Assembly (NCBI GenBank): GCA_012729765.1
Contig: JAAYCM010000109.1
Location: forward strand, 124,001 to 188,000
Direction of reading: 5' to 3'
Source: Chloroflexota bacterium
GTDB lineage: Bacteria; Chloroflexota; Anaerolineae; Aggregatilineales; Aggregatilineaceae
DNA: 64,000 nt
The notes beneath the pieces were generated by a model. The model did not search any database. It was not told the DNA's origin and saw only the letters and a list, made by a program, of their open reading frames with translations. Below, in pieces: positions 1 to 64,000 of the stretch (its first letter is position 1; every line of letters begins with the position of its first letter). The translations under genes and the position numbers were made by a program.

Positions 1-1292
1 TCAGCCCTGAAGAAACGCGGTTCGGCGCGGTCGAGAGCCTGGAAGAGGCGCACAAGCTGGCCGAATTGTTCCGCGCGCACCGTGACGAGATCGATGGCAT
101 CCTGATCACGCTGCCCAACTTCGGCGACGAGCGCGCGATTGCGAACACGCTGCGCTTTGCCGACCTGAACGTCCCGGTTCTGCTTCAGGCTTTCCCCGAC
201 GACGTGAACGACATGTCGATCAACAACCGGCGCGACAGCTTCTGCGGCAAGATGTCGCACTGCAACAACCTGCGCCAGTACGGCATTCCCTTCTCGCTGA
301 CCACGCTGCACACCGTCGATCCGGAGAGCGAGTGCTTCCGCCAGGACCTGCAGTGGTTCGCGGGTGTGTGCCGGGTCGTACGGGGGATGCGTCGCGCGCG
401 GTTTGGTGCGTTGGGCGCGCGTCCGGTGGCGTTCAACACGGTGCGGTTCAGCGAAAAACTGCTGGAGCGCGCCGGGATCACGGTCGAAACGCTCGACCTG
501 TCCGAGGCGTTCGGGCGCGTGGACCGGCTGGCCGACGATGACCAACGCGTGCTGGAGAAGCTCGGCAATGTGCAGCGCTACGTCAACACGGCCCAGGTTC
601 CGGCTGACGCGCTGGCGAAGATGGCGAAGCTCGGCGTGGTGATCGACGACTGGATGCGCGAAGGCGAATACGACGCGAGCGCGGTCCAGTGCTGGACCAG
701 CATGCAGGAATTCTTCGGCGTCGTGCCGTGCACCCTGATGAGCATGATGAGCGACGCGCTCTCGCCCTCGGCGTGCGAAACGGACATCGCCGGAACCGCC
801 GCCATGTATGCCCTGGCGCTGGCCGCGGGCAAGCCGAGCGCGATTGTGGACTGGAACAACAACTACGCCGACGATCCCAACAAGGGTGTTGTCTTCCACT
901 GTTCCAACCTGCCGCGCAGCGTCTTTATCGAGGATATCCCGGTGATGGACTACCAGGAGATCATCGCGGGCAGCGTCGGCAAGGACAGCACGTGGGGCAC
1001 GGTCTACGGGCGCGTCCGCCCAGAGCCGTTTACCTATCTGCGCATCAGCACCGACGATCTGAACGGCAGGCTCACCGCCTACGTGGGCGAAGGCCGCTTC
1101 ACCGATGACCCGATCCAGACCTTCGGCGGCTATGGTGTGATCGAGGTGCCGGAGTATCAGAAGCTGCTGCACTACATCTGCGAGAACGGCTTCGAGCATC
1201 ATGTCTCGGTCAACCTGTCGCAGGTGGCGGACGCGGTCTACGAAGCCCTGACCAAGTACATGGGCTGGGACGTCTACTACCACAAGGGCTAA
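1..1292 (+). CDS. L-fucose/L-arabinose isomerase family protein (5' truncated)
   Basis: The reading frame is open from base 3 of the window, so the N-terminus lies outside. A TTG at 66 is in frame but is not the natural start, because the codons before it continue the same protein. The visible part is about 430 residues. It matches the sugar ketol-isomerase fold of the fucose/arabinose isomerase superfamily: an N-terminal half with the segment DGILITLPNFGDE and a C-terminal half with CWTSMQEFFGV and SACETDIAGTAAMYAL, typical of the metal-binding region. The likely reaction is aldose-ketose isomerisation, but the substrate cannot be read from sequence. It heads a run of sugar genes on the same strand (dehydrogenase, Gfo/Idh oxidoreductase, GH36) and is followed by its own terminator, so it may be a separate transcript. 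Family is fairly sure; substrate is unknown. Confidence 0.8.
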   Translation, partial: SPEETRFGAVESLEEAHKLAELFRAHRDEIDGILITLPNFGDERAIANTLRFADLNVPVLLQAFPDDVNDMSINNRRDSFCGKMSHCNNLRQYGIPFSLTTLHTVDPESECFRQDLQWFAGVCRVVRGMRRARFGALGARPVAFNTVRFSEKLLERAGITVETLDLSEAFGRVDRLADDDQRVLEKLGNVQRYVNTAQVPADALAKMAKLGVVIDDWMREGEYDASAVQCWTSMQEFFGVVPCTLMSMMSDALSPSACETDIAGTAAMYALALAAGKPSAIVDWNNNYADDPNKGVVFHCSNLPRSVFIEDIPVMDYQEIIAGSVGKDSTWGTVYGRVRPEPFTYLRISTDDLNGRLTAYVGEGRFTDDPIQTFGGYGVIEVPEYQKLLHYICENGFEHHVSVNLSQVADAVYEALTKYMGWDVYYHKG

Positions 1293-1322
1293 AACGGCCT
1301 ACTGGCTCTTTCCAGATCATGC

Positions 1323-1367
1323 GGGCGGCGGTGTGAATCTCTCACGCGCCGCCCTTTTGTTTTGTTT
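1323..1367 (+). terminator. Intrinsic terminator after the isomerase gene
   Basis: GGGCGGCG at 1323-1330 pairs with CGCCGCCC at 1347-1354 (8 bp, GC-rich) and is followed directly by TTTTGTTTTGTTT. It lies 30 bases after the stop codon of the upstream gene. Confidence 0.8.
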
Positions 1368-1427
1368 CGGCGTTACAATTGGCGATGCACTTCTATAATT
1401 GTTTTTTCTTCAAAAAGGAACGGATTA

Positions 1428-2471
1428 ATGGGAACGCTGCTTACGCTCGCAGCACCGCGCCAGCTTGGCTACGAGGACTATCCCGACGAGCCGCTGGCCC
1501 CCGACGCGGTGCGGATCAGAACGCTGTATTCAGGCATCAGCGCCGGGACCGAGCTGGCGCAGTATCGCGGCACGTCGCCGTTTTTGCACAAGCGCTGGGA
1601 CGCCGACGCCCGGCTGTTCGTGGCCGGTGACGAAACCTCGCTCAGCTACCCGGTGCGCAGCTTGGGCTATGAGGAGGTCGGGGAAGTGATCGAAGTCGGA
1701 GAGGCTGTGACCGACATTCCCCTCGGCGCGCGCATCTTCGGCACGTGGAATCACCGCACGACGTATAGCGCCCCGGCGGAGTATGCCCGGCTGCGGCTGA
1801 TGCCCGCCGGGCTGGACCCGCGCTGCGGCATCTTCTCGCACCTGGGCGCGATCGCGCTCAACGGCGTGCACGATGGCCGGGTGCGCATCGGCGAGACGGT
1901 AGCCGTATTTGGGCTGGGCGCGCTGGGCCAGATCGTCGCGCAGGCGGCGCGGCAGTCCGGCGCGACCGTGATCGGGATTGATCTGCACGAGGCGCGCTTG
2001 CAGATGGCGCGCGACCTGGGGGCGCACGTCACGCTGCACGCCGCGCAGGATTGCGTAGCCGAGACGATCAAGGACCTGACCGGCGGGCGCGGGGCGGATG
2101 TGTGCTTCGAAGTCACCGGCGCGACCGCCGCGCTGAACGAGGCGATCCGGGCGGCGGCGTATTCGGCCCGTGTCGTGGCGATGGGCTTCTTCCAGGGCGC
2201 GGCGCAGGGCCTGTTCCTGGGCGAGGAGTTCCACCACAATCGGATCAACGTCGTCTGCTCGCAGATTTCCGGCGTCGATCCAGAGCTGAAATACCGCTGG
2301 GACAAGCCGCGCCTGTGGCGGGCCGCGATCCAGCTTCAGGCCGACGGGCTGCTGAATCTGCTCCCTCTGATCACGCACACGGCCCCGTTCGAGCGCGCCG
2401 CCGAGTTGTTCCGCGCGCTGGACGAGACGCCGGACCAGGTGCTCCAGGCCGTGATCGAGTTTCCAAACTAG
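1428..2471 (+). CDS. MDR-family (zinc-type alcohol dehydrogenase-like) oxidoreductase
   Basis: A 347-residue medium-chain dehydrogenase/reductase. The ATG at 1428 is chosen because AAGGA lies 8 bases upstream and the N-terminal beta-strand starts immediately after. The Rossmann fingerprint VAVFGLGALGQIVAQAA is visible near residue 160, followed by the acidic end of beta-2 (GIDLHEARL), which suggests NAD(H). The usual first catalytic zinc ligand (Cys in GICGTD) is replaced in SGISAGTEL, and the four-Cys structural zinc lobe is absent. It therefore belongs to the zinc-poor branch often annotated as bacteriochlorophyllide- or sugar-dehydrogenase-like. It sits 9 bases before a Gfo/Idh oxidoreductase and is probably co-transcribed with it and with the GH36 gene, pointing to sugar or polyol oxidation. 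Substrate not determined. Confidence 0.85.
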   Translation: MGTLLTLAAPRQLGYEDYPDEPLAPDAVRIRTLYSGISAGTELAQYRGTSPFLHKRWDADARLFVAGDETSLSYPVRSLGYEEVGEVIEVGEAVTDIPLGARIFGTWNHRTTYSAPAEYARLRLMPAGLDPRCGIFSHLGAIALNGVHDGRVRIGETVAVFGLGALGQIVAQAARQSGATVIGIDLHEARLQMARDLGAHVTLHAAQDCVAETIKDLTGGRGADVCFEVTGATAALNEAIRAAAYSARVVAMGFFQGAAQGLFLGEEFHHNRINVVCSQISGVDPELKYRWDKPRLWRAAIQLQADGLLNLLPLITHTAPFERAAELFRALDETPDQVLQAVIEFPN

Positions 2472-2480
2472 GCACACAGG

Positions 2481-3488
2481 ATGGCAACCATGACACGTTT
2501 ACGCACGGGGTTTCTGGGCTGCGGCAGCTATGCCCAGCGGCACGCGCAGATTCTCGCCACACTGCCCAACGAGATCGAGCTGGTGGCGTTCTGCGACCGC
2601 AACGAGTGGAAGGCGCAGGCCCTCGCTGACGAGTTCACGCAGGGGCAGGCACGCGTCTTTACTGCCCAGCAAGACCTGTTCGACGGGGCCGATCTCGATC
2701 TGCTGTTCATCTGCCTGCCGCCCTACGGCCACAGCGACGAGGTGGAACAGGCCGCCGCGCGCGGGATTCACCTGCTGATCGAGAAGCCGATCGCGCTGAC
2801 GTCGGAGCACGGCTGGCGCATGGTCGAGGCGGCAGAGCAGGCCGGGATCAAGACCCAGGTCGGCTTTATGAACCGCTTCGGCGCGGCGGTCGAGCAGTTG
2901 AAGGCGCTGCTGGATTCGGGCGAGGCCGGGCTGGTCGGCCTGATGGCGGCGCGCTACTTCTGCAACGCGCTGCACGCGCACTGGTGGCGGACGCGTGAAA
3001 AGTCGGGCGGGCAGATCGTCGAGCAGGCGATCCATATGTTCGACGTGATGCGCTATCTGCTGGGCGATCCGGTCAGCGTCTACAGCCGGCAGGAGAACCT
3101 GTTTCACCGCGAGGTCGAAGGCTACACCGCCGAGGACGTGAGCGCGACCATCGTCAGCTTTGCCAGCGGCGCGATCGGCGTGGTGTATGCCACCAACGGC
3201 GCGATTCCCGGCCAGTGGATCAGCGATTACCGCCTCGTGGCGCAAAACCTGACCGCCGAAGTTGCCAACGCCAACACCGCGACGATTGTTTTCACCACCG
3301 ATCCGGAGCGCGAGCCGCTGCAAATCGCCTCGGAGAAGGACTTCCGCCGCGACCAGATTCTCGACCTGCTGAACGCGATCCGCACCGGCGGCCCGACCCG
3401 TACCCCGCTGCGCGAAGGGGCCAAATCGCTCGATCTCGTGCTGGCGGCGGCGCGCTCTGGCGAGAGTCATCAGGAAGTGATCCTATGA
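2481..3488 (+). CDS. Gfo/Idh/MocA family oxidoreductase
   Basis: 335 residues. The N-terminal dinucleotide fold is marked by GFLGCGSYAQRHAQIL (residues about 9-24), and the family signature EKPIAL, containing the active-site Lys, lies near residue 97. The C-terminal alpha/beta domain has HWWRTREKSGGQIVEQAIHM, with the conserved GG..xxQ.xH arrangement used for substrate and catalysis. Such enzymes use NAD(P) to oxidise or epimerise sugars and inositols. The stop overlaps the ATG of the GH36 gene (ATGA at 3485-3488), so the two are translationally coupled. A plausible job is oxidation of a galactoside-derived sugar, which is inference only. A second, frameshifted member of this family lies at 51303-52303. 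Confidence 0.9.
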   Translation: MATMTRLRTGFLGCGSYAQRHAQILATLPNEIELVAFCDRNEWKAQALADEFTQGQARVFTAQQDLFDGADLDLLFICLPPYGHSDEVEQAAARGIHLLIEKPIALTSEHGWRMVEAAEQAGIKTQVGFMNRFGAAVEQLKALLDSGEAGLVGLMAARYFCNALHAHWWRTREKSGGQIVEQAIHMFDVMRYLLGDPVSVYSRQENLFHREVEGYTAEDVSATIVSFASGAIGVVYATNGAIPGQWISDYRLVAQNLTAEVANANTATIVFTTDPEREPLQIASEKDFRRDQILDLLNAIRTGGPTRTPLREGAKSLDLVLAAARSGESHQEVIL

Positions 3489-5458
3489 AGCTCACCGGAA
3501 ATTATGCGGAAGGGTTGGGCTTTGAGTCCGCGATCGTCAGTCTGCGCGGGCTGGAGCCGGTCGTCAACGGCGCGCGGCTGAACGTCAGCCGCACCCGTAC
3601 CGACAGCGGCGCGGGCGGCGCGCTGATCGTCCGCTATCATGCGCCGGAACTGGGCGGCGGGGTGTTCGGCGTCGAGATCGCGCCGGATAGCGACGGCCTG
3701 GCGCTGTGCTGGTGGCTGGAGAATCTGCCCGGCGCGTTCGAGCTGGATTCGCTGGGGCTGCACTTTGCAGTGGTGGACAACCTGCGCGCCTACTTCCGCA
3801 ACGGCTATGCAAGCTGGGATGGCAGCTATTATGTCGAGCCAGACGCCTGGCGCGCCCGCTATCCTGAGGACGCGCCGCCGGTCGGCTATGCCGTCACGCA
3901 GCTATTGCCGCGCTACGGATCGGGCAGCGTGATCGTGGGCTTCGACCGGCACGACCGCTTCCAGCAGACCTTCGGCTTCGACGCGCACGACGACGCGCTG
4001 ACCGTCCTCACCCTGTGGGATCGCAAGGCGCGCGAAGGGCTGGCCCGCTGTGAGTCGGAGCGGCTGTTGATCTTCGAGCATCCCGGCGTGGAAGACGCGC
4101 TGCGGGTGTGGGCCGAACGGGTGGCCGGTGCCGCGCCGGTGCCGCCGCGCTATCCGGCGCGCGCGATCACGGGCTGGAGCTCGTGGTACAACCTCTATGC
4201 GTCTATCACCGAGGCCAACATCCTGGAGCACCTGCACGGGGCGGCGGAAGTCGTGCGGCGCGAAGCTCTGTCGATGCAGGTTTTCCAGATCGACGACGGT
4301 TTTACGCCGGAGATGGGCGACTGGCTGGACGTGAAGCCGCAGTTCCCACGCGGCATGAAACCCCTGTTGGACGACATCCGCGCGGCGGGATTCGTGCCCG
4401 GCCTGTGGATCGGGCCGTTTATGGTCGGCAATCGCAGCCGCCTCTACCAGGAGCACCCCGATTGGGTGGTCGGCGACCGGCTGACGGGCGGGCCGCTGGC
4501 GCTGATGAAGTTCTACGGTGAGTTTCGCTGGCACAAGCGCAGCGAAGAATACTACATACTCGACACGACGCACCCCGACGCCTTCGACTATCTGCGGCGC
4601 GTGTTCCACACCTGGCGGCATGAGTGGGGCTGCGCATACTTCAAAACCGACTTCATGTATTTTATGTCCGAGTACGGGCCGGAGCGCGCGATCTGGCACA
4701 CGCCGGGCATGACGCGGATCGAAATCTGGCGGCGCACCGCCGAGATGATCCGCGAGGCGATTGGGGACGCGACGTGGGTGGGCTGTGGCTGCCCGCTGTG
4801 GGCCTCGGTCGGGTTGGTGGACGCGATCCGCATCGGGCGCGACGTGGGCGTGTTCTGGTCCGCGCCGGGCGATCACTCCGCCCAGTCGATGCTGCGCGAC
4901 CAGGCCACGCGCAGTTTCGCCAACCATATCCTGTGGGAGAGCGATCCCGACTGCATCCTGCTGCGCGAGCGCTTCAGCCACCTGACCGAAACTGAGGTCC
5001 GCGCGCTGGCGATCTACGTCGGGATGGCGGCGGGCGTGGTGATGACCAGCGACGCGCTGCACGAGCTTTCGGACGAGCGGCTGGCGCTGTGGCGGCTGGT
5101 GCTCAACCCGGAGCGCGCGGTGTGCCGCTTCCCGCTGGCCGGGGAGTCGGCGGCGGTGTACGAGCCGCCTGACGGCGACCCGGTGCTGGTCCAGGTGCGC
5201 GCATCGGCGGGCGGCGACCCGGTGCAGGCGGTGTTCATCTTCAACACCGGCGAATATCCGGTGCGGCGGCACTATACGCTGGCGGAGTTGGGCCTGCCCG
5301 CACCGGGCTATGTGTGGGATTGGGACGCGCGGCAGGCGTGGCCGGGCTCGACTCCGCATGACGCGATCGCGCTGCGTCTGGAGCCGCACGCGGGCCGACT
5401 GCTGTTCGTCAGCCCGTCGCCGTTCGATCCCGCCGATCCCCCGGCCCGGCTGCCGTGA
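3485..5458 (+). CDS. Glycoside hydrolase family 36-like alpha-galactosidase
   Basis: 657 residues from the ATG at 3485, which overlaps the stop of the preceding gene. Three parts are visible: an N-terminal beta-sandwich, a central (beta/alpha)8 barrel beginning near GWSSWYNLY, and a short C-terminal beta domain. Barrel hallmarks are FQIDDGFTPEMGDW, GLWIGPFMVG, the probable nucleophile Asp389 in YFKTDFMYF and the probable acid/base Asp453 in IRIGRDVG. These are the arrangement of clan GH-D retaining alpha-galactosidases and related raffinose-processing enzymes. There is no signal peptide, so it should act in the cytoplasm on imported galacto-oligosaccharides. It is the last gene before a terminator. 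Family assignment is strong; exact glycosidic specificity is not. Confidence 0.88.
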   Translation: MKLTGNYAEGLGFESAIVSLRGLEPVVNGARLNVSRTRTDSGAGGALIVRYHAPELGGGVFGVEIAPDSDGLALCWWLENLPGAFELDSLGLHFAVVDNLRAYFRNGYASWDGSYYVEPDAWRARYPEDAPPVGYAVTQLLPRYGSGSVIVGFDRHDRFQQTFGFDAHDDALTVLTLWDRKAREGLARCESERLLIFEHPGVEDALRVWAERVAGAAPVPPRYPARAITGWSSWYNLYASITEANILEHLHGAAEVVRREALSMQVFQIDDGFTPEMGDWLDVKPQFPRGMKPLLDDIRAAGFVPGLWIGPFMVGNRSRLYQEHPDWVVGDRLTGGPLALMKFYGEFRWHKRSEEYYILDTTHPDAFDYLRRVFHTWRHEWGCAYFKTDFMYFMSEYGPERAIWHTPGMTRIEIWRRTAEMIREAIGDATWVGCGCPLWASVGLVDAIRIGRDVGVFWSAPGDHSAQSMLRDQATRSFANHILWESDPDCILLRERFSHLTETEVRALAIYVGMAAGVVMTSDALHELSDERLALWRLVLNPERAVCRFPLAGESAAVYEPPDGDPVLVQVRASAGGDPVQAVFIFNTGEYPVRRHYTLAELGLPAPGYVWDWDARQAWPGSTPHDAIALRLEPHAGRLLFVSPSPFDPADPPARLP

Positions 5459-5482
5459 GCGGAGCATTTCGGGAATAGCATC

Positions 5483-5518
5483 CAGGGGCGTACCCACACG
5501 GTATGCCCCTGATTTTTT
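5483..5518 (+). terminator. Intrinsic terminator after GH36
   Basis: CAGGGGC at 5483-5489 pairs with GCCCCTG ending at 5511; the stem is extended inward by a wobble and TACC/GGTA. Six T follow (5513-5518). It separates the + strand sugar genes from the convergent hydrogenase operon. Confidence 0.85.
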
Positions 5519-5535
5519 GCGGGGAAAACAGCAGC

Positions 5536-6039
5536 CTACTCGCGCGGGGCAGCGGCGGGCTGTTTCAGCAGCGCCCGCACCGCTTCGACCGCCGCCGGGA
5601 TCGCCCGCTCGACTTCTGGTGTGCACGTTTCGGCGAAGGTCCACACGTCCTGCGCCTCGACCGCGACCACCCAGATCGCCTCGTCGGGCGGCACGTCCGC
5701 GCCAAAGCGCCGCAGTGCACGCAGCGCCGTGCTGAGATTCGTGTCGTGGGCCGAGGCCAGGTTGAGCGTGCCGGGCAGATCGTCCAGCCGCAGCCGGTAG
5801 ACCGTCCCCGGCACGCCGCCTTCAGTCAGGATCGCGTCCACGATGATCGCGCGCCGGCAGCCGACCAGCAGCTCGGCCAGCGACAGCCCGCCGACGCACG
5901 CCTCGATCACCGCGACCGATCCGTTTGCGGGCATGATCGTGCGCACCTGCTGGGCGACACGCCAGCCGATCCCGTCGTCGGACAGGATCGGGTTGCCCAG
6001 GCCGACGACGAGAAGCGGGGTGTCTGCGCCGTTACTCAT
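5536..6039 (-). CDS. Hydrogenase maturation endopeptidase (HyaD/HybD/HoxW class)
   Basis: 167 residues. The ATG at 6039 overlaps the stop of the large-subunit gene (ATGA), which fixes the start. The N-terminal motif GLGNPILSDDGIG contains the acidic residues that bind the nickel of the large-subunit precursor. A second acidic segment, VDAILTEG, follows near residue 60, and HDTNL near residue 95 holds the usual His. The enzyme cleaves the C-terminal extension of the [NiFe] large subunit after nickel insertion; the neighbour carries such an extension. No hyp genes are in the window, so the rest of the maturation set must be elsewhere. Last gene of the hdr-mvh operon. Confidence 0.92.
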   Translation of the reverse strand: MSNGADTPLLVVGLGNPILSDDGIGWRVAQQVRTIMPANGSVAVIEACVGGLSLAELLVGCRRAIIVDAILTEGGVPGTVYRLRLDDLPGTLNLASAHDTNLSTALRALRRFGADVPPDEAIWVVAVEAQDVWTFAETCTPEVERAIPAAVEAVRALLKQPAAAPRE

Positions 6040-7523
6040 AACTCGGCCAGCAGCTCCGGCGCGACATACTGGCTGCTGTGGTGCGTCACCTGCCCGCTGG
6101 CGTCGCGCACGATCAGCTCCAGCGGCATCTGACCGGGCAGCGAGTGTGTGGCACACGACAGGCACGGGTCATAGGCGCGGAAGGCCATCTCGATCTGGTT
6201 CAGGATGCCGTCGCTCACTTCGCCGTTGTGGATCAGGGCTTCGGCGGCGCGGCGGATGCTGATCGAGATCGGGGCGTTGTTGTTGGTCGTGCCCACGATC
6301 AGGTTCGCCTCGACCAGAATCCCGTTTTCGTCGGTGAAGTAGTGGTGCGTCAGCGTGCCGCGTGGCGCTTCGACGATGCCCACGCCCTCGGTCGGCTTCT
6401 GGGTCGGGATGACGCGCACGACCGGGTTGGCGACTTCGGGATCCTCGGCCAGCTCCAGCATCCGCTCGGCGGCGTACTGAAGCTCGATGATGCGCGCCCA
6501 GTGCGTCGCCAGGGTGTGATGGACCGGCTTGCCGCCCAGGACGCTGTACATCTGCTCGTACTCGGCCTGGGCTAGCGGGGTCGCCATGCCGTCCGCCGCG
6601 TTAAGCCGCGAGAGCGGGGTCGCGCAGTAGACGCCGCTGTCTTTGCCGTCCACAAAGCCCTTCCACCCGACTTTCTTCAGGTAGGGGAACTTGAGGTACG
6701 TCCACGGCTCGACATGCTCCGCGATATGCTCCAGGTAGTGATCGGGCGCGTACCTGACGAACTCGACCCCGTCGGGATCGACCACGCGCACCAGCCCATC
6801 GTAGAAATTGACCTTGTTGTTTTCGTCCACCAGGCCCATATAGTAGGTGCGCTGGGTGTAGCCGGGGCTGGTAATCAGGCCCACATAGTCGGAATTCGCC
6901 AGCACGACATCGTGGAACAGTTGAATCGTGAACTGGGCGAACGCGACGTTCTCGCGCGCGACGGCGATGATCTCCTGGCGCTGCGCCTCGGTGATCGGGT
7001 GGCTCATGCCGCCGGGGATCGCCGCGATCGGGTGGATCGTGCGCCCGCCGATCATCTCGATCACGCGGTGGTTGCGCTTGCGCGCGGCGATCACCTGCCC
7101 GCCGATCTCCAGCCCGACTTTGGCGATCACGCCCAGGATGTTACGCTCGGCTGCCGGGGCGTGCGGCCCGACGACGAAGTCCGGCCCGCCCAGGGCATAG
7201 AAATGGGTGGTGTGGTCGGTGACAAAGAAGGCGCTGTAGAGCAGCTCGCGCAGCTTGATCCCGGCGGGCGGCGGCGTGACGTGATAGAGCGCGTCGAGCG
7301 CCTTGGCGGCGGCCATCATGTGCGCTTCGGGGCACACCCCGCAGATGCGGCTGGTCAGGCGCGGCATCTCTTCTGCCGGGCGGCCCAGGCAAAAGACCTC
7401 GAACCCGCGCAGCTCTGGCACCTGGAAGTAGCAGTTCTCGACGCTGCCCTGGTCGTTGAGGAAGATTTCGATCTTCCCATGACCTTCCAGGCGCGTGATT
7501 GGATCAATGGAAATGCGTGTCAT
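6036..7523 (-). CDS. mvhA: [NiFe] hydrogenase large subunit, MvhA-type (group 3c-like)
   Basis: 495 residues from the ATG at 7523. This start is preferred over the ATG at 7529 because GGAGAG touches the latter but sits about 8 bases before the former. The nickel-binding motifs are complete: RICGVCPEAH (Cys61, Cys64, His68) and DPCLSCATH (Cys454, Cys457, His460). A 35-residue tail follows His460 and should be removed by the protease encoded next. The operon partners (MvhG, MvhD, HdrA, HdrB, HdrC) identify it as the H2-activating subunit of a cytoplasmic hydrogenase-heterodisulfide reductase complex, not a membrane uptake enzyme. No twin-arginine signal is present on its partner subunit. Assignment to group 3c comes from gene context; a tree would be needed to exclude other group 3 types. 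Confidence 0.93.
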   Translation of the reverse strand: MTRISIDPITRLEGHGKIEIFLNDQGSVENCYFQVPELRGFEVFCLGRPAEEMPRLTSRICGVCPEAHMMAAAKALDALYHVTPPPAGIKLRELLYSAFFVTDHTTHFYALGGPDFVVGPHAPAAERNILGVIAKVGLEIGGQVIAARKRNHRVIEMIGGRTIHPIAAIPGGMSHPITEAQRQEIIAVARENVAFAQFTIQLFHDVVLANSDYVGLITSPGYTQRTYYMGLVDENNKVNFYDGLVRVVDPDGVEFVRYAPDHYLEHIAEHVEPWTYLKFPYLKKVGWKGFVDGKDSGVYCATPLSRLNAADGMATPLAQAEYEQMYSVLGGKPVHHTLATHWARIIELQYAAERMLELAEDPEVANPVVRVIPTQKPTEGVGIVEAPRGTLTHHYFTDENGILVEANLIVGTTNNNAPISISIRRAAEALIHNGEVSDGILNQIEMAFRAYDPCLSCATHSLPGQMPLELIVRDASGQVTHHSSQYVAPELLAEL

Positions 7524-7538
7524 CGGCATCTCTCCAGG

Positions 7539-8543
7539 TTAGCGTGTTGCAGCGACCGGCTCGGTCTTGGGCTGCTTTTTGCCGTTGCCAAGTGCTTTAC
7601 GGCGCAGCAGCGACTGCGGCAGATGGAAGCGGTAGAAGTATCCCGCCGGGTCGGGCAGCGTGTCGAGGATGGCCTCGACCTCTTCGACGGTGTCGGCGTC
7701 GATCATCGAGCCGATGCCCGCGATCAGCTTGGCCCCCTGGTCATAGACGCCCTCGTTCGGCCCATAGCAGCCCCGGCAGCCCAGATCGACCTGCGGGCAG
7801 CGCGCATTGCACCCGGCCCGTGTTGCGATCCCGGCGCAGAACAACCCCTGGTCCAGCAGACAGATATTCGGGTCGGGGATGATCTCGTGCGGGCGGTAGA
7901 AGCGCTTGACCTTCTTGTTCAGCTTCTCGCGCGGGCACTCGTCACAAACGGTAGTGTCCGAGCCGATCACGGAGCCAGGCGGTGGAAGCTGGCCGCTGAC
8001 GATGGCATTGATCGCGATCTCGATTGAGCCGGCTTCGGGCGGGCAGCCCGGCAGGAAGTAATCGACCGGGACGATCTGCTCCAGCGTCTTGACCGTGTTC
8101 CAGAAGCGCGGCAGGCGCAGATCGCCTTCGGGCATCGTGGTGCGCATTTCGGGCCGTACATTGCCGGGATTCTCGGTGCTGGGCGAATGGAAGTAGATCC
8201 AGTCGAACATGGCTTCGCGGTCGGTGAAGTTCGCCAGGCCGGGCATCGAGCCGCCGTAGGCGCACGCCCCGAACGCGACCAGCACCTTCGATTTGCGGCG
8301 CAGCAGGTGGGCCAGGTGCGCGTTCTCGTCGTTGCGGATCGCGCCGTTGAACAGGCAGACATCGATCGCGCCGTCGGCCATCGCTTCGACATCGGCATAC
8401 TTGAAGTCCATCACGCACGGCCAGAACACGATCTCGAACGCGCCCGCCACATCCAGAATTTTCTCATGCAGCCCCAGCACGGCGATCTCGCACCCGCCGC
8501 ACGATGAGGCCCAGTACTGCGCCAGTTTCGGCTTATCACTCAT
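7539..8543 (-). CDS. mvhG: [NiFe] hydrogenase small subunit, MvhG-type
   Basis: 334 residues from the ATG at 8543, which lies inside the end of mvhD (8-base overlap). Proximal-cluster cysteines are visible in SSCGGCEIAVLG, GACAYGGSMPG and LPGCPPEAGSI. A Cys-rich C-terminal part (CLLDQGLFCAG, GCNARCPQVDLGCRGCYG) supplies ligands for further [4Fe-4S] clusters. There is no Tat signal, so it is cytoplasmic. In methanogen MvhADG the small subunit passes electrons from the NiFe site to MvhD; the adjacent mvhD gene supports the same role here. The last 25 residues are basic and low in complexity, with no evident function. Confidence 0.92.
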   Translation of the reverse strand: MSDKPKLAQYWASSCGGCEIAVLGLHEKILDVAGAFEIVFWPCVMDFKYADVEAMADGAIDVCLFNGAIRNDENAHLAHLLRRKSKVLVAFGACAYGGSMPGLANFTDREAMFDWIYFHSPSTENPGNVRPEMRTTMPEGDLRLPRFWNTVKTLEQIVPVDYFLPGCPPEAGSIEIAINAIVSGQLPPPGSVIGSDTTVCDECPREKLNKKVKRFYRPHEIIPDPNICLLDQGLFCAGIATRAGCNARCPQVDLGCRGCYGPNEGVYDQGAKLIAGIGSMIDADTVEEVEAILDTLPDPAGYFYRFHLPQSLLRRKALGNGKKQPKTEPVAATR

Positions 8544-9018
8544 GAGCGTCCTCCTGCATGGCCAGGGCGATGCGGGCGAAGGGGTCTTCATCGGGCCAGT
8601 GGCGCGGCCAGTCGAGCGGGCCGAGCGCCTTGATCTGCTCGGTCATCTGGGCGACGGTCTGCGCGAAGAGCACGCCCTGCGCCGCCGATGCCCAGTGAAG
8701 CTGGACGCGCGCGTCTTCCAGACCCATCTGGCGCAGCACACGCTTGAGCAGCGCGAAGCGCCGGATCGCCTTGTAGTTGCCTTCCTGATAGTGGCACTGG
8801 CCGGGATGGCAGCCCATGACCAGCACGCCGTCGGCGCCCTGTTGGAGCGCGCGCAGGACAAAGGTCGGGTCCAGGCGGCCCGTGCACATGATGCGAATGT
8901 CGCGCAGCGTGGCGGGATAGCCCATGCGCGATGTTCCGGCCAGGTCGGCGGCGCGATAGGAGCACCAGTTACATAGAAAACCGACCAGCACCGGCTTGAA
9001 CGTTCCGTTTTGACTCAT
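8536..9018 (-). CDS. mvhD: MvhD-type [2Fe-2S] electron-transfer subunit
   Basis: 160 residues. Five cysteines are in the family pattern: FLCNWCSY near the N-terminus, IMCTGR near residue 45 and GCHPGQCHY near residue 70, ligands for the single [2Fe-2S] cluster of MvhD/FlpD proteins. This subunit links the hydrogenase module to HdrA, delivering electrons from H2 to the bifurcating flavin. It is directly downstream of hdrA (12-base gap) and overlaps mvhG, the gene order expected for a stoichiometric complex. The length fits the stand-alone bacterial form; in some archaea and bacteria the domain is fused to HdrA. Confidence 0.92.
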   Translation of the reverse strand: MSQNGTFKPVLVGFLCNWCSYRAADLAGTSRMGYPATLRDIRIMCTGRLDPTFVLRALQQGADGVLVMGCHPGQCHYQEGNYKAIRRFALLKRVLRQMGLEDARVQLHWASAAQGVLFAQTVAQMTEQIKALGPLDWPRHWPDEDPFARIALAMQEDAHE

Positions 9019-9030
9019 AGCGCTTTCCCC

Positions 9031-11046
9031 TTAAACCGCTTCCACAGCCGTGTGCTCTGGCGGGGCGGTGTGCACGTCAACCAGGATGCCATCGATCTCG
9101 GCCATGATTTGCTCGAAGGTGAAGTGCGCCCCGGTGATGATCTGGCTGGGACAGGCGGCGACACACGTTCCGCAGCCCTTGCACAGCGCCGGATTGACGC
9201 GCGACACGCTCAGCTCCTCGATGAAGCTGATCGCGTTGTAGGGACACATCGTGTTGCAGATGCGGCAGCCGGAGCAGCGGCTCTCGTCGATTGAGGCGCG
9301 TATCGGCTCCAGCGCGACCTGTTTGCGGAAGATCACGCCCAGGATACGCGCCGCTGCCGCCGCCCCCTGCGCAACGGAGTCGGGGATATCCTTTGGCCCC
9401 TGGCACGCCCCGGCGATATACACGCCTTCGGTCATGGTTGCGACCGGGTCGAGCTTGGGATGGCGTTCGGTGAAGAACCCGGAGTCGCCGCAGCCCACGC
9501 CGAACATATGCGCCACGCCCTGTGCGTCGGCGCGCGGCTCCAGCCCGGCGGCGAGGATCACCATATCGACCGGCACGCGGCGCTGGCGTCCGATCAGCGT
9601 GTCCTCGGCGATCACGATCAGCTTCCCCTCTTCTTCGGGGCTGTGCGCTGCGTCAGTGATTTCGGCCACGCGCCCGCGAATGAACTGCGTGCCCTCATCC
9701 AGGATGCGGTGATAGAACTCCTCGTAGCCCTTGTGGATCGGGCGCATGTCGATGTAGAAGTTGTAGACCTGCGCGCCCGTCTTCTCCATCACCAGATGGT
9801 CGAATTTGAGCGACGACATGCAGCAGATCGCGGAACAGTACTCGTTGGTATTCTTGTCGCGGCTGCCGACGCAATGGATGATTGCCACTGAGCGCGGCTC
9901 GGTGACGCCGTCGCGCAGCACGACCTTACCCTCGGTCGGGCCGGCGGCATTGGTCAGGCGCTCGAACTCCAGGCTGGTGAAGACGTTCGCCAGCCGCCCA
10001 TAGCCGTACTGCGGGATGCGGCGCGCGTCGAAGATGTCATAGCCGGTCGCCAGCACGATATTCCCGACTTCCAGATCGACATACTCGTCTTCCATGTCGA
10101 ACCGGATCGCTTCGGTCGGGCAGAACTTCTCACAGATTTTGCATTTGCCGGTCTGGTAGTAGGTGCAGTTCTCGGTGTCGATGACGGGGTATTTCGGCAC
10201 GGCCTGGGGGAAGGGGCGGTAGATCGCCGTGCGATAGCCCATTCCGGCCTCGAACACGGTATCGATCACCTTCTTGGGACACTTCTCCCAGCAGGTGCCG
10301 CAGCCGGTGCACAGGCTCTCGTCCACGTGGCGCGCCTTGCGGCGCACGCGCACCGTGAAGTTGCCGACATAGCCGTCCACCTGCTCGACCTCGCTGTAGG
10401 TCAGCAGCGTGATGTTGGGATGCGCGCCCGCGTCGAACATCTTGGGCGTCAGGATGCAGGCCGCGCAGTCGAGGGTGGGGAAGGTCTTGTCGAACTGGGC
10501 CATGTGCCCGCCGATGCTCGGCTCGCGCTCGACCAGATAGACCGGGAAGCCCGCGTCGGCGATTTCGAGCGCTGCCTGGATGCCCGCGATCCCCCCGCCG
10601 ACGACCAGCGTTTCGGGCCGGATATCGACCTGGAGCGGCTCCAATGGCTGCTGCTGGAGCACGCGATGCACCGCCGCGCTGACGAGTGCCTTGGCCTTGT
10701 CGGTCGCGCCGTCTTTGTCGTGCGGATGCACCCACGAGGCGTGCTCGCGGATGTTCGCCATCTCGAACAGGTACGGGTTCAGCCCGGCGCGCTCGCACGC
10801 CCCCCGGAAGGTTTTCTCGTGCATGTGCGGCGAGCACGACGCCACGACGATGTGGGTCAGGCCGTGCTCGCGGATGTCTTCCTCGATCATGTCCTGGCCC
10901 AGGCTGGCGCACATGAACTGGCAGTCGCGCGAGACGGCGACATTGGGCAGGCCCCAGGCCCATTCGGCCACGTGCTCCACATCGACCGTACCGGCGATGT
11001 TGTGGCCGCAGTGGCAGACATAGACTCCAACTCGTTTGTCGCTCAT
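9031..11046 (-). CDS. hdrA: HdrA: flavin and iron-sulfur core subunit of heterodisulfide reductase-type complex
   Basis: 671 residues, the usual size of the single-copy HdrA without MvhD fusion. After an N-terminal cluster-binding domain, the thioredoxin-reductase-like FAD fold begins at VVGGGIAGIQAALEIA (about residue 148). The HdrA-specific segment FPTLDCAACILTPKM follows. Four ferredoxin-type motifs are visible: CTGCGTCWEKCP (about 244), CKICEKFCP (about 299), CSGCRICNTMCP (about 590) and CKGCGTCVAACP (about 622). In methanogens this FAD splits electron pairs from H2 between ferredoxin and the HdrB disulfide. The GGAGG before the ATG at 11046 is well spaced. Whether this enzyme bifurcates or confurcates, and its low-potential partner, are not visible from sequence. 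Confidence 0.94.
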   Translation of the reverse strand: MSDKRVGVYVCHCGHNIAGTVDVEHVAEWAWGLPNVAVSRDCQFMCASLGQDMIEEDIREHGLTHIVVASCSPHMHEKTFRGACERAGLNPYLFEMANIREHASWVHPHDKDGATDKAKALVSAAVHRVLQQQPLEPLQVDIRPETLVVGGGIAGIQAALEIADAGFPVYLVEREPSIGGHMAQFDKTFPTLDCAACILTPKMFDAGAHPNITLLTYSEVEQVDGYVGNFTVRVRRKARHVDESLCTGCGTCWEKCPKKVIDTVFEAGMGYRTAIYRPFPQAVPKYPVIDTENCTYYQTGKCKICEKFCPTEAIRFDMEDEYVDLEVGNIVLATGYDIFDARRIPQYGYGRLANVFTSLEFERLTNAAGPTEGKVVLRDGVTEPRSVAIIHCVGSRDKNTNEYCSAICCMSSLKFDHLVMEKTGAQVYNFYIDMRPIHKGYEEFYHRILDEGTQFIRGRVAEITDAAHSPEEEGKLIVIAEDTLIGRQRRVPVDMVILAAGLEPRADAQGVAHMFGVGCGDSGFFTERHPKLDPVATMTEGVYIAGACQGPKDIPDSVAQGAAAAARILGVIFRKQVALEPIRASIDESRCSGCRICNTMCPYNAISFIEELSVSRVNPALCKGCGTCVAACPSQIITGAHFTFEQIMAEIDGILVDVHTAPPEHTAVEAV

Positions 11047-11058
11047 GGGGTCGGCCTC

Positions 11059-12012
11059 CTACTCCGGCATAACCGGCATGGGCAGCGCCTGCTTGTCGCG
11101 GCGCTCCCGCTTGGGCTTGGGCGGCGGCACTTCGCTGATCTTGTTGATGGCCGGCATCGCGTCCACGAACTCCTGGCCGATGCCCAGATCGCTGGGCTTG
11201 AGTCCGAGCGCCAGGCCCAGGACCTGGGTAAAGAACAGTATGGGCACCTGGTAATCGGTATCAAAGAGTTTATTGGCCGAGTTCTGGTAGACGTCCAGGT
11301 TGAGCTGGCACATCGGGCAGACGGTCACGATCGCGTCGGCCCCGTTCTCGGCGGCGTTCTTCACGATCTTGTGGATCATCTCGAAGCCGGTTTCGGCGCT
11401 GATCTGCGCCATATGGCCGCCGCAGCAAAAAGTTTTGAGAGCAAACGGGACGGATTCCGCGCCCAGGACTTCGAACAGCCGATCCATCGTGGTCGGGTGC
11501 TCGGTGCTGTCGAAGATGCTGTCGGGCCGCGCGATCAGGCAGCCGTAGTAGGCCGCCAGCTTCAGGCCGTAGAGGGGCCGCGTGATGCGCGTCGCCAGCT
11601 CAGTAAAGCCGATGTCGCTGATGATCACTTCGACCAGGTGCCGGACACGCACCGTGCCGGGCGTGTAGTGCAGATCGCCCGCCGCGAGCGCCTGGTTGAC
11701 CGACCGGGCCAGATCGGGATACTGCGCCATCTGCTTGTCGGTCTTATGCAGATTGAGGAAGCACGCGCTGCACGGGACGACCAGCTCGTCGGCCCCCTCG
11801 TTAGCGGCCCGTGCCAGGTTGCGCGCAACGAGGGCATAGGCGGGCAGGCGGTTGAGCGAGAAATACTCGGTCGCGCCGCAGCAGTTCCAGTCATCCATCT
11901 CGACCAGATCGAAGCCGAGCGCCTGGGCGACGTTGCGGTTAGACGATTCGTAGGCGTGGCTGCGATGCTGGAGCGAGCACCCAGGATAGTAAGTGTAGGC
12001 TTGTCGCGTCAT
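11059..12012 (-). CDS. hdrB: HdrB: catalytic CCG-domain subunit
   Basis: 317 residues with two CCG domains. The first has PGCSLQ, WNCCGATEYF and PCSACFLNL; the second has YYGC, FCCGGHMAQ and CPMCQLNL. These bind the pair of noncubane [4Fe-4S] clusters that cleave a disulfide in HdrB. All cysteines of both motifs are present, so the subunit looks catalytically competent. Since bacteria lack CoM-S-S-CoB, the physiological disulfide is unknown. The C-terminus carries a Lys/Arg/Pro-rich tail of about 25 residues that is unusual for HdrB. The ATG overlaps the hdrC stop (ATGA at 12009-12012). Confidence 0.94.
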   Translation of the reverse strand: MTRQAYTYYPGCSLQHRSHAYESSNRNVAQALGFDLVEMDDWNCCGATEYFSLNRLPAYALVARNLARAANEGADELVVPCSACFLNLHKTDKQMAQYPDLARSVNQALAAGDLHYTPGTVRVRHLVEVIISDIGFTELATRITRPLYGLKLAAYYGCLIARPDSIFDSTEHPTTMDRLFEVLGAESVPFALKTFCCGGHMAQISAETGFEMIHKIVKNAAENGADAIVTVCPMCQLNLDVYQNSANKLFDTDYQVPILFFTQVLGLALGLKPSDLGIGQEFVDAMPAINKISEVPPPKPKRERRDKQALPMPVMPE

Positions 12013-12578
12013 CGGTACGTCTCTTTCGCGGCGATGGCCTTGGCTTCGGCCAGGATCGCCTGCAACTGATCGACCTCGCGGATCGACTTGGGGCGCAGCG
12101 GGAGCCGGTTACGGCGCAGCATATTGAGGCCCATCATGCCCAGCCTCACCATGTCCGTCGGATGGTGATAGAGGTGATAGCGTGTCGCCAGCCCGGCCTC
12201 GAAGCTGCGGCCCCGCTGCTCGACGAAGCCGATGAACGTCTCAGAAAACTTCGTCGCGTGTGGGTGGTCGTAGTGCCCGGCCTGGATCGCCATCTGCTTG
12301 AGCGTATACATGATGTCGGTGATGGGGATTTGCTGTGGGCAGCGGGTGGTGCAGGCATAACACGAAACGCAGTACCAGGGGGTGTTGCTGCGCAGGACTT
12401 CGTCTTCCATCTCGGCGCGGATCATCGCAAAGAGACCGCGCGGGGTGTGATCCATATCTGCGCCAGCGGGGCACGACCCGCCACAACTCCCACACTGCAG
12501 GCATTGTTCCAGCGCCTCTCCCCCCGGAGTCAGCGCCACAACCCGATCGTGGAACGTCAAATCTTGTGAGGTTTTCAA
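12009..12578 (-). CDS. hdrC: HdrC: ferredoxin-like subunit
   Basis: 189 residues with two complete [4Fe-4S] motifs: CLQCGSCGGSCP (Cys26, 29, 32, 36) and CVSCYACTTRCP (Cys70, 73, 76, 80). A helical C-terminal part follows. HdrC wires HdrA to HdrB. It is the first gene of the seven-gene hdrCBA-mvhDGA-protease operon. The start is TTG at 12578, the only upstream start that keeps the first cluster motif well inside the protein. GGAGG lies 10 bases upstream and there is no ATG before residue 42. The leader region upstream is about 160 bases and contains a hairpin. Confidence 0.92.
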   Translation of the reverse strand: MKTSQDLTFHDRVVALTPGGEALEQCLQCGSCGGSCPAGADMDHTPRGLFAMIRAEMEDEVLRSNTPWYCVSCYACTTRCPQQIPITDIMYTLKQMAIQAGHYDHPHATKFSETFIGFVEQRGRSFEAGLATRYHLYHHPTDMVRLGMMGLNMLRRNRLPLRPKSIREVDQLQAILAEAKAIAAKETYR

Positions 12579-12717
12579 AGATAGTCTGCCTCCTCAGCCT
12601 TCGCGCAAAAAGGCCGCATACGGAAGATGCATGGTCGCCCGGCGCAGCGCGCGACGAGCGCTAGCAGACGGTCACGCGGTTACCTGATCTGGGCGATCTG
12701 CTCCTTTCTGGTGTGGC

Positions 12718-12740
12718 CGGACTACTTGCGGTGTAGTCCG
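12718..12740. promoter_or_regulatory. Perfect 8-bp inverted repeat in the hdr leader
   Basis: CGGACTAC at 12718-12725 and GTAGTCCG at 12733-12740 flank a 7-base loop. There is no T tract on either side, so it is not a normal terminator. It lies between the likely hdr promoter and hdrC and could be an operator (DosR-like boxes also contain GGACT) or a 5'-UTR hairpin. Confidence 0.5.
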
Positions 12741-12771
12741 TCTGATCGGGGGTAAATAGTTCATATATGTA

Positions 12772-12812
12772 TTGTGAATTTCGTCACGAATATATTGTGA
12801 AAATAGTCACTA
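12772..12812 (-). promoter_or_regulatory. Tandem Rex/CRP-like dyads in the hdr promoter region
   Basis: Two GTGA-N6-TCAC dyads at 12772-12789 and 12795-12812 are 23 bp centre to centre. Each matches 12 of 14 informative positions of the Rex operator TTGTGAA-N4-TTCACAA, and also the CRP-family core TGTGA-N6-TCACA with one mismatch. A TATTTA at 12753-12758 (- strand) is a possible -10, which would put the nearer dyad over the -35. The whole 368-base gap 12579-12946 is AT-rich here, unlike its surroundings, and holds no other gene. Confidence 0.6.
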
Positions 12813-12946
12813 ATTGATTACCCTATAACAGGTTATCTTATTAATCGCATTGTATCAGCCAAATAGTCTTAAAGTCTATGCGCCATTTAAACCCCTTTAG
12901 CGCGGTGAGTAGTACGATTGAACTAGGCGACCCGCGCCGGCGCACC

Positions 12947-13627
12947 CTAGCCCACCTGGCTGAAATCGACCAGACCATGCGTGACGCTGTAGACTGCGAC
13001 CTGCAAGCGGTTCTTTAGGTTGAGCTTCTGATAGATGCTGCACAGGTGGTTGCGGACGGTGTGCTCTGAGATGCCCAATATGGCGGCCATGCGCTTGTTC
13101 GTCATGCCGCGCGCGACCAGCGCGATCACCTCACACTCGCGCGGGGTGAGCTGGGAATGGGGAACTGTCGGCGGCAGCGCGGCGAACGCGCCCGCATTCA
13201 GGCGCTGCATCAGGGTGGTGACGGTCGTCAGCGAGATAGCGGCCTCGTGCTGCTGCAAGCCGCGCAGCCGGGCAAAGAGTTCTTCGGGGGTAATGGTCTT
13301 TTGCAGGTAGCCGGTCGCGCCGGACTGGATACAGCGCAGCAGTGTATCGGCGTCGATCTGGGCGGTCAGGAAGACAAGGCTGGCACACGGCAGTTCCTCG
13401 CTCAGGATGCCGGCCAGAGCAGGCCCATCACCGCCGATTAACTCGATCTCCAGTAGGATGACATCCGGGTTCAGCCTGCCTGCCAGGCTCAAGGCCTCGT
13501 GATAATCCCCCGTCTCGCCCACAATCCGCATGTCCGGCTGCGCTTCGAGCAGGCGTGCCATCCCGCAGCGGAAGAGGACATTCGGATCGACCAGCAGAAT
13601 CGAAATAATATCGGGTGAGGCGTCCAC
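12947..13627 (-). CDS. NarL/FixJ-type response regulator with degenerate receiver
   Basis: 226 residues: a receiver domain (about 7-125) and a C-terminal LuxR helix-turn-helix (about 160-222, LTPRECEVIALVARGMTNKRM then ISEHTVRNHLCSIYQKL). The receiver is atypical. The position of the phosphorylated Asp (LLD in NarL) is Glu60 (VILLEIEL), and the second Asp of the acidic pair is Pro15 (LLVDPN). The conserved Lys is kept (GYLQKT). Such receivers are usually not switched by phosphotransfer. The GTG start has GGAGG 7 bases upstream. No kinase is adjacent. The gene lies between the hdr operon and leuB on the same strand, and its promoter has the same dyads as hdr, so a regulatory link to hydrogen metabolism is likely but inferred. 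Confidence 0.88.
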   Translation of the reverse strand: MDASPDIISILLVDPNVLFRCGMARLLEAQPDMRIVGETGDYHEALSLAGRLNPDVILLEIELIGGDGPALAGILSEELPCASLVFLTAQIDADTLLRCIQSGATGYLQKTITPEELFARLRGLQQHEAAISLTTVTTLMQRLNAGAFAALPPTVPHSQLTPRECEVIALVARGMTNKRMAAILGISEHTVRNHLCSIYQKLNLKNRLQVAVYSVTHGLVDFSQVG

Positions 13628-13769
13628 GTGAGCACCTCCGGTTTTTCCTGACTAATTTCTTTTCTCTTTGGTAAAGCGCGGGCGGCAAGGAAATAGTACA
13701 GGCGGTGGGGGCCAGCGTGGCAGGTGGTACAGACCGTTTGGTCCCCTTTGTGATACAGCGCTCAAACGT

Positions 13770-13835
13770 AGTATACTATGAAATTTTAGTGAAAAATTTC
13801 ACGTTAATAAACTATATTTGTGTATGTTTTCACAA
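13770..13835 (-). promoter_or_regulatory. Promoter of the response regulator with two Rex/CRP-like dyads
   Basis: Dyads at 13787-13804 (TAGTGAA-N4-TTCACGT) and 13818-13835 (TTGTGTA-N4-TTCACAA, 13 of 14 Rex positions) are 31 bp apart, close to three helical turns. A TATACT at 13770-13775 on the minus strand is a good -10. The nearer dyad then covers the -35 region, as expected for a repressor. The arrangement mirrors that before hdrC. Confidence 0.6.
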
Positions 13836-13843
13836 TAAGGAGT

Positions 13844-13874
13844 TCAGGCGGGAAAATCACTCTTTCCCGCCTGA
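13844..13874. terminator. Perfect 12-bp hairpin after leuB
   Basis: TCAGGCGGGAAA at 13844-13855 pairs with TTTCCCGCCTGA at 13863-13874 across a 7-base loop, 11 bases past the leuB stop. There is no T run on the minus strand, so it may act as a 3'-end stabiliser or weak terminator of the ilv-leu operon. Confidence 0.55.
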
Positions 13875-13884
13875 GTGGGGCCGT

Positions 13885-14949
13885 CTAGTGCAGGTGGTCG
13901 AGGACGAGATCGGTGAAAGCCGTCGTGCTGACCGCTTCGGCGGGCACGGGGGCCAGATCGGCAGTGCGCGCGCCGCTTGCCAGCGCCGCCTCAACGGCTG
14001 CCTCGACCGCCGCCGCCTCAGCCTCAAGCTGCAAACTGTGGCGCAGCAGCAGCGCCGCGCTGAGGATCGTGGCGATCGGGTTGGCGATGCCCTGCCCCGC
14101 GATGTCGGGCGCGGAGCCGTGAATCGGCTCGTAGACGCCGAAGCGCCCATTATTAAGCGAAGCCGAGGGCAGCATCCCCAGCGATCCGGCCAGCACCGAG
14201 GTTTCGTCGCTCAGGATGTCGCCGAACATATTTCCGGCCAGCACCACGTCGAAGCGGGCCGGATTACGCATCAGGTACATCGCGCAGGCATCGACCAGCA
14301 CATGCTCCAGCTCGACATCCGGATAATCGCGCGCCACCTCGTTGACGGTGCGCCGCCACAGCCGCATCGAGGCCAGGACGTTGGCCTTATCCACCGAGGC
14401 GACCTTACCTTGCCGCCCGCGCGCTGCCTCAAACGCGACCCGCGCCACGCGCCGCACCTGCTCAACCGTGTAGAACATCGTGTCCCAGGCATGATCGCCC
14501 TCACCCTGCTCCATCCGCTCGCCGAAGTAGATGCCGCTGGTCAGCTCACGCACAAACAGGATATCCACCCCGGCGATCAGTTCGGCGCGCAGGGGCGCGT
14601 GCTGGGCCAGCACCGGATAGGTTTTGACCGGGCGCAGGTTGGCGAACAGGTCGAAGTGCTGGCGGAGCTGAAGCAGCCCTTGTTCGGGCCGGACCGCCGC
14701 CGTCGGGTCGGACCACTGCGGCCCGCCCACCGCGCCCAGCAGCACGGCATCCGCCGATTCGCAGGCGGCAAGCGTTTCCGTCGGCAGCGAGGTGCCGGTC
14801 GCATCGATCGCGCAGCCGCCCATCAGCGCTTCCTCGAAGGTAAACTGGTGGCCGCAGTTCGCCGCGACGCGCGTGAGGACGCGCACCGCTTCGGCGACTA
14901 TTTCCGGCCCGATGCCATCACCGGGCAGGGTTACGATCCTGGCTTGCAT
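13885..14949 (-). CDS. leuB: 3-isopropylmalate dehydrogenase
   Basis: 354 residues from the ATG at 14949, preceded by AGGAGAG at about 9 bases. The start [16 protein letters not shown] is the canonical N-terminus of this family. [26 protein letters not shown] contains the conserved metal- and substrate-binding Asp residues of isopropylmalate and isocitrate dehydrogenases. DKANVL (about residue 185) holds the catalytic Lys. The reaction is NAD-dependent oxidative decarboxylation of 3-isopropylmalate in leucine synthesis. With CimA upstream it can also process 3-methylmalate for isoleucine. Final gene of the ilv-leu operon, separated from cimA by a dispersed repeat. Confidence 0.96.
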
Positions 14950-15010
14950 AATGTCTTGCTCTCCTGATTGGTAGATTAAAGCTCTTGGCCCTGGATGCTG
15001 ATGCATTTTT

Positions 15011-15119
15011 TACCCCCCATCCCCCTCCCCTTCCCCCGCGCTTCACAGAGGGAAGGGGCGAACAGCAGCGACTCTTAAGTCCCACCCTCCTTGCGGGGGA
15101 GGGATTTAGGGAGGGGGGC
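15011..15119 (-). repeat. Dispersed about 110-bp palindromic repeat, copy 1
   Basis: Begins TACCCCCCATCCCC and ends GGGATTTAGGGAGGGGGG, with two internal GC-rich hairpins. It is the reverse-orientation copy of the elements at 21930-22040 and 60366-60475. It fills the cimA-leuB gap. Confidence 0.75.
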
Positions 15120-15148
15120 AGTCATGGCTTTGCCCGCTGAGGCACACT

Positions 15149-16711
15149 CTAAACCCCGTGCAGCAGGCCATACTCCACGCTGTCGGCCAGGGCGCGCCAG
15201 CTTGCCTCGATGATATTGGCGCTGGCCCCGACCGTGCTCCACCGCTTGTGGCTGTTCTGCGTATCGATCAGGACGCGCGTCGTGGCGGCGGTGCCGTTGG
15301 TCCCATCCAGGATGCGCACCTTATAGTCGGCCAGTTGGAACTCGGCCAACTGCGGGTAGACCGGGGTCAGCGCCTTGCGCAGCGCGCGGTCGAGTGCGTC
15401 CACCGGACCAATGCCCTCGGCCACCGTGTGCAGCTCCTCGCCTTCGACACGCACCTTGACCGTCGCCTCGGCGAACAGGCCGCGCCCCTTGCGGTTCTCG
15501 ACCACGACCATAAAATCGACCAACTCGAATGGTGGCGCGTAGTCCGGCTGGCGGCGCGACATCAGCAGCGCGACCGACGCCTCGGCCCCCTCGAAGACGA
15601 AGCCCCGGCTTTCCAATTCCTTGATCTCGGCCACGACTGCCTGCGCGACACCGTCCGAGAGGTCCAGCCCGAATTCCTCAGCCTTGCTCAGCATATTGCC
15701 GCGCCCGCTCAGGTCCGAAACCAGGATGCGCATCTCGTTGCCGACCAGCGCCGGATCGATGTGCTGGTAGCTGTCGATGTTGCGGCGGACGGCGGCGGCG
15801 TGCATCCCGCCCTTGTGCGCGAACGCGCTGCGGCCCACGTAGGCGGCCTGGTTGTTGGGGGCCATATTTGCCATCTCGGCCACCGTGCGCGCGACATACG
15901 TCAGGCGCGCCAGCGAGCCTTCGGGCAGGCAGGCACAGCCGAGCTTTAGTTCCAGGTCGGGGATGATCGAGCACAGGTTGGCGTTGCCGCAGCGCTCGCC
16001 ATAGCCGTTGATCGTTCCCTGGACGTGCAGCGCGCCCTGGCGCACGGCGGCCAGCGTATTGGCGACGGCCAGCTCAGCGTCGTTGTGGCAGTGGATGCCC
16101 AGCCGCGCGCCCGGCAGCGCGTCGCCCACCTGGCGCGTGATGGCCTCGATCTCCCAGGGCAGCGAGCCGCCGTTGGTATCGCACAGCACCAGCAGATCGG
16201 CCCCGCCGTCGAGCGCGGCGCGCAGCGTTTGCAGCGAATAATCGGCGTCGAGCTTGTAGCCGTCGAAGAAGTGCTCGGCGTCGTAGATCACCTCGCGGCC
16301 CTGCGCCTTGGGATGCGCCAGGCTCTCGCGGATGATGCGCAGATTTTCTTCCGGCGTGGCGCGGATCACGTCGCGGACGTGCAGCAGCGACGTTTTGCCG
16401 ACGACCGTCACCACCGGAGTCCCGGCATCGAGCAGGGCTTGAATGTTCGAGTCATCGGCAGGATTGCCGTTCACGCGGCAGGTCATGCCGAAGGCCGCCA
16501 CGCGCGCCTGGCGCAGCGACAGATCGCGCACCTGCTGGAAGTAGGCCGCATCCTTCGGGTTCGAGCCGGGCCAGCCGCCCTCGATATAGGTCACGCCCAA
16601 CTCGTCGAGCATCTGCGTGATCTTCAGCTTGTCTTCGACCGAGAACGAGACGTTTTCGCCCTGGGTGCCATCGCGGAGCGTCGTGTCGTAGACTTCAACT
16701 GCCTGTTTCAT
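15149..16711 (-). CDS. cimA: (R)-citramalate synthase
   Basis: 520 residues. The catalytic TIM barrel starts with YDTTLRDGTQGENVSFS, where Arg-Asp bind the divalent metal and 2-oxoacid. GIHCHNDAELAVANTLAAV supplies the His-x-His metal ligands, and NGYGERCGNANLCSIIPDL is typical of CimA. The C-terminal part (from about 390) is the LeuA-type regulatory dimer domain. It condenses pyruvate with acetyl-CoA to citramalate, opening a threonine-independent route to isoleucine through LeuCD and LeuB, both in this operon. GTQGENV rather than the GEQSPG of LeuA separates it from the true LeuA at 19005-20618. Feedback by isoleucine is expected from the family but not shown by sequence. Confidence 0.93.
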   Translation of the reverse strand: MKQAVEVYDTTLRDGTQGENVSFSVEDKLKITQMLDELGVTYIEGGWPGSNPKDAAYFQQVRDLSLRQARVAAFGMTCRVNGNPADDSNIQALLDAGTPVVTVVGKTSLLHVRDVIRATPEENLRIIRESLAHPKAQGREVIYDAEHFFDGYKLDADYSLQTLRAALDGGADLLVLCDTNGGSLPWEIEAITRQVGDALPGARLGIHCHNDAELAVANTLAAVRQGALHVQGTINGYGERCGNANLCSIIPDLELKLGCACLPEGSLARLTYVARTVAEMANMAPNNQAAYVGRSAFAHKGGMHAAAVRRNIDSYQHIDPALVGNEMRILVSDLSGRGNMLSKAEEFGLDLSDGVAQAVVAEIKELESRGFVFEGAEASVALLMSRRQPDYAPPFELVDFMVVVENRKGRGLFAEATVKVRVEGEELHTVAEGIGPVDALDRALRKALTPVYPQLAEFQLADYKVRILDGTNGTAATTRVLIDTQNSHKRWSTVGASANIIEASWRALADSVEYGLLHGV

Positions 16712-16837
16712 GCTCTGCCTCTCTTCTATGCTCTAGCGCGGATAAGGACTTCAATGGGAGTGATCGATAGAGGGGCAGATGGTCAGCCGGCGCGGTGCGC
16801 ACCTGCCCCTTGCGGAGCAGGCACGCGGCCCGCTCCG

Positions 16838-17344
16838 CTAGCCGGTAATCTTGATGCCCAGCACGTTACGGGTATAGGGGACCAGGCCCCCGGCGTTGAT
16901 GATCGCCAGCACGAACGGCGGGTAGGGGTTGGCCTGATAGGTCTGGCCGGTGCGCTGGTTGGTGATTGTTCCCGCCACCAGGTCGATGCTCAGGGTGTCG
17001 CCTTTTTGCGCGGCGCGCGCGGCCTCGACACTCTCCAGGATCGGCAGGCCGATGTTGATCGCGTTGCGGAAAAAGATCCGCGCGAACGACTCGGCCACGA
17101 TGCACGACACGCCCGCGCCCTTGATGCTGATCGGGGCGTGCTCGCGGCTGGAGCCGCAGCCGAAGTTGCTGCCGCCGACGATGATGTCGCCGGGCTGGAC
17201 GCTCTGCGCGAAGCCCTGATCGATGTCTTCCATGCAGTGTTGGGCCAGCGTCTTGGGGTCGGTGGTGACCAGGTAGCGCGCCGGGATGATCACGTCGGTG
17301 TCGATGTTGTCGCCGTACTTCCAGACTTTGCCTTCGAGTTTCAT
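16838..17344 (-). CDS. leuD: 3-isopropylmalate dehydratase small subunit
   Basis: 168 residues, the short LeuD form typical of archaea and many non-proteobacteria. GSNFGCGSSREHAPISI (about residues 54-70) is the aconitase swivel-domain signature. It pairs with LeuC, encoded 18 bases upstream, to isomerise 2- to 3-isopropylmalate (and citramalate to 3-methylmalate). The ATG at 17344 is well supported by the conserved start KLEGKVWKYGDNIDTD. Confidence 0.95.
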   Translation of the reverse strand: MKLEGKVWKYGDNIDTDVIIPARYLVTTDPKTLAQHCMEDIDQGFAQSVQPGDIIVGGSNFGCGSSREHAPISIKGAGVSCIVAESFARIFFRNAINIGLPILESVEAARAAQKGDTLSIDLVAGTITNQRTGQTYQANPYPPFVLAIINAGGLVPYTRNVLGIKITG

Positions 17345-17362
17345 GATATCCTGCCTGCCCTG

Positions 17363-18631
17363 TTAGAGTTCGTCGGGGTGCGCCAGTCGCCCCATGATCG
17401 CGCTGGCAGCGGCCACCGCCGGATTCGCCAGAAAGACGCGCGCGTCGCGGTGACCCATGCGGCCCCGGAAGTTGCGATTGCTGGTGCTGACGCACACTTC
17501 GTCGGCGGCCAGCACGCCCATATGCCCGCCCAGGCACGGCCCGCACGTGCTGACGCTGACCGCCCCGCCCGCCATCGTGAACAGCTCGATCCAGCCCTGG
17601 CGCAGCACGTCGAGATAGACCGCCTGCGAGCCGGGGATGATCATCACGCGCACGTCCGGGCTAAACTCGCGCCCGGTGCGCTGGAGAATGTCCGCGACGA
17701 TGGCGAGGTCTTCGAAGCGCCCGTTGGTGCAGCTCCCGATGAAGACCTGATCGATCTTCTCCGGCTTGACCTGGCTGATCGGGTGGACGTTGTCGGGCGA
17801 GTAGGGGCACGCGATCTGCGGCTCCATTTCCGAGAGATCGAACTCGTGGATCGAGATATACGTCGCGTCGTCGTCGGCATAGAAAGGCGTATAGGGCCGG
17901 GTGGCGCGCGCCTCGACATAGGCCTGCGTGGTGTCATCGAACGGCAGGAAGCCGCACTTGCCGCCCGCCTCGATCACCATGTTCGCCATCGTGAAGCGCT
18001 CGGACATCGACAGCGCGCTGATTGCCGGGCCGGTGAACTCCATCGAGCGGTAGAGCGCGCCATCCACCCCGATCTCGCCGATGGTGCGCAGGATCATATC
18101 CTTGCCATAGACATACGGTCTGCGCTCGCCGTGATAGACGAATTTCATCGTCTCCGGGACCTTCAGCCACGTTTTGCCGGTCGCCATCGCAAAGCCGATA
18201 TCGGTCGATCCCATGCCGGTTGCGAACGCGCCGACCGCGCCATAGGTGCAGGTGTGGCTGTCGCCGCCAACGATCAGATCACCGGGCAGCACCAGGCCGC
18301 GCTCCGGCAGGACGACGTGCTCGATCCCGGCACGGCCCACCTGGAAGCGGTGATCGAGCGCCTGCTCTTCGGCGAACAGCGTTAGGGTGCGTGTCTGCTC
18401 GGCGCTCTTGATATCCTTGTTGGGCGCGAAGTGGCTCGGCACCAGCATCACGCGGTTAGGGTCGTAGACTTCCTCGACGCCCATTGCCTGAAAGGACTGG
18501 ATCGCGATCGGCGCGGTGACGTCGTTCGCCATCACGACATCGGTTCTAACCGTTACCAGGTCGCCCGCCGAGACTTCGGTCACGTCTTCAGCGTGGGCTG
18601 CAATGATCTTCTCGGCCAGTGTTTTTCCCAT
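17363..18631 (-). CDS. leuC: 3-isopropylmalate dehydratase large subunit
   Basis: 422 residues from the ATG at 18631 (AGGAGC 5 bases upstream). The start MGKTLAEKIIAAHA is characteristic of the archaeal-type LeuC/HacA. [4Fe-4S] ligands are visible in GSCTNGRFEDL and STCGPCLGGHMG (two Cys), as in aconitases. GDSHTCTYGAVGAFATGMGSTD is the other conserved block. Works with LeuD. The dehydratase is shared by the leucine and citramalate routes, consistent with its place between leuA and cimA. Confidence 0.95.
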   Translation of the reverse strand: MGKTLAEKIIAAHAEDVTEVSAGDLVTVRTDVVMANDVTAPIAIQSFQAMGVEEVYDPNRVMLVPSHFAPNKDIKSAEQTRTLTLFAEEQALDHRFQVGRAGIEHVVLPERGLVLPGDLIVGGDSHTCTYGAVGAFATGMGSTDIGFAMATGKTWLKVPETMKFVYHGERRPYVYGKDMILRTIGEIGVDGALYRSMEFTGPAISALSMSERFTMANMVIEAGGKCGFLPFDDTTQAYVEARATRPYTPFYADDDATYISIHEFDLSEMEPQIACPYSPDNVHPISQVKPEKIDQVFIGSCTNGRFEDLAIVADILQRTGREFSPDVRVMIIPGSQAVYLDVLRQGWIELFTMAGGAVSVSTCGPCLGGHMGVLAADEVCVSTSNRNFRGRMGHRDARVFLANPAVAAASAIMGRLAHPDEL

Positions 18632-18644
18632 GAGTTGCTCCTGC

Positions 18645-18824
18645 TTAAGAACGGGTTGGTTTCTTGGATTTATCGGCAGCCCGCCGCCCGTTGGAGAGCT
18701 GGCTGAGCGCCTCGCTGTCCCAGCCCAGCGCCCAGGCGACCGGCTCCGGGAAGGCCGCCGCCCACTGCTCATCAACCGGCTCCGGACTGGGTATCACCGT
18801 GCGTCGTGTACGGTTGGTTTTCAT
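18645..18824 (-). CDS. Small 59-residue protein of unknown function between leuA and leuC
   Basis: An ORF of 59 codons with ATG at 18824, GGAG 8 bases upstream and TAA at 18645-18647, ending 14 bases before the leuC start. The product begins MKTNRTRRTVIPSPEPVD and has an aromatic/acidic middle (EQWAAAFPEPVAWALGWDSEAL) and a basic tail (DKSKKPTRS). No cysteines, membrane segment or known domain is visible. Third codon positions are mostly G or C, like the neighbours. The good ribosome binding site and tight spacing favour a real gene, perhaps a small partner of LeuCD or just a translational coupler. I do not recognise the family. Confidence 0.55.
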   Translation of the reverse strand: MKTNRTRRTVIPSPEPVDEQWAAAFPEPVAWALGWDSEALSQLSNGRRAADKSKKPTRS

Positions 18825-18898
18825 GGTGCTCGCTCCTCAAACTGATCGCGCATCTCGAACGTCGCTATATTGCGAGAGCGTGAACATGCCCTGGTTTT

Positions 18899-18949
18899 GT
18901 AGGGGTAGGGCTTGCCCTCCCCGGCGGATGAGACAAGCCTTGCCCCTAC
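18899..18949. repeat. REP-like element bounded by GTAGGGG and CCCCTAC
   Basis: Inverted termini GTAGGGG (18899) and CCCCTAC (18949) flank GTAGGGCTTGCCCT-like sequence. Related to 20746-20806, 29026-29050 and 54042-54069. It lies in the leuA-orf59 gap. Confidence 0.65.
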
Positions 18950-19004
18950 ATGAAACGTCCTGAGCCAATCCCTCTCGCTGCCCCTCAAAAATGCGTGACA
19001 GGGG

Positions 19005-20618
19005 CTAGGCCGTTGTGCCGACTCTGACCGTCGCCGCGTCCCCTTCGGGCGCGCGATCGGCATAGCCGGTGTAGGCCAGCATCTTATTGACGGCGGCCAG
19101 ATAGGCTTTGGTGCTGGCGACAATAATGTCGGTGTCCGCGCCGTGCCCGCCGAAGGTGCGCCCGCCGTTGGCGTCACGCCGGATACGCACGGTCACTTCG
19201 CCCAGCGCGTCGATGCCTTCGGTGATCGCGCTCACCCGGTACTCGACCAGCGTATTCGGTACAGAGACGATCCTGTCGATGGCCTGGAAGGCGGCATCCA
19301 CCGGCCCGGTGCCGATCGCAGCCTGGATGTATATCTGGCCGTCCGGCCCGCGCAGCCGGACCGTTGCGGTGGGCATTCCCGGCTGGCCGCACGCCACCTG
19401 AATCCCTTCCAGGTGGAAGACTTCTTCCGGCCCGTAGAACTCGACCGCGATCAGTGCCTCGATGTCGGCGTCGGTGACGACTTTCTTCTTGTCGGCCAGC
19501 TCCTTGAAGCGCTGGAAGGCCTGATTCAGCTCCTCGCCTTCCATCTCGTAGCCCAGTTCTTGCAGCCGGACGCGGAAGGCGTGCCGCCCGCTGTGCTTGC
19601 CCAGCACCAGGTTGCTCTGCGTCAGCCCGACGGTTTCAGGTGTCATGATCTCGTAGGTGGCCTGGTGCTTCAGCATGCCGTCCTGGTGAATCCCGGCTTC
19701 GTGGCTGAAGGCATTGGCTCCGACGATGGCCTTGTTGGGCTGGACCGCAATCCCGGTGAAGTTGCTGACCATGCGGCTGGTGCGTGCGATCTGGGTTGTG
19801 TCGATCTGCGTCGAGAACTGGTAGAAGTTGGGCCGTGTGTGCAGCGCCATGACGACTTCTTCCAACGACGTATTACCGGCCCGCTCGCCGATCCCGTTCA
19901 TTGTCACTTCGGCCTGCCGCGCGCCTGCTTCCAGCCCGGCCAGTGTGTTGGCCGTCGCCATGCCCAGATCGTCGTGGCAGTGCACCGACCAGATCACGCG
20001 GTCGCCGCCAGGCGTCTCGGTGATCAGTTTGCGCATCAGCGCGCCGTATTCGTGCGGGGTGATATAGCCGACCGTGTCGGGGATATTGAGCGTGGTCGCC
20101 CCGGCCTCGATGGCCACCGTGAGCACCTGCACCAGGAAATCGGGATCGGAGCGGCAGGCGTCTTCGGGCGAGAACTCGACATCCTCGCAGTAGGCGCGGG
20201 CATAGGCGACCATCTCGCGGGTGCGCTCGATCACCTGCTCGCGCGTCATGCGCAGCTTGTGCTGCATGTGGATGTCGGAAGTTGCCAGGAAGGTGTGGAT
20301 GCGCGGCTTGGCCGCTGCTTGGACGGCTTCCCACGCTTTGTCGATGTCGTTTTGATGCGCGCGCGCCAGCCCGCAGATGACCGGGCCGTCGGGTGTGCCG
20401 ACCTCGTGGGCGATGCGCCGCACGGCTTCCAGGTCGTCGGGCGAGGCGGCGGGGAAGCCGGCCTCGATGATGTCTACGCCCATGCGCGCCAACTGCCGCG
20501 CGATGTCGATCTTCTCGGCGCTGCTCAGGCTGGCGCCCGGCGACTGCTCACCATCGCGCAGGGTGGTGTCGAATATCCGGATGACGTTCGTGTTGGGATT
20601 AACCCCAGACTCGTCCAT
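19005..20618 (-). CDS. leuA: 2-isopropylmalate synthase
   Basis: 537 residues. [16 protein letters not shown] at residues 16-31 is the LeuA signature, followed by the [21 protein letters not shown] metal-binding block and [19 protein letters not shown]. The C-terminal regulatory domain (from about 395) contains [21 protein letters not shown], the leucine-binding region of type I LeuA. It condenses 2-oxoisovalerate and acetyl-CoA, the committed step of leucine synthesis, with feedback by leucine expected. ATG at 20618 with AAGGAAA upstream. Its 2-oxoisovalerate comes from IlvBN, IlvC and IlvD in the same operon. Confidence 0.96.
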
Positions 20619-20745
20619 GCGAGTTTCCTTTCATCATGGTCAGAATTAGCGTAAATCAGAAGGCCATCTTCATCAGAACAGCAAAGGCCATCCTCGGACA
20701 TCAGCATCACCACCCTTCGATTTCTTCCTGTTATCTGGTTGTTTT

Positions 20746-20806
20746 GTAGGGGCGATGCTTGCATCGCCCGCCGGGCGGAGCGGGTAGGGCTTGCCTTACC
20801 CCTACC
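20746..20806. repeat. REP-like element with inner 9-bp hairpin
   Basis: GTAGGGG at 20746 and CCCCTAC ending 20806 bound a compound element containing GGGCGATGC/GCATCGCCC (loop TT) and a GGGTAGGGCTTGCC segment also seen in 18899-18949. It is in the ilvC-leuA gap; the rest of that gap has no recognisable gene. Confidence 0.65.
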
Positions 20807-20829
20807 GTTCCGGGAATGATTGCTGTTGG

Positions 20830-21843
20830 CTAGCTCTCTTCCGGCGCGCGCTTGGCGTGCAGGAAGGGCATCATGTCGCGCAGGTCCGCGCCGATCTGCT
20901 CGATCAGCAGGTTGCGCTCGACCTGGCGCATCCGGTTGAACTCGCCGCGCCCATTCTGGTTCTCCGCGATCCAGTTGCGGGCGTAGGTGCCGTCCTGAAT
21001 CTCGTCGAGCATGCGCTTCATCTCGCCTTTGGTTTCCTCGGTGATCAGCCGCTCGCCGCCGGTATAGCCGCCGTGCTCGGCGGTGTCGGACACCGAGTAC
21101 CACATATAGCTCATGCCGCCCTGGTACATCAGGTCCACGATCAGCTTCAGCTCGTGCAGCACCTCGAAGTAGGCGATCTCCGGCTGGTAGCCCGCCTTGA
21201 CCAGCGTCTCGAACCCGGCCTTGATCAGCGCCGTCACGCCGCCGCACAGCACGGTTTGCTCGCCAAACAGGTCAGTTTCGGTTTCCTCGGCAAAGGTGGT
21301 TTCGATCACACCGGCGCGGGTGCAGCCCAGCGCGCGGGCATAGGCGAGCGCCTGGGCCTTGGCCTGGCCGCTGGCGTCCTGCGCGACAGCTACGAGGGCC
21401 GGAGTCCCCGCCCCTTCCTGATACAGCTCGCGCACGCGGTGGCCGGGCGCTTTGGGCGCGACCATGCTCACATCCACGAAGTCGGGCGGCTGAATCTGGT
21501 CGAAGCGGATGTTGAAGCCGTGCGCGAACATCAGCGTATCGCCCGGCTTGAGGTGGGGCGCGATGCTCTCGGCATAGACCTGTGCCTGGCGCGTGTCCGG
21601 GATCAGCATCATGATCACGTCAGCGGCTGCGGCGGCCTCGTCCACCGATTTGACGGTCAGGCCGTCGGCCTCGGCTTTGGCCCACGAGCGGCTGCCTTCG
21701 TACAGCCCGACGACGACGTTCACGCCGCTGTTGTGCAGGTTGAGCGCGTGGGCGTGCCCCTGGCTGCCATAGCCGATGATCGCGACGGTCTTGCCGTCGA
21801 GCAGGCTCAGATCTGCATCCTGGTCGTAGTAAAGTTGTGCCAC
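20830..21843 (-). CDS. ilvC: Ketol-acid reductoisomerase
   Basis: 337 residues, class I (short) form. The GTG start at 21843 has GAGGAG 7 bases upstream. The Rossmann motif [21 protein letters not shown] is at residues 18-38. The nearby [12 protein letters not shown] loop, with Arg and Ser, suggests NADPH preference. [22 protein letters not shown] carries the Mg-binding acidic residues of the knotted C-terminal domain, and Asp and Glu ligands lie around [15 protein letters not shown]. It converts acetolactate and acetohydroxybutyrate to the dihydroxy acids used by IlvD. Confidence 0.97.
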
Positions 21844-21929
21844 AGAAGAACTCCTCAGTTCATATACCCCCCTGCGGGAGTAGGTCCGCAGGCGGTCAGA
21901 TCACAAAAGTGCCAGTCCAATACGTTTCT

Positions 21930-22040
21930 GCCTCCCATCCTAAATCCTTCCCACCTTGTGTGGGAGGACTTCAAACCCTTCACTGTGCACCCCTTCCCTC
22001 CGTGACAGCGTGGGGGAAGGGCCTGGGGGATGGGGGGTAA
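21930..22040 (+). repeat. Dispersed about 110-bp palindromic repeat, copy 2
   Basis: Starts GCCTCCCATCCTAAATCC and ends GGGGGATGGGGGG. Two inner hairpins are visible: TCCTTCCCAC...TGTGGGAGGA and CCCCTTCC...GGAAGGGCC. Same family and orientation as 60366-60475. It occupies the ilvN-ilvC gap inside the operon. Confidence 0.78.
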
Positions 22041-22055
22041 AGTGCCTCACAGTCG

Positions 22056-22595
22056 CTAGAGCACGTTGGCCGAATGCCCGTTACCCCGACTGGCGAAGTG
22101 CTCGTGATAGCCGTTGGGTGAGAGCGCCTGCTCGCCGCGTACCATCGTGACCACGCCGGTGCGCACCATCTCCAGGATGCCGAACTGCCGCAGCATCTCG
22201 ACGATGCCCGTGATCTTTTCCTCGTCGCCGGTCACTTCCACGATCAGGGTTTCCGGGCTGGTATCGACGATGTGCGCGCGGAAAATATCGCAGATCTGGA
22301 TCACCTGGCCGCGCGTCTCGGCGCTGACCTGGACCTTGATCAGCGCCAGGTCGCGGCTGACATTGGGCACGTTGGTGACGTCCTCGACCTGGATCACGTT
22401 GACCAGCTTGTAGAGCTGTTTGGCGACCTTCTCGGCATCGGTATCGACGACAATCGTCATCCGCGAGATGGCGGGCGATTCCGTGCGCCCAACCGTCAGG
22501 CTGTCGATGTTGAAGTTGCGCCGCCGGAACAGGCTCGCCACTCGGTTCAATACGCCGGGCTTGTTCTCCACCAGGGCTACCAGGGTTTGTTTCAT
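22056..22595 (-). CDS. ilvN: Acetolactate synthase small (regulatory) subunit
   Basis: 179 residues. The ATG at 22595 is chosen because the protein then begins MKQTLVALVENKPGVLNRVASLF, the canonical ACT-domain start; a GTG at 22622 overlapping the ilvB stop is possible. The ACT domain (about 4-78) contains the valine-binding loop, and a second ALS_ss_C domain follows (GDEEKITGIVEMLRQFGILE). It raises activity of IlvB and confers feedback inhibition by branched-chain amino acids. Adjacent to ilvB, its partner. Confidence 0.95.
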   Translation of the reverse strand: MKQTLVALVENKPGVLNRVASLFRRRNFNIDSLTVGRTESPAISRMTIVVDTDAEKVAKQLYKLVNVIQVEDVTNVPNVSRDLALIKVQVSAETRGQVIQICDIFRAHIVDTSPETLIVEVTGDEEKITGIVEMLRQFGILEMVRTGVVTMVRGEQALSPNGYHEHFASRGNGHSANVL

Positions 22596-22614
22596 CGGTC
22601 GTTTATCTCCTCGC

Positions 22615-24321
22615 TCAAACACTATCTGGCGACGGGGCCGGACGGCGGATCATGTTGTGCAGGTCGGCACCGGCAGGCACCATCGGGTACACAATGTCGT
22701 GCTTCTCGACCGCGAACTCGACCAGCACCGGACCATCGTTGATGCTGTCGGCCCAGTCGATGGCCGGGATCACATCCTCGCGCCGGCTGACGCGCTGCGC
22801 CGGGATGCCGTAGGCCGCGGCCAGAGCAATGAAGTCGGGCGTAAACATCGGCGTGGCGTTGTAGCGCTCCTCATAGAAGAACTCCTGCCACTGGCGTACC
22901 ATGCCCAGATAGCCGTTGTTGATGATGGCGATCTTGACCGGCACACGCTCCTGGACGGCGGTCGCCAGCTCGGCCATCGTCATCTGGAAGCCGCCATCGC
23001 CCACAATCGCCCACACATTCGTGCTGCGCAGGCCCATCGCCGCGCCGATAGCCGCCGGCAGGCCGAAGCCCATCGTGCCCAGGCCGCCGGACGTGATCAG
23101 GGTGTGCGGGCGCTCGTGGGGGTAATACTGCGCTTCCCACATCTGGTGCTGGCCCACATCGGTCACGACGATCGCGTTGCCCTGGGTCGCCTGCCACATA
23201 TCGTGGATCACGTGCGCCGCCAGCAGCCGGCTCCCGGCATCCTGGTGGACGATGTCGCGCTCGTCGGCGTCTTCCATCCAGTCGCGCACCTGGGCCAGCC
23301 ACGCCTTGTGCTCGCGGCGCTGCACCTTCGGCAAAAGCTGCTGGAGCACGACCTTCAGATCGCCCACAATCGGCACATCGGCGCGCACGTTCTTGTGAAT
23401 CTCCGACGTGTCGATGTCGATGTGAATCTTGCGGGCGTTGGGGGCATAGGTCTTCAGGTTGCCGGTCACGCGGTCATCGAAGCGCATCCCGAAGGCCAGC
23501 AGCAGATCGGCGTTCTGGATCGCCAGGTTGGCGTGGCCGGTGCCGTGCATCCCCATCATGCTCAGCGAGAGCGGGTGGCTCTCCGGCACGCCGCCCTTGC
23601 CGAGCAGCGTCAGCGCGATCGGAGTTTGCGTCAGCTCGGCAAACTGGAGCACTTCCGCCCCGGCGCCGGACATCACCACGCCGCGCCCGGCCAGGATCAC
23701 GGGCCGCTCGGCCTGCTCGATCAGCCGCAGCGCCGCCTCGATCTCGCCCTCGCTGGCCCGTTTGGGGGGATGGTAGCCCGGCAGGCGAATCTCGTCTTCG
23801 GGGTAGACGAACTCGGTACGCGCGTTCTGCACGTCCTTCGGCACGTCCACCAACACCGGACCGGGCCGCCCCGTGCGCGCGACGTGGAACGCCTCGCGGA
23901 TGGTGTAGGCCAGGTCCTCAACGTCATAGACCAGGTAGTTGTGTTTGGTCACTGGCAGCGTGACGCCGGTCACGTCCGTTTCCTGGAAGGCATCGGTGCC
24001 GATCTGGCTGGTCGGGACCTGCCCGGTGATGCACACAATCGGGGACGAGTCCATCATGGCGGTGGCGATGCCGGTCACGAGATTGGTCGCGCCGGGGCCA
24101 GAGGTTGCAATCACGACGCCGACCTTGCCGGTGGCGCGGGCGTAGCCGTCGGCCATATGGGCCGCGCCCTGCTCGTGCCGCACCAGGACATGGTGAAGCT
24201 GGGGGTACTTGGTCATGGCGTCATAAGTCGGCAGGATCGCCCCACCGGGATAGCCGAACATGACATCCACGCCTTCGCGGATCAGACATTCGAGGATAAT
24301 TTCTGCACCTGTGAGTTGCAC
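22615..24321 (-). CDS. ilvB: Acetolactate synthase catalytic subunit
   Basis: 568 residues, GTG start at 24321 with AGGAG 9 bases upstream. It is a thiamine-diphosphate enzyme with three domains. The catalytic Glu is in HVLVRHEQGAAHMADGYAR (about residue 50). The FAD-binding middle region contains GMHGTGHANLAIQNADLL. The TPP/Mg motif is GDGGFQMTMAELATA...NNGYLG (about 440-470). It decarboxylates pyruvate and joins it to pyruvate or 2-oxobutyrate. Together with ilvN it is the entry point of valine, leucine and isoleucine synthesis. Confidence 0.97.
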   Translation of the reverse strand: MQLTGAEIILECLIREGVDVMFGYPGGAILPTYDAMTKYPQLHHVLVRHEQGAAHMADGYARATGKVGVVIATSGPGATNLVTGIATAMMDSSPIVCITGQVPTSQIGTDAFQETDVTGVTLPVTKHNYLVYDVEDLAYTIREAFHVARTGRPGPVLVDVPKDVQNARTEFVYPEDEIRLPGYHPPKRASEGEIEAALRLIEQAERPVILAGRGVVMSGAGAEVLQFAELTQTPIALTLLGKGGVPESHPLSLSMMGMHGTGHANLAIQNADLLLAFGMRFDDRVTGNLKTYAPNARKIHIDIDTSEIHKNVRADVPIVGDLKVVLQQLLPKVQRREHKAWLAQVRDWMEDADERDIVHQDAGSRLLAAHVIHDMWQATQGNAIVVTDVGQHQMWEAQYYPHERPHTLITSGGLGTMGFGLPAAIGAAMGLRSTNVWAIVGDGGFQMTMAELATAVQERVPVKIAIINNGYLGMVRQWQEFFYEERYNATPMFTPDFIALAAAYGIPAQRVSRREDVIPAIDWADSINDGPVLVEFAVEKHDIVYPMVPAGADLHNMIRRPAPSPDSV

Positions 24322-24363
24322 GGTCTTCTGCTCCTGTCTCTGCTATGGTCAGGGGCGCTGGGC

Positions 24364-25335
24364 CTACCCGCCGTTAAAGCTGCGTCCAATGGCGTTGATC
24401 ACGGTTTCGACGGCATGCACCGGCGTCAGCCAGTTGAAGCGATCTGGCAGGCGACCGCTGGTGATGCCGAAGAACTGGTCTTGCAAATGAGCGGTGATCG
24501 GGCCGCGCGCGCCGCTGCCCACCGGGATACGGTCTACCGAGCGGACCGGCGTGATCTCGGCGGCGGTGCCGGTGAAGAACATCTCGTCGGCGGTGTAGAG
24601 CATCTCGCGCACGATGGTTTCCTGGCGCACCTCGTAGCCGAGCGACTGGGCCAGCGTCATCACACAGCGGCGGGTGATGCCGCCCAGGATCGACGCGGCC
24701 AGCGGCGGGGTGTAGAGCACGTCGTCAAACACCAGGAAGATATTCTCGCCCGCGCCCTCGGCCACATAGCCGTTGACGTCCAGGCCGATCCCCTCGTGGA
24801 AGCCGTTGTCTTTGGCTTCCATCGTGATCAACTGGCTGTTGATGTACTGCCCGCCGATCTTCGCCATCGCGGGCAGGGTGTCGGGGGCCATGCGTCGCCA
24901 CGAGCTGACCATCGCATCGATGCCCTGCTCAATGGCTTCGGTGCCCAGGTAGCGCCCCCACTCGATGGTGTAGATCACCACTTCGGTCGGGCAGTCGCGC
25001 CCGTCCAGGCCGATCACGTTGCTGCCGCGAAAGACCAGCGGGCGGATATAACAGCTCTGGTGCTTGTTGCGCGCCACCGTTTCGAGCATGGCCTGGTTCA
25101 GCTCTTTGGGTGTATAGGGGAGATTGATGCGCGCGATCTTGCACGAGTTGAACAGACGCTGGGTGTGTTCTTCCAGGCACAGCACCGCCGGGCCGTCCGG
25201 CGTGGCATAGGCGCGGATGCCCTCGAATACGCTCGACCCGTAGTTGAGGCCGTGCGTGCTGACGTGCACGTTCGCCTCGTTCCAGGGCACCCACTCGCCG
25301 TTGTGCCAGATCCACTCGGATGCTTGCAAAGCCAT
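24364..25335 (-). CDS. ilvE: Branched-chain amino acid aminotransferase
   Basis: 323 residues from the ATG at 25335 (GGAG about 10 bases upstream). Fold type IV PLP enzyme: HGLNYGSSVFEGIRAY near residue 35, the PLP-binding Lys in MAKIGGQYINSQL (about 160), and EGAGENIFLV plus GITRRCVM as the phosphate-binding segments. It performs the last transamination of valine, leucine and isoleucine using glutamate. Between ilvD and ilvB in the operon. Confidence 0.96.
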   Translation of the reverse strand: MALQASEWIWHNGEWVPWNEANVHVSTHGLNYGSSVFEGIRAYATPDGPAVLCLEEHTQRLFNSCKIARINLPYTPKELNQAMLETVARNKHQSCYIRPLVFRGSNVIGLDGRDCPTEVVIYTIEWGRYLGTEAIEQGIDAMVSSWRRMAPDTLPAMAKIGGQYINSQLITMEAKDNGFHEGIGLDVNGYVAEGAGENIFLVFDDVLYTPPLAASILGGITRRCVMTLAQSLGYEVRQETIVREMLYTADEMFFTGTAAEITPVRSVDRIPVGSGARGPITAHLQDQFFGITSGRLPDRFNWLTPVHAVETVINAIGRSFNGG

Positions 25336-25382
25336 AAGGTCGTTTCTCCTCAATCTGTGTGTGCAGGCTGTGATGATGTGCT

Positions 25383-27050
25383 TCAGTCGAGAAAAACCGC
25401 CCCGGTGCTGGCGCTGCTCACCAGGCGAGCATAGCGCCGCAGCCAGCGGCTCGGAATATCGGTTTCGAACGGCGGCAGCGCGTCCAGCCGCCGCTGGACC
25501 TCAGCCGGATCGACCACCAGATCGATCGTGCGCCGGTCCAGGTCGATGTCGATCACGTCGCCGTTTTGGACGGCGGCCAGCGGCCCGCGCGCGGCGGCTT
25601 CGGGGCTGATATGCCCGATCGAGATGCCTCGGCTGCCGCCGGAGAAGCGCCCGTCCGTCACCAGCGCGACGCTCTCGCCCAGACCCATGCCCTGAATCTG
25701 TGCGGTCGGCCCCAGCATCTCTTGCATCCCCGGCCCGCCCTGCGGCCCCTCGTAGCGGATCACGACCACTTCGCCCGGCTGGACCTGCCCATTGAGGATG
25801 CCCAGCGAGGCCGCTTCTTCGCTCTCGAACACGCGCGCCGGGCCGCGATGGTGGCGCAGGTGCGGCGGCACAGCCCCGCTCTTGATCACTGCGCCGTCGG
25901 GGGCCAGGCTGCCGAACAGGACGGACAGGCCGCCGGTCGGGCTGTAGGGGTTTTCGAGCGGGTGGATGACTTCAGTGTCTTTGATCGCGGCGTCCGCGAT
26001 GTTCTCGCGTAGGGTTTGGCCGGTGACGGTGGGGCGGTCGAGGTGCAGGGTGTTGCCGTGCTTGGAGATTTCCCTGAGGATGGCGGGCACGCCCCCGGCG
26101 CGGTGCACGTCTTCCATGTGCCAGTGCGAGGCCGGGCTGACCTTGCAGATGTGCGGCACGCGCGCCGCCACCGCGTTGATCCGTTCCAGCGGGTACTCGA
26201 CCCCGGCTTCGTAGGCCAGCGCCAGCGTGTGCAGCACGGTGTTGGTGCTGCCGCCCATCGCCATATCGAGCGCGAAGGCGTCATCGATGGCTTCCGCCGT
26301 AACGATACGGCGCGCCGTCAGGTTCATATCGATCAAAACCATGAGCCGGCGCGCCGCTTCCTGTGCGAGGGCGTTGCGTTCGGGAGTTTGGGCCAGAGCA
26401 GAGCCGTTATAAGGCAGGGCCATTCCCAACGCTTCCATCAGGCAGTTCATCGAGTTGGCGGTGAACATGCCGGAGCACGAGCCGCACGACGGACACCCGA
26501 AGTCTTCCAGCATCTTCAACTCGGCGTCGTCGATCTTCCCGGCCTTATAAGCGCCCACACCCTCGAACACGCTGATCAGATCGACCGCGCGGCCATCCGG
26601 TGTCTTGCCGGCAGGCATCGGGCCACCGCTGACGAAGATCGTCGGGATATCCACCCGCATCGCGCCCATCAGCATGCCGGGGACGATCTTGTCGCAGTTG
26701 GGGATGCAGATCATGCCGTCGAAGGCGTGCGCCATGATCATCGTCTCGACCGAGTCCGCGATCAGCTCGCGGCTGGGCAGCGAGAAATTCATGCCAATGT
26801 GGCCCATTGCGATCCCATCGTCCACGCCGATCGTGTTGAACTCGAACGGCACGCCGCCTGCCTCGCGCACGGCCTGCTTGACGATCTGGCCGAACGATTG
26901 CAGGTGAACGTGGCCGGGGATGATATCCACATAGGAATTGACGACGGCGATAAACGGCTTGCCCATGTCGGCGTCGGTGACGCCGGTTGCTTTGAGCAGG
27001 CTGCGGTGTGGGGCACGTTCGAACCCCTTCTTGATTCGATCTGAGCGCAT
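25383..27050 (-). CDS. ilvD: Dihydroxy-acid dehydratase
   Basis: 555 residues, first structural gene of the ilv-leu operon. The ATG at 27050 has AAGGA 10 bases upstream. Iron-sulfur ligands are in [15 protein letters not shown] (about 120) and [20 protein letters not shown] (about 193); the latter contains the Cys of the [2Fe-2S]/[4Fe-4S] cluster. [10 protein letters not shown] near residue 470 is the other family signature. It dehydrates dihydroxyisovalerate and dihydroxymethylvalerate to 2-oxoacids. Its expression should depend on the two attenuators at 27103-27468. Confidence 0.97.
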
Positions 27051-27102
27051 CTGCTAACGTTCCTTTTTGCTGTGCGAAATCATGCCTGTTGCTTGATAAC
27101 GA

Positions 27103-27133
27103 AAGAGGCCACTCCGGGTTGGGGCGGCCTCTT
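27103..27133 (-). terminator. Attenuator hairpin 2 before ilvD
   Basis: On the minus strand AAGAGGCC (27133-27126) pairs perfectly with GGCCTCTT (27110-27103) across a 15-base loop, followed by TCGTTATC, a weak U tract. The loop and inner stem contain CCCAACCCG (27123-27115), complementary over 9 bases to codons 28-30 of leader ORF 2. Formation of that alternative duplex would prevent the hairpin. Confidence 0.65.
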
Positions 27134-27156
27134 GACCTTTTGGTTCCTCTTCGTCC

Positions 27157-27291
27157 TTAGCGTCGCTTCAGCTCTTTGCTCTGCACCCGGACCGGCACCG
27201 TCCCAACCCGTTCAACCCCCTTCTCAATGACGAGAAGGAGGCCAATAACGACGACAATAAGAGACAGGGTGTTGAGCAGGGCCACTTCCAT
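27157..27291 (-). CDS. Ile/Leu/Val-rich leader peptide 2 of the ilv-leu operon
   Basis: 44 codons, ATG at 27291, TAA at 27159-27157. The segment from residue 9 to 22 is LSLIVVVIGLLLVI, 12 of 14 residues branched-chain, very like enterobacterial IlvL. Codons 28-30 (CGG GTT GGG, 27210-27202) are the antiterminator strand complementary to attenuator hairpin 2. Five codons separate Ile22 from this strand. The Shine-Dalgarno is weak (AAGG about 14 bases upstream). An alternative reading is a real single-pass membrane microprotein with a basic tail (VQSKELKRR), but the RNA pairing favours a leader. Confidence 0.7.
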   Translation of the reverse strand: MEVALLNTLSLIVVVIGLLLVIEKGVERVGTVPVRVQSKELKRR

Positions 27292-27330
27292 TGTGATTGT
27301 TATACCTTCTTGCTGCTCGTTACTCGGACT

Positions 27331-27360
27331 AAAAAAGCCCCCCGGTTGTTGGGAGGCTCC
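27331..27360 (-). terminator. Attenuator terminator 1 before ilvD
   Basis: Minus strand AGCCTCCC (27358-27351), loop AACAACC, then GGGGGGCT (27343-27336) running into six T (27336-27331): an 8-bp stem with one G-U pair and a clean U run. The 5' arm plus loop, CCTCCCAAC (27356-27348), is exactly complementary to GTTGGGAGG (27402-27394) in leader ORF 1. Confidence 0.85.
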
Positions 27361-27387
27361 TGGTTCGAACTTATCTGCCTGCTCGCG

Positions 27388-27468
27388 CTAGGCCCTCCCA
27401 ACACCGTAGACCCCGCCAACAAGGACGAGGAGAACGATAATCGGGAGAAGAGCCAGGCGAATACGCAC
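27388..27468 (-). CDS. Ile/Leu/Val-rich leader peptide 1 of the ilv-leu operon
   Basis: 26 codons from GTG at 27468 to TAG at 27390-27388, with AAGG 10 bases before the start. The product is MRIRLALLP then IIVLLVLV (residues 10-17) then GGVYGVGRA; over half of all residues are Ile, Leu or Val. Codons 23-25 (GTT GGG AGG) are the antiterminator strand for terminator 1. Five codons lie between Val17 and this strand, so a ribosome paused on the control run leaves it free, whereas one that reaches the stop covers it. About 40 bases downstream of the predicted transcription start. Confidence 0.75.
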   Translation of the reverse strand: MRIRLALLPIIVLLVLVGGVYGVGRA

Positions 27469-27514
27469 GTCAGCAAAACCTTGAACAAATATGATTGCGA
27501 ATAGATTGTCCTCG

Positions 27515-27544
27515 ACTGTAAACCACAATGCCGCTTGCTGTCAA
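27515..27544 (-). promoter_or_regulatory. Sigma70-like promoter of the ilv-leu operon
   Basis: On the minus strand TTGACA (27544-27539), an 18-base spacer and TACAGT (27520-27515). The -35 is a full consensus match and the -10 matches 4 of 6. Transcription would start near 27508 and enter leader ORF 1. Confidence 0.7.
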
Positions 27545-27579
27545 GTTTTGGAGCGCGAGATGCTGCCGCTTTCGTTAAA

Positions 27580-27672
27580 ATGCACAAAACGCCCCGCCAT
27601 TTTTGGGGCCCGCTGCCCACCCGCCAGATTTTGGCTAAATCCACCATAGAACGCCGCCGGAAACAGCGTTAG
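27580..27672 (+). CDS. Possible Arg-ended leader ORF before argG (uncertain)
   Basis: 30 codons, ATG at 27580, TAG at 27670-27672, 60 bases before argG. It ends ERRRKQR with Arg codons CGC CGC CGG and CGT, suggesting arginine sensing. However, no Shine-Dalgarno is seen and no terminator follows. TTTGGGGC at 27602-27609 could pair either with GCCCC at 27591-27595 or with GCCCCAAA at 27694-27701, giving alternative folds near the argG ribosome site. Low confidence. Confidence 0.25.
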   Translation: MHKTPRHFWGPLPTRQILAKSTIERRRKQR

Positions 27673-27732
27673 GATTGCGCCACTTCGTCGCGCGCCCCAA
27701 ACTAGAGTCAGTTGAAGGAATGAAAACCCAAG

Positions 27733-28998
27733 ATGGCCGAACTGCAACCGATTAACAAGGTCGTGCTCGCCTACAGCGGCGGGCTGGATACATCGATTAT
27801 TGTGCCCTGGCTGCGCAACAACTATCACTGCGAGGTGATCTGCTTCTGCGCCGATCTCGGCCAGGCCGAAGAACTGGACGGGCTGGAAGAGAAAGCCCTG
27901 CAGACCGGCGCGAGCAAGCTCTATATCCGCGACCTGCGCGACGAGTTCCTGCGCGATTTCGTCTTTCCCACCCTGCAATCCGGGGCGGTCTATGAGCGCG
28001 TCTACCTGCTCGGCACGTCATTTGCGCGCCCGCTGATCGCCAAGCACCTGGTCGGGATCGCGGAAGCCGAGGGCGCGGATGCGATCGCGCACGGCTGCAC
28101 CGGCAAGGGTAACGACCAGGTCCGCTTCGAGCTGACAGCGATGGCGCTCAATCCCAAGCTCCAGGTGATCGCCCCCTGGCGCGAGTGGGACATCCGCAGC
28201 CGCGAGGACGCGCTGGCCTATGCCGAGGAGTTCAACGTCCCGGTATCCTCGACGTTGAAGAGCATCTACAGCCGCGACCGCAACATCTTCCATATGAGCC
28301 ACGAGGGCGGCCCGCTGGAAGACCCCTGGAACGAGCCGGAAGAGGCGATGTTTGTGCTGACCCAAAGCCCGGAAGAAGCCCCCGACCAGCCGGCCTACGT
28401 CGAGATCGGCTTCAGCAAGGGGATTCCGGTGTCGCTCAACGGGCAGGCGCTCGACCCGGTCCCGCTGCTCGAACGGCTGAACCAGCTTGGCGCGGAAAAC
28501 GGCATCGGGCGCGTGGATATGGTCGAGAACCGGCTGATCGGCATGAAGAGTCGCGGCGTGTATGAGACGCCCGGCGGAACGATCCTGCGCGCGGCACATC
28601 AGGCGCTCGAAAGCCTGTGCCTGGACAAAGCCACGATGCATTACAAGGACTTCATCGCGGTCAAGTATGCCGAGCTGGTCTACAACGGCATGTGGTATAC
28701 CCGCCTGCGCGAGGCGCTCGATGCCTTCGTCCAGGAGACGCAGCAGACCGTCACCGGCACGGTGCGCCTCAAGCTTTACAAGGGCAATATCATTGTCGCC
28801 GGGCGCAAGAGTCCCTACAGCCTCTACCGCGAGGACTACGCGTCTTTCGGCCACATGGACATCTACGACCAGACCGACGCCGAGGGCTTCATCCACATGA
28901 TCGGCCTGCCGATGAAGGTCGATGCTCTGCTGAGCGTCGACGGCACGGGCAAGAGCCGTTATCGCCAGCCGGATTACACCCGTTTTAAGCGCGACTGA
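27733..28998 (+). CDS. argG: Argininosuccinate synthase
   Basis: 421 residues. The PP-loop [15 protein letters not shown] at residues 10-24 binds [18 protein letters not shown] (about 118-132) is the citrulline/aspartate-binding signature, and [27 protein letters not shown] completes the synthetase domain. It joins citrulline and aspartate in arginine synthesis. The ATG at 27733 has AAGGA 14 bases upstream, somewhat far. Divergent from the ilv operon and followed by argH. The rest of the arg genes are at 40133-44796. Confidence 0.97.
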
Positions 28999-29025
28999 TC
29001 GTCCTGTAGAATCATGGGTTGACGC

Positions 29026-29050
29026 GGGGCGTATTGCGATACGCCCCTAC
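29026..29050. repeat. REP-like palindrome between argG and argH
   Basis: GGGGCGTAT and ATACGCCCC arms around TGCG, ending CCCCTAC. Nearly identical to 54042-54069. Confidence 0.7.
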
Positions 29051-29089
29051 ATGCTGTCCCCGGCGATTATTTCCACGAGGAACGAAATC

Positions 29090-30490
<1,401 letters not shown>

Positions 30491-31349
30491 TCGCGCCGTG
30501 CACATAACGCGCCGCGTCTGAGGCCAAAAAGACCGCCGCGCCCTTCAGATCGTCCGGCTCGCCCCAGCGCCCGGCAGGAATCCGCGCCAGGATTGCGCGG
30601 CTTTCGTCCGAATCACCGGGCTGCGGGGCGGCCAGATAGCCTGGCGCGATCGCGTTGACATTGATGCCTTTCGGTGCCCACTCGTTCGCCATGGCCCGCG
30701 TCAGCCCGGCGACGCCGCTGGCCGCCGCCGTATTCGACGGGACCAGGATGCCGCCCTGCCAGGCCAGCAGCGATGCGACATGGATGATCTTCCCGCCCCC
30801 GGCCTCAGCCATCACGCGTGCGACCGCCTGCGACAGGAAGAAAACCGCCTTGAGATTGACCTGAAGCACGTCGTCCCAGTCTTTTTCTTTGAAGGCCAGT
30901 GCCGGCGCGCGGCGGACAACCCCGGCGTTGTTGATCAGAATATCGAGGCGTCCCTGCTCCAGCACGATTTCGCTGATGATGTCCGTCAGGCGCCCCACCG
31001 ACGCCGCCTGAAGATCGCATACGACCGGCATAAAGCTGCGGCCCAGCACCTCGACCTGCTGCCGGGTGTCGTCACAATCGGGCGTGCCGTCCAGCCCGAC
31101 GATATTGGCTCCCACTTCGGCCAGCGCGACCGCCAGCGCCTGGCCCACCCCCTGGTTGGCACCCGTCACCAACGCAACCTGATCATCCAGGCGGAACCGA
31201 TCTAACAAAGTCATCATATCCCCCAAATTGATACACGAAGCAAACCAGATCCATTTTGGGAGAATAGTCTGACGAATGCAAGTTCAATAACGCCTGCATT
31301 TTAATTTAATCTTGCATGCCCCGGCCTGATCACGCGGCGGGCTGCGACC

Positions 31350-31386
31350 AAAAAAATCCGGCGGTGCCAGCCTGACGCCGCCGGAT
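31350..31386 (-). terminator. Intrinsic terminator after the binding-protein gene
   Basis: Stem ATCCGGCGG (31356-31364) with CCGCCGGAT (31378-31386), read on the minus strand and followed by seven T (31356-31350). Confidence 0.9.
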
Positions 31387-31413
31387 CGAGTACGGATAGT
31401 AAGACGTGGGCGT

Positions 31414-33171
31414 TTAGTCGCGCGCGGCAAGCTGCGCCGCCTGATCCACGTTGTACCAGTCGTAATGATCGCCGCCGAACAGGGCATCAGTTCCGAAGGG
31501 GCCTTCGACCCAGGGCTTGAACAGGACCGTTTCGAATTCCAGCCACAGGGGGATGATCGGGTGCTCGCCCTCAGCGCCGAAGAACATCTCCTCGATGCGA
31601 TAATACAGTTCCAGCCGGTTGTCCGGGTTCGATTCCAGGGCGGCTTCCGCGATCAGATCATCGACCGGGGAGCACGGGCGGCGGAAACTGTTTTCGCCCG
31701 CGCAGCTCAGCACATCGCCGACCCAGTTGTGCGCGTCTGGATAGTCTGGCCCCCAACTGGAAGCCCACAGGTGAGGCCGGGCATCGTCAGAACTGCCCGC
31801 GCCGGTCGCTTCCAGCAGCACGGAGAACTCCTGCGAATTGATGCTGAGCAGTTCCGCGTCGCAGCCAAGCACCTGCTGCACGCTGCCCGCCAGGAATTCG
31901 CCCCAGTCGCCGCCCTGCGCATAGGTCACGATGTTGACCGGGGGCAGCCCTTCGCAGTTCGGATAGCCCGCCGCTTCTAGCTCGGCGCGGGCATAGCCGG
32001 GATCGTAGCCGACGCCCACCTCATTGATCGGCGGCGCGCCGAAGATACCCGGCGGCGTGAGGTGGATCATCGGGATGCCCCGGTTTTGCTGCACGGCCTG
32101 CACCATCCCGCTGCGATCCAGGGCGGCGGAGAAGGCACGGCGCACGTGCACGTTGTCGAACGGCGGGCGGTCGTTCGCAAAGCCGAAGAAGCGCACGGCC
32201 AGCGTCGGAAGCCGGAAAAGCTGCCCCTGGTAGGCCGGGTTATTGAGGACGCCTTCCATCTCAGCCGGGGGAATCTGGGAGCGGTCGATCTGGTTGTCCT
32301 GGTAGAGCGCAAAACGGGTGCTGTCGTCCTCGACCACGACCACGAACACCCGCTCGACGTTGCCGGGGCCGCGCAGATCGTCGGGCAGGTGCGGATTGCG
32401 TAGAAAGGTCCGGCGCACGCCGCGCACATACTCGTCCAGCACGAAAGGCCCGTTGGTCATCAGGCTGCCGAGTGCGGTCCAGTCGTCGCCAAATTCTTCG
32501 ACCGCGTCGCGCGGGACCGGGCGGTATATCCACATGGCCGTCTGGCTGAAGAAATAGCTGGCCGCGAACTGCAAATTGACGATCAGCGTCGCGTCGTCCG
32601 GCGCGCTGACCTGGACCTGCTCATAATCCGCATCACTCACGTCGTCGGGGGAACTCTGCGCGAGCGCGTCACAGCCCAGAATCACCCTGGCCGCGACCGA
32701 GGCGTAGTAATTGCCCAGGCGCGGATCGCAGGCGCGCTGGATGCCGAAGGCAATATCATCCGCCGTGACCATGCGCACGATCTCGGCGGTTTCGGTGTCA
32801 GGATTCCAGCGCACCCAGGGAACGTCGGTGCGAATCGTGAACGTCCACTGCGTGCCGTCTTCGTTGACTTCCCAGTCGGTCGCCAGCTCTGGCATGAAGC
32901 TGCCCGGCGTCAGCGGGTCGGTATCGGTCAGCCCCAGGAACAAATTCTCGACCGCGTCAATCGAGATCGGGTCGGAAGCGCGCTGCGGATCAAGCGTGCC
33001 GAGCAGGGTGTTTTCGGTGAGGTAGTAGGTGTTGGGCGGTGGTGGCGGCTGCATCACACTGATCAGGATAATATCGGCGACGCCGGCCCCAACCAGTCCG
33101 GTGGGAAACAGCGTCGCTGTGAACATGAGGATGATGACGACGGCGGGTAGTGAGCGAAAGACTTTTTTCAT
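31414..33171 (-). CDS. ABC transporter solute-binding protein, family 5 (oligopeptide/oligosaccharide type)
   Basis: 585 residues. The N-terminus MKKVFRSLPAVVIILMFTAT is a signal or membrane anchor, followed by a proline stretch (QPPPPP) that may be a linker; there is no lipobox cysteine. The mature protein shows SBP_bac_5 features: LDPQRASDPIS, LATDWEVNEDGTQWTFTIR, VRRAFSAALDR, LWASSWGPDYPDAHNW. Family 5 proteins bind peptides, nickel chelates or oligosaccharides. No permease or ATPase gene is beside it, so it must use a transporter encoded elsewhere. The neighbouring uronate genes hint at pectin-type oligomers, which is inference only. Confidence 0.88.
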   Translation of the reverse strand: MKKVFRSLPAVVIILMFTATLFPTGLVGAGVADIILISVMQPPPPPNTYYLTENTLLGTLDPQRASDPISIDAVENLFLGLTDTDPLTPGSFMPELATDWEVNEDGTQWTFTIRTDVPWVRWNPDTETAEIVRMVTADDIAFGIQRACDPRLGNYYASVAARVILGCDALAQSSPDDVSDADYEQVQVSAPDDATLIVNLQFAASYFFSQTAMWIYRPVPRDAVEEFGDDWTALGSLMTNGPFVLDEYVRGVRRTFLRNPHLPDDLRGPGNVERVFVVVVEDDSTRFALYQDNQIDRSQIPPAEMEGVLNNPAYQGQLFRLPTLAVRFFGFANDRPPFDNVHVRRAFSAALDRSGMVQAVQQNRGIPMIHLTPPGIFGAPPINEVGVGYDPGYARAELEAAGYPNCEGLPPVNIVTYAQGGDWGEFLAGSVQQVLGCDAELLSINSQEFSVLLEATGAGSSDDARPHLWASSWGPDYPDAHNWVGDVLSCAGENSFRRPCSPVDDLIAEAALESNPDNRLELYYRIEEMFFGAEGEHPIIPLWLEFETVLFKPWVEGPFGTDALFGGDHYDWYNVDQAAQLAARD

Positions 33172-33369
33172 CGCGCATTTCTCCTACCATGGGGGCATAC
33201 CCCGCGTACAATGATAGCCCGGATGGGCCGGGTGTCAGGAAGATGGGTGCTTGTTGATATTTGTCCCGCAGTCGAGGGGAGATCGCGATATGGACGTAAC
33301 TTAATTATACGTGCCTGCCGCTGCACGTCACCAGCGCCTGTCCTCTCCTGTCGCGCACCGGCATCGGAT

Positions 33370-33409
33370 AAAAAGCCGGGCGGCACGTCATATCGGCAGC
33401 CGCCCGGCT
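33370..33409 (-). terminator. Intrinsic terminator after kdgK
   Basis: An 11-bp perfect stem AGCCGGGCGGC (33374-33384) and GCCGCCCGGCT (33399-33409); on the minus strand it runs into TTTTT. The remaining 33172-33369 contains nothing recognisable. Confidence 0.9.
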
Positions 33410-33439
33410 GGTTGATGGTCTGCGGTCGAAGCGGGGGTG

Positions 33440-34474
33440 CTAGCGCGAGACGCGCCCCGACACATCCCCGCCCATCATCTTCTCGACCTCGGCCACCGAC
33501 ACCAGGTTGAAGTCGCCGAAGATTGAGTGCTTGAGGCACGACGCCGCAATGGCAAAGTTGAGCGCCTGCTGTGTGTCCGAATAGGTGCGCAGGCCGTAGA
33601 TCAGCCCGCCCATAAACGAGTCGCCGCCGCCGACCCGATCGACGATATGGGTGAGATCGAAGGTCGGCCCCTCATAGAAGCTGCGGTCGTCCCACAGCAC
33701 GCCGGACCACGTGTTGTGGCTGGCGGAAACCGAGCCGCGCAGCGTGATCGCAATCGTCTTCAGGCCGGGGAAGCGCTGGTTGAGCTGCTCGCACACGACG
33801 CGATACTTCTCGGCGCTGACCTTACCGGCCAGCACGTCGGTTTCCGGCGCTTTGATGCCGAATACCTTTTCGGCGTCTTCTTCGTTGCCGATCGCCACGT
33901 CGCAATAGCCGACCAGCTCCGCCATGACCTCGCCCGCCGATTTGCCCCACTTCCACAGTTTCTTGCGGTAGTTGAGATCGCACGAGACGGTCACCCCCAT
34001 CTCTTTGGCGATCCGCACGCCTTCGAGGCAGGTCGCCGCCGCGCCTTCGGAGATCGCGGGCGTGATGCCGGTCCAGTGCAGCCAGTCGGCATCGGCCAGC
34101 ACCGCCCGCCAGTCGATCATGCCCGGCTCAATTGTGGCGAAAGACGAGTGCGCGCGATCGTAGACAACCTGGCTGCCGCGCTGCATCGCGCCCATTTCCA
34201 GAAAATAGATGCCCAGCCGCTCGCCGCCGCGTATGATTTTGTCAGTTCCGACGCCGTACTGGCGGATGAACTGGATGCACGCCTCGCCGATGTCGTTGGC
34301 CGGCAGGCGCGTGACGAAATCAACCGGAATGCCGTAGTTCGCCAGCGAGACAGCCACATTCGACTCGCCGCCGCCGTAAATTACATCGAAGCTGCGCGCC
34401 TGCCCGAAGCGCTGGAAGCCCGGCGGCGACAGGCGCAGCATGATCTCACCAAAGGTCACAACTTTTTTTGCCAC
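33440..34474 (-). CDS. kdgK: PfkB-family sugar kinase, probable 2-keto-3-deoxygluconate kinase
   Basis: 344 residues from GTG at 34474, with GGGAGAG about 7 bases upstream; the family N-terminus KKVVTFGEIMLRLSPPG begins right after. IYGGGESNVAVSLANYG near residue 35 is the sugar-binding block, and VDRVGGGDSFMGGLIYGL near the C-terminus holds the catalytic Asp of the anion hole. GEIMLRLSP and LNYRKKLW resemble KDG kinases rather than ribokinase or fructokinase. It phosphorylates KDG to KDPG, connecting uronate breakdown to Entner-Doudoroff aldolase. The GGGDS in place of the common GAGDS is conservative. Confidence 0.82.
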   Translation of the reverse strand: MAKKVVTFGEIMLRLSPPGFQRFGQARSFDVIYGGGESNVAVSLANYGIPVDFVTRLPANDIGEACIQFIRQYGVGTDKIIRGGERLGIYFLEMGAMQRGSQVVYDRAHSSFATIEPGMIDWRAVLADADWLHWTGITPAISEGAAATCLEGVRIAKEMGVTVSCDLNYRKKLWKWGKSAGEVMAELVGYCDVAIGNEEDAEKVFGIKAPETDVLAGKVSAEKYRVVCEQLNQRFPGLKTIAITLRGSVSASHNTWSGVLWDDRSFYEGPTFDLTHIVDRVGGGDSFMGGLIYGLRTYSDTQQALNFAIAASCLKHSIFGDFNLVSVAEVEKMMGGDVSGRVSR

Positions 34475-34532
34475 TGCAAATCTCTCCCTGCTGCACAGGC
34501 TCAACCACGAACGCCGCCGCACCTGCGACGGG

Positions 34533-34874
34533 CTACTGCTTCAAAAATTCTTCGCGGATCGGGGTGAAGGCATCGACCAGCCGCACATGCGCGGTCAGGC
34601 GTTGGATGGTGTGTGGCACGCCGGACGGGGCCATGAACATATCGCCCGGCTTGAGGTGTTCCGGCTCGGCCCCTTCCAGAAAGAATATAATCTCGCCTTC
34701 GGCCACGTAGGAAACCTGCTCGTGCGGGTGCGAATGGTAGGGGTCCGGCGCAGAGGTGGGGCCGTCGTCGAAGTCGATCACGACCAGCATCAGGTTGTCG
34801 CTATAGGCCAGCCGCCGCTCGACGCCGGGCGCGATCGGATCGGCGGGTGTATCCTGGTACTTCAGGGTAGGCAT
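34533..34874 (-). CDS. Cupin-domain protein, KdgF-like
   Basis: 113 residues from the ATG at 34874; GGAGG lies 6 bases upstream, whereas it touches the ATG at 34880. A single cupin barrel has motif 1 YHSHPHEQVSYVAEGE (His, His, Glu metal ligands) and motif 2 PGDMFMAPSGVPHTI with the last His. The HSHPHEQ pattern is shared with KdgF, which linearises unsaturated uronates. Its position 58 bases before kdgK supports a pectin or alginate role. Small cupins are versatile, so function is provisional. Confidence 0.78.
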   Translation of the reverse strand: MPTLKYQDTPADPIAPGVERRLAYSDNLMLVVIDFDDGPTSAPDPYHSHPHEQVSYVAEGEIIFFLEGAEPEHLKPGDMFMAPSGVPHTIQRLTAHVRLVDAFTPIREEFLKQ

Positions 34875-34952
34875 GAACATCCTCCGTTGGCGCAGTGTTC
34901 CGATGCTTTGGAAGGATAACCCACCCGGCCTGTTCGACCAACTCTTGATGCG

Positions 34953-35948
34953 CTAATTCCAGTCTAACGCGCTGCGCGTCTGCCAGTAGGCTTCGGGCGG
35001 CTCGGCCAGGCTGCTCAGGCGCTCCGCGATAGCGTCCGTCCAGAACACGTCCAGCGCCCTCAGATTCGAAGCAAGCTGTTCGACGTTGGCCGCTCCGCTG
35101 AGCACGACGCTCGTCCAGGGCTGGGTCAGCGCCGCCGCGATCGCGAGGGCATCGACCGTCGTTTGCTGCTCGGCGGCGATCTCGCGCAGCAGGGCCAGCC
35201 TGGGCGCGAAGGCCGGATCGTCGTTGCGGTCGGTCAGGCGACCGTTAGCCAGCGCCTCTTTGACAATGATCCCTACCCCGGCCTCGTGCGCTTCCCGCAG
35301 GGCCTCACCCGCCGACGGCTCCAGCAGGTTCCACGTAACCTGGGCGCTGCCAAACAGCGGCGCACCACCGACCTCGATCCCGATGGCGCGGCGCAGCACC
35401 TCGGCCTGCTGCGGCCCGCTGAGCGACAGGCCGATCGCCAGCCCGGAATCGCGGTAGCGCGCCAGTTCGGCCAGCACGGTGGGATCGTCCAGCACGCCGC
35501 TTTCCAGCGAGGCCGAGTGAATCTGGTACAGGTCGAGCTGGGGGCCGAGCAAGGTGTCGCTTTCGGCGCGCTGGCGCTGGAGCACTTCCAGCGAGTGATC
35601 CTTGACCTCGTGCACCTCAGCCTCGACGCGCCAGCCGGCGGTGTAGATGTAGCCCCATTTCGAGCCGATGCTGACGGTGTCGGGGGCGATGCCGCGCGCC
35701 GCCAGCCACGCTCCCAGAAATTCCTCGGCCCGGCCATAGGAGCGCGCCGCATCGAAATAGCGGATGCCCCGCGCCCAGGCGGCATCGAGCACGGCCCAGG
35801 CGCGCGCGCGCATCACCTCGACTTCGGTGCCGCCCGCCATATCTCGCGCGTGGTCCAAATTGATATAGCCGGGGCGGCCCAGGGCGGCCAGTCCCAGCCC
35901 CAGCGGCGAGACAGCCAGCCCGGTACGGCCCAGAATACGCTGCAACAT
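34953..35948 (-). CDS. Aldo/keto reductase
   Basis: 331 residues from the ATG at 35948 (AAAGGAG 6 bases upstream). TIM-barrel reductase with the catalytic tetrad visible: Asp in RYFDAARSYG, Tyr in the same segment, Lys in SIGSKWGY and His in YQIHSAS. It resembles the AKR branch that includes L-fucose/D-threo-aldose dehydrogenases and pyridoxal reductase-like proteins. Likely NADP(H)-dependent reduction or oxidation of a sugar or aldehyde. The gap to the cupin gene is 78 bases, so co-transcription is possible. The upstream gap 35949-36183 has no clear feature. Confidence 0.85.
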   Translation of the reverse strand: MLQRILGRTGLAVSPLGLGLAALGRPGYINLDHARDMAGGTEVEVMRARAWAVLDAAWARGIRYFDAARSYGRAEEFLGAWLAARGIAPDTVSIGSKWGYIYTAGWRVEAEVHEVKDHSLEVLQRQRAESDTLLGPQLDLYQIHSASLESGVLDDPTVLAELARYRDSGLAIGLSLSGPQQAEVLRRAIGIEVGGAPLFGSAQVTWNLLEPSAGEALREAHEAGVGIIVKEALANGRLTDRNDDPAFAPRLALLREIAAEQQTTVDALAIAAALTQPWTSVVLSGAANVEQLASNLRALDVFWTDAIAERLSSLAEPPEAYWQTRSALDWN

Positions 35949-36183
35949 CGGCGGCTCCTTTCGTGAAGTTGATTCGCCAGGTGCGAGGCGCGCTCGCATA
36001 CTGATTCTAAGGGCGGCAGCCCGGCTGTGACGAGTGCCGGCGGTTTGGGTCTTGATCCGCTTCTTACACACCCTTAAAATACTGCCCTTGATCTTAACGT
36101 TGAACAGCGCGCGCGGATCATCACTTGCCGAAATTTCGGACCAGTGCGATAGTAAGAATTTATAAGGTAAATCAGTACATGGG

Positions 36184-39100
36184 GTGTTCGAAACCCATTT
36201 GATGCGAAAGTCGATCGTCCTCAGAATCGGGCCAGTCGCTTATCTGCGCGATCTGTGGGGAGCACTAAGAAACCGCTTCAACGCGCCCGGACCCTTGCCA
36301 GCAGCTTTACCGTCAGCTTCAAAGCATGACAAGCCGCTTTCCGCTCCAGACCTGTTCGAGCGCCTGGTGCACGCCAGCCCTGCCGGAATCACGGTCGTCA
36401 ACGCCAGGGGCGAGATCGTGTTTGCCAATGCGCGCGCCGAGCAAATCCTGGGGCTGACGCGCGGTGAGGTCGAAGCCCGTACTTATAACGCGCCGGAGTG
36501 GCGCATCACGGCACTTGACGGCAGCCCATTTCCAGACCGAGAACTCCCGTTCTCGCGCGTTAAAGATTCCGGCCAGCCGGTATTCGACATCTGCCATGCC
36601 ATCGAGTGGCCCGATGGGCGGCGCGTGCTGCTTTCGATCGATGGCGCGCCGCTCTTGGGGCGGAATGGCGTGATCGAGAGCGCGACTTTTGTCATCCAGG
36701 ACATTACCGCGCGCAACTGGGCTGAGCAGATGCTTCAGGCCAGCGAAGAGCGCTACCGCTCGTTTGTCGAGAATATGCCCGTTGCGATCTATCGTAACAC
36801 GCCCGGCCCGCACGGTGAGTTTGTGATGGCAAACCGGGCCTATCTTGACCTCTTCGGCTTCGATTCGCTGGAAACGCTGCGACAAAGCGCGGTCGCTGAC
36901 CTGTATGCCGTCCCTGCCGAGCGCCAGCAGTTCTCCGAGCGGCTGCTGGCCGAAGACAGTGTGCGCGACGTCGAGCTGCAGCTTCGCCGGGTGGATGGCT
37001 CGGTGCTGTGGGGCTCGGTTTCGGCTCACGTGCTGCGCGATGAAAATGGGCAGCCGCGCTACTTCGACTGTGTGCTGCAAGACATTACCGAGCGCAAGCG
37101 GGTCGAGAACGAGCTGGCAGCCGGGCGCAGCCTGATGCACACGCTGCTCGACAACCTGCCCGACTACGTTTACGTCAAAGACGCTGAAGGCCGCCTGCTC
37201 CTTGGCAATATGGCGCTGGCGCGGCTGCTGGGAGTCGATTCGCCGGATAAGCTGGTGGGGCGCACCGAGACGGAGTATTACGGCTCCGAGCTGGCGGAGT
37301 ACTACCACAAGGTGGATCTGGATGTTATACAGCAGGGCCGTCCCCTATTGAACTGGGAAGAGGAAACGGTTGATGCCGCCGGTAACTGGCTGCGTATCCT
37401 GACCAGCAAGGTGCCGCTCTACGACGACGAGGGCCGGGTGCTGGGCGTGCTGGGCATCAGCCGCGATGTCACCGAGCGCTACCGGATCGAGCAGGCCCTG
37501 CGCGAGTCTGAGGCCAAGTTTGCCACGGCATTCCGCGTATCGCCCGACGCGATCAACGTCAACCGGCTCTCGGATGGCCTATACCTGGACATCAACGAGG
37601 GCTTCACCCAGCTCACCGGCTATACCCGCGAAGAAGCAGTTGGCAAGACCTCGTTTGAGCTGAATATCTGGGCTGTGCCTGCCGAGCGCGAAGGCATGGT
37701 CCGCCAGCTTCAGGAACAGGGTTACGTTCAGAATTTCTCGGCGACTTTTCGCCTGAAGGATGGCCGTTTGCGGACCGGGCTGCTTTCGTCGCGGGTGATC
37801 GACTGGAACGGCGAGCCGTGTATTCTCTCGATCACGCGTGACATCCACGAGCGCGCACAGGCCGAGGCGCGGGTCCACGAGATGGCGAAGTTCCCCTCGG
37901 AAAATCCTGAGCCGGTGATGCGTGTCAGCGCCGATGGCATACTTCTGCACGCTAACCCGGCCAGCCGGTCGCTCCTGGAAAAATGGGGATCATCCGAAGG
38001 CGAGCCGGTGCCAGAAGTCTGGCGGACGCATGTGCAGCGGGTTCTGGCCAGCCAGCGGTCGATCATCATCGAAGAGCCGTGTGGCGACCGGATTTTCGCC
38101 CTGACACTCGTCCCGATCGTCGAAATGCATTGGGTCAATATTTACGGGCACAATATCACCGGGCTGCGACAGGCTCAGGAAGCCGAGCGCGATCAGCGGA
38201 TACTGGCCGAAGCGTTGATCGACAGCACGGCCACGCTGACCAACACCCTCGACGTGGGGCTGGTGATGCAGCGTATTCTGGACAATGTCGGGCGTGTGGT
38301 GCCGCACGATACGGCTAACATCATGCTGATCGAGGGCGACGAGGTGCGCCTGGCCTACTGGCGCGGCTATACCCCGGAACAGGCCGAAGTCTTTTCACAT
38401 TTCCGCTTCAACCTGACCGCGACCGAAACCCTGTACCGGATGTACTCCACCGGCCAGCCGGTCATTGTGCCCGATCAGGTCGCCTATTCCGGCTGGGTTC
38501 CGATTCCTACCGTGGACCACGTCATGTCCTATGTCTCGGCCCCGATCCGCGTGCATGAGCAGGTAGTCGGCTTTCTCTCGCTCGACAGTACGATCCGCCA
38601 CTTCTTCACCCCGGCCCATGCCCAGCGGCTCCAGGCGTTTGCCGATCAGGCCGGGATTGCGATCCAGAATGCGCAGCTTTACGGGCGCATTGTGGCGCAC
38701 AAGGCCGAGCTGGAGCAGCGCGTCGAGCAGCGAACCGCCGAGCTGAACCAGGCCAAAGAGCGAGTCGAGGCGATCCTCAACAGCAGCAGCGACGCGATCT
38801 TCCTGGCAGGTATCGACGGGGCGATCCAGCAGACCAATCCGGCCTTCGACTGGTTGTTCGGCAGCACCATCGATGCCTACTTCGGCCAGTCGCTGCTGAT
38901 GCTGGTCGGGCCGGATCATACCGGGTCGCTGCATGCCGCGTTCCAGTCCGCCATCCAGCAGCAGCAGCCGCAGCGGATCGAAGTGGTGGCCTGCTGCCGT
39001 GACGAGCACACCTTCAACGCCGATCTGGCCATCGCGCCGCTGGTGGAGCACGGGCAAACGCTGGGCGTGGTGTGCAGCATGCGCGACATAACCGCCTGGA

Positions 39101-39846
39101 AAGACCTGGAAGCCCAGCTTCGCCGCACGCTGGAGCGCCAGATGGAACTCAACGAGCTGAAGACGCGCTTTGTGTCGATCGCCTCACACGAGCTGCGCAA
39201 CCCGCTGGCCGTGATCCAGACCGCCAGCGACATCCTGCGCAAGTACAGCGACCGGCTGGACGAGGCGCGCAGACAGCAGGAGTTCGTGCGTATTCGGTCC
39301 AGCATCAAGGCGATGGTGCAGCTTCTGGACGATGTGCTGACCATCGGGCGGGTCGAGGCGGGCAAGCTTAAGTTTGAGCCGGAGCGCTTCGATCTGATCG
39401 AGTTCTGCCAGGAACTCGTGCGCGAGCAGTCGATAGTGACAGGCCTGGCGCAAAAGATCGAGTTTTCCGCGTCGGGCGCGACCGGCGATGTGATCATGGA
39501 CCGCCAGCTTTTGCGGCATATCATCAGCAACCTGCTCTCGAACGCGGTCAAATACTCGCCTTCGGGCAGTGCGGTCCAGTTCGACCTGGGGTGCGACGGG
39601 CAGCAGGCCGTCTTTCGCGTCGCTGACGCCGGGATTGGCATCCCGGAGGCGGACCAGGCCAATCTGTACATCATGTTCCACCGCGCCGAGAACGTCGGCC
39701 AGATTCCAGGCACGGGCCTGGGGCTGGCGATCGTGCGCCAGGCGGTCGAGCTGCACGGCGGGACGATCACATTCGAGAGCACCGAGGGCGAGGGGACGAC
39801 CTTCACGGTAACGCTGCCGATGCTGCCGCTCGATTTTGAGGGGTGA
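36184..39846 (+). CDS. Multi-PAS/GAF sensor histidine kinase
   Basis: 1220 residues if GTG at 36184 is used; an ATG at 36202 is equally possible and no clear Shine-Dalgarno decides. No membrane segment is seen, so the sensor is cytoplasmic. Approximate order: PAS domains at about 55-180, 185-305, 315-435, 440-560 and 565-665, a GAF domain (680-840), a short coiled coil (840-865), a sixth PAS (868-985), HisKA and HATPase. The phospho-acceptor is His1002 in SIASHELRNPLAVI; NLLSNAVKYSP, DAGIGIPEAD and GTGLGLAIVRQ are the N, G1 and G2 boxes. No receiver domain or partner regulator is adjacent. The signal is unknown; PAS/GAF stacks often bind haem, flavin or small ligands. Confidence 0.92.
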   Translation: MFETHLMRKSIVLRIGPVAYLRDLWGALRNRFNAPGPLPAALPSASKHDKPLSAPDLFERLVHASPAGITVVNARGEIVFANARAEQILGLTRGEVEARTYNAPEWRITALDGSPFPDRELPFSRVKDSGQPVFDICHAIEWPDGRRVLLSIDGAPLLGRNGVIESATFVIQDITARNWAEQMLQASEERYRSFVENMPVAIYRNTPGPHGEFVMANRAYLDLFGFDSLETLRQSAVADLYAVPAERQQFSERLLAEDSVRDVELQLRRVDGSVLWGSVSAHVLRDENGQPRYFDCVLQDITERKRVENELAAGRSLMHTLLDNLPDYVYVKDAEGRLLLGNMALARLLGVDSPDKLVGRTETEYYGSELAEYYHKVDLDVIQQGRPLLNWEEETVDAAGNWLRILTSKVPLYDDEGRVLGVLGISRDVTERYRIEQALRESEAKFATAFRVSPDAINVNRLSDGLYLDINEGFTQLTGYTREEAVGKTSFELNIWAVPAEREGMVRQLQEQGYVQNFSATFRLKDGRLRTGLLSSRVIDWNGEPCILSITRDIHERAQAEARVHEMAKFPSENPEPVMRVSADGILLHANPASRSLLEKWGSSEGEPVPEVWRTHVQRVLASQRSIIIEEPCGDRIFALTLVPIVEMHWVNIYGHNITGLRQAQEAERDQRILAEALIDSTATLTNTLDVGLVMQRILDNVGRVVPHDTANIMLIEGDEVRLAYWRGYTPEQAEVFSHFRFNLTATETLYRMYSTGQPVIVPDQVAYSGWVPIPTVDHVMSYVSAPIRVHEQVVGFLSLDSTIRHFFTPAHAQRLQAFADQAGIAIQNAQLYGRIVAHKAELEQRVEQRTAELNQAKERVEAILNSSSDAIFLAGIDGAIQQTNPAFDWLFGSTIDAYFGQSLLMLVGPDHTGSLHAAFQSAIQQQQPQRIEVVACCRDEHTFNADLAIAPLVEHGQTLGVVCSMRDITAWKDLEAQLRRTLERQMELNELKTRFVSIASHELRNPLAVIQTASDILRKYSDRLDEARRQQEFVRIRSSIKAMVQLLDDVLTIGRVEAGKLKFEPERFDLIEFCQELVREQSIVTGLAQKIEFSASGATGDVIMDRQLLRHIISNLLSNAVKYSPSGSAVQFDLGCDGQQAVFRVADAGIGIPEADQANLYIMFHRAENVGQIPGTGLGLAIVRQAVELHGGTITFESTEGEGTTFTVTLPMLPLDFEG

Positions 39847-39949
39847 GATATTTGTACGATTCAACCAAGAGTGTTGGTTGTGTCCTGGTTCCAGGTGTGT
39901 TACTGTTAAACCGTTGCAGAACCTATCTGAATGATATGGATCGAAGCTG

Positions 39950-40036
39950 ATGCTGTCGTTTAGCTTTTTCCCGCGCCGCCCGCGTCGTCGCCCGGCCCCC
40001 TCTACCGAGGGTCCGGATTTGTGGCGTTGGGCATAA
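39950..40036 (+). CDS. Arg-rich leader peptide of the argCBDAJ operon
   Basis: 28 codons, ATG at 39950, TAA at 40034-40036. The product begins MLSFSFFP followed by RRPRRRP (residues 9-15), i.e. five Arg codons (CGC CGC, CGT CGT CGC) within six positions, the control run. Codons 20-22 plus one base (GAGGGTCCGG, 40007-40016) are exactly complementary over 10 bases to CCGGACCCTC in the terminator at 40061-40096. Five codons separate Arg14 from this strand, as in the two ilv leaders. The ribosome site is weak (GGA about 9 bases upstream). The ORF starts 104 bases after the kinase gene. Confidence 0.75.
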   Translation: MLSFSFFPRRPRRRPAPSTEGPDLWRWA

Positions 40037-40060
40037 GCAGGATCAGATCAAGCCGACACC

Positions 40061-40096
40061 ACCGCTCCCGGACCCTCCGGGAGCGGTTTTCTTTTT
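40061..40096 (+). terminator. Attenuator terminator before argC
   Basis: A 12-bp perfect stem, ACCGCTCCCGGA (40061-40072) with TCCGGGAGCGGT (40076-40087), a CCC loop, then TTTTCTTTTT (40087-40096). It stands 37 bases before the argC start, so it must be passed for argC expression from the leader promoter. It may also end the histidine kinase transcript. Confidence 0.9.
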
Positions 40097-40132
40097 CTGG
40101 GGCAGAAATGCACACGCAGGAGTAGGCAGACG

Positions 40133-41134
40133 ATGGGGATTGATGTCGGAATTTATGGGGCGACCGGCTATACGGGCCTGGAACTGGTCCGGCTGCTGGA
40201 TGGGCACCCCGACGCGCGGATCCGCTTTGTGACCTCGGAATCGTCAGCCGGGCAAAGCCTGCGCCAAAGCTGGCCCCAGGCCCCCGATCTGCCGCTGGTC
40301 GCCGCCGCGGACGCGCCGCTCGACCAGGTGCAGTGCGTTTTCCTGTGCCTGCCGCACACGCTCTCCGCTCCCATCGCGGCGCAGGCGTTGGCCCAGGGCG
40401 TGCGCGTGATCGACCTCTCCGCCGATCTGCGCCTGGACGATCCCGCCGTGTATACGGAGTGGTACCACGTCGCGCATCCCGCCCCGGACCTGCTGCCGGT
40501 GCCCTACGGCCTGCCGGAACTGGGCCGCGCGGCGCTGCCCGGTGCACGTGTGATCGCCAGCCCCGGCTGTTACGCGACAGCGGTCCTGCTGGCGACCGCG
40601 CCGCTGGTGCGCTGTGGGCTGCTGGTCCCCGGCGCGCCGCTGATCGTGGATGCCAAGTCCGGCGTGTCGGGCGCGGGCCGCACCCCCAAACAAAACATGC
40701 TGTTCGCCGAAGTGCACGGCAATTTCTCCCCCTACAACATCGGGCGGGCGCACCGCCACCTGGCCGAGATCGAGCAGGAGCTTGACCGCGCCGGGCAGCC
40801 CTACGGCACGCTGATCTTCTCGCCGCACCTGCTGCCAACCGATCGCGGCATCCTGGCGACGGTGTATGCCCAGGTGCGCGCGATGGATGCGGTGCGGGCG
40901 GCCTTCGAGGATGCGTATGCCGGGGAGCCGTTGGTGAGCGTGCTGCCCGCAGGTGAATTAGCGACGCTGGGGCACGTGGTCCGCACGCCGCGCGCGGCCA
41001 TCTCGCTGACGCCGGCATCCGATGACCTGCTGATCGTCGTCTCCGTGCTGGACAACCTGCTCAAGGGCGCGGCCTCGCAGGCGGTCCAGAACTTCAATCT
41101 GATGTGGCAGATGCCCGAAACGACCGGGCTGTAG
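40133..41134 (+). CDS. argC: N-acetyl-gamma-glutamyl-phosphate reductase
   Basis: 333 residues. The N-terminal NADP-binding motif GIYGATGYTGLELVRLL is at residues 6-22 and the catalytic Cys146 is in ASPGCYATAV. VSGAGRTPKQNMLFAEV and the His-containing HRHLAEIEQEL complete the type 1 ArgC pattern. It reduces N-acetylglutamyl phosphate in arginine synthesis. First gene of argC-B-D-A-J, directly behind the attenuator. Confidence 0.96.
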   Translation: MGIDVGIYGATGYTGLELVRLLDGHPDARIRFVTSESSAGQSLRQSWPQAPDLPLVAAADAPLDQVQCVFLCLPHTLSAPIAAQALAQGVRVIDLSADLRLDDPAVYTEWYHVAHPAPDLLPVPYGLPELGRAALPGARVIASPGCYATAVLLATAPLVRCGLLVPGAPLIVDAKSGVSGAGRTPKQNMLFAEVHGNFSPYNIGRAHRHLAEIEQELDRAGQPYGTLIFSPHLLPTDRGILATVYAQVRAMDAVRAAFEDAYAGEPLVSVLPAGELATLGHVVRTPRAAISLTPASDDLLIVVSVLDNLLKGAASQAVQNFNLMWQMPETTGL

Positions 41135-41155
41135 CGTGCCAGGCACAGGAGCCAT

Positions 41156-41914
41156 ATGATGGCGATACGAAGCGAACTCCCCATTGTGATCAAGATCGGC
41201 GGTAACGATCTCGAAAAGCCCGGCTTCGTGGACGATCTCGCGCAGGCGGTGGCGCACCTGAGCCAGCAGGTGCCGTGCGTGCTGGTGCACGGCGGCGGGC
41301 AGGCGATCAAGCGCTTGCAGCAGCAGTTGGGGATCGAGCCAATCTATGTCAACGGCCAGCGCGTGACCGACGACGCCACACTCCAGGTAGCCGAGATGAT
41401 GCTCTCCGGCGTGGTCAACAAGCAGCTTACACTGGCGCTGCTGCGGGCTGGAATTGATGCAATCGGCCTGAGCGGAGTCGATCGCGGCCTGATCCAGGTC
41501 GAGCCGTGGGGCGCGGATATGGGGCGCGTGGGCCGGATCGTGCACGTGCGGTCGGATGTGCTTCTGGCGCTGTGCGAGCAGGGCGTCGTGCCGGTGATCT
41601 CACCGATCTCGATGGGGCCGGATGGGCGCTACAATGTCAATGCCGATCACGCCGCCGGGGCGATTGCCGCCGCGCTGCATGCCGCGCACGCCACCTTCCT
41701 GACGAATGTGCCGGGGGTGCAAATCGGGGCGGAAGTCGCGCCTTATCTGACCGTCGCGCAGGCGCAGGACCTGATCGCACAAGGTGTGATCACGGGCGGG
41801 ATGATCCCCAAGGTCACGGCGGCACTGGACGCGGTTGGCAGGGGGGTGCGCCAGGCCGTGATCACCGATCTGCCCGGTCTCACCGCCGGGACAGGCACCA
41901 TCTTCGCCGTTTAG
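41156..41914 (+). CDS. argB: Acetylglutamate kinase
   Basis: 252 residues; ATG at 41156 or 41159 (GGAG upstream fits both). PIVIKIGGNDLEKPGF and LVHGGGQAIKRL are the phosphate-binding glycine loops. NVNADHAAGAIAAALHA and GVITGGMIPKVTAALDAVG carry the catalytic Asp and Lys. It lacks the N-terminal helix of arginine-inhibited hexameric NAGK, so direct feedback by arginine on this enzyme is less likely. Phosphorylates N-acetylglutamate. Confidence 0.95.
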   Translation: MMAIRSELPIVIKIGGNDLEKPGFVDDLAQAVAHLSQQVPCVLVHGGGQAIKRLQQQLGIEPIYVNGQRVTDDATLQVAEMMLSGVVNKQLTLALLRAGIDAIGLSGVDRGLIQVEPWGADMGRVGRIVHVRSDVLLALCEQGVVPVISPISMGPDGRYNVNADHAAGAIAAALHAAHATFLTNVPGVQIGAEVAPYLTVAQAQDLIAQGVITGGMIPKVTAALDAVGRGVRQAVITDLPGLTAGTGTIFAV

Positions 41915-41946
41915 CTCGCGTATTCATATCAGGAAGGCAGGTCGTG

Positions 41947-43134
41947 ATGCACGAAACTCAAGCGAAAACCGCGCAGTACGTCCTCAATACCTATGCCCGC
42001 GCGCCGTTCGTGCTCACACACGGCGCGGGGATGTACGTCTATGACAGCGAAGGCCGCTGCTACCTGGATTTCACATCCGGGATCAGCGTGAACGCGCTGG
42101 GACATGCCGATCCCGCGATTACCGCCGCCGTAGCCGAACAGATCGGCCAGCTCAGCCACATCTGCAATCTCTACTACTCCGCGCCCCAGGCCGATCTGGC
42201 CGAGCGGCTGTGCACCCTCAGCTTTGCCGACAAAGTCTATTTTGCCAATTCCGGTACTGAAGCGGTCGAAGCGGCCATCAAATTTGCCCGCAAATACGCG
42301 CTTGACACGCACGGTCCCGGTAAAACCGGGATCGTGTCGTTTACGGGCGGCTTTCATGGGCGTACGGCGGGCGCACTGGCGCTGACTCCCCGCGAGAAGT
42401 ACCAGGCCCCCTTCCGCCCGCTGATGCCCGGCGTGACGCATGCCCCCTTCAACGACAGTGCCGCCGCCGAAGCCGCCATCGGGCCGGACACGTGCGCGGT
42501 ATTCGTCGAGCCGGTGCAGGGCGAGGGCGGTATCTATCCCGCCAGCGCCGAATTTTTGCAGACGCTCCGCGCGGCCTGCGACCGGGTCGGGGCGCTGCTG
42601 GTCTTCGACGAAATTCAGTGCGGGATGGGGCGCACCGGCACGCTGTGGGCCTATAAGCAGACCGGCGTTATGCCCGACATGATGACGGTCGCCAAGGCGC
42701 TGGGCGGCGGGCTGCCCATCGGCGCGACGCTGCTCAGCGATCGCGTGGCGGCGGTGATGCATCCCGGCGAGCATGGCAGCACCTTCGCCGGCGGGCCGGT
42801 GATCTGCCGCGTGGCCGATCTCGTGCTCCAGCGGGTGAGCGATCCGGCGATGCTGGCGCACATCAACGAGATGGGCGCGCTGCTGGTCGAGCGCCTGCAA
42901 GAACTGAACTCGCCGCACATCCGCGAGGTACGCGGGCGCGGCCTGATGGTCGGCGTGGAGTTCGACAGCGAAGTCGCGCCGCTGATCCAGGCCGGTTATA
43001 GGTACGGGCTGCTGCTGATCAACGCCGGGCCAAACGTGCTGCGCCTGCTGCCGCCGCTGATCGTGGGCGAAGCGCATATAGAGGAATTTGTGAATAAGCT
43101 GCAAGTCACCCTTTCGGAGGCTGTTCTCTCATGA
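41947..43134 (+). CDS. argD: Acetylornithine aminotransferase
   Basis: 395 residues from the ATG at 41947. Class III PLP aminotransferase: YLDFTSGISVNALGHADP, NSGTEAVEAAIKFARKYA, FTGGFHGRTAGALALT, VFDEIQCGMGRTG and the PLP Lys in TVAKALGGGLPIGA. Converts N-acetylglutamate semialdehyde to N-acetylornithine and may also serve as succinyldiaminopimelate aminotransferase. The 3' end overlaps argA by ATGA. Confidence 0.95.
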   Translation: MHETQAKTAQYVLNTYARAPFVLTHGAGMYVYDSEGRCYLDFTSGISVNALGHADPAITAAVAEQIGQLSHICNLYYSAPQADLAERLCTLSFADKVYFANSGTEAVEAAIKFARKYALDTHGPGKTGIVSFTGGFHGRTAGALALTPREKYQAPFRPLMPGVTHAPFNDSAAAEAAIGPDTCAVFVEPVQGEGGIYPASAEFLQTLRAACDRVGALLVFDEIQCGMGRTGTLWAYKQTGVMPDMMTVAKALGGGLPIGATLLSDRVAAVMHPGEHGSTFAGGPVICRVADLVLQRVSDPAMLAHINEMGALLVERLQELNSPHIREVRGRGLMVGVEFDSEVAPLIQAGYRYGLLLINAGPNVLRLLPPLIVGEAHIEEFVNKLQVTLSEAVLS

Positions 43135-43622
43135 TCATCCGCCATCCCCAACCCGGAGAAGTGGACGCGATTCTCGCCTTATTTGAAGAGGAGGTGCACG
43201 CGGGCAGAATGCTGCCGCGCACACCGGAGAACGTCCGCGCCGGGATTGAGGATTGGCTGGTGGCGGAACGCTACGGGCAGGTGATCGGCTGCGCGTCGCT
43301 GGTCGCGTTCAACCAGGAGTTATGCGAGCTGCGCTCGCTGGCGGTCGCGCCCGCGTGTCGGGGCCAGGGTATCGCCGGGCAGTTGATCGCGGCTGTCGTC
43401 CAGATGGCGCGCGAGCGCGGCTTCCGGCAGGTGCTCACGCTGACGCGCGCGCCGGGCCTGTTCGAGCGGGTGGGCTTCCGGCGTGACTTTGTGGCGAACT
43501 ATCCTGAAAAAGTCTGGCGCGACTGCACGCTGTGCCCCTTCCAGGCCAACTGCGACGAGGTCGCGCTGCTCTATCCGGTGCTGGAGCAAGAGGAGATCAA
43601 GACGACCTATGAGCGGGTATAG
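43131..43622 (+). CDS. argA: Short N-acetylglutamate synthase (GNAT type)
   Basis: 163 residues, single GNAT domain. Acetyl-CoA-binding motif A is LRSLAVAPACRGQGIAGQL (about 67-85). The C-terminal EKVWRDCTLCPFQANCDEVAL with three Cys is characteristic of the short NAGS group (Mycobacterium Rv2747-like). It makes N-acetylglutamate from acetyl-CoA and glutamate, priming the acetyl cycle that ArgJ then recycles. Overlaps argD (ATGA) and argJ (14 bases), so expression is coupled. Confidence 0.88.
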   Translation: MIIRHPQPGEVDAILALFEEEVHAGRMLPRTPENVRAGIEDWLVAERYGQVIGCASLVAFNQELCELRSLAVAPACRGQGIAGQLIAAVVQMARERGFRQVLTLTRAPGLFERVGFRRDFVANYPEKVWRDCTLCPFQANCDEVALLYPVLEQEEIKTTYERV

Positions 43623-44796
43623 CGTGCGCGGCTTTCAGATCGCCGGGGTGCACTGTGGGCTGAAGCGCGACGGCAAAAAGGATATTGCGCTGCTGGTCAG
43701 CGACCGGCCCTGCATGGCGGCGGGCGTCTTTACCACGAATCAGGTCAAGGCCGCGCCGGTACGCTATGATCAGGCGATCCTGGCCCGGCCCGGTGCGCAG
43801 GTCCGCGCGGTGATCGCCAACACGGGCAGCGCCAATGCCTGTACCGGCGAGGCCGGGCTGGCGAACACCCACCAGACCGCGGTGCTGGTCGCTGCCGCAA
43901 TCGGCTGCCAGCCGGACGAAGTGTTGACCCTCTCGACCGGCGTGATTGGGCTGCCGCTGCCGATGGACGCGATCGCGTGCGGCGTCGCGGCGCTGGCCCC
44001 CGCCCTCGATGCGCAGGGCTGGCCGGGCGCTGCCCAGGCGATCATGACGACCGACACGCAGCCCAAGCTGGCCTGTGTGCAGCACCCCGACGGTTACACC
44101 ATCACCGGAATGGCGAAAGGCGCCGGCATGATCGCGCCCAACATGGCAACCATGCTGGCCGTGATTGCGACCGATGCCGCGATCGAGCAGCCCGATCTGG
44201 CGCGCGCGCTGGCCGGGGCGGTCGAGAACAGCTTCAACCGGATTGTGGTCGATGGCGACATGAGCACGAATGATACCGTGCTAGTGCTGGCGAACGGCGC
44301 TTCTGGCGTGGCGGTGCGCGATCCGGCGGCCTTCGAGGTGGCGCTGGCGGGCGTCTGTGCCCAGCTTGCCCAGGCGATTGTGCGCGACGGTGAGGGCGCG
44401 ACCAAATTTGTGACGCTGCACGTCACCGGCGCGCGCAGCGTGGACGAGGCCAGGACGATTGCCCACCAGATCGCAACCTCGCCGCTGGTCAAGACTGCGT
44501 TCTACGGCGGCGATCCGAATTGGGGCCGGATCGTGTGCGCGGCGGGCTATGCCGGGGTTGCGTTCGACCCGGACCGGCTGGCGCTGTGGCTGCTGGATGC
44601 CGACGGCGCGCCCGTGATCCAGCTTGTCGAGGCGGGCCAGCCGCTCGACTATGACGAGCCAGCCGCGATCGCGCTGATGCAAGCGCCGGAATGGGGCGTG
44701 CGGCTCGATGTCGGTCAGGGCGAGGCGGCGACCTGGGTCTGGACGTGCGATCTCAGCCACGACTACGTCACGATCAACGGGCACTACCGCACCTGA
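43609..44796 (+). CDS. argJ: Glutamate N-acetyltransferase (ornithine acetyltransferase)
   Basis: 395 residues from the ATG at 43609. The precursor self-cleaves before Thr181 in GAGMIAPNMATMLAVI, the N-terminal nucleophile of the beta chain. TNQVKAAPV, NTGSANACTGEAGL, NSFNRIVVDGDMSTNDT and GDPNWGRIVCAAGYAG are standard ArgJ blocks. It transfers the acetyl group from N-acetylornithine to glutamate; bifunctional forms also use acetyl-CoA. A separate argA immediately upstream suggests this may be the monofunctional kind. Last gene of the operon. Confidence 0.95.
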   Translation: MSGYSVRGFQIAGVHCGLKRDGKKDIALLVSDRPCMAAGVFTTNQVKAAPVRYDQAILARPGAQVRAVIANTGSANACTGEAGLANTHQTAVLVAAAIGCQPDEVLTLSTGVIGLPLPMDAIACGVAALAPALDAQGWPGAAQAIMTTDTQPKLACVQHPDGYTITGMAKGAGMIAPNMATMLAVIATDAAIEQPDLARALAGAVENSFNRIVVDGDMSTNDTVLVLANGASGVAVRDPAAFEVALAGVCAQLAQAIVRDGEGATKFVTLHVTGARSVDEARTIAHQIATSPLVKTAFYGGDPNWGRIVCAAGYAGVAFDPDRLALWLLDADGAPVIQLVEAGQPLDYDEPAAIALMQAPEWGVRLDVGQGEAATWVWTCDLSHDYVTINGHYRT

Positions 44797-44855
44797 TCGC
44801 GGCGCTCTCAGCCAACTGTCTTAGCCCTCGCTCCGCCACGTGGCCTAGTGAAAAA

Positions 44856-44890
44856 CCCCCCAGCACCCTCAGGTATCTGGGGGGCTTTTT
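44856..44890 (+). terminator. Intrinsic terminator of the arg operon
   Basis: CCCCCCAG (44856-44863) pairs with CTGGGGGG (44877-44884), then C and TTTTT (44886-44890). A preceding AAAAA makes it potentially bidirectional. Confidence 0.9.
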
Positions 44891-44949
44891 ATTCTATACT
44901 TACTGAAGTCACATGACTCCTGATCGTCTGCTGTGCGAGGGATAACACG

Positions 44950-45234
44950 ATGATGACACTCCCCAAACGTGAATTTGAAGAGGTGATGGAAGCGCGCCTG
45001 GAGCAGCTTGAGCTGGAGCTTGACCGGCTGGTAGATGGCCGCAGCGAGGGCATTGGGGACGGCTCTGCCTTCCAGCGCGAGATCGAGGCCCTGCAGGATA
45101 TGTACCAGACGGCGCGCAACCATCTGCAGGACCTCAAAGAGGCCGATGAGGAAAACTGGCAGGATCATAAGCCGGCGGTCGAGGAAGCGACCGAGCGCCT
45201 GACCGAAGCCATTGAACGCGTTTCGGCGCGCTGA
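44950..45234 (+). CDS. Small coiled-coil protein, unknown function
   Basis: 94 residues, ATG at 44950 (or 44953) with GAGGG 8 bases upstream. Highly charged and helical: heptad-like stretches EARLEQLELELDRLVDGR, EIEALQDMYQTARNHLQDL and AVEEATERLTEAIERV. No cysteine, signal or membrane segment. The two long helices separated by a Gly-rich turn (SEGIGDGSAF) suggest an antiparallel coiled-coil hairpin. Stress-response proteins of this size exist, but I cannot assign a family. Monocistronic, with a hairpin at 45467-45506 downstream. Confidence 0.7.
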   Translation: MMTLPKREFEEVMEARLEQLELELDRLVDGRSEGIGDGSAFQREIEALQDMYQTARNHLQDLKEADEENWQDHKPAVEEATERLTEAIERVSAR

Positions 45235-45648
45235 TCGCCCGCACCGCTGCCGGTTGTTGAAAAAGCGTAGTCAGACGGGCGGGCGTGGTCCATGCCCGGC
45301 TTGTGAATTTGTGATTCTCGGCGGCGCTGTTGGAAGCTACATCCCAGCCGTTGGCCGGGCTGGCCAAACAGGTGATGTGAGGTAAGGATTTGTTTTCGGG
45401 AGCCGTTTAATCTCCGCTCATACCCATCTGGCCTATCCTGAAACATTCCATCTGTCCCAGCGTGAAATCCCCCAGCCACCTGATGTGCCGGGGGATATTT
45501 CATTTTAGACTTTAAGTTCAAGCCTACCAGCGGGATACAGCAGCACGACATTCCAGTTCCATGCAGGGCTGCCCCATCTATACCGGTGGCGTGGTGCGTT
45601 TGCACTGGGATTTCAGACGAAACAACCGGATAAGGAGAATACCGTCTC
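45235..45648. other. Non-coding gap of 414 bases
   Basis: No convincing gene. It begins near a GTTGTTGAAAAAGCG stretch that resembles the ends of some insertion-sequence remnants, but no transposase motif or paired inverted repeats are found. It contains the hairpin at 45467-45506 and presumably the promoter of the following LLM gene. Confidence 0.4.
45467..45506 (+). terminator. Probable terminator hairpin
   Basis: ATCCCCC (45467-45473) and GGGGGAT (45490-45496), 16-base loop, followed by ATTTCATTTT. It resembles the arg operon terminator in having a CCCCCAG arm. Confidence 0.6.
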
Positions 45649-46605
45649 ATGGTCAATATCGGTTATGCCCTCTCAGGTGAAGAACACAATCCACGCGATC
45701 TGGTGCGCTATGCTGAGCGCGCCGAACAGGCCGGTTTTACCTTCGCGCTGATCTCCGATCACTTCCATCCCTGGATCGACCGGCAGGGCCACAGCGTGTT
45801 TGTCTGGAGCGTGATCGGTGGGATCGCGCAGGTGACGACGAACTTACAGCTTGGCACCGGCGTGACCTGCCCCACAATCCGCATCCACCCGGCGATCATC
45901 GCGCAGGCGGCGGCGACGGCGGCAGCCATGATGCCGGGGCGCTTTTTCCTGGGCGTGGGCACCGGCGAGAATCTCAACGAGCATGTGCTGGGCGACCGCT
46001 GGCCGCCCTACGATCTGCGCTCGGATATGCTGGAAGAAGCGATCGAGGTCATCCGCCTGCTGTGGGAAGGTGATGTCACGACCTTCTACGGCACCTTCTA
46101 CACGGTCGAGAACGCGCGCATCTACACGCTGCCGGAGACGCTGCCCCCTATTATGATTGCGGCGGGCGGCCCCAAAGCGGCGGAGCTGGCCGGGCGTCTC
46201 GGTGATGGGCTGATCAGCACGTCACCCAAGAGCGAACTGGTGGAGACGTTTGAGGAAGGCGGCAGCGGCAGCCGGCCCAGGTATGGACAGCTTACCGTCT
46301 GCTGGGCCGATGATGAGGCGACGGCGCGCAAGATCGCGCGTGAGTGGTGGCCGACGGCGGCGCTGGGCGGCGAGCTGAGCCAGGAACTGCCAATGCCGGC
46401 GCACTTCGAGCAGGCGACCCAGGACGTGACCGAGGAGCAGGTCGCCAAATCGGTCGTGTGTGGGAATGACGCGAGCCGCCACCTGGAGAAAATCCAGGAG
46501 TACATCGACGCCGGGTTCGATCACGTCTACATCCACCAGGTCGGCCCCGATCAGCAGGGCTTTTTCCAGTTCTACGAGCGCGAGATTCTGCCCGCGTTTC
46601 GTTAG
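45649..46605 (+). CDS. LLM-class, probably F420-dependent oxidoreductase
   Basis: 318 residues, luciferase-like TIM barrel. The start MVNIGYALSGEEHNPRDL, the segment FALISDHFHPWIDRQGHS and GVGTGENLNEHVLGDRWP are typical of the F420 family that includes F420-dependent glucose-6-phosphate dehydrogenase and its TIGR03557 relatives. EREILPAFR ends the protein. AAGGAG precedes the ATG. Cofactor F420 use is inferred from family; substrate is not known. It implies that the host makes F420. Confidence 0.85.
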   Translation: MVNIGYALSGEEHNPRDLVRYAERAEQAGFTFALISDHFHPWIDRQGHSVFVWSVIGGIAQVTTNLQLGTGVTCPTIRIHPAIIAQAAATAAAMMPGRFFLGVGTGENLNEHVLGDRWPPYDLRSDMLEEAIEVIRLLWEGDVTTFYGTFYTVENARIYTLPETLPPIMIAAGGPKAAELAGRLGDGLISTSPKSELVETFEEGGSGSRPRYGQLTVCWADDEATARKIAREWWPTAALGGELSQELPMPAHFEQATQDVTEEQVAKSVVCGNDASRHLEKIQEYIDAGFDHVYIHQVGPDQQGFFQFYEREILPAFR

Positions 46606-46702
46606 TATGCAGGTTTGAGGGCAGCACGGGCGTATTGGTTTGGGGGTAGGGATGTGTCGGTACTGAGGGGATTATCTGGACAGGAAGCAGAAGGAGAAGC
46701 AG

Positions 46703-47464
46703 ATGTATCACAAAAATGACAAGAATCGCCCCCCGGCAGAGGTCAGCGACGAAGCCTCCCAGGAGCAGCTTGAGCTGGCCCGCCAGCAGGGGGAAGCGTA
46801 TATGCGGGCGCTGAGCACGATGTCGCGGCGCGTGGCGTATGTCGGCGGTGAGCAGCGCGCCGGTGATTATCTCGTCGCTTTCGCCATCGAGCCGGCAGAA
46901 GGGATGTACTATCCGCGCAACGGCCAGCTCGAATGGCAGGAGCCGCAGCAGGAAAACATCCATCTCGAAATCTCGGTGCGCGATGCGGCGGACCAGCGCT
47001 TTATCCCCGGCCTGACCATCTATGCCACGCTGATCGATGCCAACGGGAATGAAGCAGGCACCCACCGGCAGGACTTTGTGTGGCATCCCTGGGTCTATCA
47101 CTATGGGCGCAACTGGCAGGTGCGGCGCCATGGGGAATATACGCTCCGGGTGCGGATCGAAGCGCCCGACTTCCCGCGCCACGACCGGGCCAATGGCCGG
47201 CGCTACACCCGCCCGGTCGAGGTCGAGTTCCAAAAAGTCCGTATCACACCGGGCGGGCGGCCCAACCAGATCTGGGTGTCGCCGCGCGAAGACGGCAAGT
47301 GGCAGGTGAAGTGGGCCGGGCAGGAGAAGTCGGTGCAGGTGACCGACACCCAGGCCGAAGCTGCCGGGATCGGCGTCAAGCAGGCCAAAGACAGCGGGGC
47401 CGAGCTGATCATTCTGAGTGAAGATGGCCAGATTCGCAGCAAGCGCAGTTATGCTTCCGAATGA
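46703..47464 (+). CDS. Tp34/P19-like domain fused to DUF2188, cytoplasmic
   Basis: 253 residues. After a charged N-terminal helix (about 1-45) comes a beta-sandwich (about 50-180) resembling the Tp34/P19 iron-binding proteins: YLVAFAIEPAEGMYYPRNG, LEISVRDAADQRFIPGL and HPWVYHYGRNW with Met, Glu and His that could bind metal. Residues about 185-253 form a DUF2188 domain (IWVSPREDGKWQVKWAG, QAEAAGIGVKQAKDSGAELII, DGQIRSKRSYASE). No signal peptide is present, although Tp34/P19 proteins are normally periplasmic. Good Shine-Dalgarno (AAGGAG). Function unknown. Confidence 0.7.
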   Translation: MYHKNDKNRPPAEVSDEASQEQLELARQQGEAYMRALSTMSRRVAYVGGEQRAGDYLVAFAIEPAEGMYYPRNGQLEWQEPQQENIHLEISVRDAADQRFIPGLTIYATLIDANGNEAGTHRQDFVWHPWVYHYGRNWQVRRHGEYTLRVRIEAPDFPRHDRANGRRYTRPVEVEFQKVRITPGGRPNQIWVSPREDGKWQVKWAGQEKSVQVTDTQAEAAGIGVKQAKDSGAELIILSEDGQIRSKRSYASE

Positions 47465-47508
47465 GCGCCAGCCCTGTAGATATGAGAAATCAGGTCACGT
47501 AGCGCAGC

Positions 47509-48588
47509 ATGACTCAAACCGAAAACGGGACGATCCCGATCGATCCGGTCGAAACTGCCCGGCTGGCTCGATTGCATTATGTCAGCGACGACAGCCCCGG
47601 CTACCGGCGTAAGCGTCAGGGCCGGGGCTTCACCTATCTGGACGCCAGCGGCGAGCGGCTCAGCGATCCTGCCGAGCGCGAGCGGATCGAGAAGCTGGTC
47701 ATTCCGCCCGCCTGGACCGACATCTGGATCTGCCCCGATCCCAACGGGCATATCCTGGCGACCGGGCGCGACAGCAAGGGCCGCAAGCAGTACATCTATC
47801 ACCCGCGCTGGCAGGAGCTGCGCAACCAGACCAAGTTCAGCCGTATGGTCGACTTTGGCGAGGCACTGCCCGCCATCCGCGAGCAGACCGATCGTGATCT
47901 GCGGCGGCAAGGGCTGCCGCGCGAAAAGGTGCTGGCGACGGCTGTGCGGCTGCTGGAAACGACATTGATCCGCATCGGCAACGACGAGTACGCGCGCAGC
48001 AACCAGTCGTTTGGGCTGACGACGCTGCGCGATCGCCACGTCAAAATCTCCGGCTCCAAAGTCGAGTTTCGGTTCGGGGGCAAGAGCGGCAAAGAGCACA
48101 CCATCGAGCTGCACAACCGGCGGCTGGCGCGCATCGTCAAGCAGTGCCAGGAGATTCCCGGCCACGATCTGTTTCAGTACATCGACGATAGCGGCCAGCG
48201 CCAGTCGATCGGCTCCGGCGATGTCAACGACTATCTGCGCGCCATCACCGGGCAAGACTTCACGGCCAAGGATTTTCGGACCTGGGGTGGCACGGTGCGC
48301 GCGGTGCAGGTTTTGCTGGAGATCGGCCCGTCCGAAACGGCCACCGCCCTCAAGCGCAACGTGAGCGCGGCGGTCAAGTGTGTGGCGGGCGAGTTGGGCA
48401 ATACCGTTACGGTCTGCCGCCAGTACTACATTCACCCGGCGGTCCTGGAGTGCTATGAAACCGGCGCGCTGTTCGACGTGATTCCCGCCGCAATCGCAAG
48501 CGCGCCGCCGCCCGACTCACCCTATGCGCTCACCCCCGCAGAAGCAGCCGTCATCATGTTTCTACGCCAGTGCGCGCTGAATCCGTGA
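47509..48588 (+). CDS. DNA topoisomerase IB (poxvirus/bacterial type)
   Basis: 359 residues. The N-terminal domain has SPGYRRKRQGRGFTYLDASG and VIPPAWTDIWICPDPNGHI. The catalytic domain has LIRIGNDEYARSNQSFGLTTL, FRFGGKSGKEH, KDFRTWGGT and CRQYYIHPAVLE with the DNA-linking Tyr307. It relaxes positive and negative supercoils without ATP through a 3'-phosphotyrosine. Length and motifs match bacterial TopIB such as that of Deinococcus. Weak Shine-Dalgarno; starts 44 bases after the Tp34/DUF2188 gene. Confidence 0.93.
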   Translation: MTQTENGTIPIDPVETARLARLHYVSDDSPGYRRKRQGRGFTYLDASGERLSDPAERERIEKLVIPPAWTDIWICPDPNGHILATGRDSKGRKQYIYHPRWQELRNQTKFSRMVDFGEALPAIREQTDRDLRRQGLPREKVLATAVRLLETTLIRIGNDEYARSNQSFGLTTLRDRHVKISGSKVEFRFGGKSGKEHTIELHNRRLARIVKQCQEIPGHDLFQYIDDSGQRQSIGSGDVNDYLRAITGQDFTAKDFRTWGGTVRAVQVLLEIGPSETATALKRNVSAAVKCVAGELGNTVTVCRQYYIHPAVLECYETGALFDVIPAAIASAPPPDSPYALTPAEAAVIMFLRQCALNP

Positions 48589-48601
48589 AGACGGGAAGCA
48601 G

Positions 48602-48633
48602 GCCGGGGCGCATCCAGACGAGCGCGCCCCGGC
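48602..48633. terminator. Bidirectional hairpin between convergent genes
   Basis: GCCGGGGCGC (48602-48611) pairs perfectly with GCGCCCCGGC (48624-48633). It lies between the stops of topoisomerase IB and the DUF3160 gene. There is no U tract, so it is a weaker terminator candidate. Confidence 0.55.
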
Positions 48634-48644
48634 GGTGAGTGTGC

Positions 48645-51215
48645 CTAGTTCTGGTAGAAAAGATCGATCCAGTCTGGGCGGGGCGGGGCCTGATCCGCTG
48701 CGAGCAGCGCGCGCCATTCGTCGTCCGTCATACGCTGGTCAATCAGGTTGACAAACTCGTAATAGCTGTAGACCGCGCCGCGCGTCAGTTGCAGGCCGGT
48801 CGGGCTGTTGGTGATCACATAGATCAGGTCTACATCTCCGATCCCGACTTGCAGCACGGTGCCCGCATCGGCGTTGCTGGCAACGTCCGTCACCAGCGCG
48901 ACCGTCTCCGGCGGGTTGACGACCCATTCTTCCATCGTGTAGCGGATGCTCCACAGCGCCGTGCCGAAGTGCTCTTGCAGGAACATCAATTCCTCGTAAT
49001 CGACCGGCTCACCGGCGACCTCTCGGCGGGCGATCTCCGCCAGCCGCGCCGAGAGCAGGGCCAGGCTGTTGAGGCCGCTGCTGACCCAATTCAGGGGGTT
49101 GGCCTGCGTGGGTGACGTGTTTTCCAGCCAGCCGCGCTGCTCCAGCCCGTCGTTTAGCGTGGCCGCCACGATCGCGATCCGGGCGAAGACCAGCGGGTTC
49201 GGCTCGACATAGCTGTAGCTGATCAGGGGCGGCTCAAGTCCGCCGCCGCCCAGGCCGCCCATCGGCTGCTCGGCATAAAGCAGAGTCGCGTACTTCAACT
49301 CGGTCCAGCTTCCCAGCGCGCTGTGAATATCCTTGCGCTTCCAGGCGTCGGTCTGCATCATCGGCGGCACGAGGTCGGGATCGCGCACGAGCAGCGGTTG
49401 GAGCGCCCACAGCCAGCCGCCGTAGAGGTTTTCTGTCCAGGCGTTGGCGTCGAGCGTGTTGACCTGCTCGCGCAGCTCGCCAACCCGCTCCGTATAACCG
49501 GCATATTCGGTCGCCCCGGCCTCGTCGGCCAGTGTGAACGCGATATCCGAGCCGAGCACGGCGGCGATGTCCAGGCCGAGCGGCAGCGCGCGCGAGAAGT
49601 CGTCGGTGCTGATCTCCGGGTAGATCAACTGCTGCATGATATAACCGTCGAAGGTAAAGCGCTGCCCAAAGAGCCGGAAGCCGCGCGTTAGCTCGTCCAC
49701 TGCGTCGGCGTGTGTGCCGAGCGGCAGCGGGATGCTGTTGATACGCGGGCCGGGCAGCGCCTTGACTCCGGCCAGGAACTCGTCCAGCCGGGCGGAGTCG
49801 GCCAGCGCCTCGGCGGGCAGGTCCGCCCCGAAGACCTGCTCAGCCAGCGGACCGTAATCTTGCGGCCCCAGGTCGTCCGCCGGACCGATCAGGAAGCCGA
49901 GGGTGTCGGTCATGGCGGCCCAATCCTCATACGCGCCCCCAGCCTCGCGCAGCGCGCGCAGCACCAGCAGGCCGGTCTGTGTATCGGCCTGGCTGCGGGC
50001 GGTGAAGGTGATCCGCCCCAGCCACATCATCGCGCGGAAGTACGCTTCGAGCAGCGGTGTTCCGGCGTAGTAGCCGCGCACTTTGTACTGGCTGAAGTCT
50101 TCCTGGTAGTCTTCGAGGATCGGCACGGCCAGCCGTCCCTCAGCCTGCCGGATCATGTCCACGAGCGGGCGCGCTTCCGCGATCACGGCGGGATCGGCCT
50201 GGGCGAGCGCCTGCGCCGGGTCGCGCTGTCCCTCGGCAAAGGTGGACGTGGCGTCCAGCTCGCTCAGTAGGATCAGCGGCACGGCATAGTAGATCGCGGC
50301 CTTGCGTGCCGGCGCTTCGAGCGGCGTCCCGATGGCGGCCTGATACTGCGCTTCGGCGGCCTCATAGCCACCGGCCACCACGTTCGACAGCAGGTGGAAG
50401 AAGTGATCCATTTCCAGGAACATCAGCGTGTTCTGGTAGGTGAGGAACAGCGAGTGCAGCAGGGCATCGGTCGTGATGAAGTCGGCCTTGCCGTCGCCAT
50501 GATCCCAGCCGCTGTCGCCCCGGTAGGCTTCATCGAACTGGCTCAGGCCGCCCGGCACCACGACGAAGCCGTTGCGGGCCAGCAGCGCAAGTTGTTCCGG
50601 CGTCAGGTTCGCCTGCTCGACAAAGTACACGGTGTTCAGATCGACGGGCGGGACCGGCAGATCACCGGCATAGGCGTCCGGCAGCACCAGCGCCGCCGGG
50701 TCGGGCGGAATCATGAAGGCGTCCGCGGTGAAGGCCGCCCAGTCCCAGCCCGCATAGGGAATCTCAAGCGCGACCGGGCTGCCAGTCGGCGCGACAGCGG
50801 GCAGCGGCACCTGCGGATTCGAGATCATCGGCTCGCTCATCGGCACGTTCAGCGCTACAGGCGGGGCGGGCGCAAACTGGTACGGCTCCAGGATATATTC
50901 GCCGTTCGCGCTCTCAGGCACCCAGCCGAATTCATAGCTGTCATAATCGGTGGCATTCCACCAGTAGACGCCATCGACGCACACCGGCCCGTCGAGCACC
51001 AGCAGCCGCGAGCCTTCCGGCAGCATTACGATGGTGATGGCCGCGTCTCCCGGTTCGGCGGTTAACTCAGTCGCCTGACCGGCGATCACGTTGGCGTAGC
51101 GGTCGAGCGTCAGGCGTGGGGGCGGGGCGCTGCCGCACGAATCGTCCTGGGCGGCAGCCGGCACGACAGGCAGGATCAGGGCTATGACCAGCAGGATGAT
51201 CAACAACCGTTTCAT
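48645..51215 (-). CDS. Secreted DUF3160-family protein with N-terminal SH3-like domain
   Basis: 856 residues. Signal peptide MKRLLIILLVIALILPVVPAAA with probable cleavage before QDD. Residues about 35-110 look like a bacterial SH3 domain (LTAEPGDAAITIVMLPEGSRLLVLDG, YWWNATDYDSYEFGWV). The bulk (about 200-850) is DUF3160: FVVVPGGLSQFDEAYRGD, TDALLHSLFLTYQNTL, LGSWTELKYATLLYAEQ and SYVEPNPLVFARIA. Function of DUF3160 is not established; it occurs in large secreted proteins. GAGGAG before the ATG. Single gene, flanked by a convergent terminator. Confidence 0.85.
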   Translation of the reverse strand: MKRLLIILLVIALILPVVPAAAQDDSCGSAPPPRLTLDRYANVIAGQATELTAEPGDAAITIVMLPEGSRLLVLDGPVCVDGVYWWNATDYDSYEFGWVPESANGEYILEPYQFAPAPPVALNVPMSEPMISNPQVPLPAVAPTGSPVALEIPYAGWDWAAFTADAFMIPPDPAALVLPDAYAGDLPVPPVDLNTVYFVEQANLTPEQLALLARNGFVVVPGGLSQFDEAYRGDSGWDHGDGKADFITTDALLHSLFLTYQNTLMFLEMDHFFHLLSNVVAGGYEAAEAQYQAAIGTPLEAPARKAAIYYAVPLILLSELDATSTFAEGQRDPAQALAQADPAVIAEARPLVDMIRQAEGRLAVPILEDYQEDFSQYKVRGYYAGTPLLEAYFRAMMWLGRITFTARSQADTQTGLLVLRALREAGGAYEDWAAMTDTLGFLIGPADDLGPQDYGPLAEQVFGADLPAEALADSARLDEFLAGVKALPGPRINSIPLPLGTHADAVDELTRGFRLFGQRFTFDGYIMQQLIYPEISTDDFSRALPLGLDIAAVLGSDIAFTLADEAGATEYAGYTERVGELREQVNTLDANAWTENLYGGWLWALQPLLVRDPDLVPPMMQTDAWKRKDIHSALGSWTELKYATLLYAEQPMGGLGGGGLEPPLISYSYVEPNPLVFARIAIVAATLNDGLEQRGWLENTSPTQANPLNWVSSGLNSLALLSARLAEIARREVAGEPVDYEELMFLQEHFGTALWSIRYTMEEWVVNPPETVALVTDVASNADAGTVLQVGIGDVDLIYVITNSPTGLQLTRGAVYSYYEFVNLIDQRMTDDEWRALLAADQAPPRPDWIDLFYQN

Positions 51216-51302
51216 ATTGTCAGCTCCTCAAAGGCGCATAAGGACCATGATTCATTCTATGCGGAATTTGTGACGGCAATCAATTGTCACCCGGCTGCTG
51301 CC

Positions 51303-52303
51303 CTATGCCTGCCCTTTTGCAGCCCTGTCGCGGTAGCCAGCGAGCATCTGGTCCATCACCCAACTGGTGCGGGCCGCGCTCTCGCCGGTGCTGGGGCACG
51401 TCCCCACGCCGCTCAGCGCCTCGACTACCGTCTGGATCAACGGCTGCTGGACGTGCGGCGGGTGCTCAATCGTAAATTCAGCGGCACCATCCACCGATGC
51501 CAGCCGCACCGGATCGGTAGTGAACGACGAAAACGCGATCTTGCCCCGCGATCCGATAATCACCGTCTCGTCGAAGTCTTCGAACGCGGTAAAACACCAC
51601 GTCCCTACGCCCTGCACGCCCGACTCGAATACGAAGCTGCCGGTTACGAGGTCCTCAGCCGGGTAGAGGTGGCCCTGGTTGGCGGCGAAGCCGTGCGCCT
51701 CACGGATCGGTCCGAGGGCATAGTCGAGAAAGTCGAGCGTGTGCGAGGCCAGGTCCAGGAACAGGCCCGCCCCCGCGATGGCCGGATCGAAGCGCCAGGG
51801 CAGGTTCTCGGCTGAAAATGGCGCGTGCGGTGGCTTCTGGGTGAGCGTGATCTGCACGGCGCGCACATCTCCGATCACACCTGAATCGATCAGCTCTTTG
51901 ACCTTGAGGAAGCGGGGCAGCGTGCGCCGGTAGTAGGCCACGAACAGCGGTAGGCCGTGCTGCCGGGCGGCGTCGTTCATCTCGACACACTCAGCATAGG
52001 TGCGCGCCATCGGCTTCTCGACGTAGACCGGCTTGCCGGCAGCGAGCGCGCGCAGGGTGTAGTCACGGTGCGAATCGGGCGGCGTGGCGAATACACCGCG
52101 TCCACGTCGGGATCGTGGATTAGGGCGTCGGCGTCGTCGTACCAGCGCGGGACGCCGTGCCGCCGCGCGTAGTCCTCGGCCAGCGCCCCGCTGCGACGCA
52201 TCACCGCCACCAGCGCCGAGCTGCGCGCCTGCTGCAAGCCCGGCCCGCTCTTCACTTCGGTTACGTCCCCACAGCCGATGATGCCCCACCGGATCGTTTG
52301 CAT
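51303..52303 (-). pseudogene. Gfo/Idh/MocA oxidoreductase with a 1-base frameshift
   Basis: The ATG at 52303 begins MQTIRWGIIGCGDVTEVKSG and runs in one frame to DPDVDAVY (about 52092). The protein then continues in the next frame as ATPPDSHRDYTLRALAAGKPVYVEKPMARTY, with the family Lys in EKP, to the end. One base is missing near 52089-52093: the sequence reads GCGGTGTATTCGCCACG where family members need one more base after GTGTAT. Both halves are well conserved (YYRRTLPRF, GAGLFLDLASHTLDFLDYALG), so the lesion is recent or a sequencing/assembly error. An intact paralogue is at 2481-3488. Confidence 0.8.
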
Positions 52304-52442
52304 CGTCCTGTCCCTTCGTGTGCTCTGCCGAACGATGCCCCGCATTATAGTCGGATAGGTTAGAATAGGCAGCGTGAGCGCCCGGCCAGCCCTGGTAGTG
52401 GCCGGGTTGTTTTGCTGTGAACCGGAAAGGAAAAAAAATTCT

Positions 52443-52838
52443 ATGTTTAATGCGAGCGCCCGTGCTCTGCTCCAAAAACCCTTGATCGCGCGCCTGTCGG
52501 TCATCGATCCCGATGGCTACCCGCATACCGTCCCGGTGTGGTTCATGCTCGACGGCGACGATCTGGTCGCGATTAGCGTGCGTGACACGCGCAAGATCGG
52601 CTACCTGCTGGCGAATCCGAAAGGTGCGATGACCATCGGTGGCGATCCGGACGACGGCGGCGGCTACCTGGTCAAGGGCGAGTTCTCCATCACGGATGAC
52701 ACCGATCAGGTCTGGACGAAGAAACTGTGCTACCACTATGAGGACCGGGAAAAGGCCGAGCAGGATATCGCCGATTGGGCCGATCTCGATATGGTGGTGG
52801 TGCGTCTGAAGCCGAAGCAGGTGCTCAAAGTGATCTGA
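52443..52838 (+). CDS. PPOX-class (split-barrel) flavin/F420-binding protein
   Basis: 131 residues from the ATG at 52443. Split beta-barrel fold: LIARLSVIDPDGYPHTVPVWFMLDGDDLVAIS, TRKIGYLLANPKGAMTIGG and VKGEFSITDD. These resemble pyridoxamine-5'-phosphate-oxidase-like proteins of the F420-dependent biliverdin or quinone reductase type. Reaction unknown. With the LLM gene at 45649 it is a second possible F420 user in the window. Confidence 0.75.
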   Translation: MFNASARALLQKPLIARLSVIDPDGYPHTVPVWFMLDGDDLVAISVRDTRKIGYLLANPKGAMTIGGDPDDGGGYLVKGEFSITDDTDQVWTKKLCYHYEDREKAEQDIADWADLDMVVVRLKPKQVLKVI

Positions 52839-52907
52839 TCGGCCAGCGGGCGCGAATCTCTAACACGCTTTTTACCGCGCCAGCCCGCCATGCCGGGGTG
52901 ATTTGAC

Positions 52908-52913
52908 TATAAT
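52908..52913 (+). promoter_or_regulatory. Probable -10 element before the UbiA gene
   Basis: A perfect TATAAT 58 bases before the ATG in an AT-rich patch. No good -35 is seen at 16-18 bases upstream. Confidence 0.4.
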
Positions 52914-52970
52914 CTACAGCGTTTAATACGTTCTAAACGCTGGGCATCTGTGCCCCGGTAGGGAGACCTG

Positions 52971-54023
52971 ATGGCAATTAACACGAAAACCCAGGCCAAG
53001 GCGGCGAATGTCCCGCTGCTGAAGCGCTGGCAGATCGCGCTCGATACCTGCAACTATCCCGACATCCACGCCACCGACACGATCACGCGCTGGCTGGTGA
53101 TCAGCCGCGCCTGCGTCTTTTCGATGACGTTCACCTCCGGGCTGATTGGCGTGCTGTTGGCCGCCGAGATCGGCGCGTTTGGAAGCGAGCCGCTGTTCAA
53201 AGCGTGGCTGGCCTTCCTGAGCGTGATCGGGCTGGTGGCGGCGCACGCCACAAACAACCTGGTCAACGACTGGACCGACGTGCGCAAGGGCGTCGATACT
53301 GAGGATTACCCGCGCGCGCAGTACAGCACGCATCCCGTACTGGGTGGGCTGACCACTCCCGGCGGCCTGCTCAAGGTCGCGTTTGGGCTGACGCTGCTCG
53401 ACTTCGTGATCATGCTCTATCTGGCGTGGGTCAGCGGCCCGGCAGTGATCGCGTTTGCGGTGGCCGGGCTGGTGCTCAGCCTGGGCTATACCGTGTTCCT
53501 CAAGCGCTTCGCCCTGGGCGAGCTGACCGCGCTGCTGGTGTGGGGGCCGCTGATGACCGGCGGCACGGCCTACGCCATCAGCGGCACGATCACGCGCGAC
53601 GTGTGGCTGCTGACGCTGCCCTACGGCCTGATCGTCGCCTCGGTGCTGATCGGCAAGCACACCGACAAGATCGAGAACGACCGCCCGGTCGGGGTCAACT
53701 CGGTGCCGGTGCTGATCGGTGAGCGCAACGCCCTGTGGCTCAATAAGGCTACATTCGTGCTGTTCTACGGATTGATCGTGGCGTTGGTGGCGGCGGGCGT
53801 GGCCGGGCCGTGGGTGCTGCTGACCTTCCTGGCGCTGCCGCGCATGGTCACAAGCTGGAAAGTCTACTCGCAGCCCAAACCCGCCACCAAACCGGAAAAC
53901 TGGCCGGTCTGGCCGCTGTGGTATGTCGGCTGGGCGATGTACTTCAACCGGCAGGCGGGCGTGTTCTTCATCCTGGGGCTGATCCTGAATCTGGTCGTGC
54001 CGGAGATCGCCGGGCTGCTGTAG
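52971..54023 (+). CDS. UbiA-family prenyltransferase, MenA-like
   Basis: 350 residues, about eight to nine hydrophobic segments. The two Asp-rich diphosphate-binding motifs are NNLVNDWTDVRKGVDTEDY (about 100) and GKHTDKIENDRPVGVNSVPV (about 230). The second form is typical of MenA-like 1,4-dihydroxy-2-naphthoate prenyltransferases and relatives, but the NDWTDVRKG motif occurs in other UbiA members too. An inner-membrane role in menaquinone synthesis is plausible, yet no men genes are adjacent. GGGAG precedes the ATG. Confidence 0.83.
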   Translation: MAINTKTQAKAANVPLLKRWQIALDTCNYPDIHATDTITRWLVISRACVFSMTFTSGLIGVLLAAEIGAFGSEPLFKAWLAFLSVIGLVAAHATNNLVNDWTDVRKGVDTEDYPRAQYSTHPVLGGLTTPGGLLKVAFGLTLLDFVIMLYLAWVSGPAVIAFAVAGLVLSLGYTVFLKRFALGELTALLVWGPLMTGGTAYAISGTITRDVWLLTLPYGLIVASVLIGKHTDKIENDRPVGVNSVPVLIGERNALWLNKATFVLFYGLIVALVAAGVAGPWVLLTFLALPRMVTSWKVYSQPKPATKPENWPVWPLWYVGWAMYFNRQAGVFFILGLILNLVVPEIAGLL

Positions 54024-54041
54024 AAGCGTCTGAGGGCTGTC

Positions 54042-54069
54042 GTAGGGGCGTATTGCTATACGCCCCTAC
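54042..54069. repeat. REP-like palindrome
   Basis: GTAGGGGCGTAT and ATACGCCCCTAC arms around TGCT. It matches 29026-29050 almost exactly. It lies between the convergent UbiA and MoaD-like genes. Confidence 0.75.
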
Positions 54070-54085
54070 TGGCGCAGCGCGCAGC

Positions 54086-54382
54086 TTATCCCCCGGACAC
54101 CGGCGGGATCAGCAGTAGATCGTCATCCAGCGTGACCGGCGTCTCCAGCCCTTGCAGCCAGTCGATGTGCCGCCCATTGACCAGACATTGGATGCCCGGC
54201 GTGATCGCGCCGTCGGCGGTGAGCACCCTGGCTGCCAGCGCGGGGTGCGTCTCGCGCAGGGCGTGCAGCACCGCGCCGACCGTCATCTCGGTGGGGGCGG
54301 GCACGCTGACTTCCTTGCTGCCGGCAATCGAGCGCAGGGTGGAGAGCACCCGGATACTTTTGGTCGGTGATGTGGTGGTCAT
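54086..54382 (-). CDS. MoaD/ThiS-family sulfur carrier
   Basis: 98 residues from the ATG at 54382 (AGGAGC upstream). Ubiquitin-like beta-grasp: RVLSTLRSIAGSKEVSVPA, HALRETHPALAARVL, CLVNGRHIDWLQG and the diagnostic C-terminal PPVSGG, whose Gly-Gly is thiocarboxylated. It follows the AOR gene and an aldolase, so it most likely supplies sulfur for the tungsten-pterin cofactor of AOR. MoaD-like proteins are commonly linked to aor genes. Confidence 0.85.
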   Translation of the reverse strand: MTTTSPTKSIRVLSTLRSIAGSKEVSVPAPTEMTVGAVLHALRETHPALAARVLTADGAITPGIQCLVNGRHIDWLQGLETPVTLDDDLLLIPPVSGG

Positions 54383-54417
54383 GGCGGCTCCTGTGTCGGC
54401 GGCATGTAGCGCTTCGA

Positions 54418-55029
54418 TCACCAGTTGGTGTACGAGTCGCTCATGCGACGGTATTCGATCATCTGCTCGTTGAGCGCCTGAGCATACATGATGATCTCGC
54501 ACGCCTCTTCCAGCGCGTCCGTCCACTGGAAGGCTTCGTCGAGCGTCTGGCCGGTGGCAAAGCTGCCGTGCCCGCGCAGGAACACGCACTTATACGAGCG
54601 CAGCGCATCCGCAATCGCGTCGGCCATCTGCTTCGTGCCCGACGCGAACTCGACCGACACGACCGGCACCTTCTTGAGCAGGTATGAGCCTTCGTTGTCG
54701 ATCGGCACGATCTCATCGCGCGAGAGCGAGAGCGCGATCGCGCGGCGCGGGTGCGCGTGGACGACGGCCAGGGCCGGAGTCGCCTTGTAGACCGCGCGGT
54801 GAACGATCAACTCGGTCGAGGCCAGGGCCACGCCGCTGTCGTTCTTCTCCAGCCCGGTTTCGATCAGGTCGTGCGGCTTGAGGCGGCCCAGCATCGCGCC
54901 GCGCCGCTTGATGATAATCCGGTCGCCGAAGCGGACGCTGATATTGCCGCCGTGCGACGACACCAGGTTGTGCACGTACATATCGCGACCAATGTCGCGG
55001 AACATCTCATAAACGCGTTCGTCAACCAT
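54418..55029 (-). CDS. Class II aldolase/adducin family protein
   Basis: 203 residues. Zinc-aldolase features: NLVSSHGGNISVRFGDRIII, the Glu in ASTELIVHRAVY, His-x-His in VVHAHPRRA and the third His in FLRGHGSFATG. This matches L-fuculose-1-phosphate aldolase and its relatives, which yield DHAP and lactaldehyde. It starts one base past the AOR stop, so the two are coupled. Lactaldehyde made here or by the fused aldolase at 56949-59012 could be the AOR substrate; this is inference. Other class II members are decarboxylases or dehydratases. Confidence 0.85.
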   Translation of the reverse strand: MVDERVYEMFRDIGRDMYVHNLVSSHGGNISVRFGDRIIIKRRGAMLGRLKPHDLIETGLEKNDSGVALASTELIVHRAVYKATPALAVVHAHPRRAIALSLSRDEIVPIDNEGSYLLKKVPVVSVEFASGTKQMADAIADALRSYKCVFLRGHGSFATGQTLDEAFQWTDALEEACEIIMYAQALNEQMIEYRRMSDSYTNW

Positions 55030-55030
55030 C

Positions 55031-56824
55031 TTACATCATCTCCGCGACCAGATCGGACAATCCCAACTCTTGCAGCTTGGCGGGCTTGGGGACACCGTTC
55101 TCGTCCCAGCCCCGCCCGCGATAGTACTCGATCAGCATCGGCCCCAGGTGGCTCACCTCACCGGCGCTGTTGCCGGTGGCCGGCTCGTTGAGCAGGCGCG
55201 GCGGCAGCGTGTCATCGGCGCGGGTGAAGCCTTCGCGCAGGTTATACAGCCGCTCCAGGTTCCAGATACGCTCGCCGGTCCGGATCATCTCGCCGGTCGG
55301 GTAGCTGATGCCGGTCAGTGCCGACAGCGCCCGCGCGAAATACTCGTCTGCGACCGCGATATTGGCGAACTTGCACGCCACCAACGAGTCGAGCACGGCG
55401 CTGGAGTTCTGGTTCAGGATCACGTAGCTGGCCTTGCCCTGGACCTGCAAGCGGTCGATCAGCTTGGGCAGGCCGAGCACTTCCGCGCCGAGCATATTGC
55501 CGCGCATGTGGCAGCCGCCCCGGTTGCTGGTGGCGAAGAGCAGGCCCTGGCCCTGCAGCCCGCGCGGATCGTAGGCCGGCATCTCCAGGTTCTTGACGCT
55601 CATCGACAGCTCCGGCGCGCCGCAGTTCGCGGCCAGGCGGGCGCTGCCGACGGCCAGCACATCCCCGATGCCGCGCCGGTAGCCGATATCGGTCACTGTC
55701 TGGAGCAGCAGGTCGGCCCGGCCAAAGCGCAGATCGGTATCGAGCAGGCCGCGCTCGGCCAGCTCCATCGCGCAGGCGATAGTCGAGCCGGCGGAGATCG
55801 TGTCCAGGCCCAGATCGTTGCAGATATAGTTGGCTTCGGTCACGGCTTCGAGGTCGTGAATCTCGCACGCTGCGCCAAATGCCCACGCCGTTTCGTACTC
55901 CGGCCCTTCGTTCGGTTCCTGGTCGCCGATCTTGGTCTGGCGCGTGCAGGCGATCGGGCAGGCCCAGCAGGCCGGGTTATCGACCAGAATCCTCTCGGCG
56001 ATTGCCTCGCCGCTGATGTCCTCGGCGTGGTCGAAATGCGACTGCTGGAAGTTGCGGGTCGGCAGCGCGCCGATCGCGTTGAGGATGTTCATGTTGACCG
56101 CTGTCCCAAATTCCGGGAAAGCCTGCGACGTGATCGGGTTGGCCTTGAGCATCTTGGTCGCTTCGTACTGCACGAACCGGAAGCGCTCCTTGTCGGCGAA
56201 GTCCACCCGCTCGTTGCCCTCGACCACAATCGCCTTGAGGTTCTTGCTGCCCATCACCGCGCCGGGACCGCCGCGCGCGGCGGCGCGGGTCACGTCGTTC
56301 ATGATCGCGGCGAACAGCACCAGGTTTTCGCCTGCCGGGCCGATGCACAGGACGTTGCGCTTGTTCTTGTCCTGGCCCAGTGCCGCCGACGTTTCGGAGA
56401 CGGTCTTGCCCCACAGGTGCGCGGCGTCATGCAGTGCCACCCCGTCAGGCTTGATCTCAAGGTAAACCGGCTGGGGCGCCCGGTTTTTGATGATCAGCGC
56501 GTCGTAGCCGGAGCGCTTGAAGCGCATCCCCCAGAAACCGCCCGAATTGGCGTCCAGCACGGTGCCGGTCAGCGGCGACTTGGTGGTGACCGAAAAGCGG
56601 TTGCTGGTCTGAAAGCCGGTCCCGGTCATCGGGCCACCGGCGATAATCAGCACATTTTCCGGCGAGAGGGGATCGACTTCCGGCCCTACCATCTCCCACA
56701 ACAGCCGCGCCCCAAGCCCGCGCCCGCCGATATACTGTCTGGCGATCTCCAGATTCAACGGCTCGGTTCTGATCTCGCTGGTGGCGAGATCGACAACTAA
56801 TACTTTTCCCATCCAGCCATCCAT
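55031..56824 (-). CDS. aor: Aldehyde:ferredoxin oxidoreductase (tungsten type)
   Basis: 597 residues from the ATG at 56824. The N-terminal domain has YIGGRGLGARLLWEMV, GPMTGTGFQTSNRFSVTTKSPLTG and RGGPGAVMGSKNLKAIVV, all AOR pterin-binding blocks. Cluster ligands are in NPACWACPIACTRQ (Cys-x2-Cys-x3-Cys) and a fourth Cys in LDSLVACKFAN. The enzyme oxidises aldehydes to acids with ferredoxin as acceptor, usually with tungsten-bispterin. In this rhamnose region the substrate may be L-lactaldehyde. Reduced ferredoxin from it could feed the HdrA-hydrogenase complex elsewhere in the window, which is speculative. Confidence 0.93.
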   Translation of the reverse strand: MDGWMGKVLVVDLATSEIRTEPLNLEIARQYIGGRGLGARLLWEMVGPEVDPLSPENVLIIAGGPMTGTGFQTSNRFSVTTKSPLTGTVLDANSGGFWGMRFKRSGYDALIIKNRAPQPVYLEIKPDGVALHDAAHLWGKTVSETSAALGQDKNKRNVLCIGPAGENLVLFAAIMNDVTRAAARGGPGAVMGSKNLKAIVVEGNERVDFADKERFRFVQYEATKMLKANPITSQAFPEFGTAVNMNILNAIGALPTRNFQQSHFDHAEDISGEAIAERILVDNPACWACPIACTRQTKIGDQEPNEGPEYETAWAFGAACEIHDLEAVTEANYICNDLGLDTISAGSTIACAMELAERGLLDTDLRFGRADLLLQTVTDIGYRRGIGDVLAVGSARLAANCGAPELSMSVKNLEMPAYDPRGLQGQGLLFATSNRGGCHMRGNMLGAEVLGLPKLIDRLQVQGKASYVILNQNSSAVLDSLVACKFANIAVADEYFARALSALTGISYPTGEMIRTGERIWNLERLYNLREGFTRADDTLPPRLLNEPATGNSAGEVSHLGPMLIEYYRGRGWDENGVPKPAKLQELGLSDLVAEMM

Positions 56825-56948
56825 GCTCGGTTCCTCATAGTGATACGGACTAAAGTTGTGTGCATCGACTGGCACGGCGCGCACCGGCCAGTTGGGTTAT
56901 TCAATGTGCAGTCTGCGTTGACGCCGGCTGGCAGGGTGATTCGCCCCT

Positions 56949-59012
<2,064 letters not shown>

Positions 59013-59025
59013 GATACCTTACCCT

Positions 59026-60249
59026 TTAGCCAACCGGATAACCGCCACCGGCGGCGCTGGCGGTCCCGCGCGCGGCGGCAAGCTGACGATCGTAGCCGCT
59101 GGCGCGGTGCGCCGCCAACGGGTCGGTGGGGACGCCTTTTTCTTCGCGCACTTTCGCCAGCAGCGGGCGGACATCGGTGTTGTAGGCGTCCATCAAGACA
59201 TGGTGCGCGCCGAGCACGTCCCCGGCCTGCTGAGCCTGTTTCAGCTCGCCGGAGTTGACGATCAGCGCCCTGGCATACGCGATCTGGCAGTTGATCACGC
59301 TCAACATCATGCCTTCGAGCTTGGACTCGATGTTGAGGCTCTCGTCGATCATGTAGGCGACGTTAGCGGCCCGGTCGCCCGCCTTGACCAGCTCGTAATA
59401 GATCGTGAACAGCTCCAGCGGGTCGGCGGTCCCAACGATCAGGTCGTCGTCGGCATACTTGCGCGAGTTGAAATGGAACCCGCCCAGGCGGCCTTCGTCC
59501 ACCAGGAAGGCGACGATCTGCGCGATGTTGGTGCCGTGCGCGTGGTGGCCGGTATCGACCAGCACCTCGGCCTGCGGCCCCAGCTTGAGCGCCATCATAT
59601 ACGAGGTGCCCCAGTCGGGCAGGTCGGTGCTGTAGAACGCCGGCTCGAAGAATTTGTACTCGATCAGCATCCGGCTGCTTTCGGGCAGGTGCCGGTAGGT
59701 TTCGGCCAGTCCGTGCTCCAGGCGGTGCTTGCGCTCGACCAGGTCGTCCTGGCCGGGGTAGTTCGTGCCGTCGGCCAGCCACACGCTCAGAATATCGCTG
59801 CCCACCGCGCGCATGATCGCGCAGCACTCGACCATATGCGCGATCGCGTTCTCACGCGCCCCGGCGTCCGGGCTGGCGAGCGAGCCGAGCTTGTACTGGT
59901 GCTCCTGAAATACGTTCGGATTCACCGCGCCGATGCGAATCCCGGCGGCCTCGGCCTGTTGGCGGAAGGCGGCGTAATCGTCGGTCTTGTCCCAGGGGAT
60001 ATGGATCGCCATCGACGGCGCAACGCCGGTCATTTTGTGCACGTAGGCCGCGTCCGCGATCTTCTCCTGCACGGTGCGAGCTGCGCCCGGCCAGGGGAAA
60101 GTCTGAAAGCGCGTGCCGCTGTTGGCGTAGCCCCACGACGGGGTTTCAATCGCCTGCACGTGCAGTTTGGCCTTCACCGCCTCAACATCGATGCCGCGCG
60201 CGGTGAGCTGCTCGGCCAACAACTCATAAGCCTTCACATAATCAGACAT
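59026..60249 (-). CDS. rhaI: L-rhamnose isomerase (RhaI type)
   Basis: 407 residues, xylose-isomerase-like TIM barrel. [53 protein letters not shown] and [15 protein letters not shown] carry the Glu, Asp and His metal ligands. This pattern matches the Pseudomonas stutzeri-type rhamnose isomerase, not the E. coli RhaA family. Converts L-rhamnose to L-rhamnulose. First enzyme gene after the transporter genes; the ATG at 60249 has GAGG 10 bases upstream. Confidence 0.92.
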
Positions 60250-60365
60250 GGAGCCATATCCTCTTTGAGATGTACATGGAAAACCATTAACCCGACTGAC
60301 CCATAAAGACTATTTGGGATACTGCAAAAATAGGTAGTGGTGAAGTTTTGACTGAAGCTTGTTTT

Positions 60366-60475
60366 GCCCCCATCCTAAATCCTTCCCCCACAAGGTGGGA
60401 AGGACTTGAAAAGTGCCACCGGTCTCCCCTTCCCTCCGCGTAGCAGTGGGGAAGGGGTCGGGGGATGGGGGGCAA
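60366..60475 (+). repeat. Dispersed about 110-bp palindromic repeat, copy 3
   Basis: GCCCCCATCCTAAATCC at one end and GGGGGATGGGGGGC at the other, with inner hairpins TTCCCCCAC/GTGGGAA and CCCCTTCCC/GGGGAAGGGG. Same orientation as 21930-22040. It takes up a third of the 380-base gap 60250-60629; the rest probably holds the rhaI promoter, but no clear -35/-10 pair is seen. Confidence 0.8.
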
Positions 60476-60629
60476 CTGAACAGCCGCTATCAGTCAATTG
60501 TTCGTCACTACCCAAGAATAATCGCTGGTAGAGACTGTTGTGTGTGAGCCAAAGGTATTTTTCAGGGCAGCGGCCCCCCGGCCCGGTTGCCCAGACCGGA
60601 GAGCCGCCGGTCTTTCGAACAGGCTCGAC

Positions 60630-61796
60630 TTAGAAGTCGAAGTCGTTGATATTTTCCTGGGTGAAGACGGTCGGCGGGCCAAGCAGGATTTCGCTGCCGT
60701 TGATCACCGGCAGGGTGCCCAGACGCCCGGCTTCCACTTCGGTCGCGCCCGGCAGCAGCTCACCATCGATCACCGCGCGGATCACGTAGGCAGTCGCGTA
60801 GCCCAGGTCGATCGGGTTCCACAGCACAACCTTCGGCGCGCAGCCGTTCTCGATGAACGGGCGCATCTGGTTCGGGGTGGAGATACCCACCGTGATCGTC
60901 TGATCGCAGACACCCATCTGGGTCAGCGCGTCGGCGGCGCCAGGGCCAGCCACGCTCGACATGGCGAAGATACCGTCCAGGTCCTCACCGTACTTGTTCA
61001 CCAGTTCCTGAGCGCGCTGGAAGGCGAGCTGCTGGTCCTCTTCGGACGGAACGGTTTCGAGCCAGTTGAGGTCAGGATAGCACTTGTCGGCATAGGCGAG
61101 CATCTCAGAGATCCAGCGGTTCTGGTTGGGGGCGGTCAGCGAGCTGGTGATGATGGCGACACTGCCGTCTGCGCCAACTTCTTCGACCATCGAGTCGACC
61201 ATCGCCTTCGCCATCCCGTTGAAGGTCGCCTGGTTCACAAACCACTCGCGCGCATCCGGCTCGGAGTCGGCGTCGAAGCCGATCACGTGCACACCCTGCT
61301 CCAGGGCGTTGCGCAGCGCGGGCGAGATCGCCACCGGGTCGTTCGACGCAAACGCGATCACGTCGATGCCCTGGGTCACATAGTTCTCGATGAAGGTAAT
61401 CTGGTCATCGACGCTGGCCTCGGTCGGGGCGTCGGTGATGATCTCCATGTTGCCCAGTTCTTCAGCGGCCTCGTTCAGGCCCTTGGTCGTCGCGGCAAAG
61501 TAGGCGATGCCGATCAGCTTGGGCAGGTCGAGCACGCGGATGTCCTGGCCGGCGAGGTCTGGCGCATCCACCGGCTGGCCGCCGTTGTATTCCACCACCT
61601 CTTCGGCTTCTTCGGTCGCAGCCGGCTCTTCCATGGCTTCTTCTTCGCCAGGGCAGGCCAGCGGATTGGTCGGCAGGTCGTCCTGGCCCAGCAGCATCCG
61701 GCTGGGAGCGTCGTTCGCCGCCTTGAGCGGTGCGGCGAGAACCGGAGTCAGCAGCATAGCCACCAACACCAGCGCAACTACGGACTTTTTCAACAT
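60630..61796 (-). CDS. rhaS: Sugar ABC transporter substrate-binding protein, RhaS-type
   Basis: 388 residues. Signal peptide MLKKSVVALVLVAMLLTPVLAA, then an acidic Glu/Ala-rich linker (about 50-70). A periplasmic-binding-protein fold of the ribose/rhamnose group follows: IAYFAATTKGLNEAAEELG, GIDVIAFASNDP, GVHVIGFDADSE and DGIFAMSSVAGPGAADAL. No lipobox Cys. Followed downstream by rhaI and preceded by two permease genes, it fits the RhaSTPQ rhamnose importer. Ligand assigned by context. Confidence 0.88.
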   Translation of the reverse strand: MLKKSVVALVLVAMLLTPVLAAPLKAANDAPSRMLLGQDDLPTNPLACPGEEEAMEEPAATEEAEEVVEYNGGQPVDAPDLAGQDIRVLDLPKLIGIAYFAATTKGLNEAAEELGNMEIITDAPTEASVDDQITFIENYVTQGIDVIAFASNDPVAISPALRNALEQGVHVIGFDADSEPDAREWFVNQATFNGMAKAMVDSMVEEVGADGSVAIITSSLTAPNQNRWISEMLAYADKCYPDLNWLETVPSEEDQQLAFQRAQELVNKYGEDLDGIFAMSSVAGPGAADALTQMGVCDQTITVGISTPNQMRPFIENGCAPKVVLWNPIDLGYATAYVIRAVIDGELLPGATEVEAGRLGTLPVINGSEILLGPPTVFTQENINDFDF

Positions 61797-61905
61797 GATG
61801 TGCCTCTCCTTAACTAAGCGCTATTGTCACTTATCGGGAAGGGACGTTTCTTTCTGCTCTGATCTGGATCACGCCAATCCACTCGCTCGGCGTCAGCACC
61901 TCCTA

Positions 61906-62895
61906 TCACTGGCGAAAACGCTTCTGTATATAGTTATTAATCAAAATGGAGAGAATCAGCACCACACCGATCACGACGATCGTCGCGTCTCCCTTGACGC
62001 CGGAGAGCGACAGCCCGTTTTTGAGTAGTTGGAGCAGCACCAGGCCAAGCAGCGTGCCGTGAATCGTGCCGCTGCCGCCCACGATGCTCGTGCCGCCCAG
62101 GACCACCGCCGCGATCACGTCCAGCTCCATGCCGGTCCCGGAGTCGGCGCGCGTCGTGCTCACGCGTGAGGTGAACAGGAACGCCGCCACTGCCGACATG
62201 AACCCGGCGAAAACGTAGATAAACAGCAGGTAGCGGTTGACCGGGATGCCGGAGAAGCGCGCGCCGATCTCGTTGTTGCCGATGGCATAGATGCCGCGTC
62301 CGAACGGCGTGCGCGCCAGCAGAATCCAGGCGAAGATCGAGGCGACAATCAGGAACCAGATCTGCGTCGGGATGCCGAGAAAGTCGCGCTGGCCGAACTG
62401 GAAGAACCAGTCGGGATAGCCGCGCGCCGAGCGCGCCTGGCTGATCCCGTAGGCCATGCCGCGATAGAGCGCCAGCGTCGCCAGCGTCATGATGATCGGC
62501 GGCACCCGGACATAAACGATGAACAGCGCGTTGAGCAGGCCGGAGAGCGTGCCGATCACGATCGAGGCCAGGATTGCTGCTTCGAGTGGGAAACTCTGCT
62601 CCTTCCACAGCCAGCCGAGCATCACGGCGCTGAAGCCGAAGATCGAGCCGACCGAGAGGTCGATTCCGCCGGTGATGATGATGTACGTCATCGGCAGCGC
62701 GATCAGGCCCACTTCGGTCATCAGGCGCGCCTGGTTCAACAGGTTATCGACGGTCAGGAAGTTCTCGGACGTGAACGAGAGCACGATGACCGCGATCACC
62801 ATGATCACGACCAGCACACCTTCCTGACCGAGAAAGGCATTGCGGATCGAAAGCTGAAGATTGCTGCGCTCCTGTGGCGCTTCTTGGGTAGTCAT
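61906..62895 (-). CDS. rhaQ: Rhamnose-type ABC transporter permease
   Basis: 329 residues, about nine to ten membrane helices of the BPD_transp_2 (ribose/rhamnose/autoinducer-2) family. LIALPMTYIIITGGIDLSVGSIFG and AVVLGGTSIVGGSGTIHGTLLG, the EAA-like cytoplasmic loop, are the hallmarks. Paired with the next permease as a heterodimer. The P/Q naming is arbitrary. Confidence 0.9.
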   Translation of the reverse strand: MTTQEAPQERSNLQLSIRNAFLGQEGVLVVIMVIAVIVLSFTSENFLTVDNLLNQARLMTEVGLIALPMTYIIITGGIDLSVGSIFGFSAVMLGWLWKEQSFPLEAAILASIVIGTLSGLLNALFIVYVRVPPIIMTLATLALYRGMAYGISQARSARGYPDWFFQFGQRDFLGIPTQIWFLIVASIFAWILLARTPFGRGIYAIGNNEIGARFSGIPVNRYLLFIYVFAGFMSAVAAFLFTSRVSTTRADSGTGMELDVIAAVVLGGTSIVGGSGTIHGTLLGLVLLQLLKNGLSLSGVKGDATIVVIGVVLILSILINNYIQKRFRQ

Positions 62896-62904
62896 CAGGC
62901 GTTC

Positions 62905-63921
62905 CTACTTTCCGATTGCGGACATCTGGCGGCGGCGGCGGAAGATATCGACCAGCACCGTGAGCAGGATCAAGAGGCCCTGCACTGCCTGGAGCCAGTA
63001 GGCCGACACATTAACGAAGATCATGCCCGACTGGATGGTGCGGATCAGGATCGCGCCGAGCATCGCCCCGATCACCGTGCCGCTGCCGCCCAGGATGCTC
63101 ACGCCGCCGATCACCGCCGCGGTGATGATCGTCAGTTCCACGCCCGGTGGGACGGTCGATTGAATGGTAGTGAACTGGGTGGCGAAAAGGATGGTCGAGA
63201 TGCCTACCATCAGCCCATTGATGCCGAAAACGGTCATCAGGATGCGCTTCTCGGAGATGCCCGACAGACGCGCCGCCTCACGGTTGCCGCCGACGGCGTA
63301 GATCGCGCGCCCGGTGGCGCTGTAGCGCATCCAGATCGCCATCAGCAGCGTGAGCGCGAACATGAAGTAGATCGGCATCGGGATGCCGAGCGGCTGCCGC
63401 TGCGCGAGGAAGAAACCCTTGGGCAGGTCGTAGATCCACGCGCCGCCGGTCACGAAGATCAGGCCGCCTTTGAGGACGCTCATCATGCCGAGCGTCGCCA
63501 CGATGGCCGGGATGCGCAGGTAGGCCACCAGGAAGCCGATGAACAGCTCGATCAGAATGCCGAACACAATCGGCGCGAGCCAGGCCAGCCAGATCGGGTA
63601 GTCGTGGACGGCGAGCTGCCCGGCGATCGTGCCGAGCACGCCGAGCAGCGCGGCAACCGAAATGTCGATGTTGCCGGTGATGATCACGACCGTCATGCCC
63701 AGGGCGGCGACGGCAATATAGGCGCTGTTTGACAGGATACTGAGCAGGTTGCGCTCGGCCCCAAAACGCGGGTTATCGGCGTATACCGCCAGGCTCAGGA
63801 GCACGATGCCCAGCGCGAGAATGAATTCCTGGCTGCCCAGGAAGGCTAGCAGCCCGCGAAGCTGCTGGCCGAGTGGCGTGGCTTCGGATTGCGGCAAAGG
63901 CTTGCTGGTTGTGGCTGTCAT
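62905..63921 (-). CDS. rhaP: Rhamnose-type ABC transporter permease
   Basis: 338 residues, same family as its neighbour: ALGMTVVIITGNIDISVAALLG and AAVIGGVSILGGSGTVIGAMLG. The ATG at 63921 overlaps the stop of the preceding gene (ATGA), and the next permease starts 9 bases after its stop. It presumably forms the membrane channel with the 61906-62895 product. Confidence 0.9.
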   Translation of the reverse strand: MTATTSKPLPQSEATPLGQQLRGLLAFLGSQEFILALGIVLLSLAVYADNPRFGAERNLLSILSNSAYIAVAALGMTVVIITGNIDISVAALLGVLGTIAGQLAVHDYPIWLAWLAPIVFGILIELFIGFLVAYLRIPAIVATLGMMSVLKGGLIFVTGGAWIYDLPKGFFLAQRQPLGIPMPIYFMFALTLLMAIWMRYSATGRAIYAVGGNREAARLSGISEKRILMTVFGINGLMVGISTILFATQFTTIQSTVPPGVELTIITAAVIGGVSILGGSGTVIGAMLGAILIRTIQSGMIFVNVSAYWLQAVQGLLILLTVLVDIFRRRRQMSAIGK

Positions 63922-64000
63922 TGCTGGCTCATACCTCCCGATACCGGTGTCGGGTCTTGCGAGGGGATGACCGTCGCGTCACCGCTTCCATTTTGTTCGC
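63918..64000 (-). CDS. C-terminal end of an upstream gene, probably the transporter ATPase (partial)
   Basis: The minus-strand frame ending TGA at 63920-63918 is open to the window edge and reads ...VIPSQDPTPVSGGMSQQ. The ATGA overlap with the permease start and the gene order of rhamnose importers make it the likely tail of the RhaT-like ATP-binding protein. No diagnostic motif lies in this stretch. Confidence 0.5.
   Translation of the reverse strand, partial: EQNGSGDATVIPSQDPTPVSGGMSQQ

Follow-up and report, generated by a model that had tools for sequence, protein, structure and literature searches.

How is the arginine operon of a bacterium regulated when the customary repressor appears to be missing? 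ArgR/AhrC repressors are the usual control of arginine biosynthesis. A search for ArgR (PF01316), whose controls were positive, found no protein over the cut-off in any of 18 family genomes. The question arises at an argC operon in the window, as we call the whole 64,000-nucleotide stretch analyzed here, which comes from a member of the Aggregatilineaceae (Anaerolineae; Chloroflexota). We approached it by reading the region upstream of argC, by comparison with relatives at increasing distance, and by RNA folding.

Leader, terminator, and operon at argC

The region upstream of argC holds a leader open reading frame (ORF) of 28 codons, with Arg at residues 9, 10, 12, 13, and 14, and an intrinsic terminator, the stem of which (40061-40072/40076-40087) comprises 12 pairs, 9 of them G-C, with a loop of 3 and the tail TTTCTTTTTC. 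Codons 20 to 23 contain GAGGGTCCGG (40007-40016), the exact reverse complement of CCGGACCCTC (40068-40077) in the 5' arm and loop of the terminator. A preliminary description of this DNA had drawn attention to these elements, namely, a 28-codon ORF with RRPRRR at residues 9 to 14, a 12-bp terminator with a U run ahead of argC, and a 10-base complement, and all of them proved accurate when the sequence was reread. In the predicted fold, the antiterminator is longer than the 10 bp noted at first, as 40021-40030 pairs with 40053-40062, and a hairpin of 39992-40002 with 40007-40016 (1:2) competes for strand 2. The positions of all features are collected in Table 1.

Table 1. Features of the argC leader and operon in the window
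Feature	Position	Strand	Basis
Candidate sigma-70-type promoter, weak: TTGTGT (39878-39883), 17 nt, TACTGT (39901-39906), TG before -10	39878-39906	+	By eye
Leader peptide ORF, MLSFSFFPRRPRRRPAPSTEGPDLWRWA	39950-40036	+	ORF reading; homologs precede argC in 13 family genomes
Regulatory codons 9-14, Arg-Arg-Pro-Arg-Arg-Arg (CGC CGC CCG CGT CGT CGC)	39974-39991	+	
Strand 1, CCGG (39992-39995) and CCCTC (39998-40002); forms 1:2 hairpin with strand 2	39992-40002	+	Fold; family covariation of 1:2
Strand 2, GAGGGTCCGG; partner of strand 1 or strand 3	40007-40016	+	
Inner antiterminator arm (GTGG, GTTGG)	40021-40030	+	Regional fold; without covariation support
Inner antiterminator arm (CCGAC, CCAC), partner of 40021-40030	40053-40062	+	Regional fold
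Intrinsic terminator, U-rich tail included; 5' arm and loop contain strand 3 (40068-40077)	40061-40096	+	Terminator scan; covariation
argC, N-acetyl-gamma-glutamyl-phosphate reductase; ATG at 40133	40133-41134	+	NCBIfam TIGR01850 above cut-off
argB, acetylglutamate kinase	41156-41914	+	TIGR00761 above cut-off
argD, acetylornithine aminotransferase family; start approximate	41947-43134	+	TIGR00707 above cut-off
GNAT N-acetyltransferase, possible argA-type N-acetylglutamate synthase	43131-43622	+	Best match PRK07757, below cut-off
argJ, ornithine acetyltransferase/N-acetylglutamate synthase; start approximate	43600-44796	+	TIGR00120 above cut-off

The leader of the window ends with TAA at 40034, 18 nt past the place usual in the family, because TTTG stands here in place of the TTAG that provides the stop in most family members. 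Its own ribosome-binding site is weak; over all leaders, Shine-Dalgarno signals are likewise weak and in only slight excess (31%, versus 21% in shuffles). The candidate promoter in Table 1 was unlisted by the automatic scan and lies at the place homologous to the better promoters of relatives. In many relatives and families, consensus-like promoters stand 5' of the leader, e.g., TTGACA-17-TATNAT, 45 to 75 nt before the first Arg codon. These promoters make less likely a start of argC transcription after 40096, which the preliminary description had named as evidence against attenuation.

The gene 5' of the leader in the window encodes a PAS sensor kinase (36184-39846), and the hairpin sits between this gene and argC. 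It might therefore be no more than the terminator of the kinase gene, with the argC promoter located after the hairpin and the Arg-rich ORF being fortuitous. We regard this explanation as extremely unlikely, since the element stays with argC although the upstream neighbor differs among family genomes, since the Arg run and the terminator complement are kept far above chance, and since promoters precede the leader in many families.

Following the leader, the genes are ordered argC-argB-argD-GNAT-argJ. The argG and argH genes form a separate operon within the window (27733-30490). We found no conserved leader in the regions upstream of argG, and the argG-argH operon of the window is likewise without an Arg leader; thus, the attenuator proposed below seems to control only the early-pathway operon. 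Most family genomes contain a second argC-like gene (L022 to L030; e.g., L029, G000:C9:2074-3084), about 40% identical, whose operon includes RimK-like, kinase, and aminotransferase genes and resembles that of a LysW-type lysine/arginine pathway. In the family genomes, these second copies are not preceded by an Arg leader.

Conservation in the family, class, and phylum

Family loci were found with the argC protein as the query, and 12 of them had a readable upstream region. In all 12, an ORF of about 22 to 28 codons carries an Arg run and GGGTCCGG or a one-base variant of it, mostly with a stop after it, and is followed by a terminator with CGGACC. An RNA covariance model added a thirteenth locus, bringing the architecture to 13 of the 13 genomes in which the argC upstream region is assembled, and it returned a single strong copy per family genome, at argC. 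The comparison that had been suggested as a check at the outset, i.e., whether close relatives share the Arg run and the complementarity, thus found both in every one of the 13 family members.

The Arg run is kept in relatives while its motif varies (RRPRRRP, PRRERRSRP, PRRRSRRP, SRRTTSH, RRRRPDSF, and RLRRPRTN). The Arg codons of the leaders are CGC or CGT in 116 of 126 cases, whereas the argC genes at these loci have them in 309 of 504. This CGY bias would fit the sensing of a CGY-reading Arg isoacceptor, a constraint imposed by RNA structure being the other possible cause. The same observations bear on the idea of an arrest peptide, in which the nascent Arg/Pro-rich chain would stall the ribosome on arginine, ornithine, or another ligand and operate the same RNA switch; the models are fungal AAP and enterobacterial SpeFL, and the signal would be something other than codon starvation. 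Arg and Pro residues do recur in the leaders, and arginine-linked leader control is known for speF (PMC6386406). However, that Arg richness alone is kept under a changing peptide motif is what codon reading predicts, the CGY bias argues in the same direction, and a stall at high arginine would switch the operon on, which is the wrong sign for feedback on synthesis. An arrest peptide is thus an improbable account of these leaders.

A covariance model built on the family alone (R1) was run blind over 249 class genomes. Of its full-length hits at E<=0.01, 8 fell outside the family, and 5 of these 8 lie directly before argC. At the order level, nearly all of 21 new argC loci from six further families have Arg leaders, those read incompletely being confirmed by the detector described next. 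We also used a pattern detector that calls a short ORF with at least 4 Arg in 8 residues located 20 to 150 nt before an intrinsic terminator. It passed 82/126 argC upstream regions of the class, versus 4/630 dinucleotide shuffles and 0/126 reverse complements, and its rate on background tiles was under 1% (4/524 of this window and 5/590 of other loci). When a strong complement between strands 2 and 3 was required in addition, 66/126 upstream regions passed, versus 1/630 shuffles. Many of the 44 that fail the detector have a leader with three Arg. Shared as it is by every family genome with an assembled upstream region and by most class upstream regions while nearly absent from shuffles, the leader architecture is not due to chance.

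In the wider phylum, the leader is present in families f82 (6/6) and f108 (2/2). No convincing leader was seen at five distant argC loci of named genomes that were scanned. Within the class, none of the listed members of families f30 and f54 has an argC match at E<=1e-50; in these lineages, the argC route may be absent or argC may be very different.

Competing helices and a model for attenuation

Given the family alignment, RNAalifold, unaided, recovered both the 1:2 hairpin and the terminator (3:4), and 7 of the pairs show changes on both sides. The covariation observed in the family was reached by 0/500 shuffles. Strands 2 and 3 can be paired in 12/12 family members. The covariation of the inner antiterminator helix in the family is no higher than that in shuffles.

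Between families, the sequences of the antiterminator strands vary and their complementarity is retained: the pairs of strands 2 and 3 are GGGTCCGG:CCGGACCC in f1, TGAGGTCAG:CTGACCTTA in f2, TGAGGTTCG:CGAACCTCA in f3, GGTCTGG:CCAGACC in f4, and GAGGTTCGGTGGG:CCCCCCGAACCTC in f82. The strong hits comprise 45 different strand 2 sequences in 19 families, and such diverged versions of the leader constitute a natural data set on the co-evolution of competing RNA strands. When strands were swapped between families that had not been selected for complementarity, the own strand beat the foreign one with a probability of 0.71 (Wilcoxon P of ~0.01), an effect that is modest because the TCTGG/CCAGA core is common. 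Over the class, a simple permutation gave P<=0.1 for 1:2 pairing in 10 of 74 loci, and the 1:2 hairpin therefore rests on the family alignment and the folds. In family f2 (L075 in G100), the antiterminator copies part of the 3' arm of the terminator (GGGATTTTTGC) shortly before the leader stop; hence, the mimicry of strand 4 takes in the U tract.

We furthermore folded the nascent RNA as far as the loop of the terminator, with everything behind the leading edge of the ribosome masked as unavailable. For the window, the predicted probability of 2:3 pairing rose from 0.005 in free RNA to 0.95 when a ribosome was placed on the last Arg codon and was 0 when it stood at the stop; the corresponding medians over 74 loci were 0.01 for free RNA, 0.93 for a stall on Arg, and 0 at the stop. 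In several families, free RNA is predicted to form 2:3, and the state adopted without translation may be different there. The full-length RNA at equilibrium mostly favors the terminator, so that, as in known systems, the outcome depends on the order in which the RNA is made. Taken together, the three helices are predicted to be mutually exclusive and suitably placed for a three-state switch of the trp type.

Considering these data, we propose a model for control of the operon. Transcription would begin 5' of the leader ORF, with a ribosome trailing the polymerase. At low arginine, the ribosome would stall on the Arg run at codons 9 to 14 and cover strand 1, leaving strand 2 to pair with newly made strand 3; the terminator would be blocked and argC transcribed. 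With ample arginine, the ribosome would reach the stop, and strand 2 would be either covered or returned to the 1:2 hairpin, allowing the 3:4 terminator to form. In the window, where the stop is late, a ribosome positioned there would leave strand 2 near its trailing edge, and a refolded 1:2 hairpin would bar strand 3. Without translation, strand 2 would be held by strand 1 and the terminator would again form. In this scenario, the operon would most likely be turned on only under arginine shortage.

The argC-argB-argD-GNAT-argJ operon is thus very likely controlled by ribosome-mediated transcription attenuation in response to charged tRNA-Arg, because the parts of the leader, their conservation, the mutually exclusive helices, the covariation, and the single strong copy per genome at argC all agree with this reading. 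From sequence, comparison, and folding, we infer where transcription starts, that the ORF is translated, that the ribosome stalls, that transcription terminates, and that the system responds to arginine. The preliminary description had already suggested ribosome-mediated Arg attenuation of argC; conservation, covariation, and three-state folding lend support to that suggestion, which was right and understated.

Known attenuators and other arginine control

The amino acid attenuators that have been reviewed concern His, Leu, Thr, Trp, Ile/Val, and Phe (PMC3766115), those in actinobacteria are at trp, leuS, and ilvB, and T-boxes are given as the RNA control for arginine (PMC1262725). The argC leader resembles both these actinobacterial attenuators and the proteobacterial ones of trp, his, leu, thr, ilv, and phe: a short ORF is rich in codons for the amino acid that the operon makes, alternative 1:2, 2:3, and 3:4 helices are predicted, and an intrinsic terminator immediately precedes the first gene of the pathway. 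It differs from them in its Arg specificity for a biosynthetic operon, in the lineage in which it occurs, and in lacking a match to an Rfam leader family.

A further likeness is found in the speF leader orf34/SpeFL of enterobacteria, where ribosome pausing at leader Arg codons senses arginine (PMC6386406), much as is proposed for the Arg codons of the argC leader. However, orf34/SpeFL controls ornithine decarboxylase via Rho, RNase G, and translation, has two Arg codons and a fixed HIRRT..HIMM core, and is not an intrinsic-terminator attenuator of arginine synthesis. The leader of the window has neither this core nor a position before speF; both the peptide and the gene context differ.

In the literature searched, which covered subscription journals thinly, we found no earlier attenuator of arginine biosynthesis, and older predictions may exist. 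Within that literature, the initial view that Arg attenuation of argC had not been described fits the reviews (PMC3766115, PMC1262725). The mechanism is classical; what looks new relative to the available literature is its specificity for arginine biosynthesis, the lineage in which it occurs, and the fact that ArgR is apparently absent. The leader would add arginine to the amino acids governed by attenuators, in a lineage with little experimental genetics.

Feedback of arginine on arg genes is also the task of T-boxes and ArgR/AhrC, which achieve it by other means: a T-box recognizes uncharged tRNA through a conserved fold, and ArgR binds DNA. One could nevertheless imagine argC to be controlled by a T-box or a ligand-binding riboswitch, with the ORF as a by-product, all the more so as T-boxes are common in these genomes, at about 8 per genome. 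We give this very little credence. At the gathering threshold, Rfam, including the Trp, His, Leu, and Thr leader families and T-box RF00230, had no match in the window; at a relaxed threshold, the sole hit, itself sub-threshold, was to an antisense RNA and fell on the terminator hairpin, and nothing plausible was seen at the argC leader. The ORF and three simple helices account for the conserved sequence. The T-boxes counted in G000 and 17 family genomes all lie away from argC.

At the class and phylum levels, ArgR was over the cut-off in 1/150 class genomes and in 51/251 phylum genomes, all of the latter outside the class in that draw, and a leader at argC was found in 0/20 ArgR-bearing phylum genomes. 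Over much of the group, the leader appears to be conserved in place of the ArgR repressor, and it offers a reason why ArgR can be missing in this lineage. Both ArgR and the leader are missing from many phylum genomes; the absence of ArgR alone is therefore no predictor of the leader. A wider hypothesis, which we put forward only tentatively, is that leader-peptide attenuation is the old and principal form of arginine control in much of the phylum, that ArgR and the leader are mutually exclusive, and that the CGY isoacceptor is the one mainly read. Where the class of the window has the leader, many of the ArgR-bearing phylum genomes instead encode ArgR a few kilobases from argC, apparently in or next to the arginine operon.
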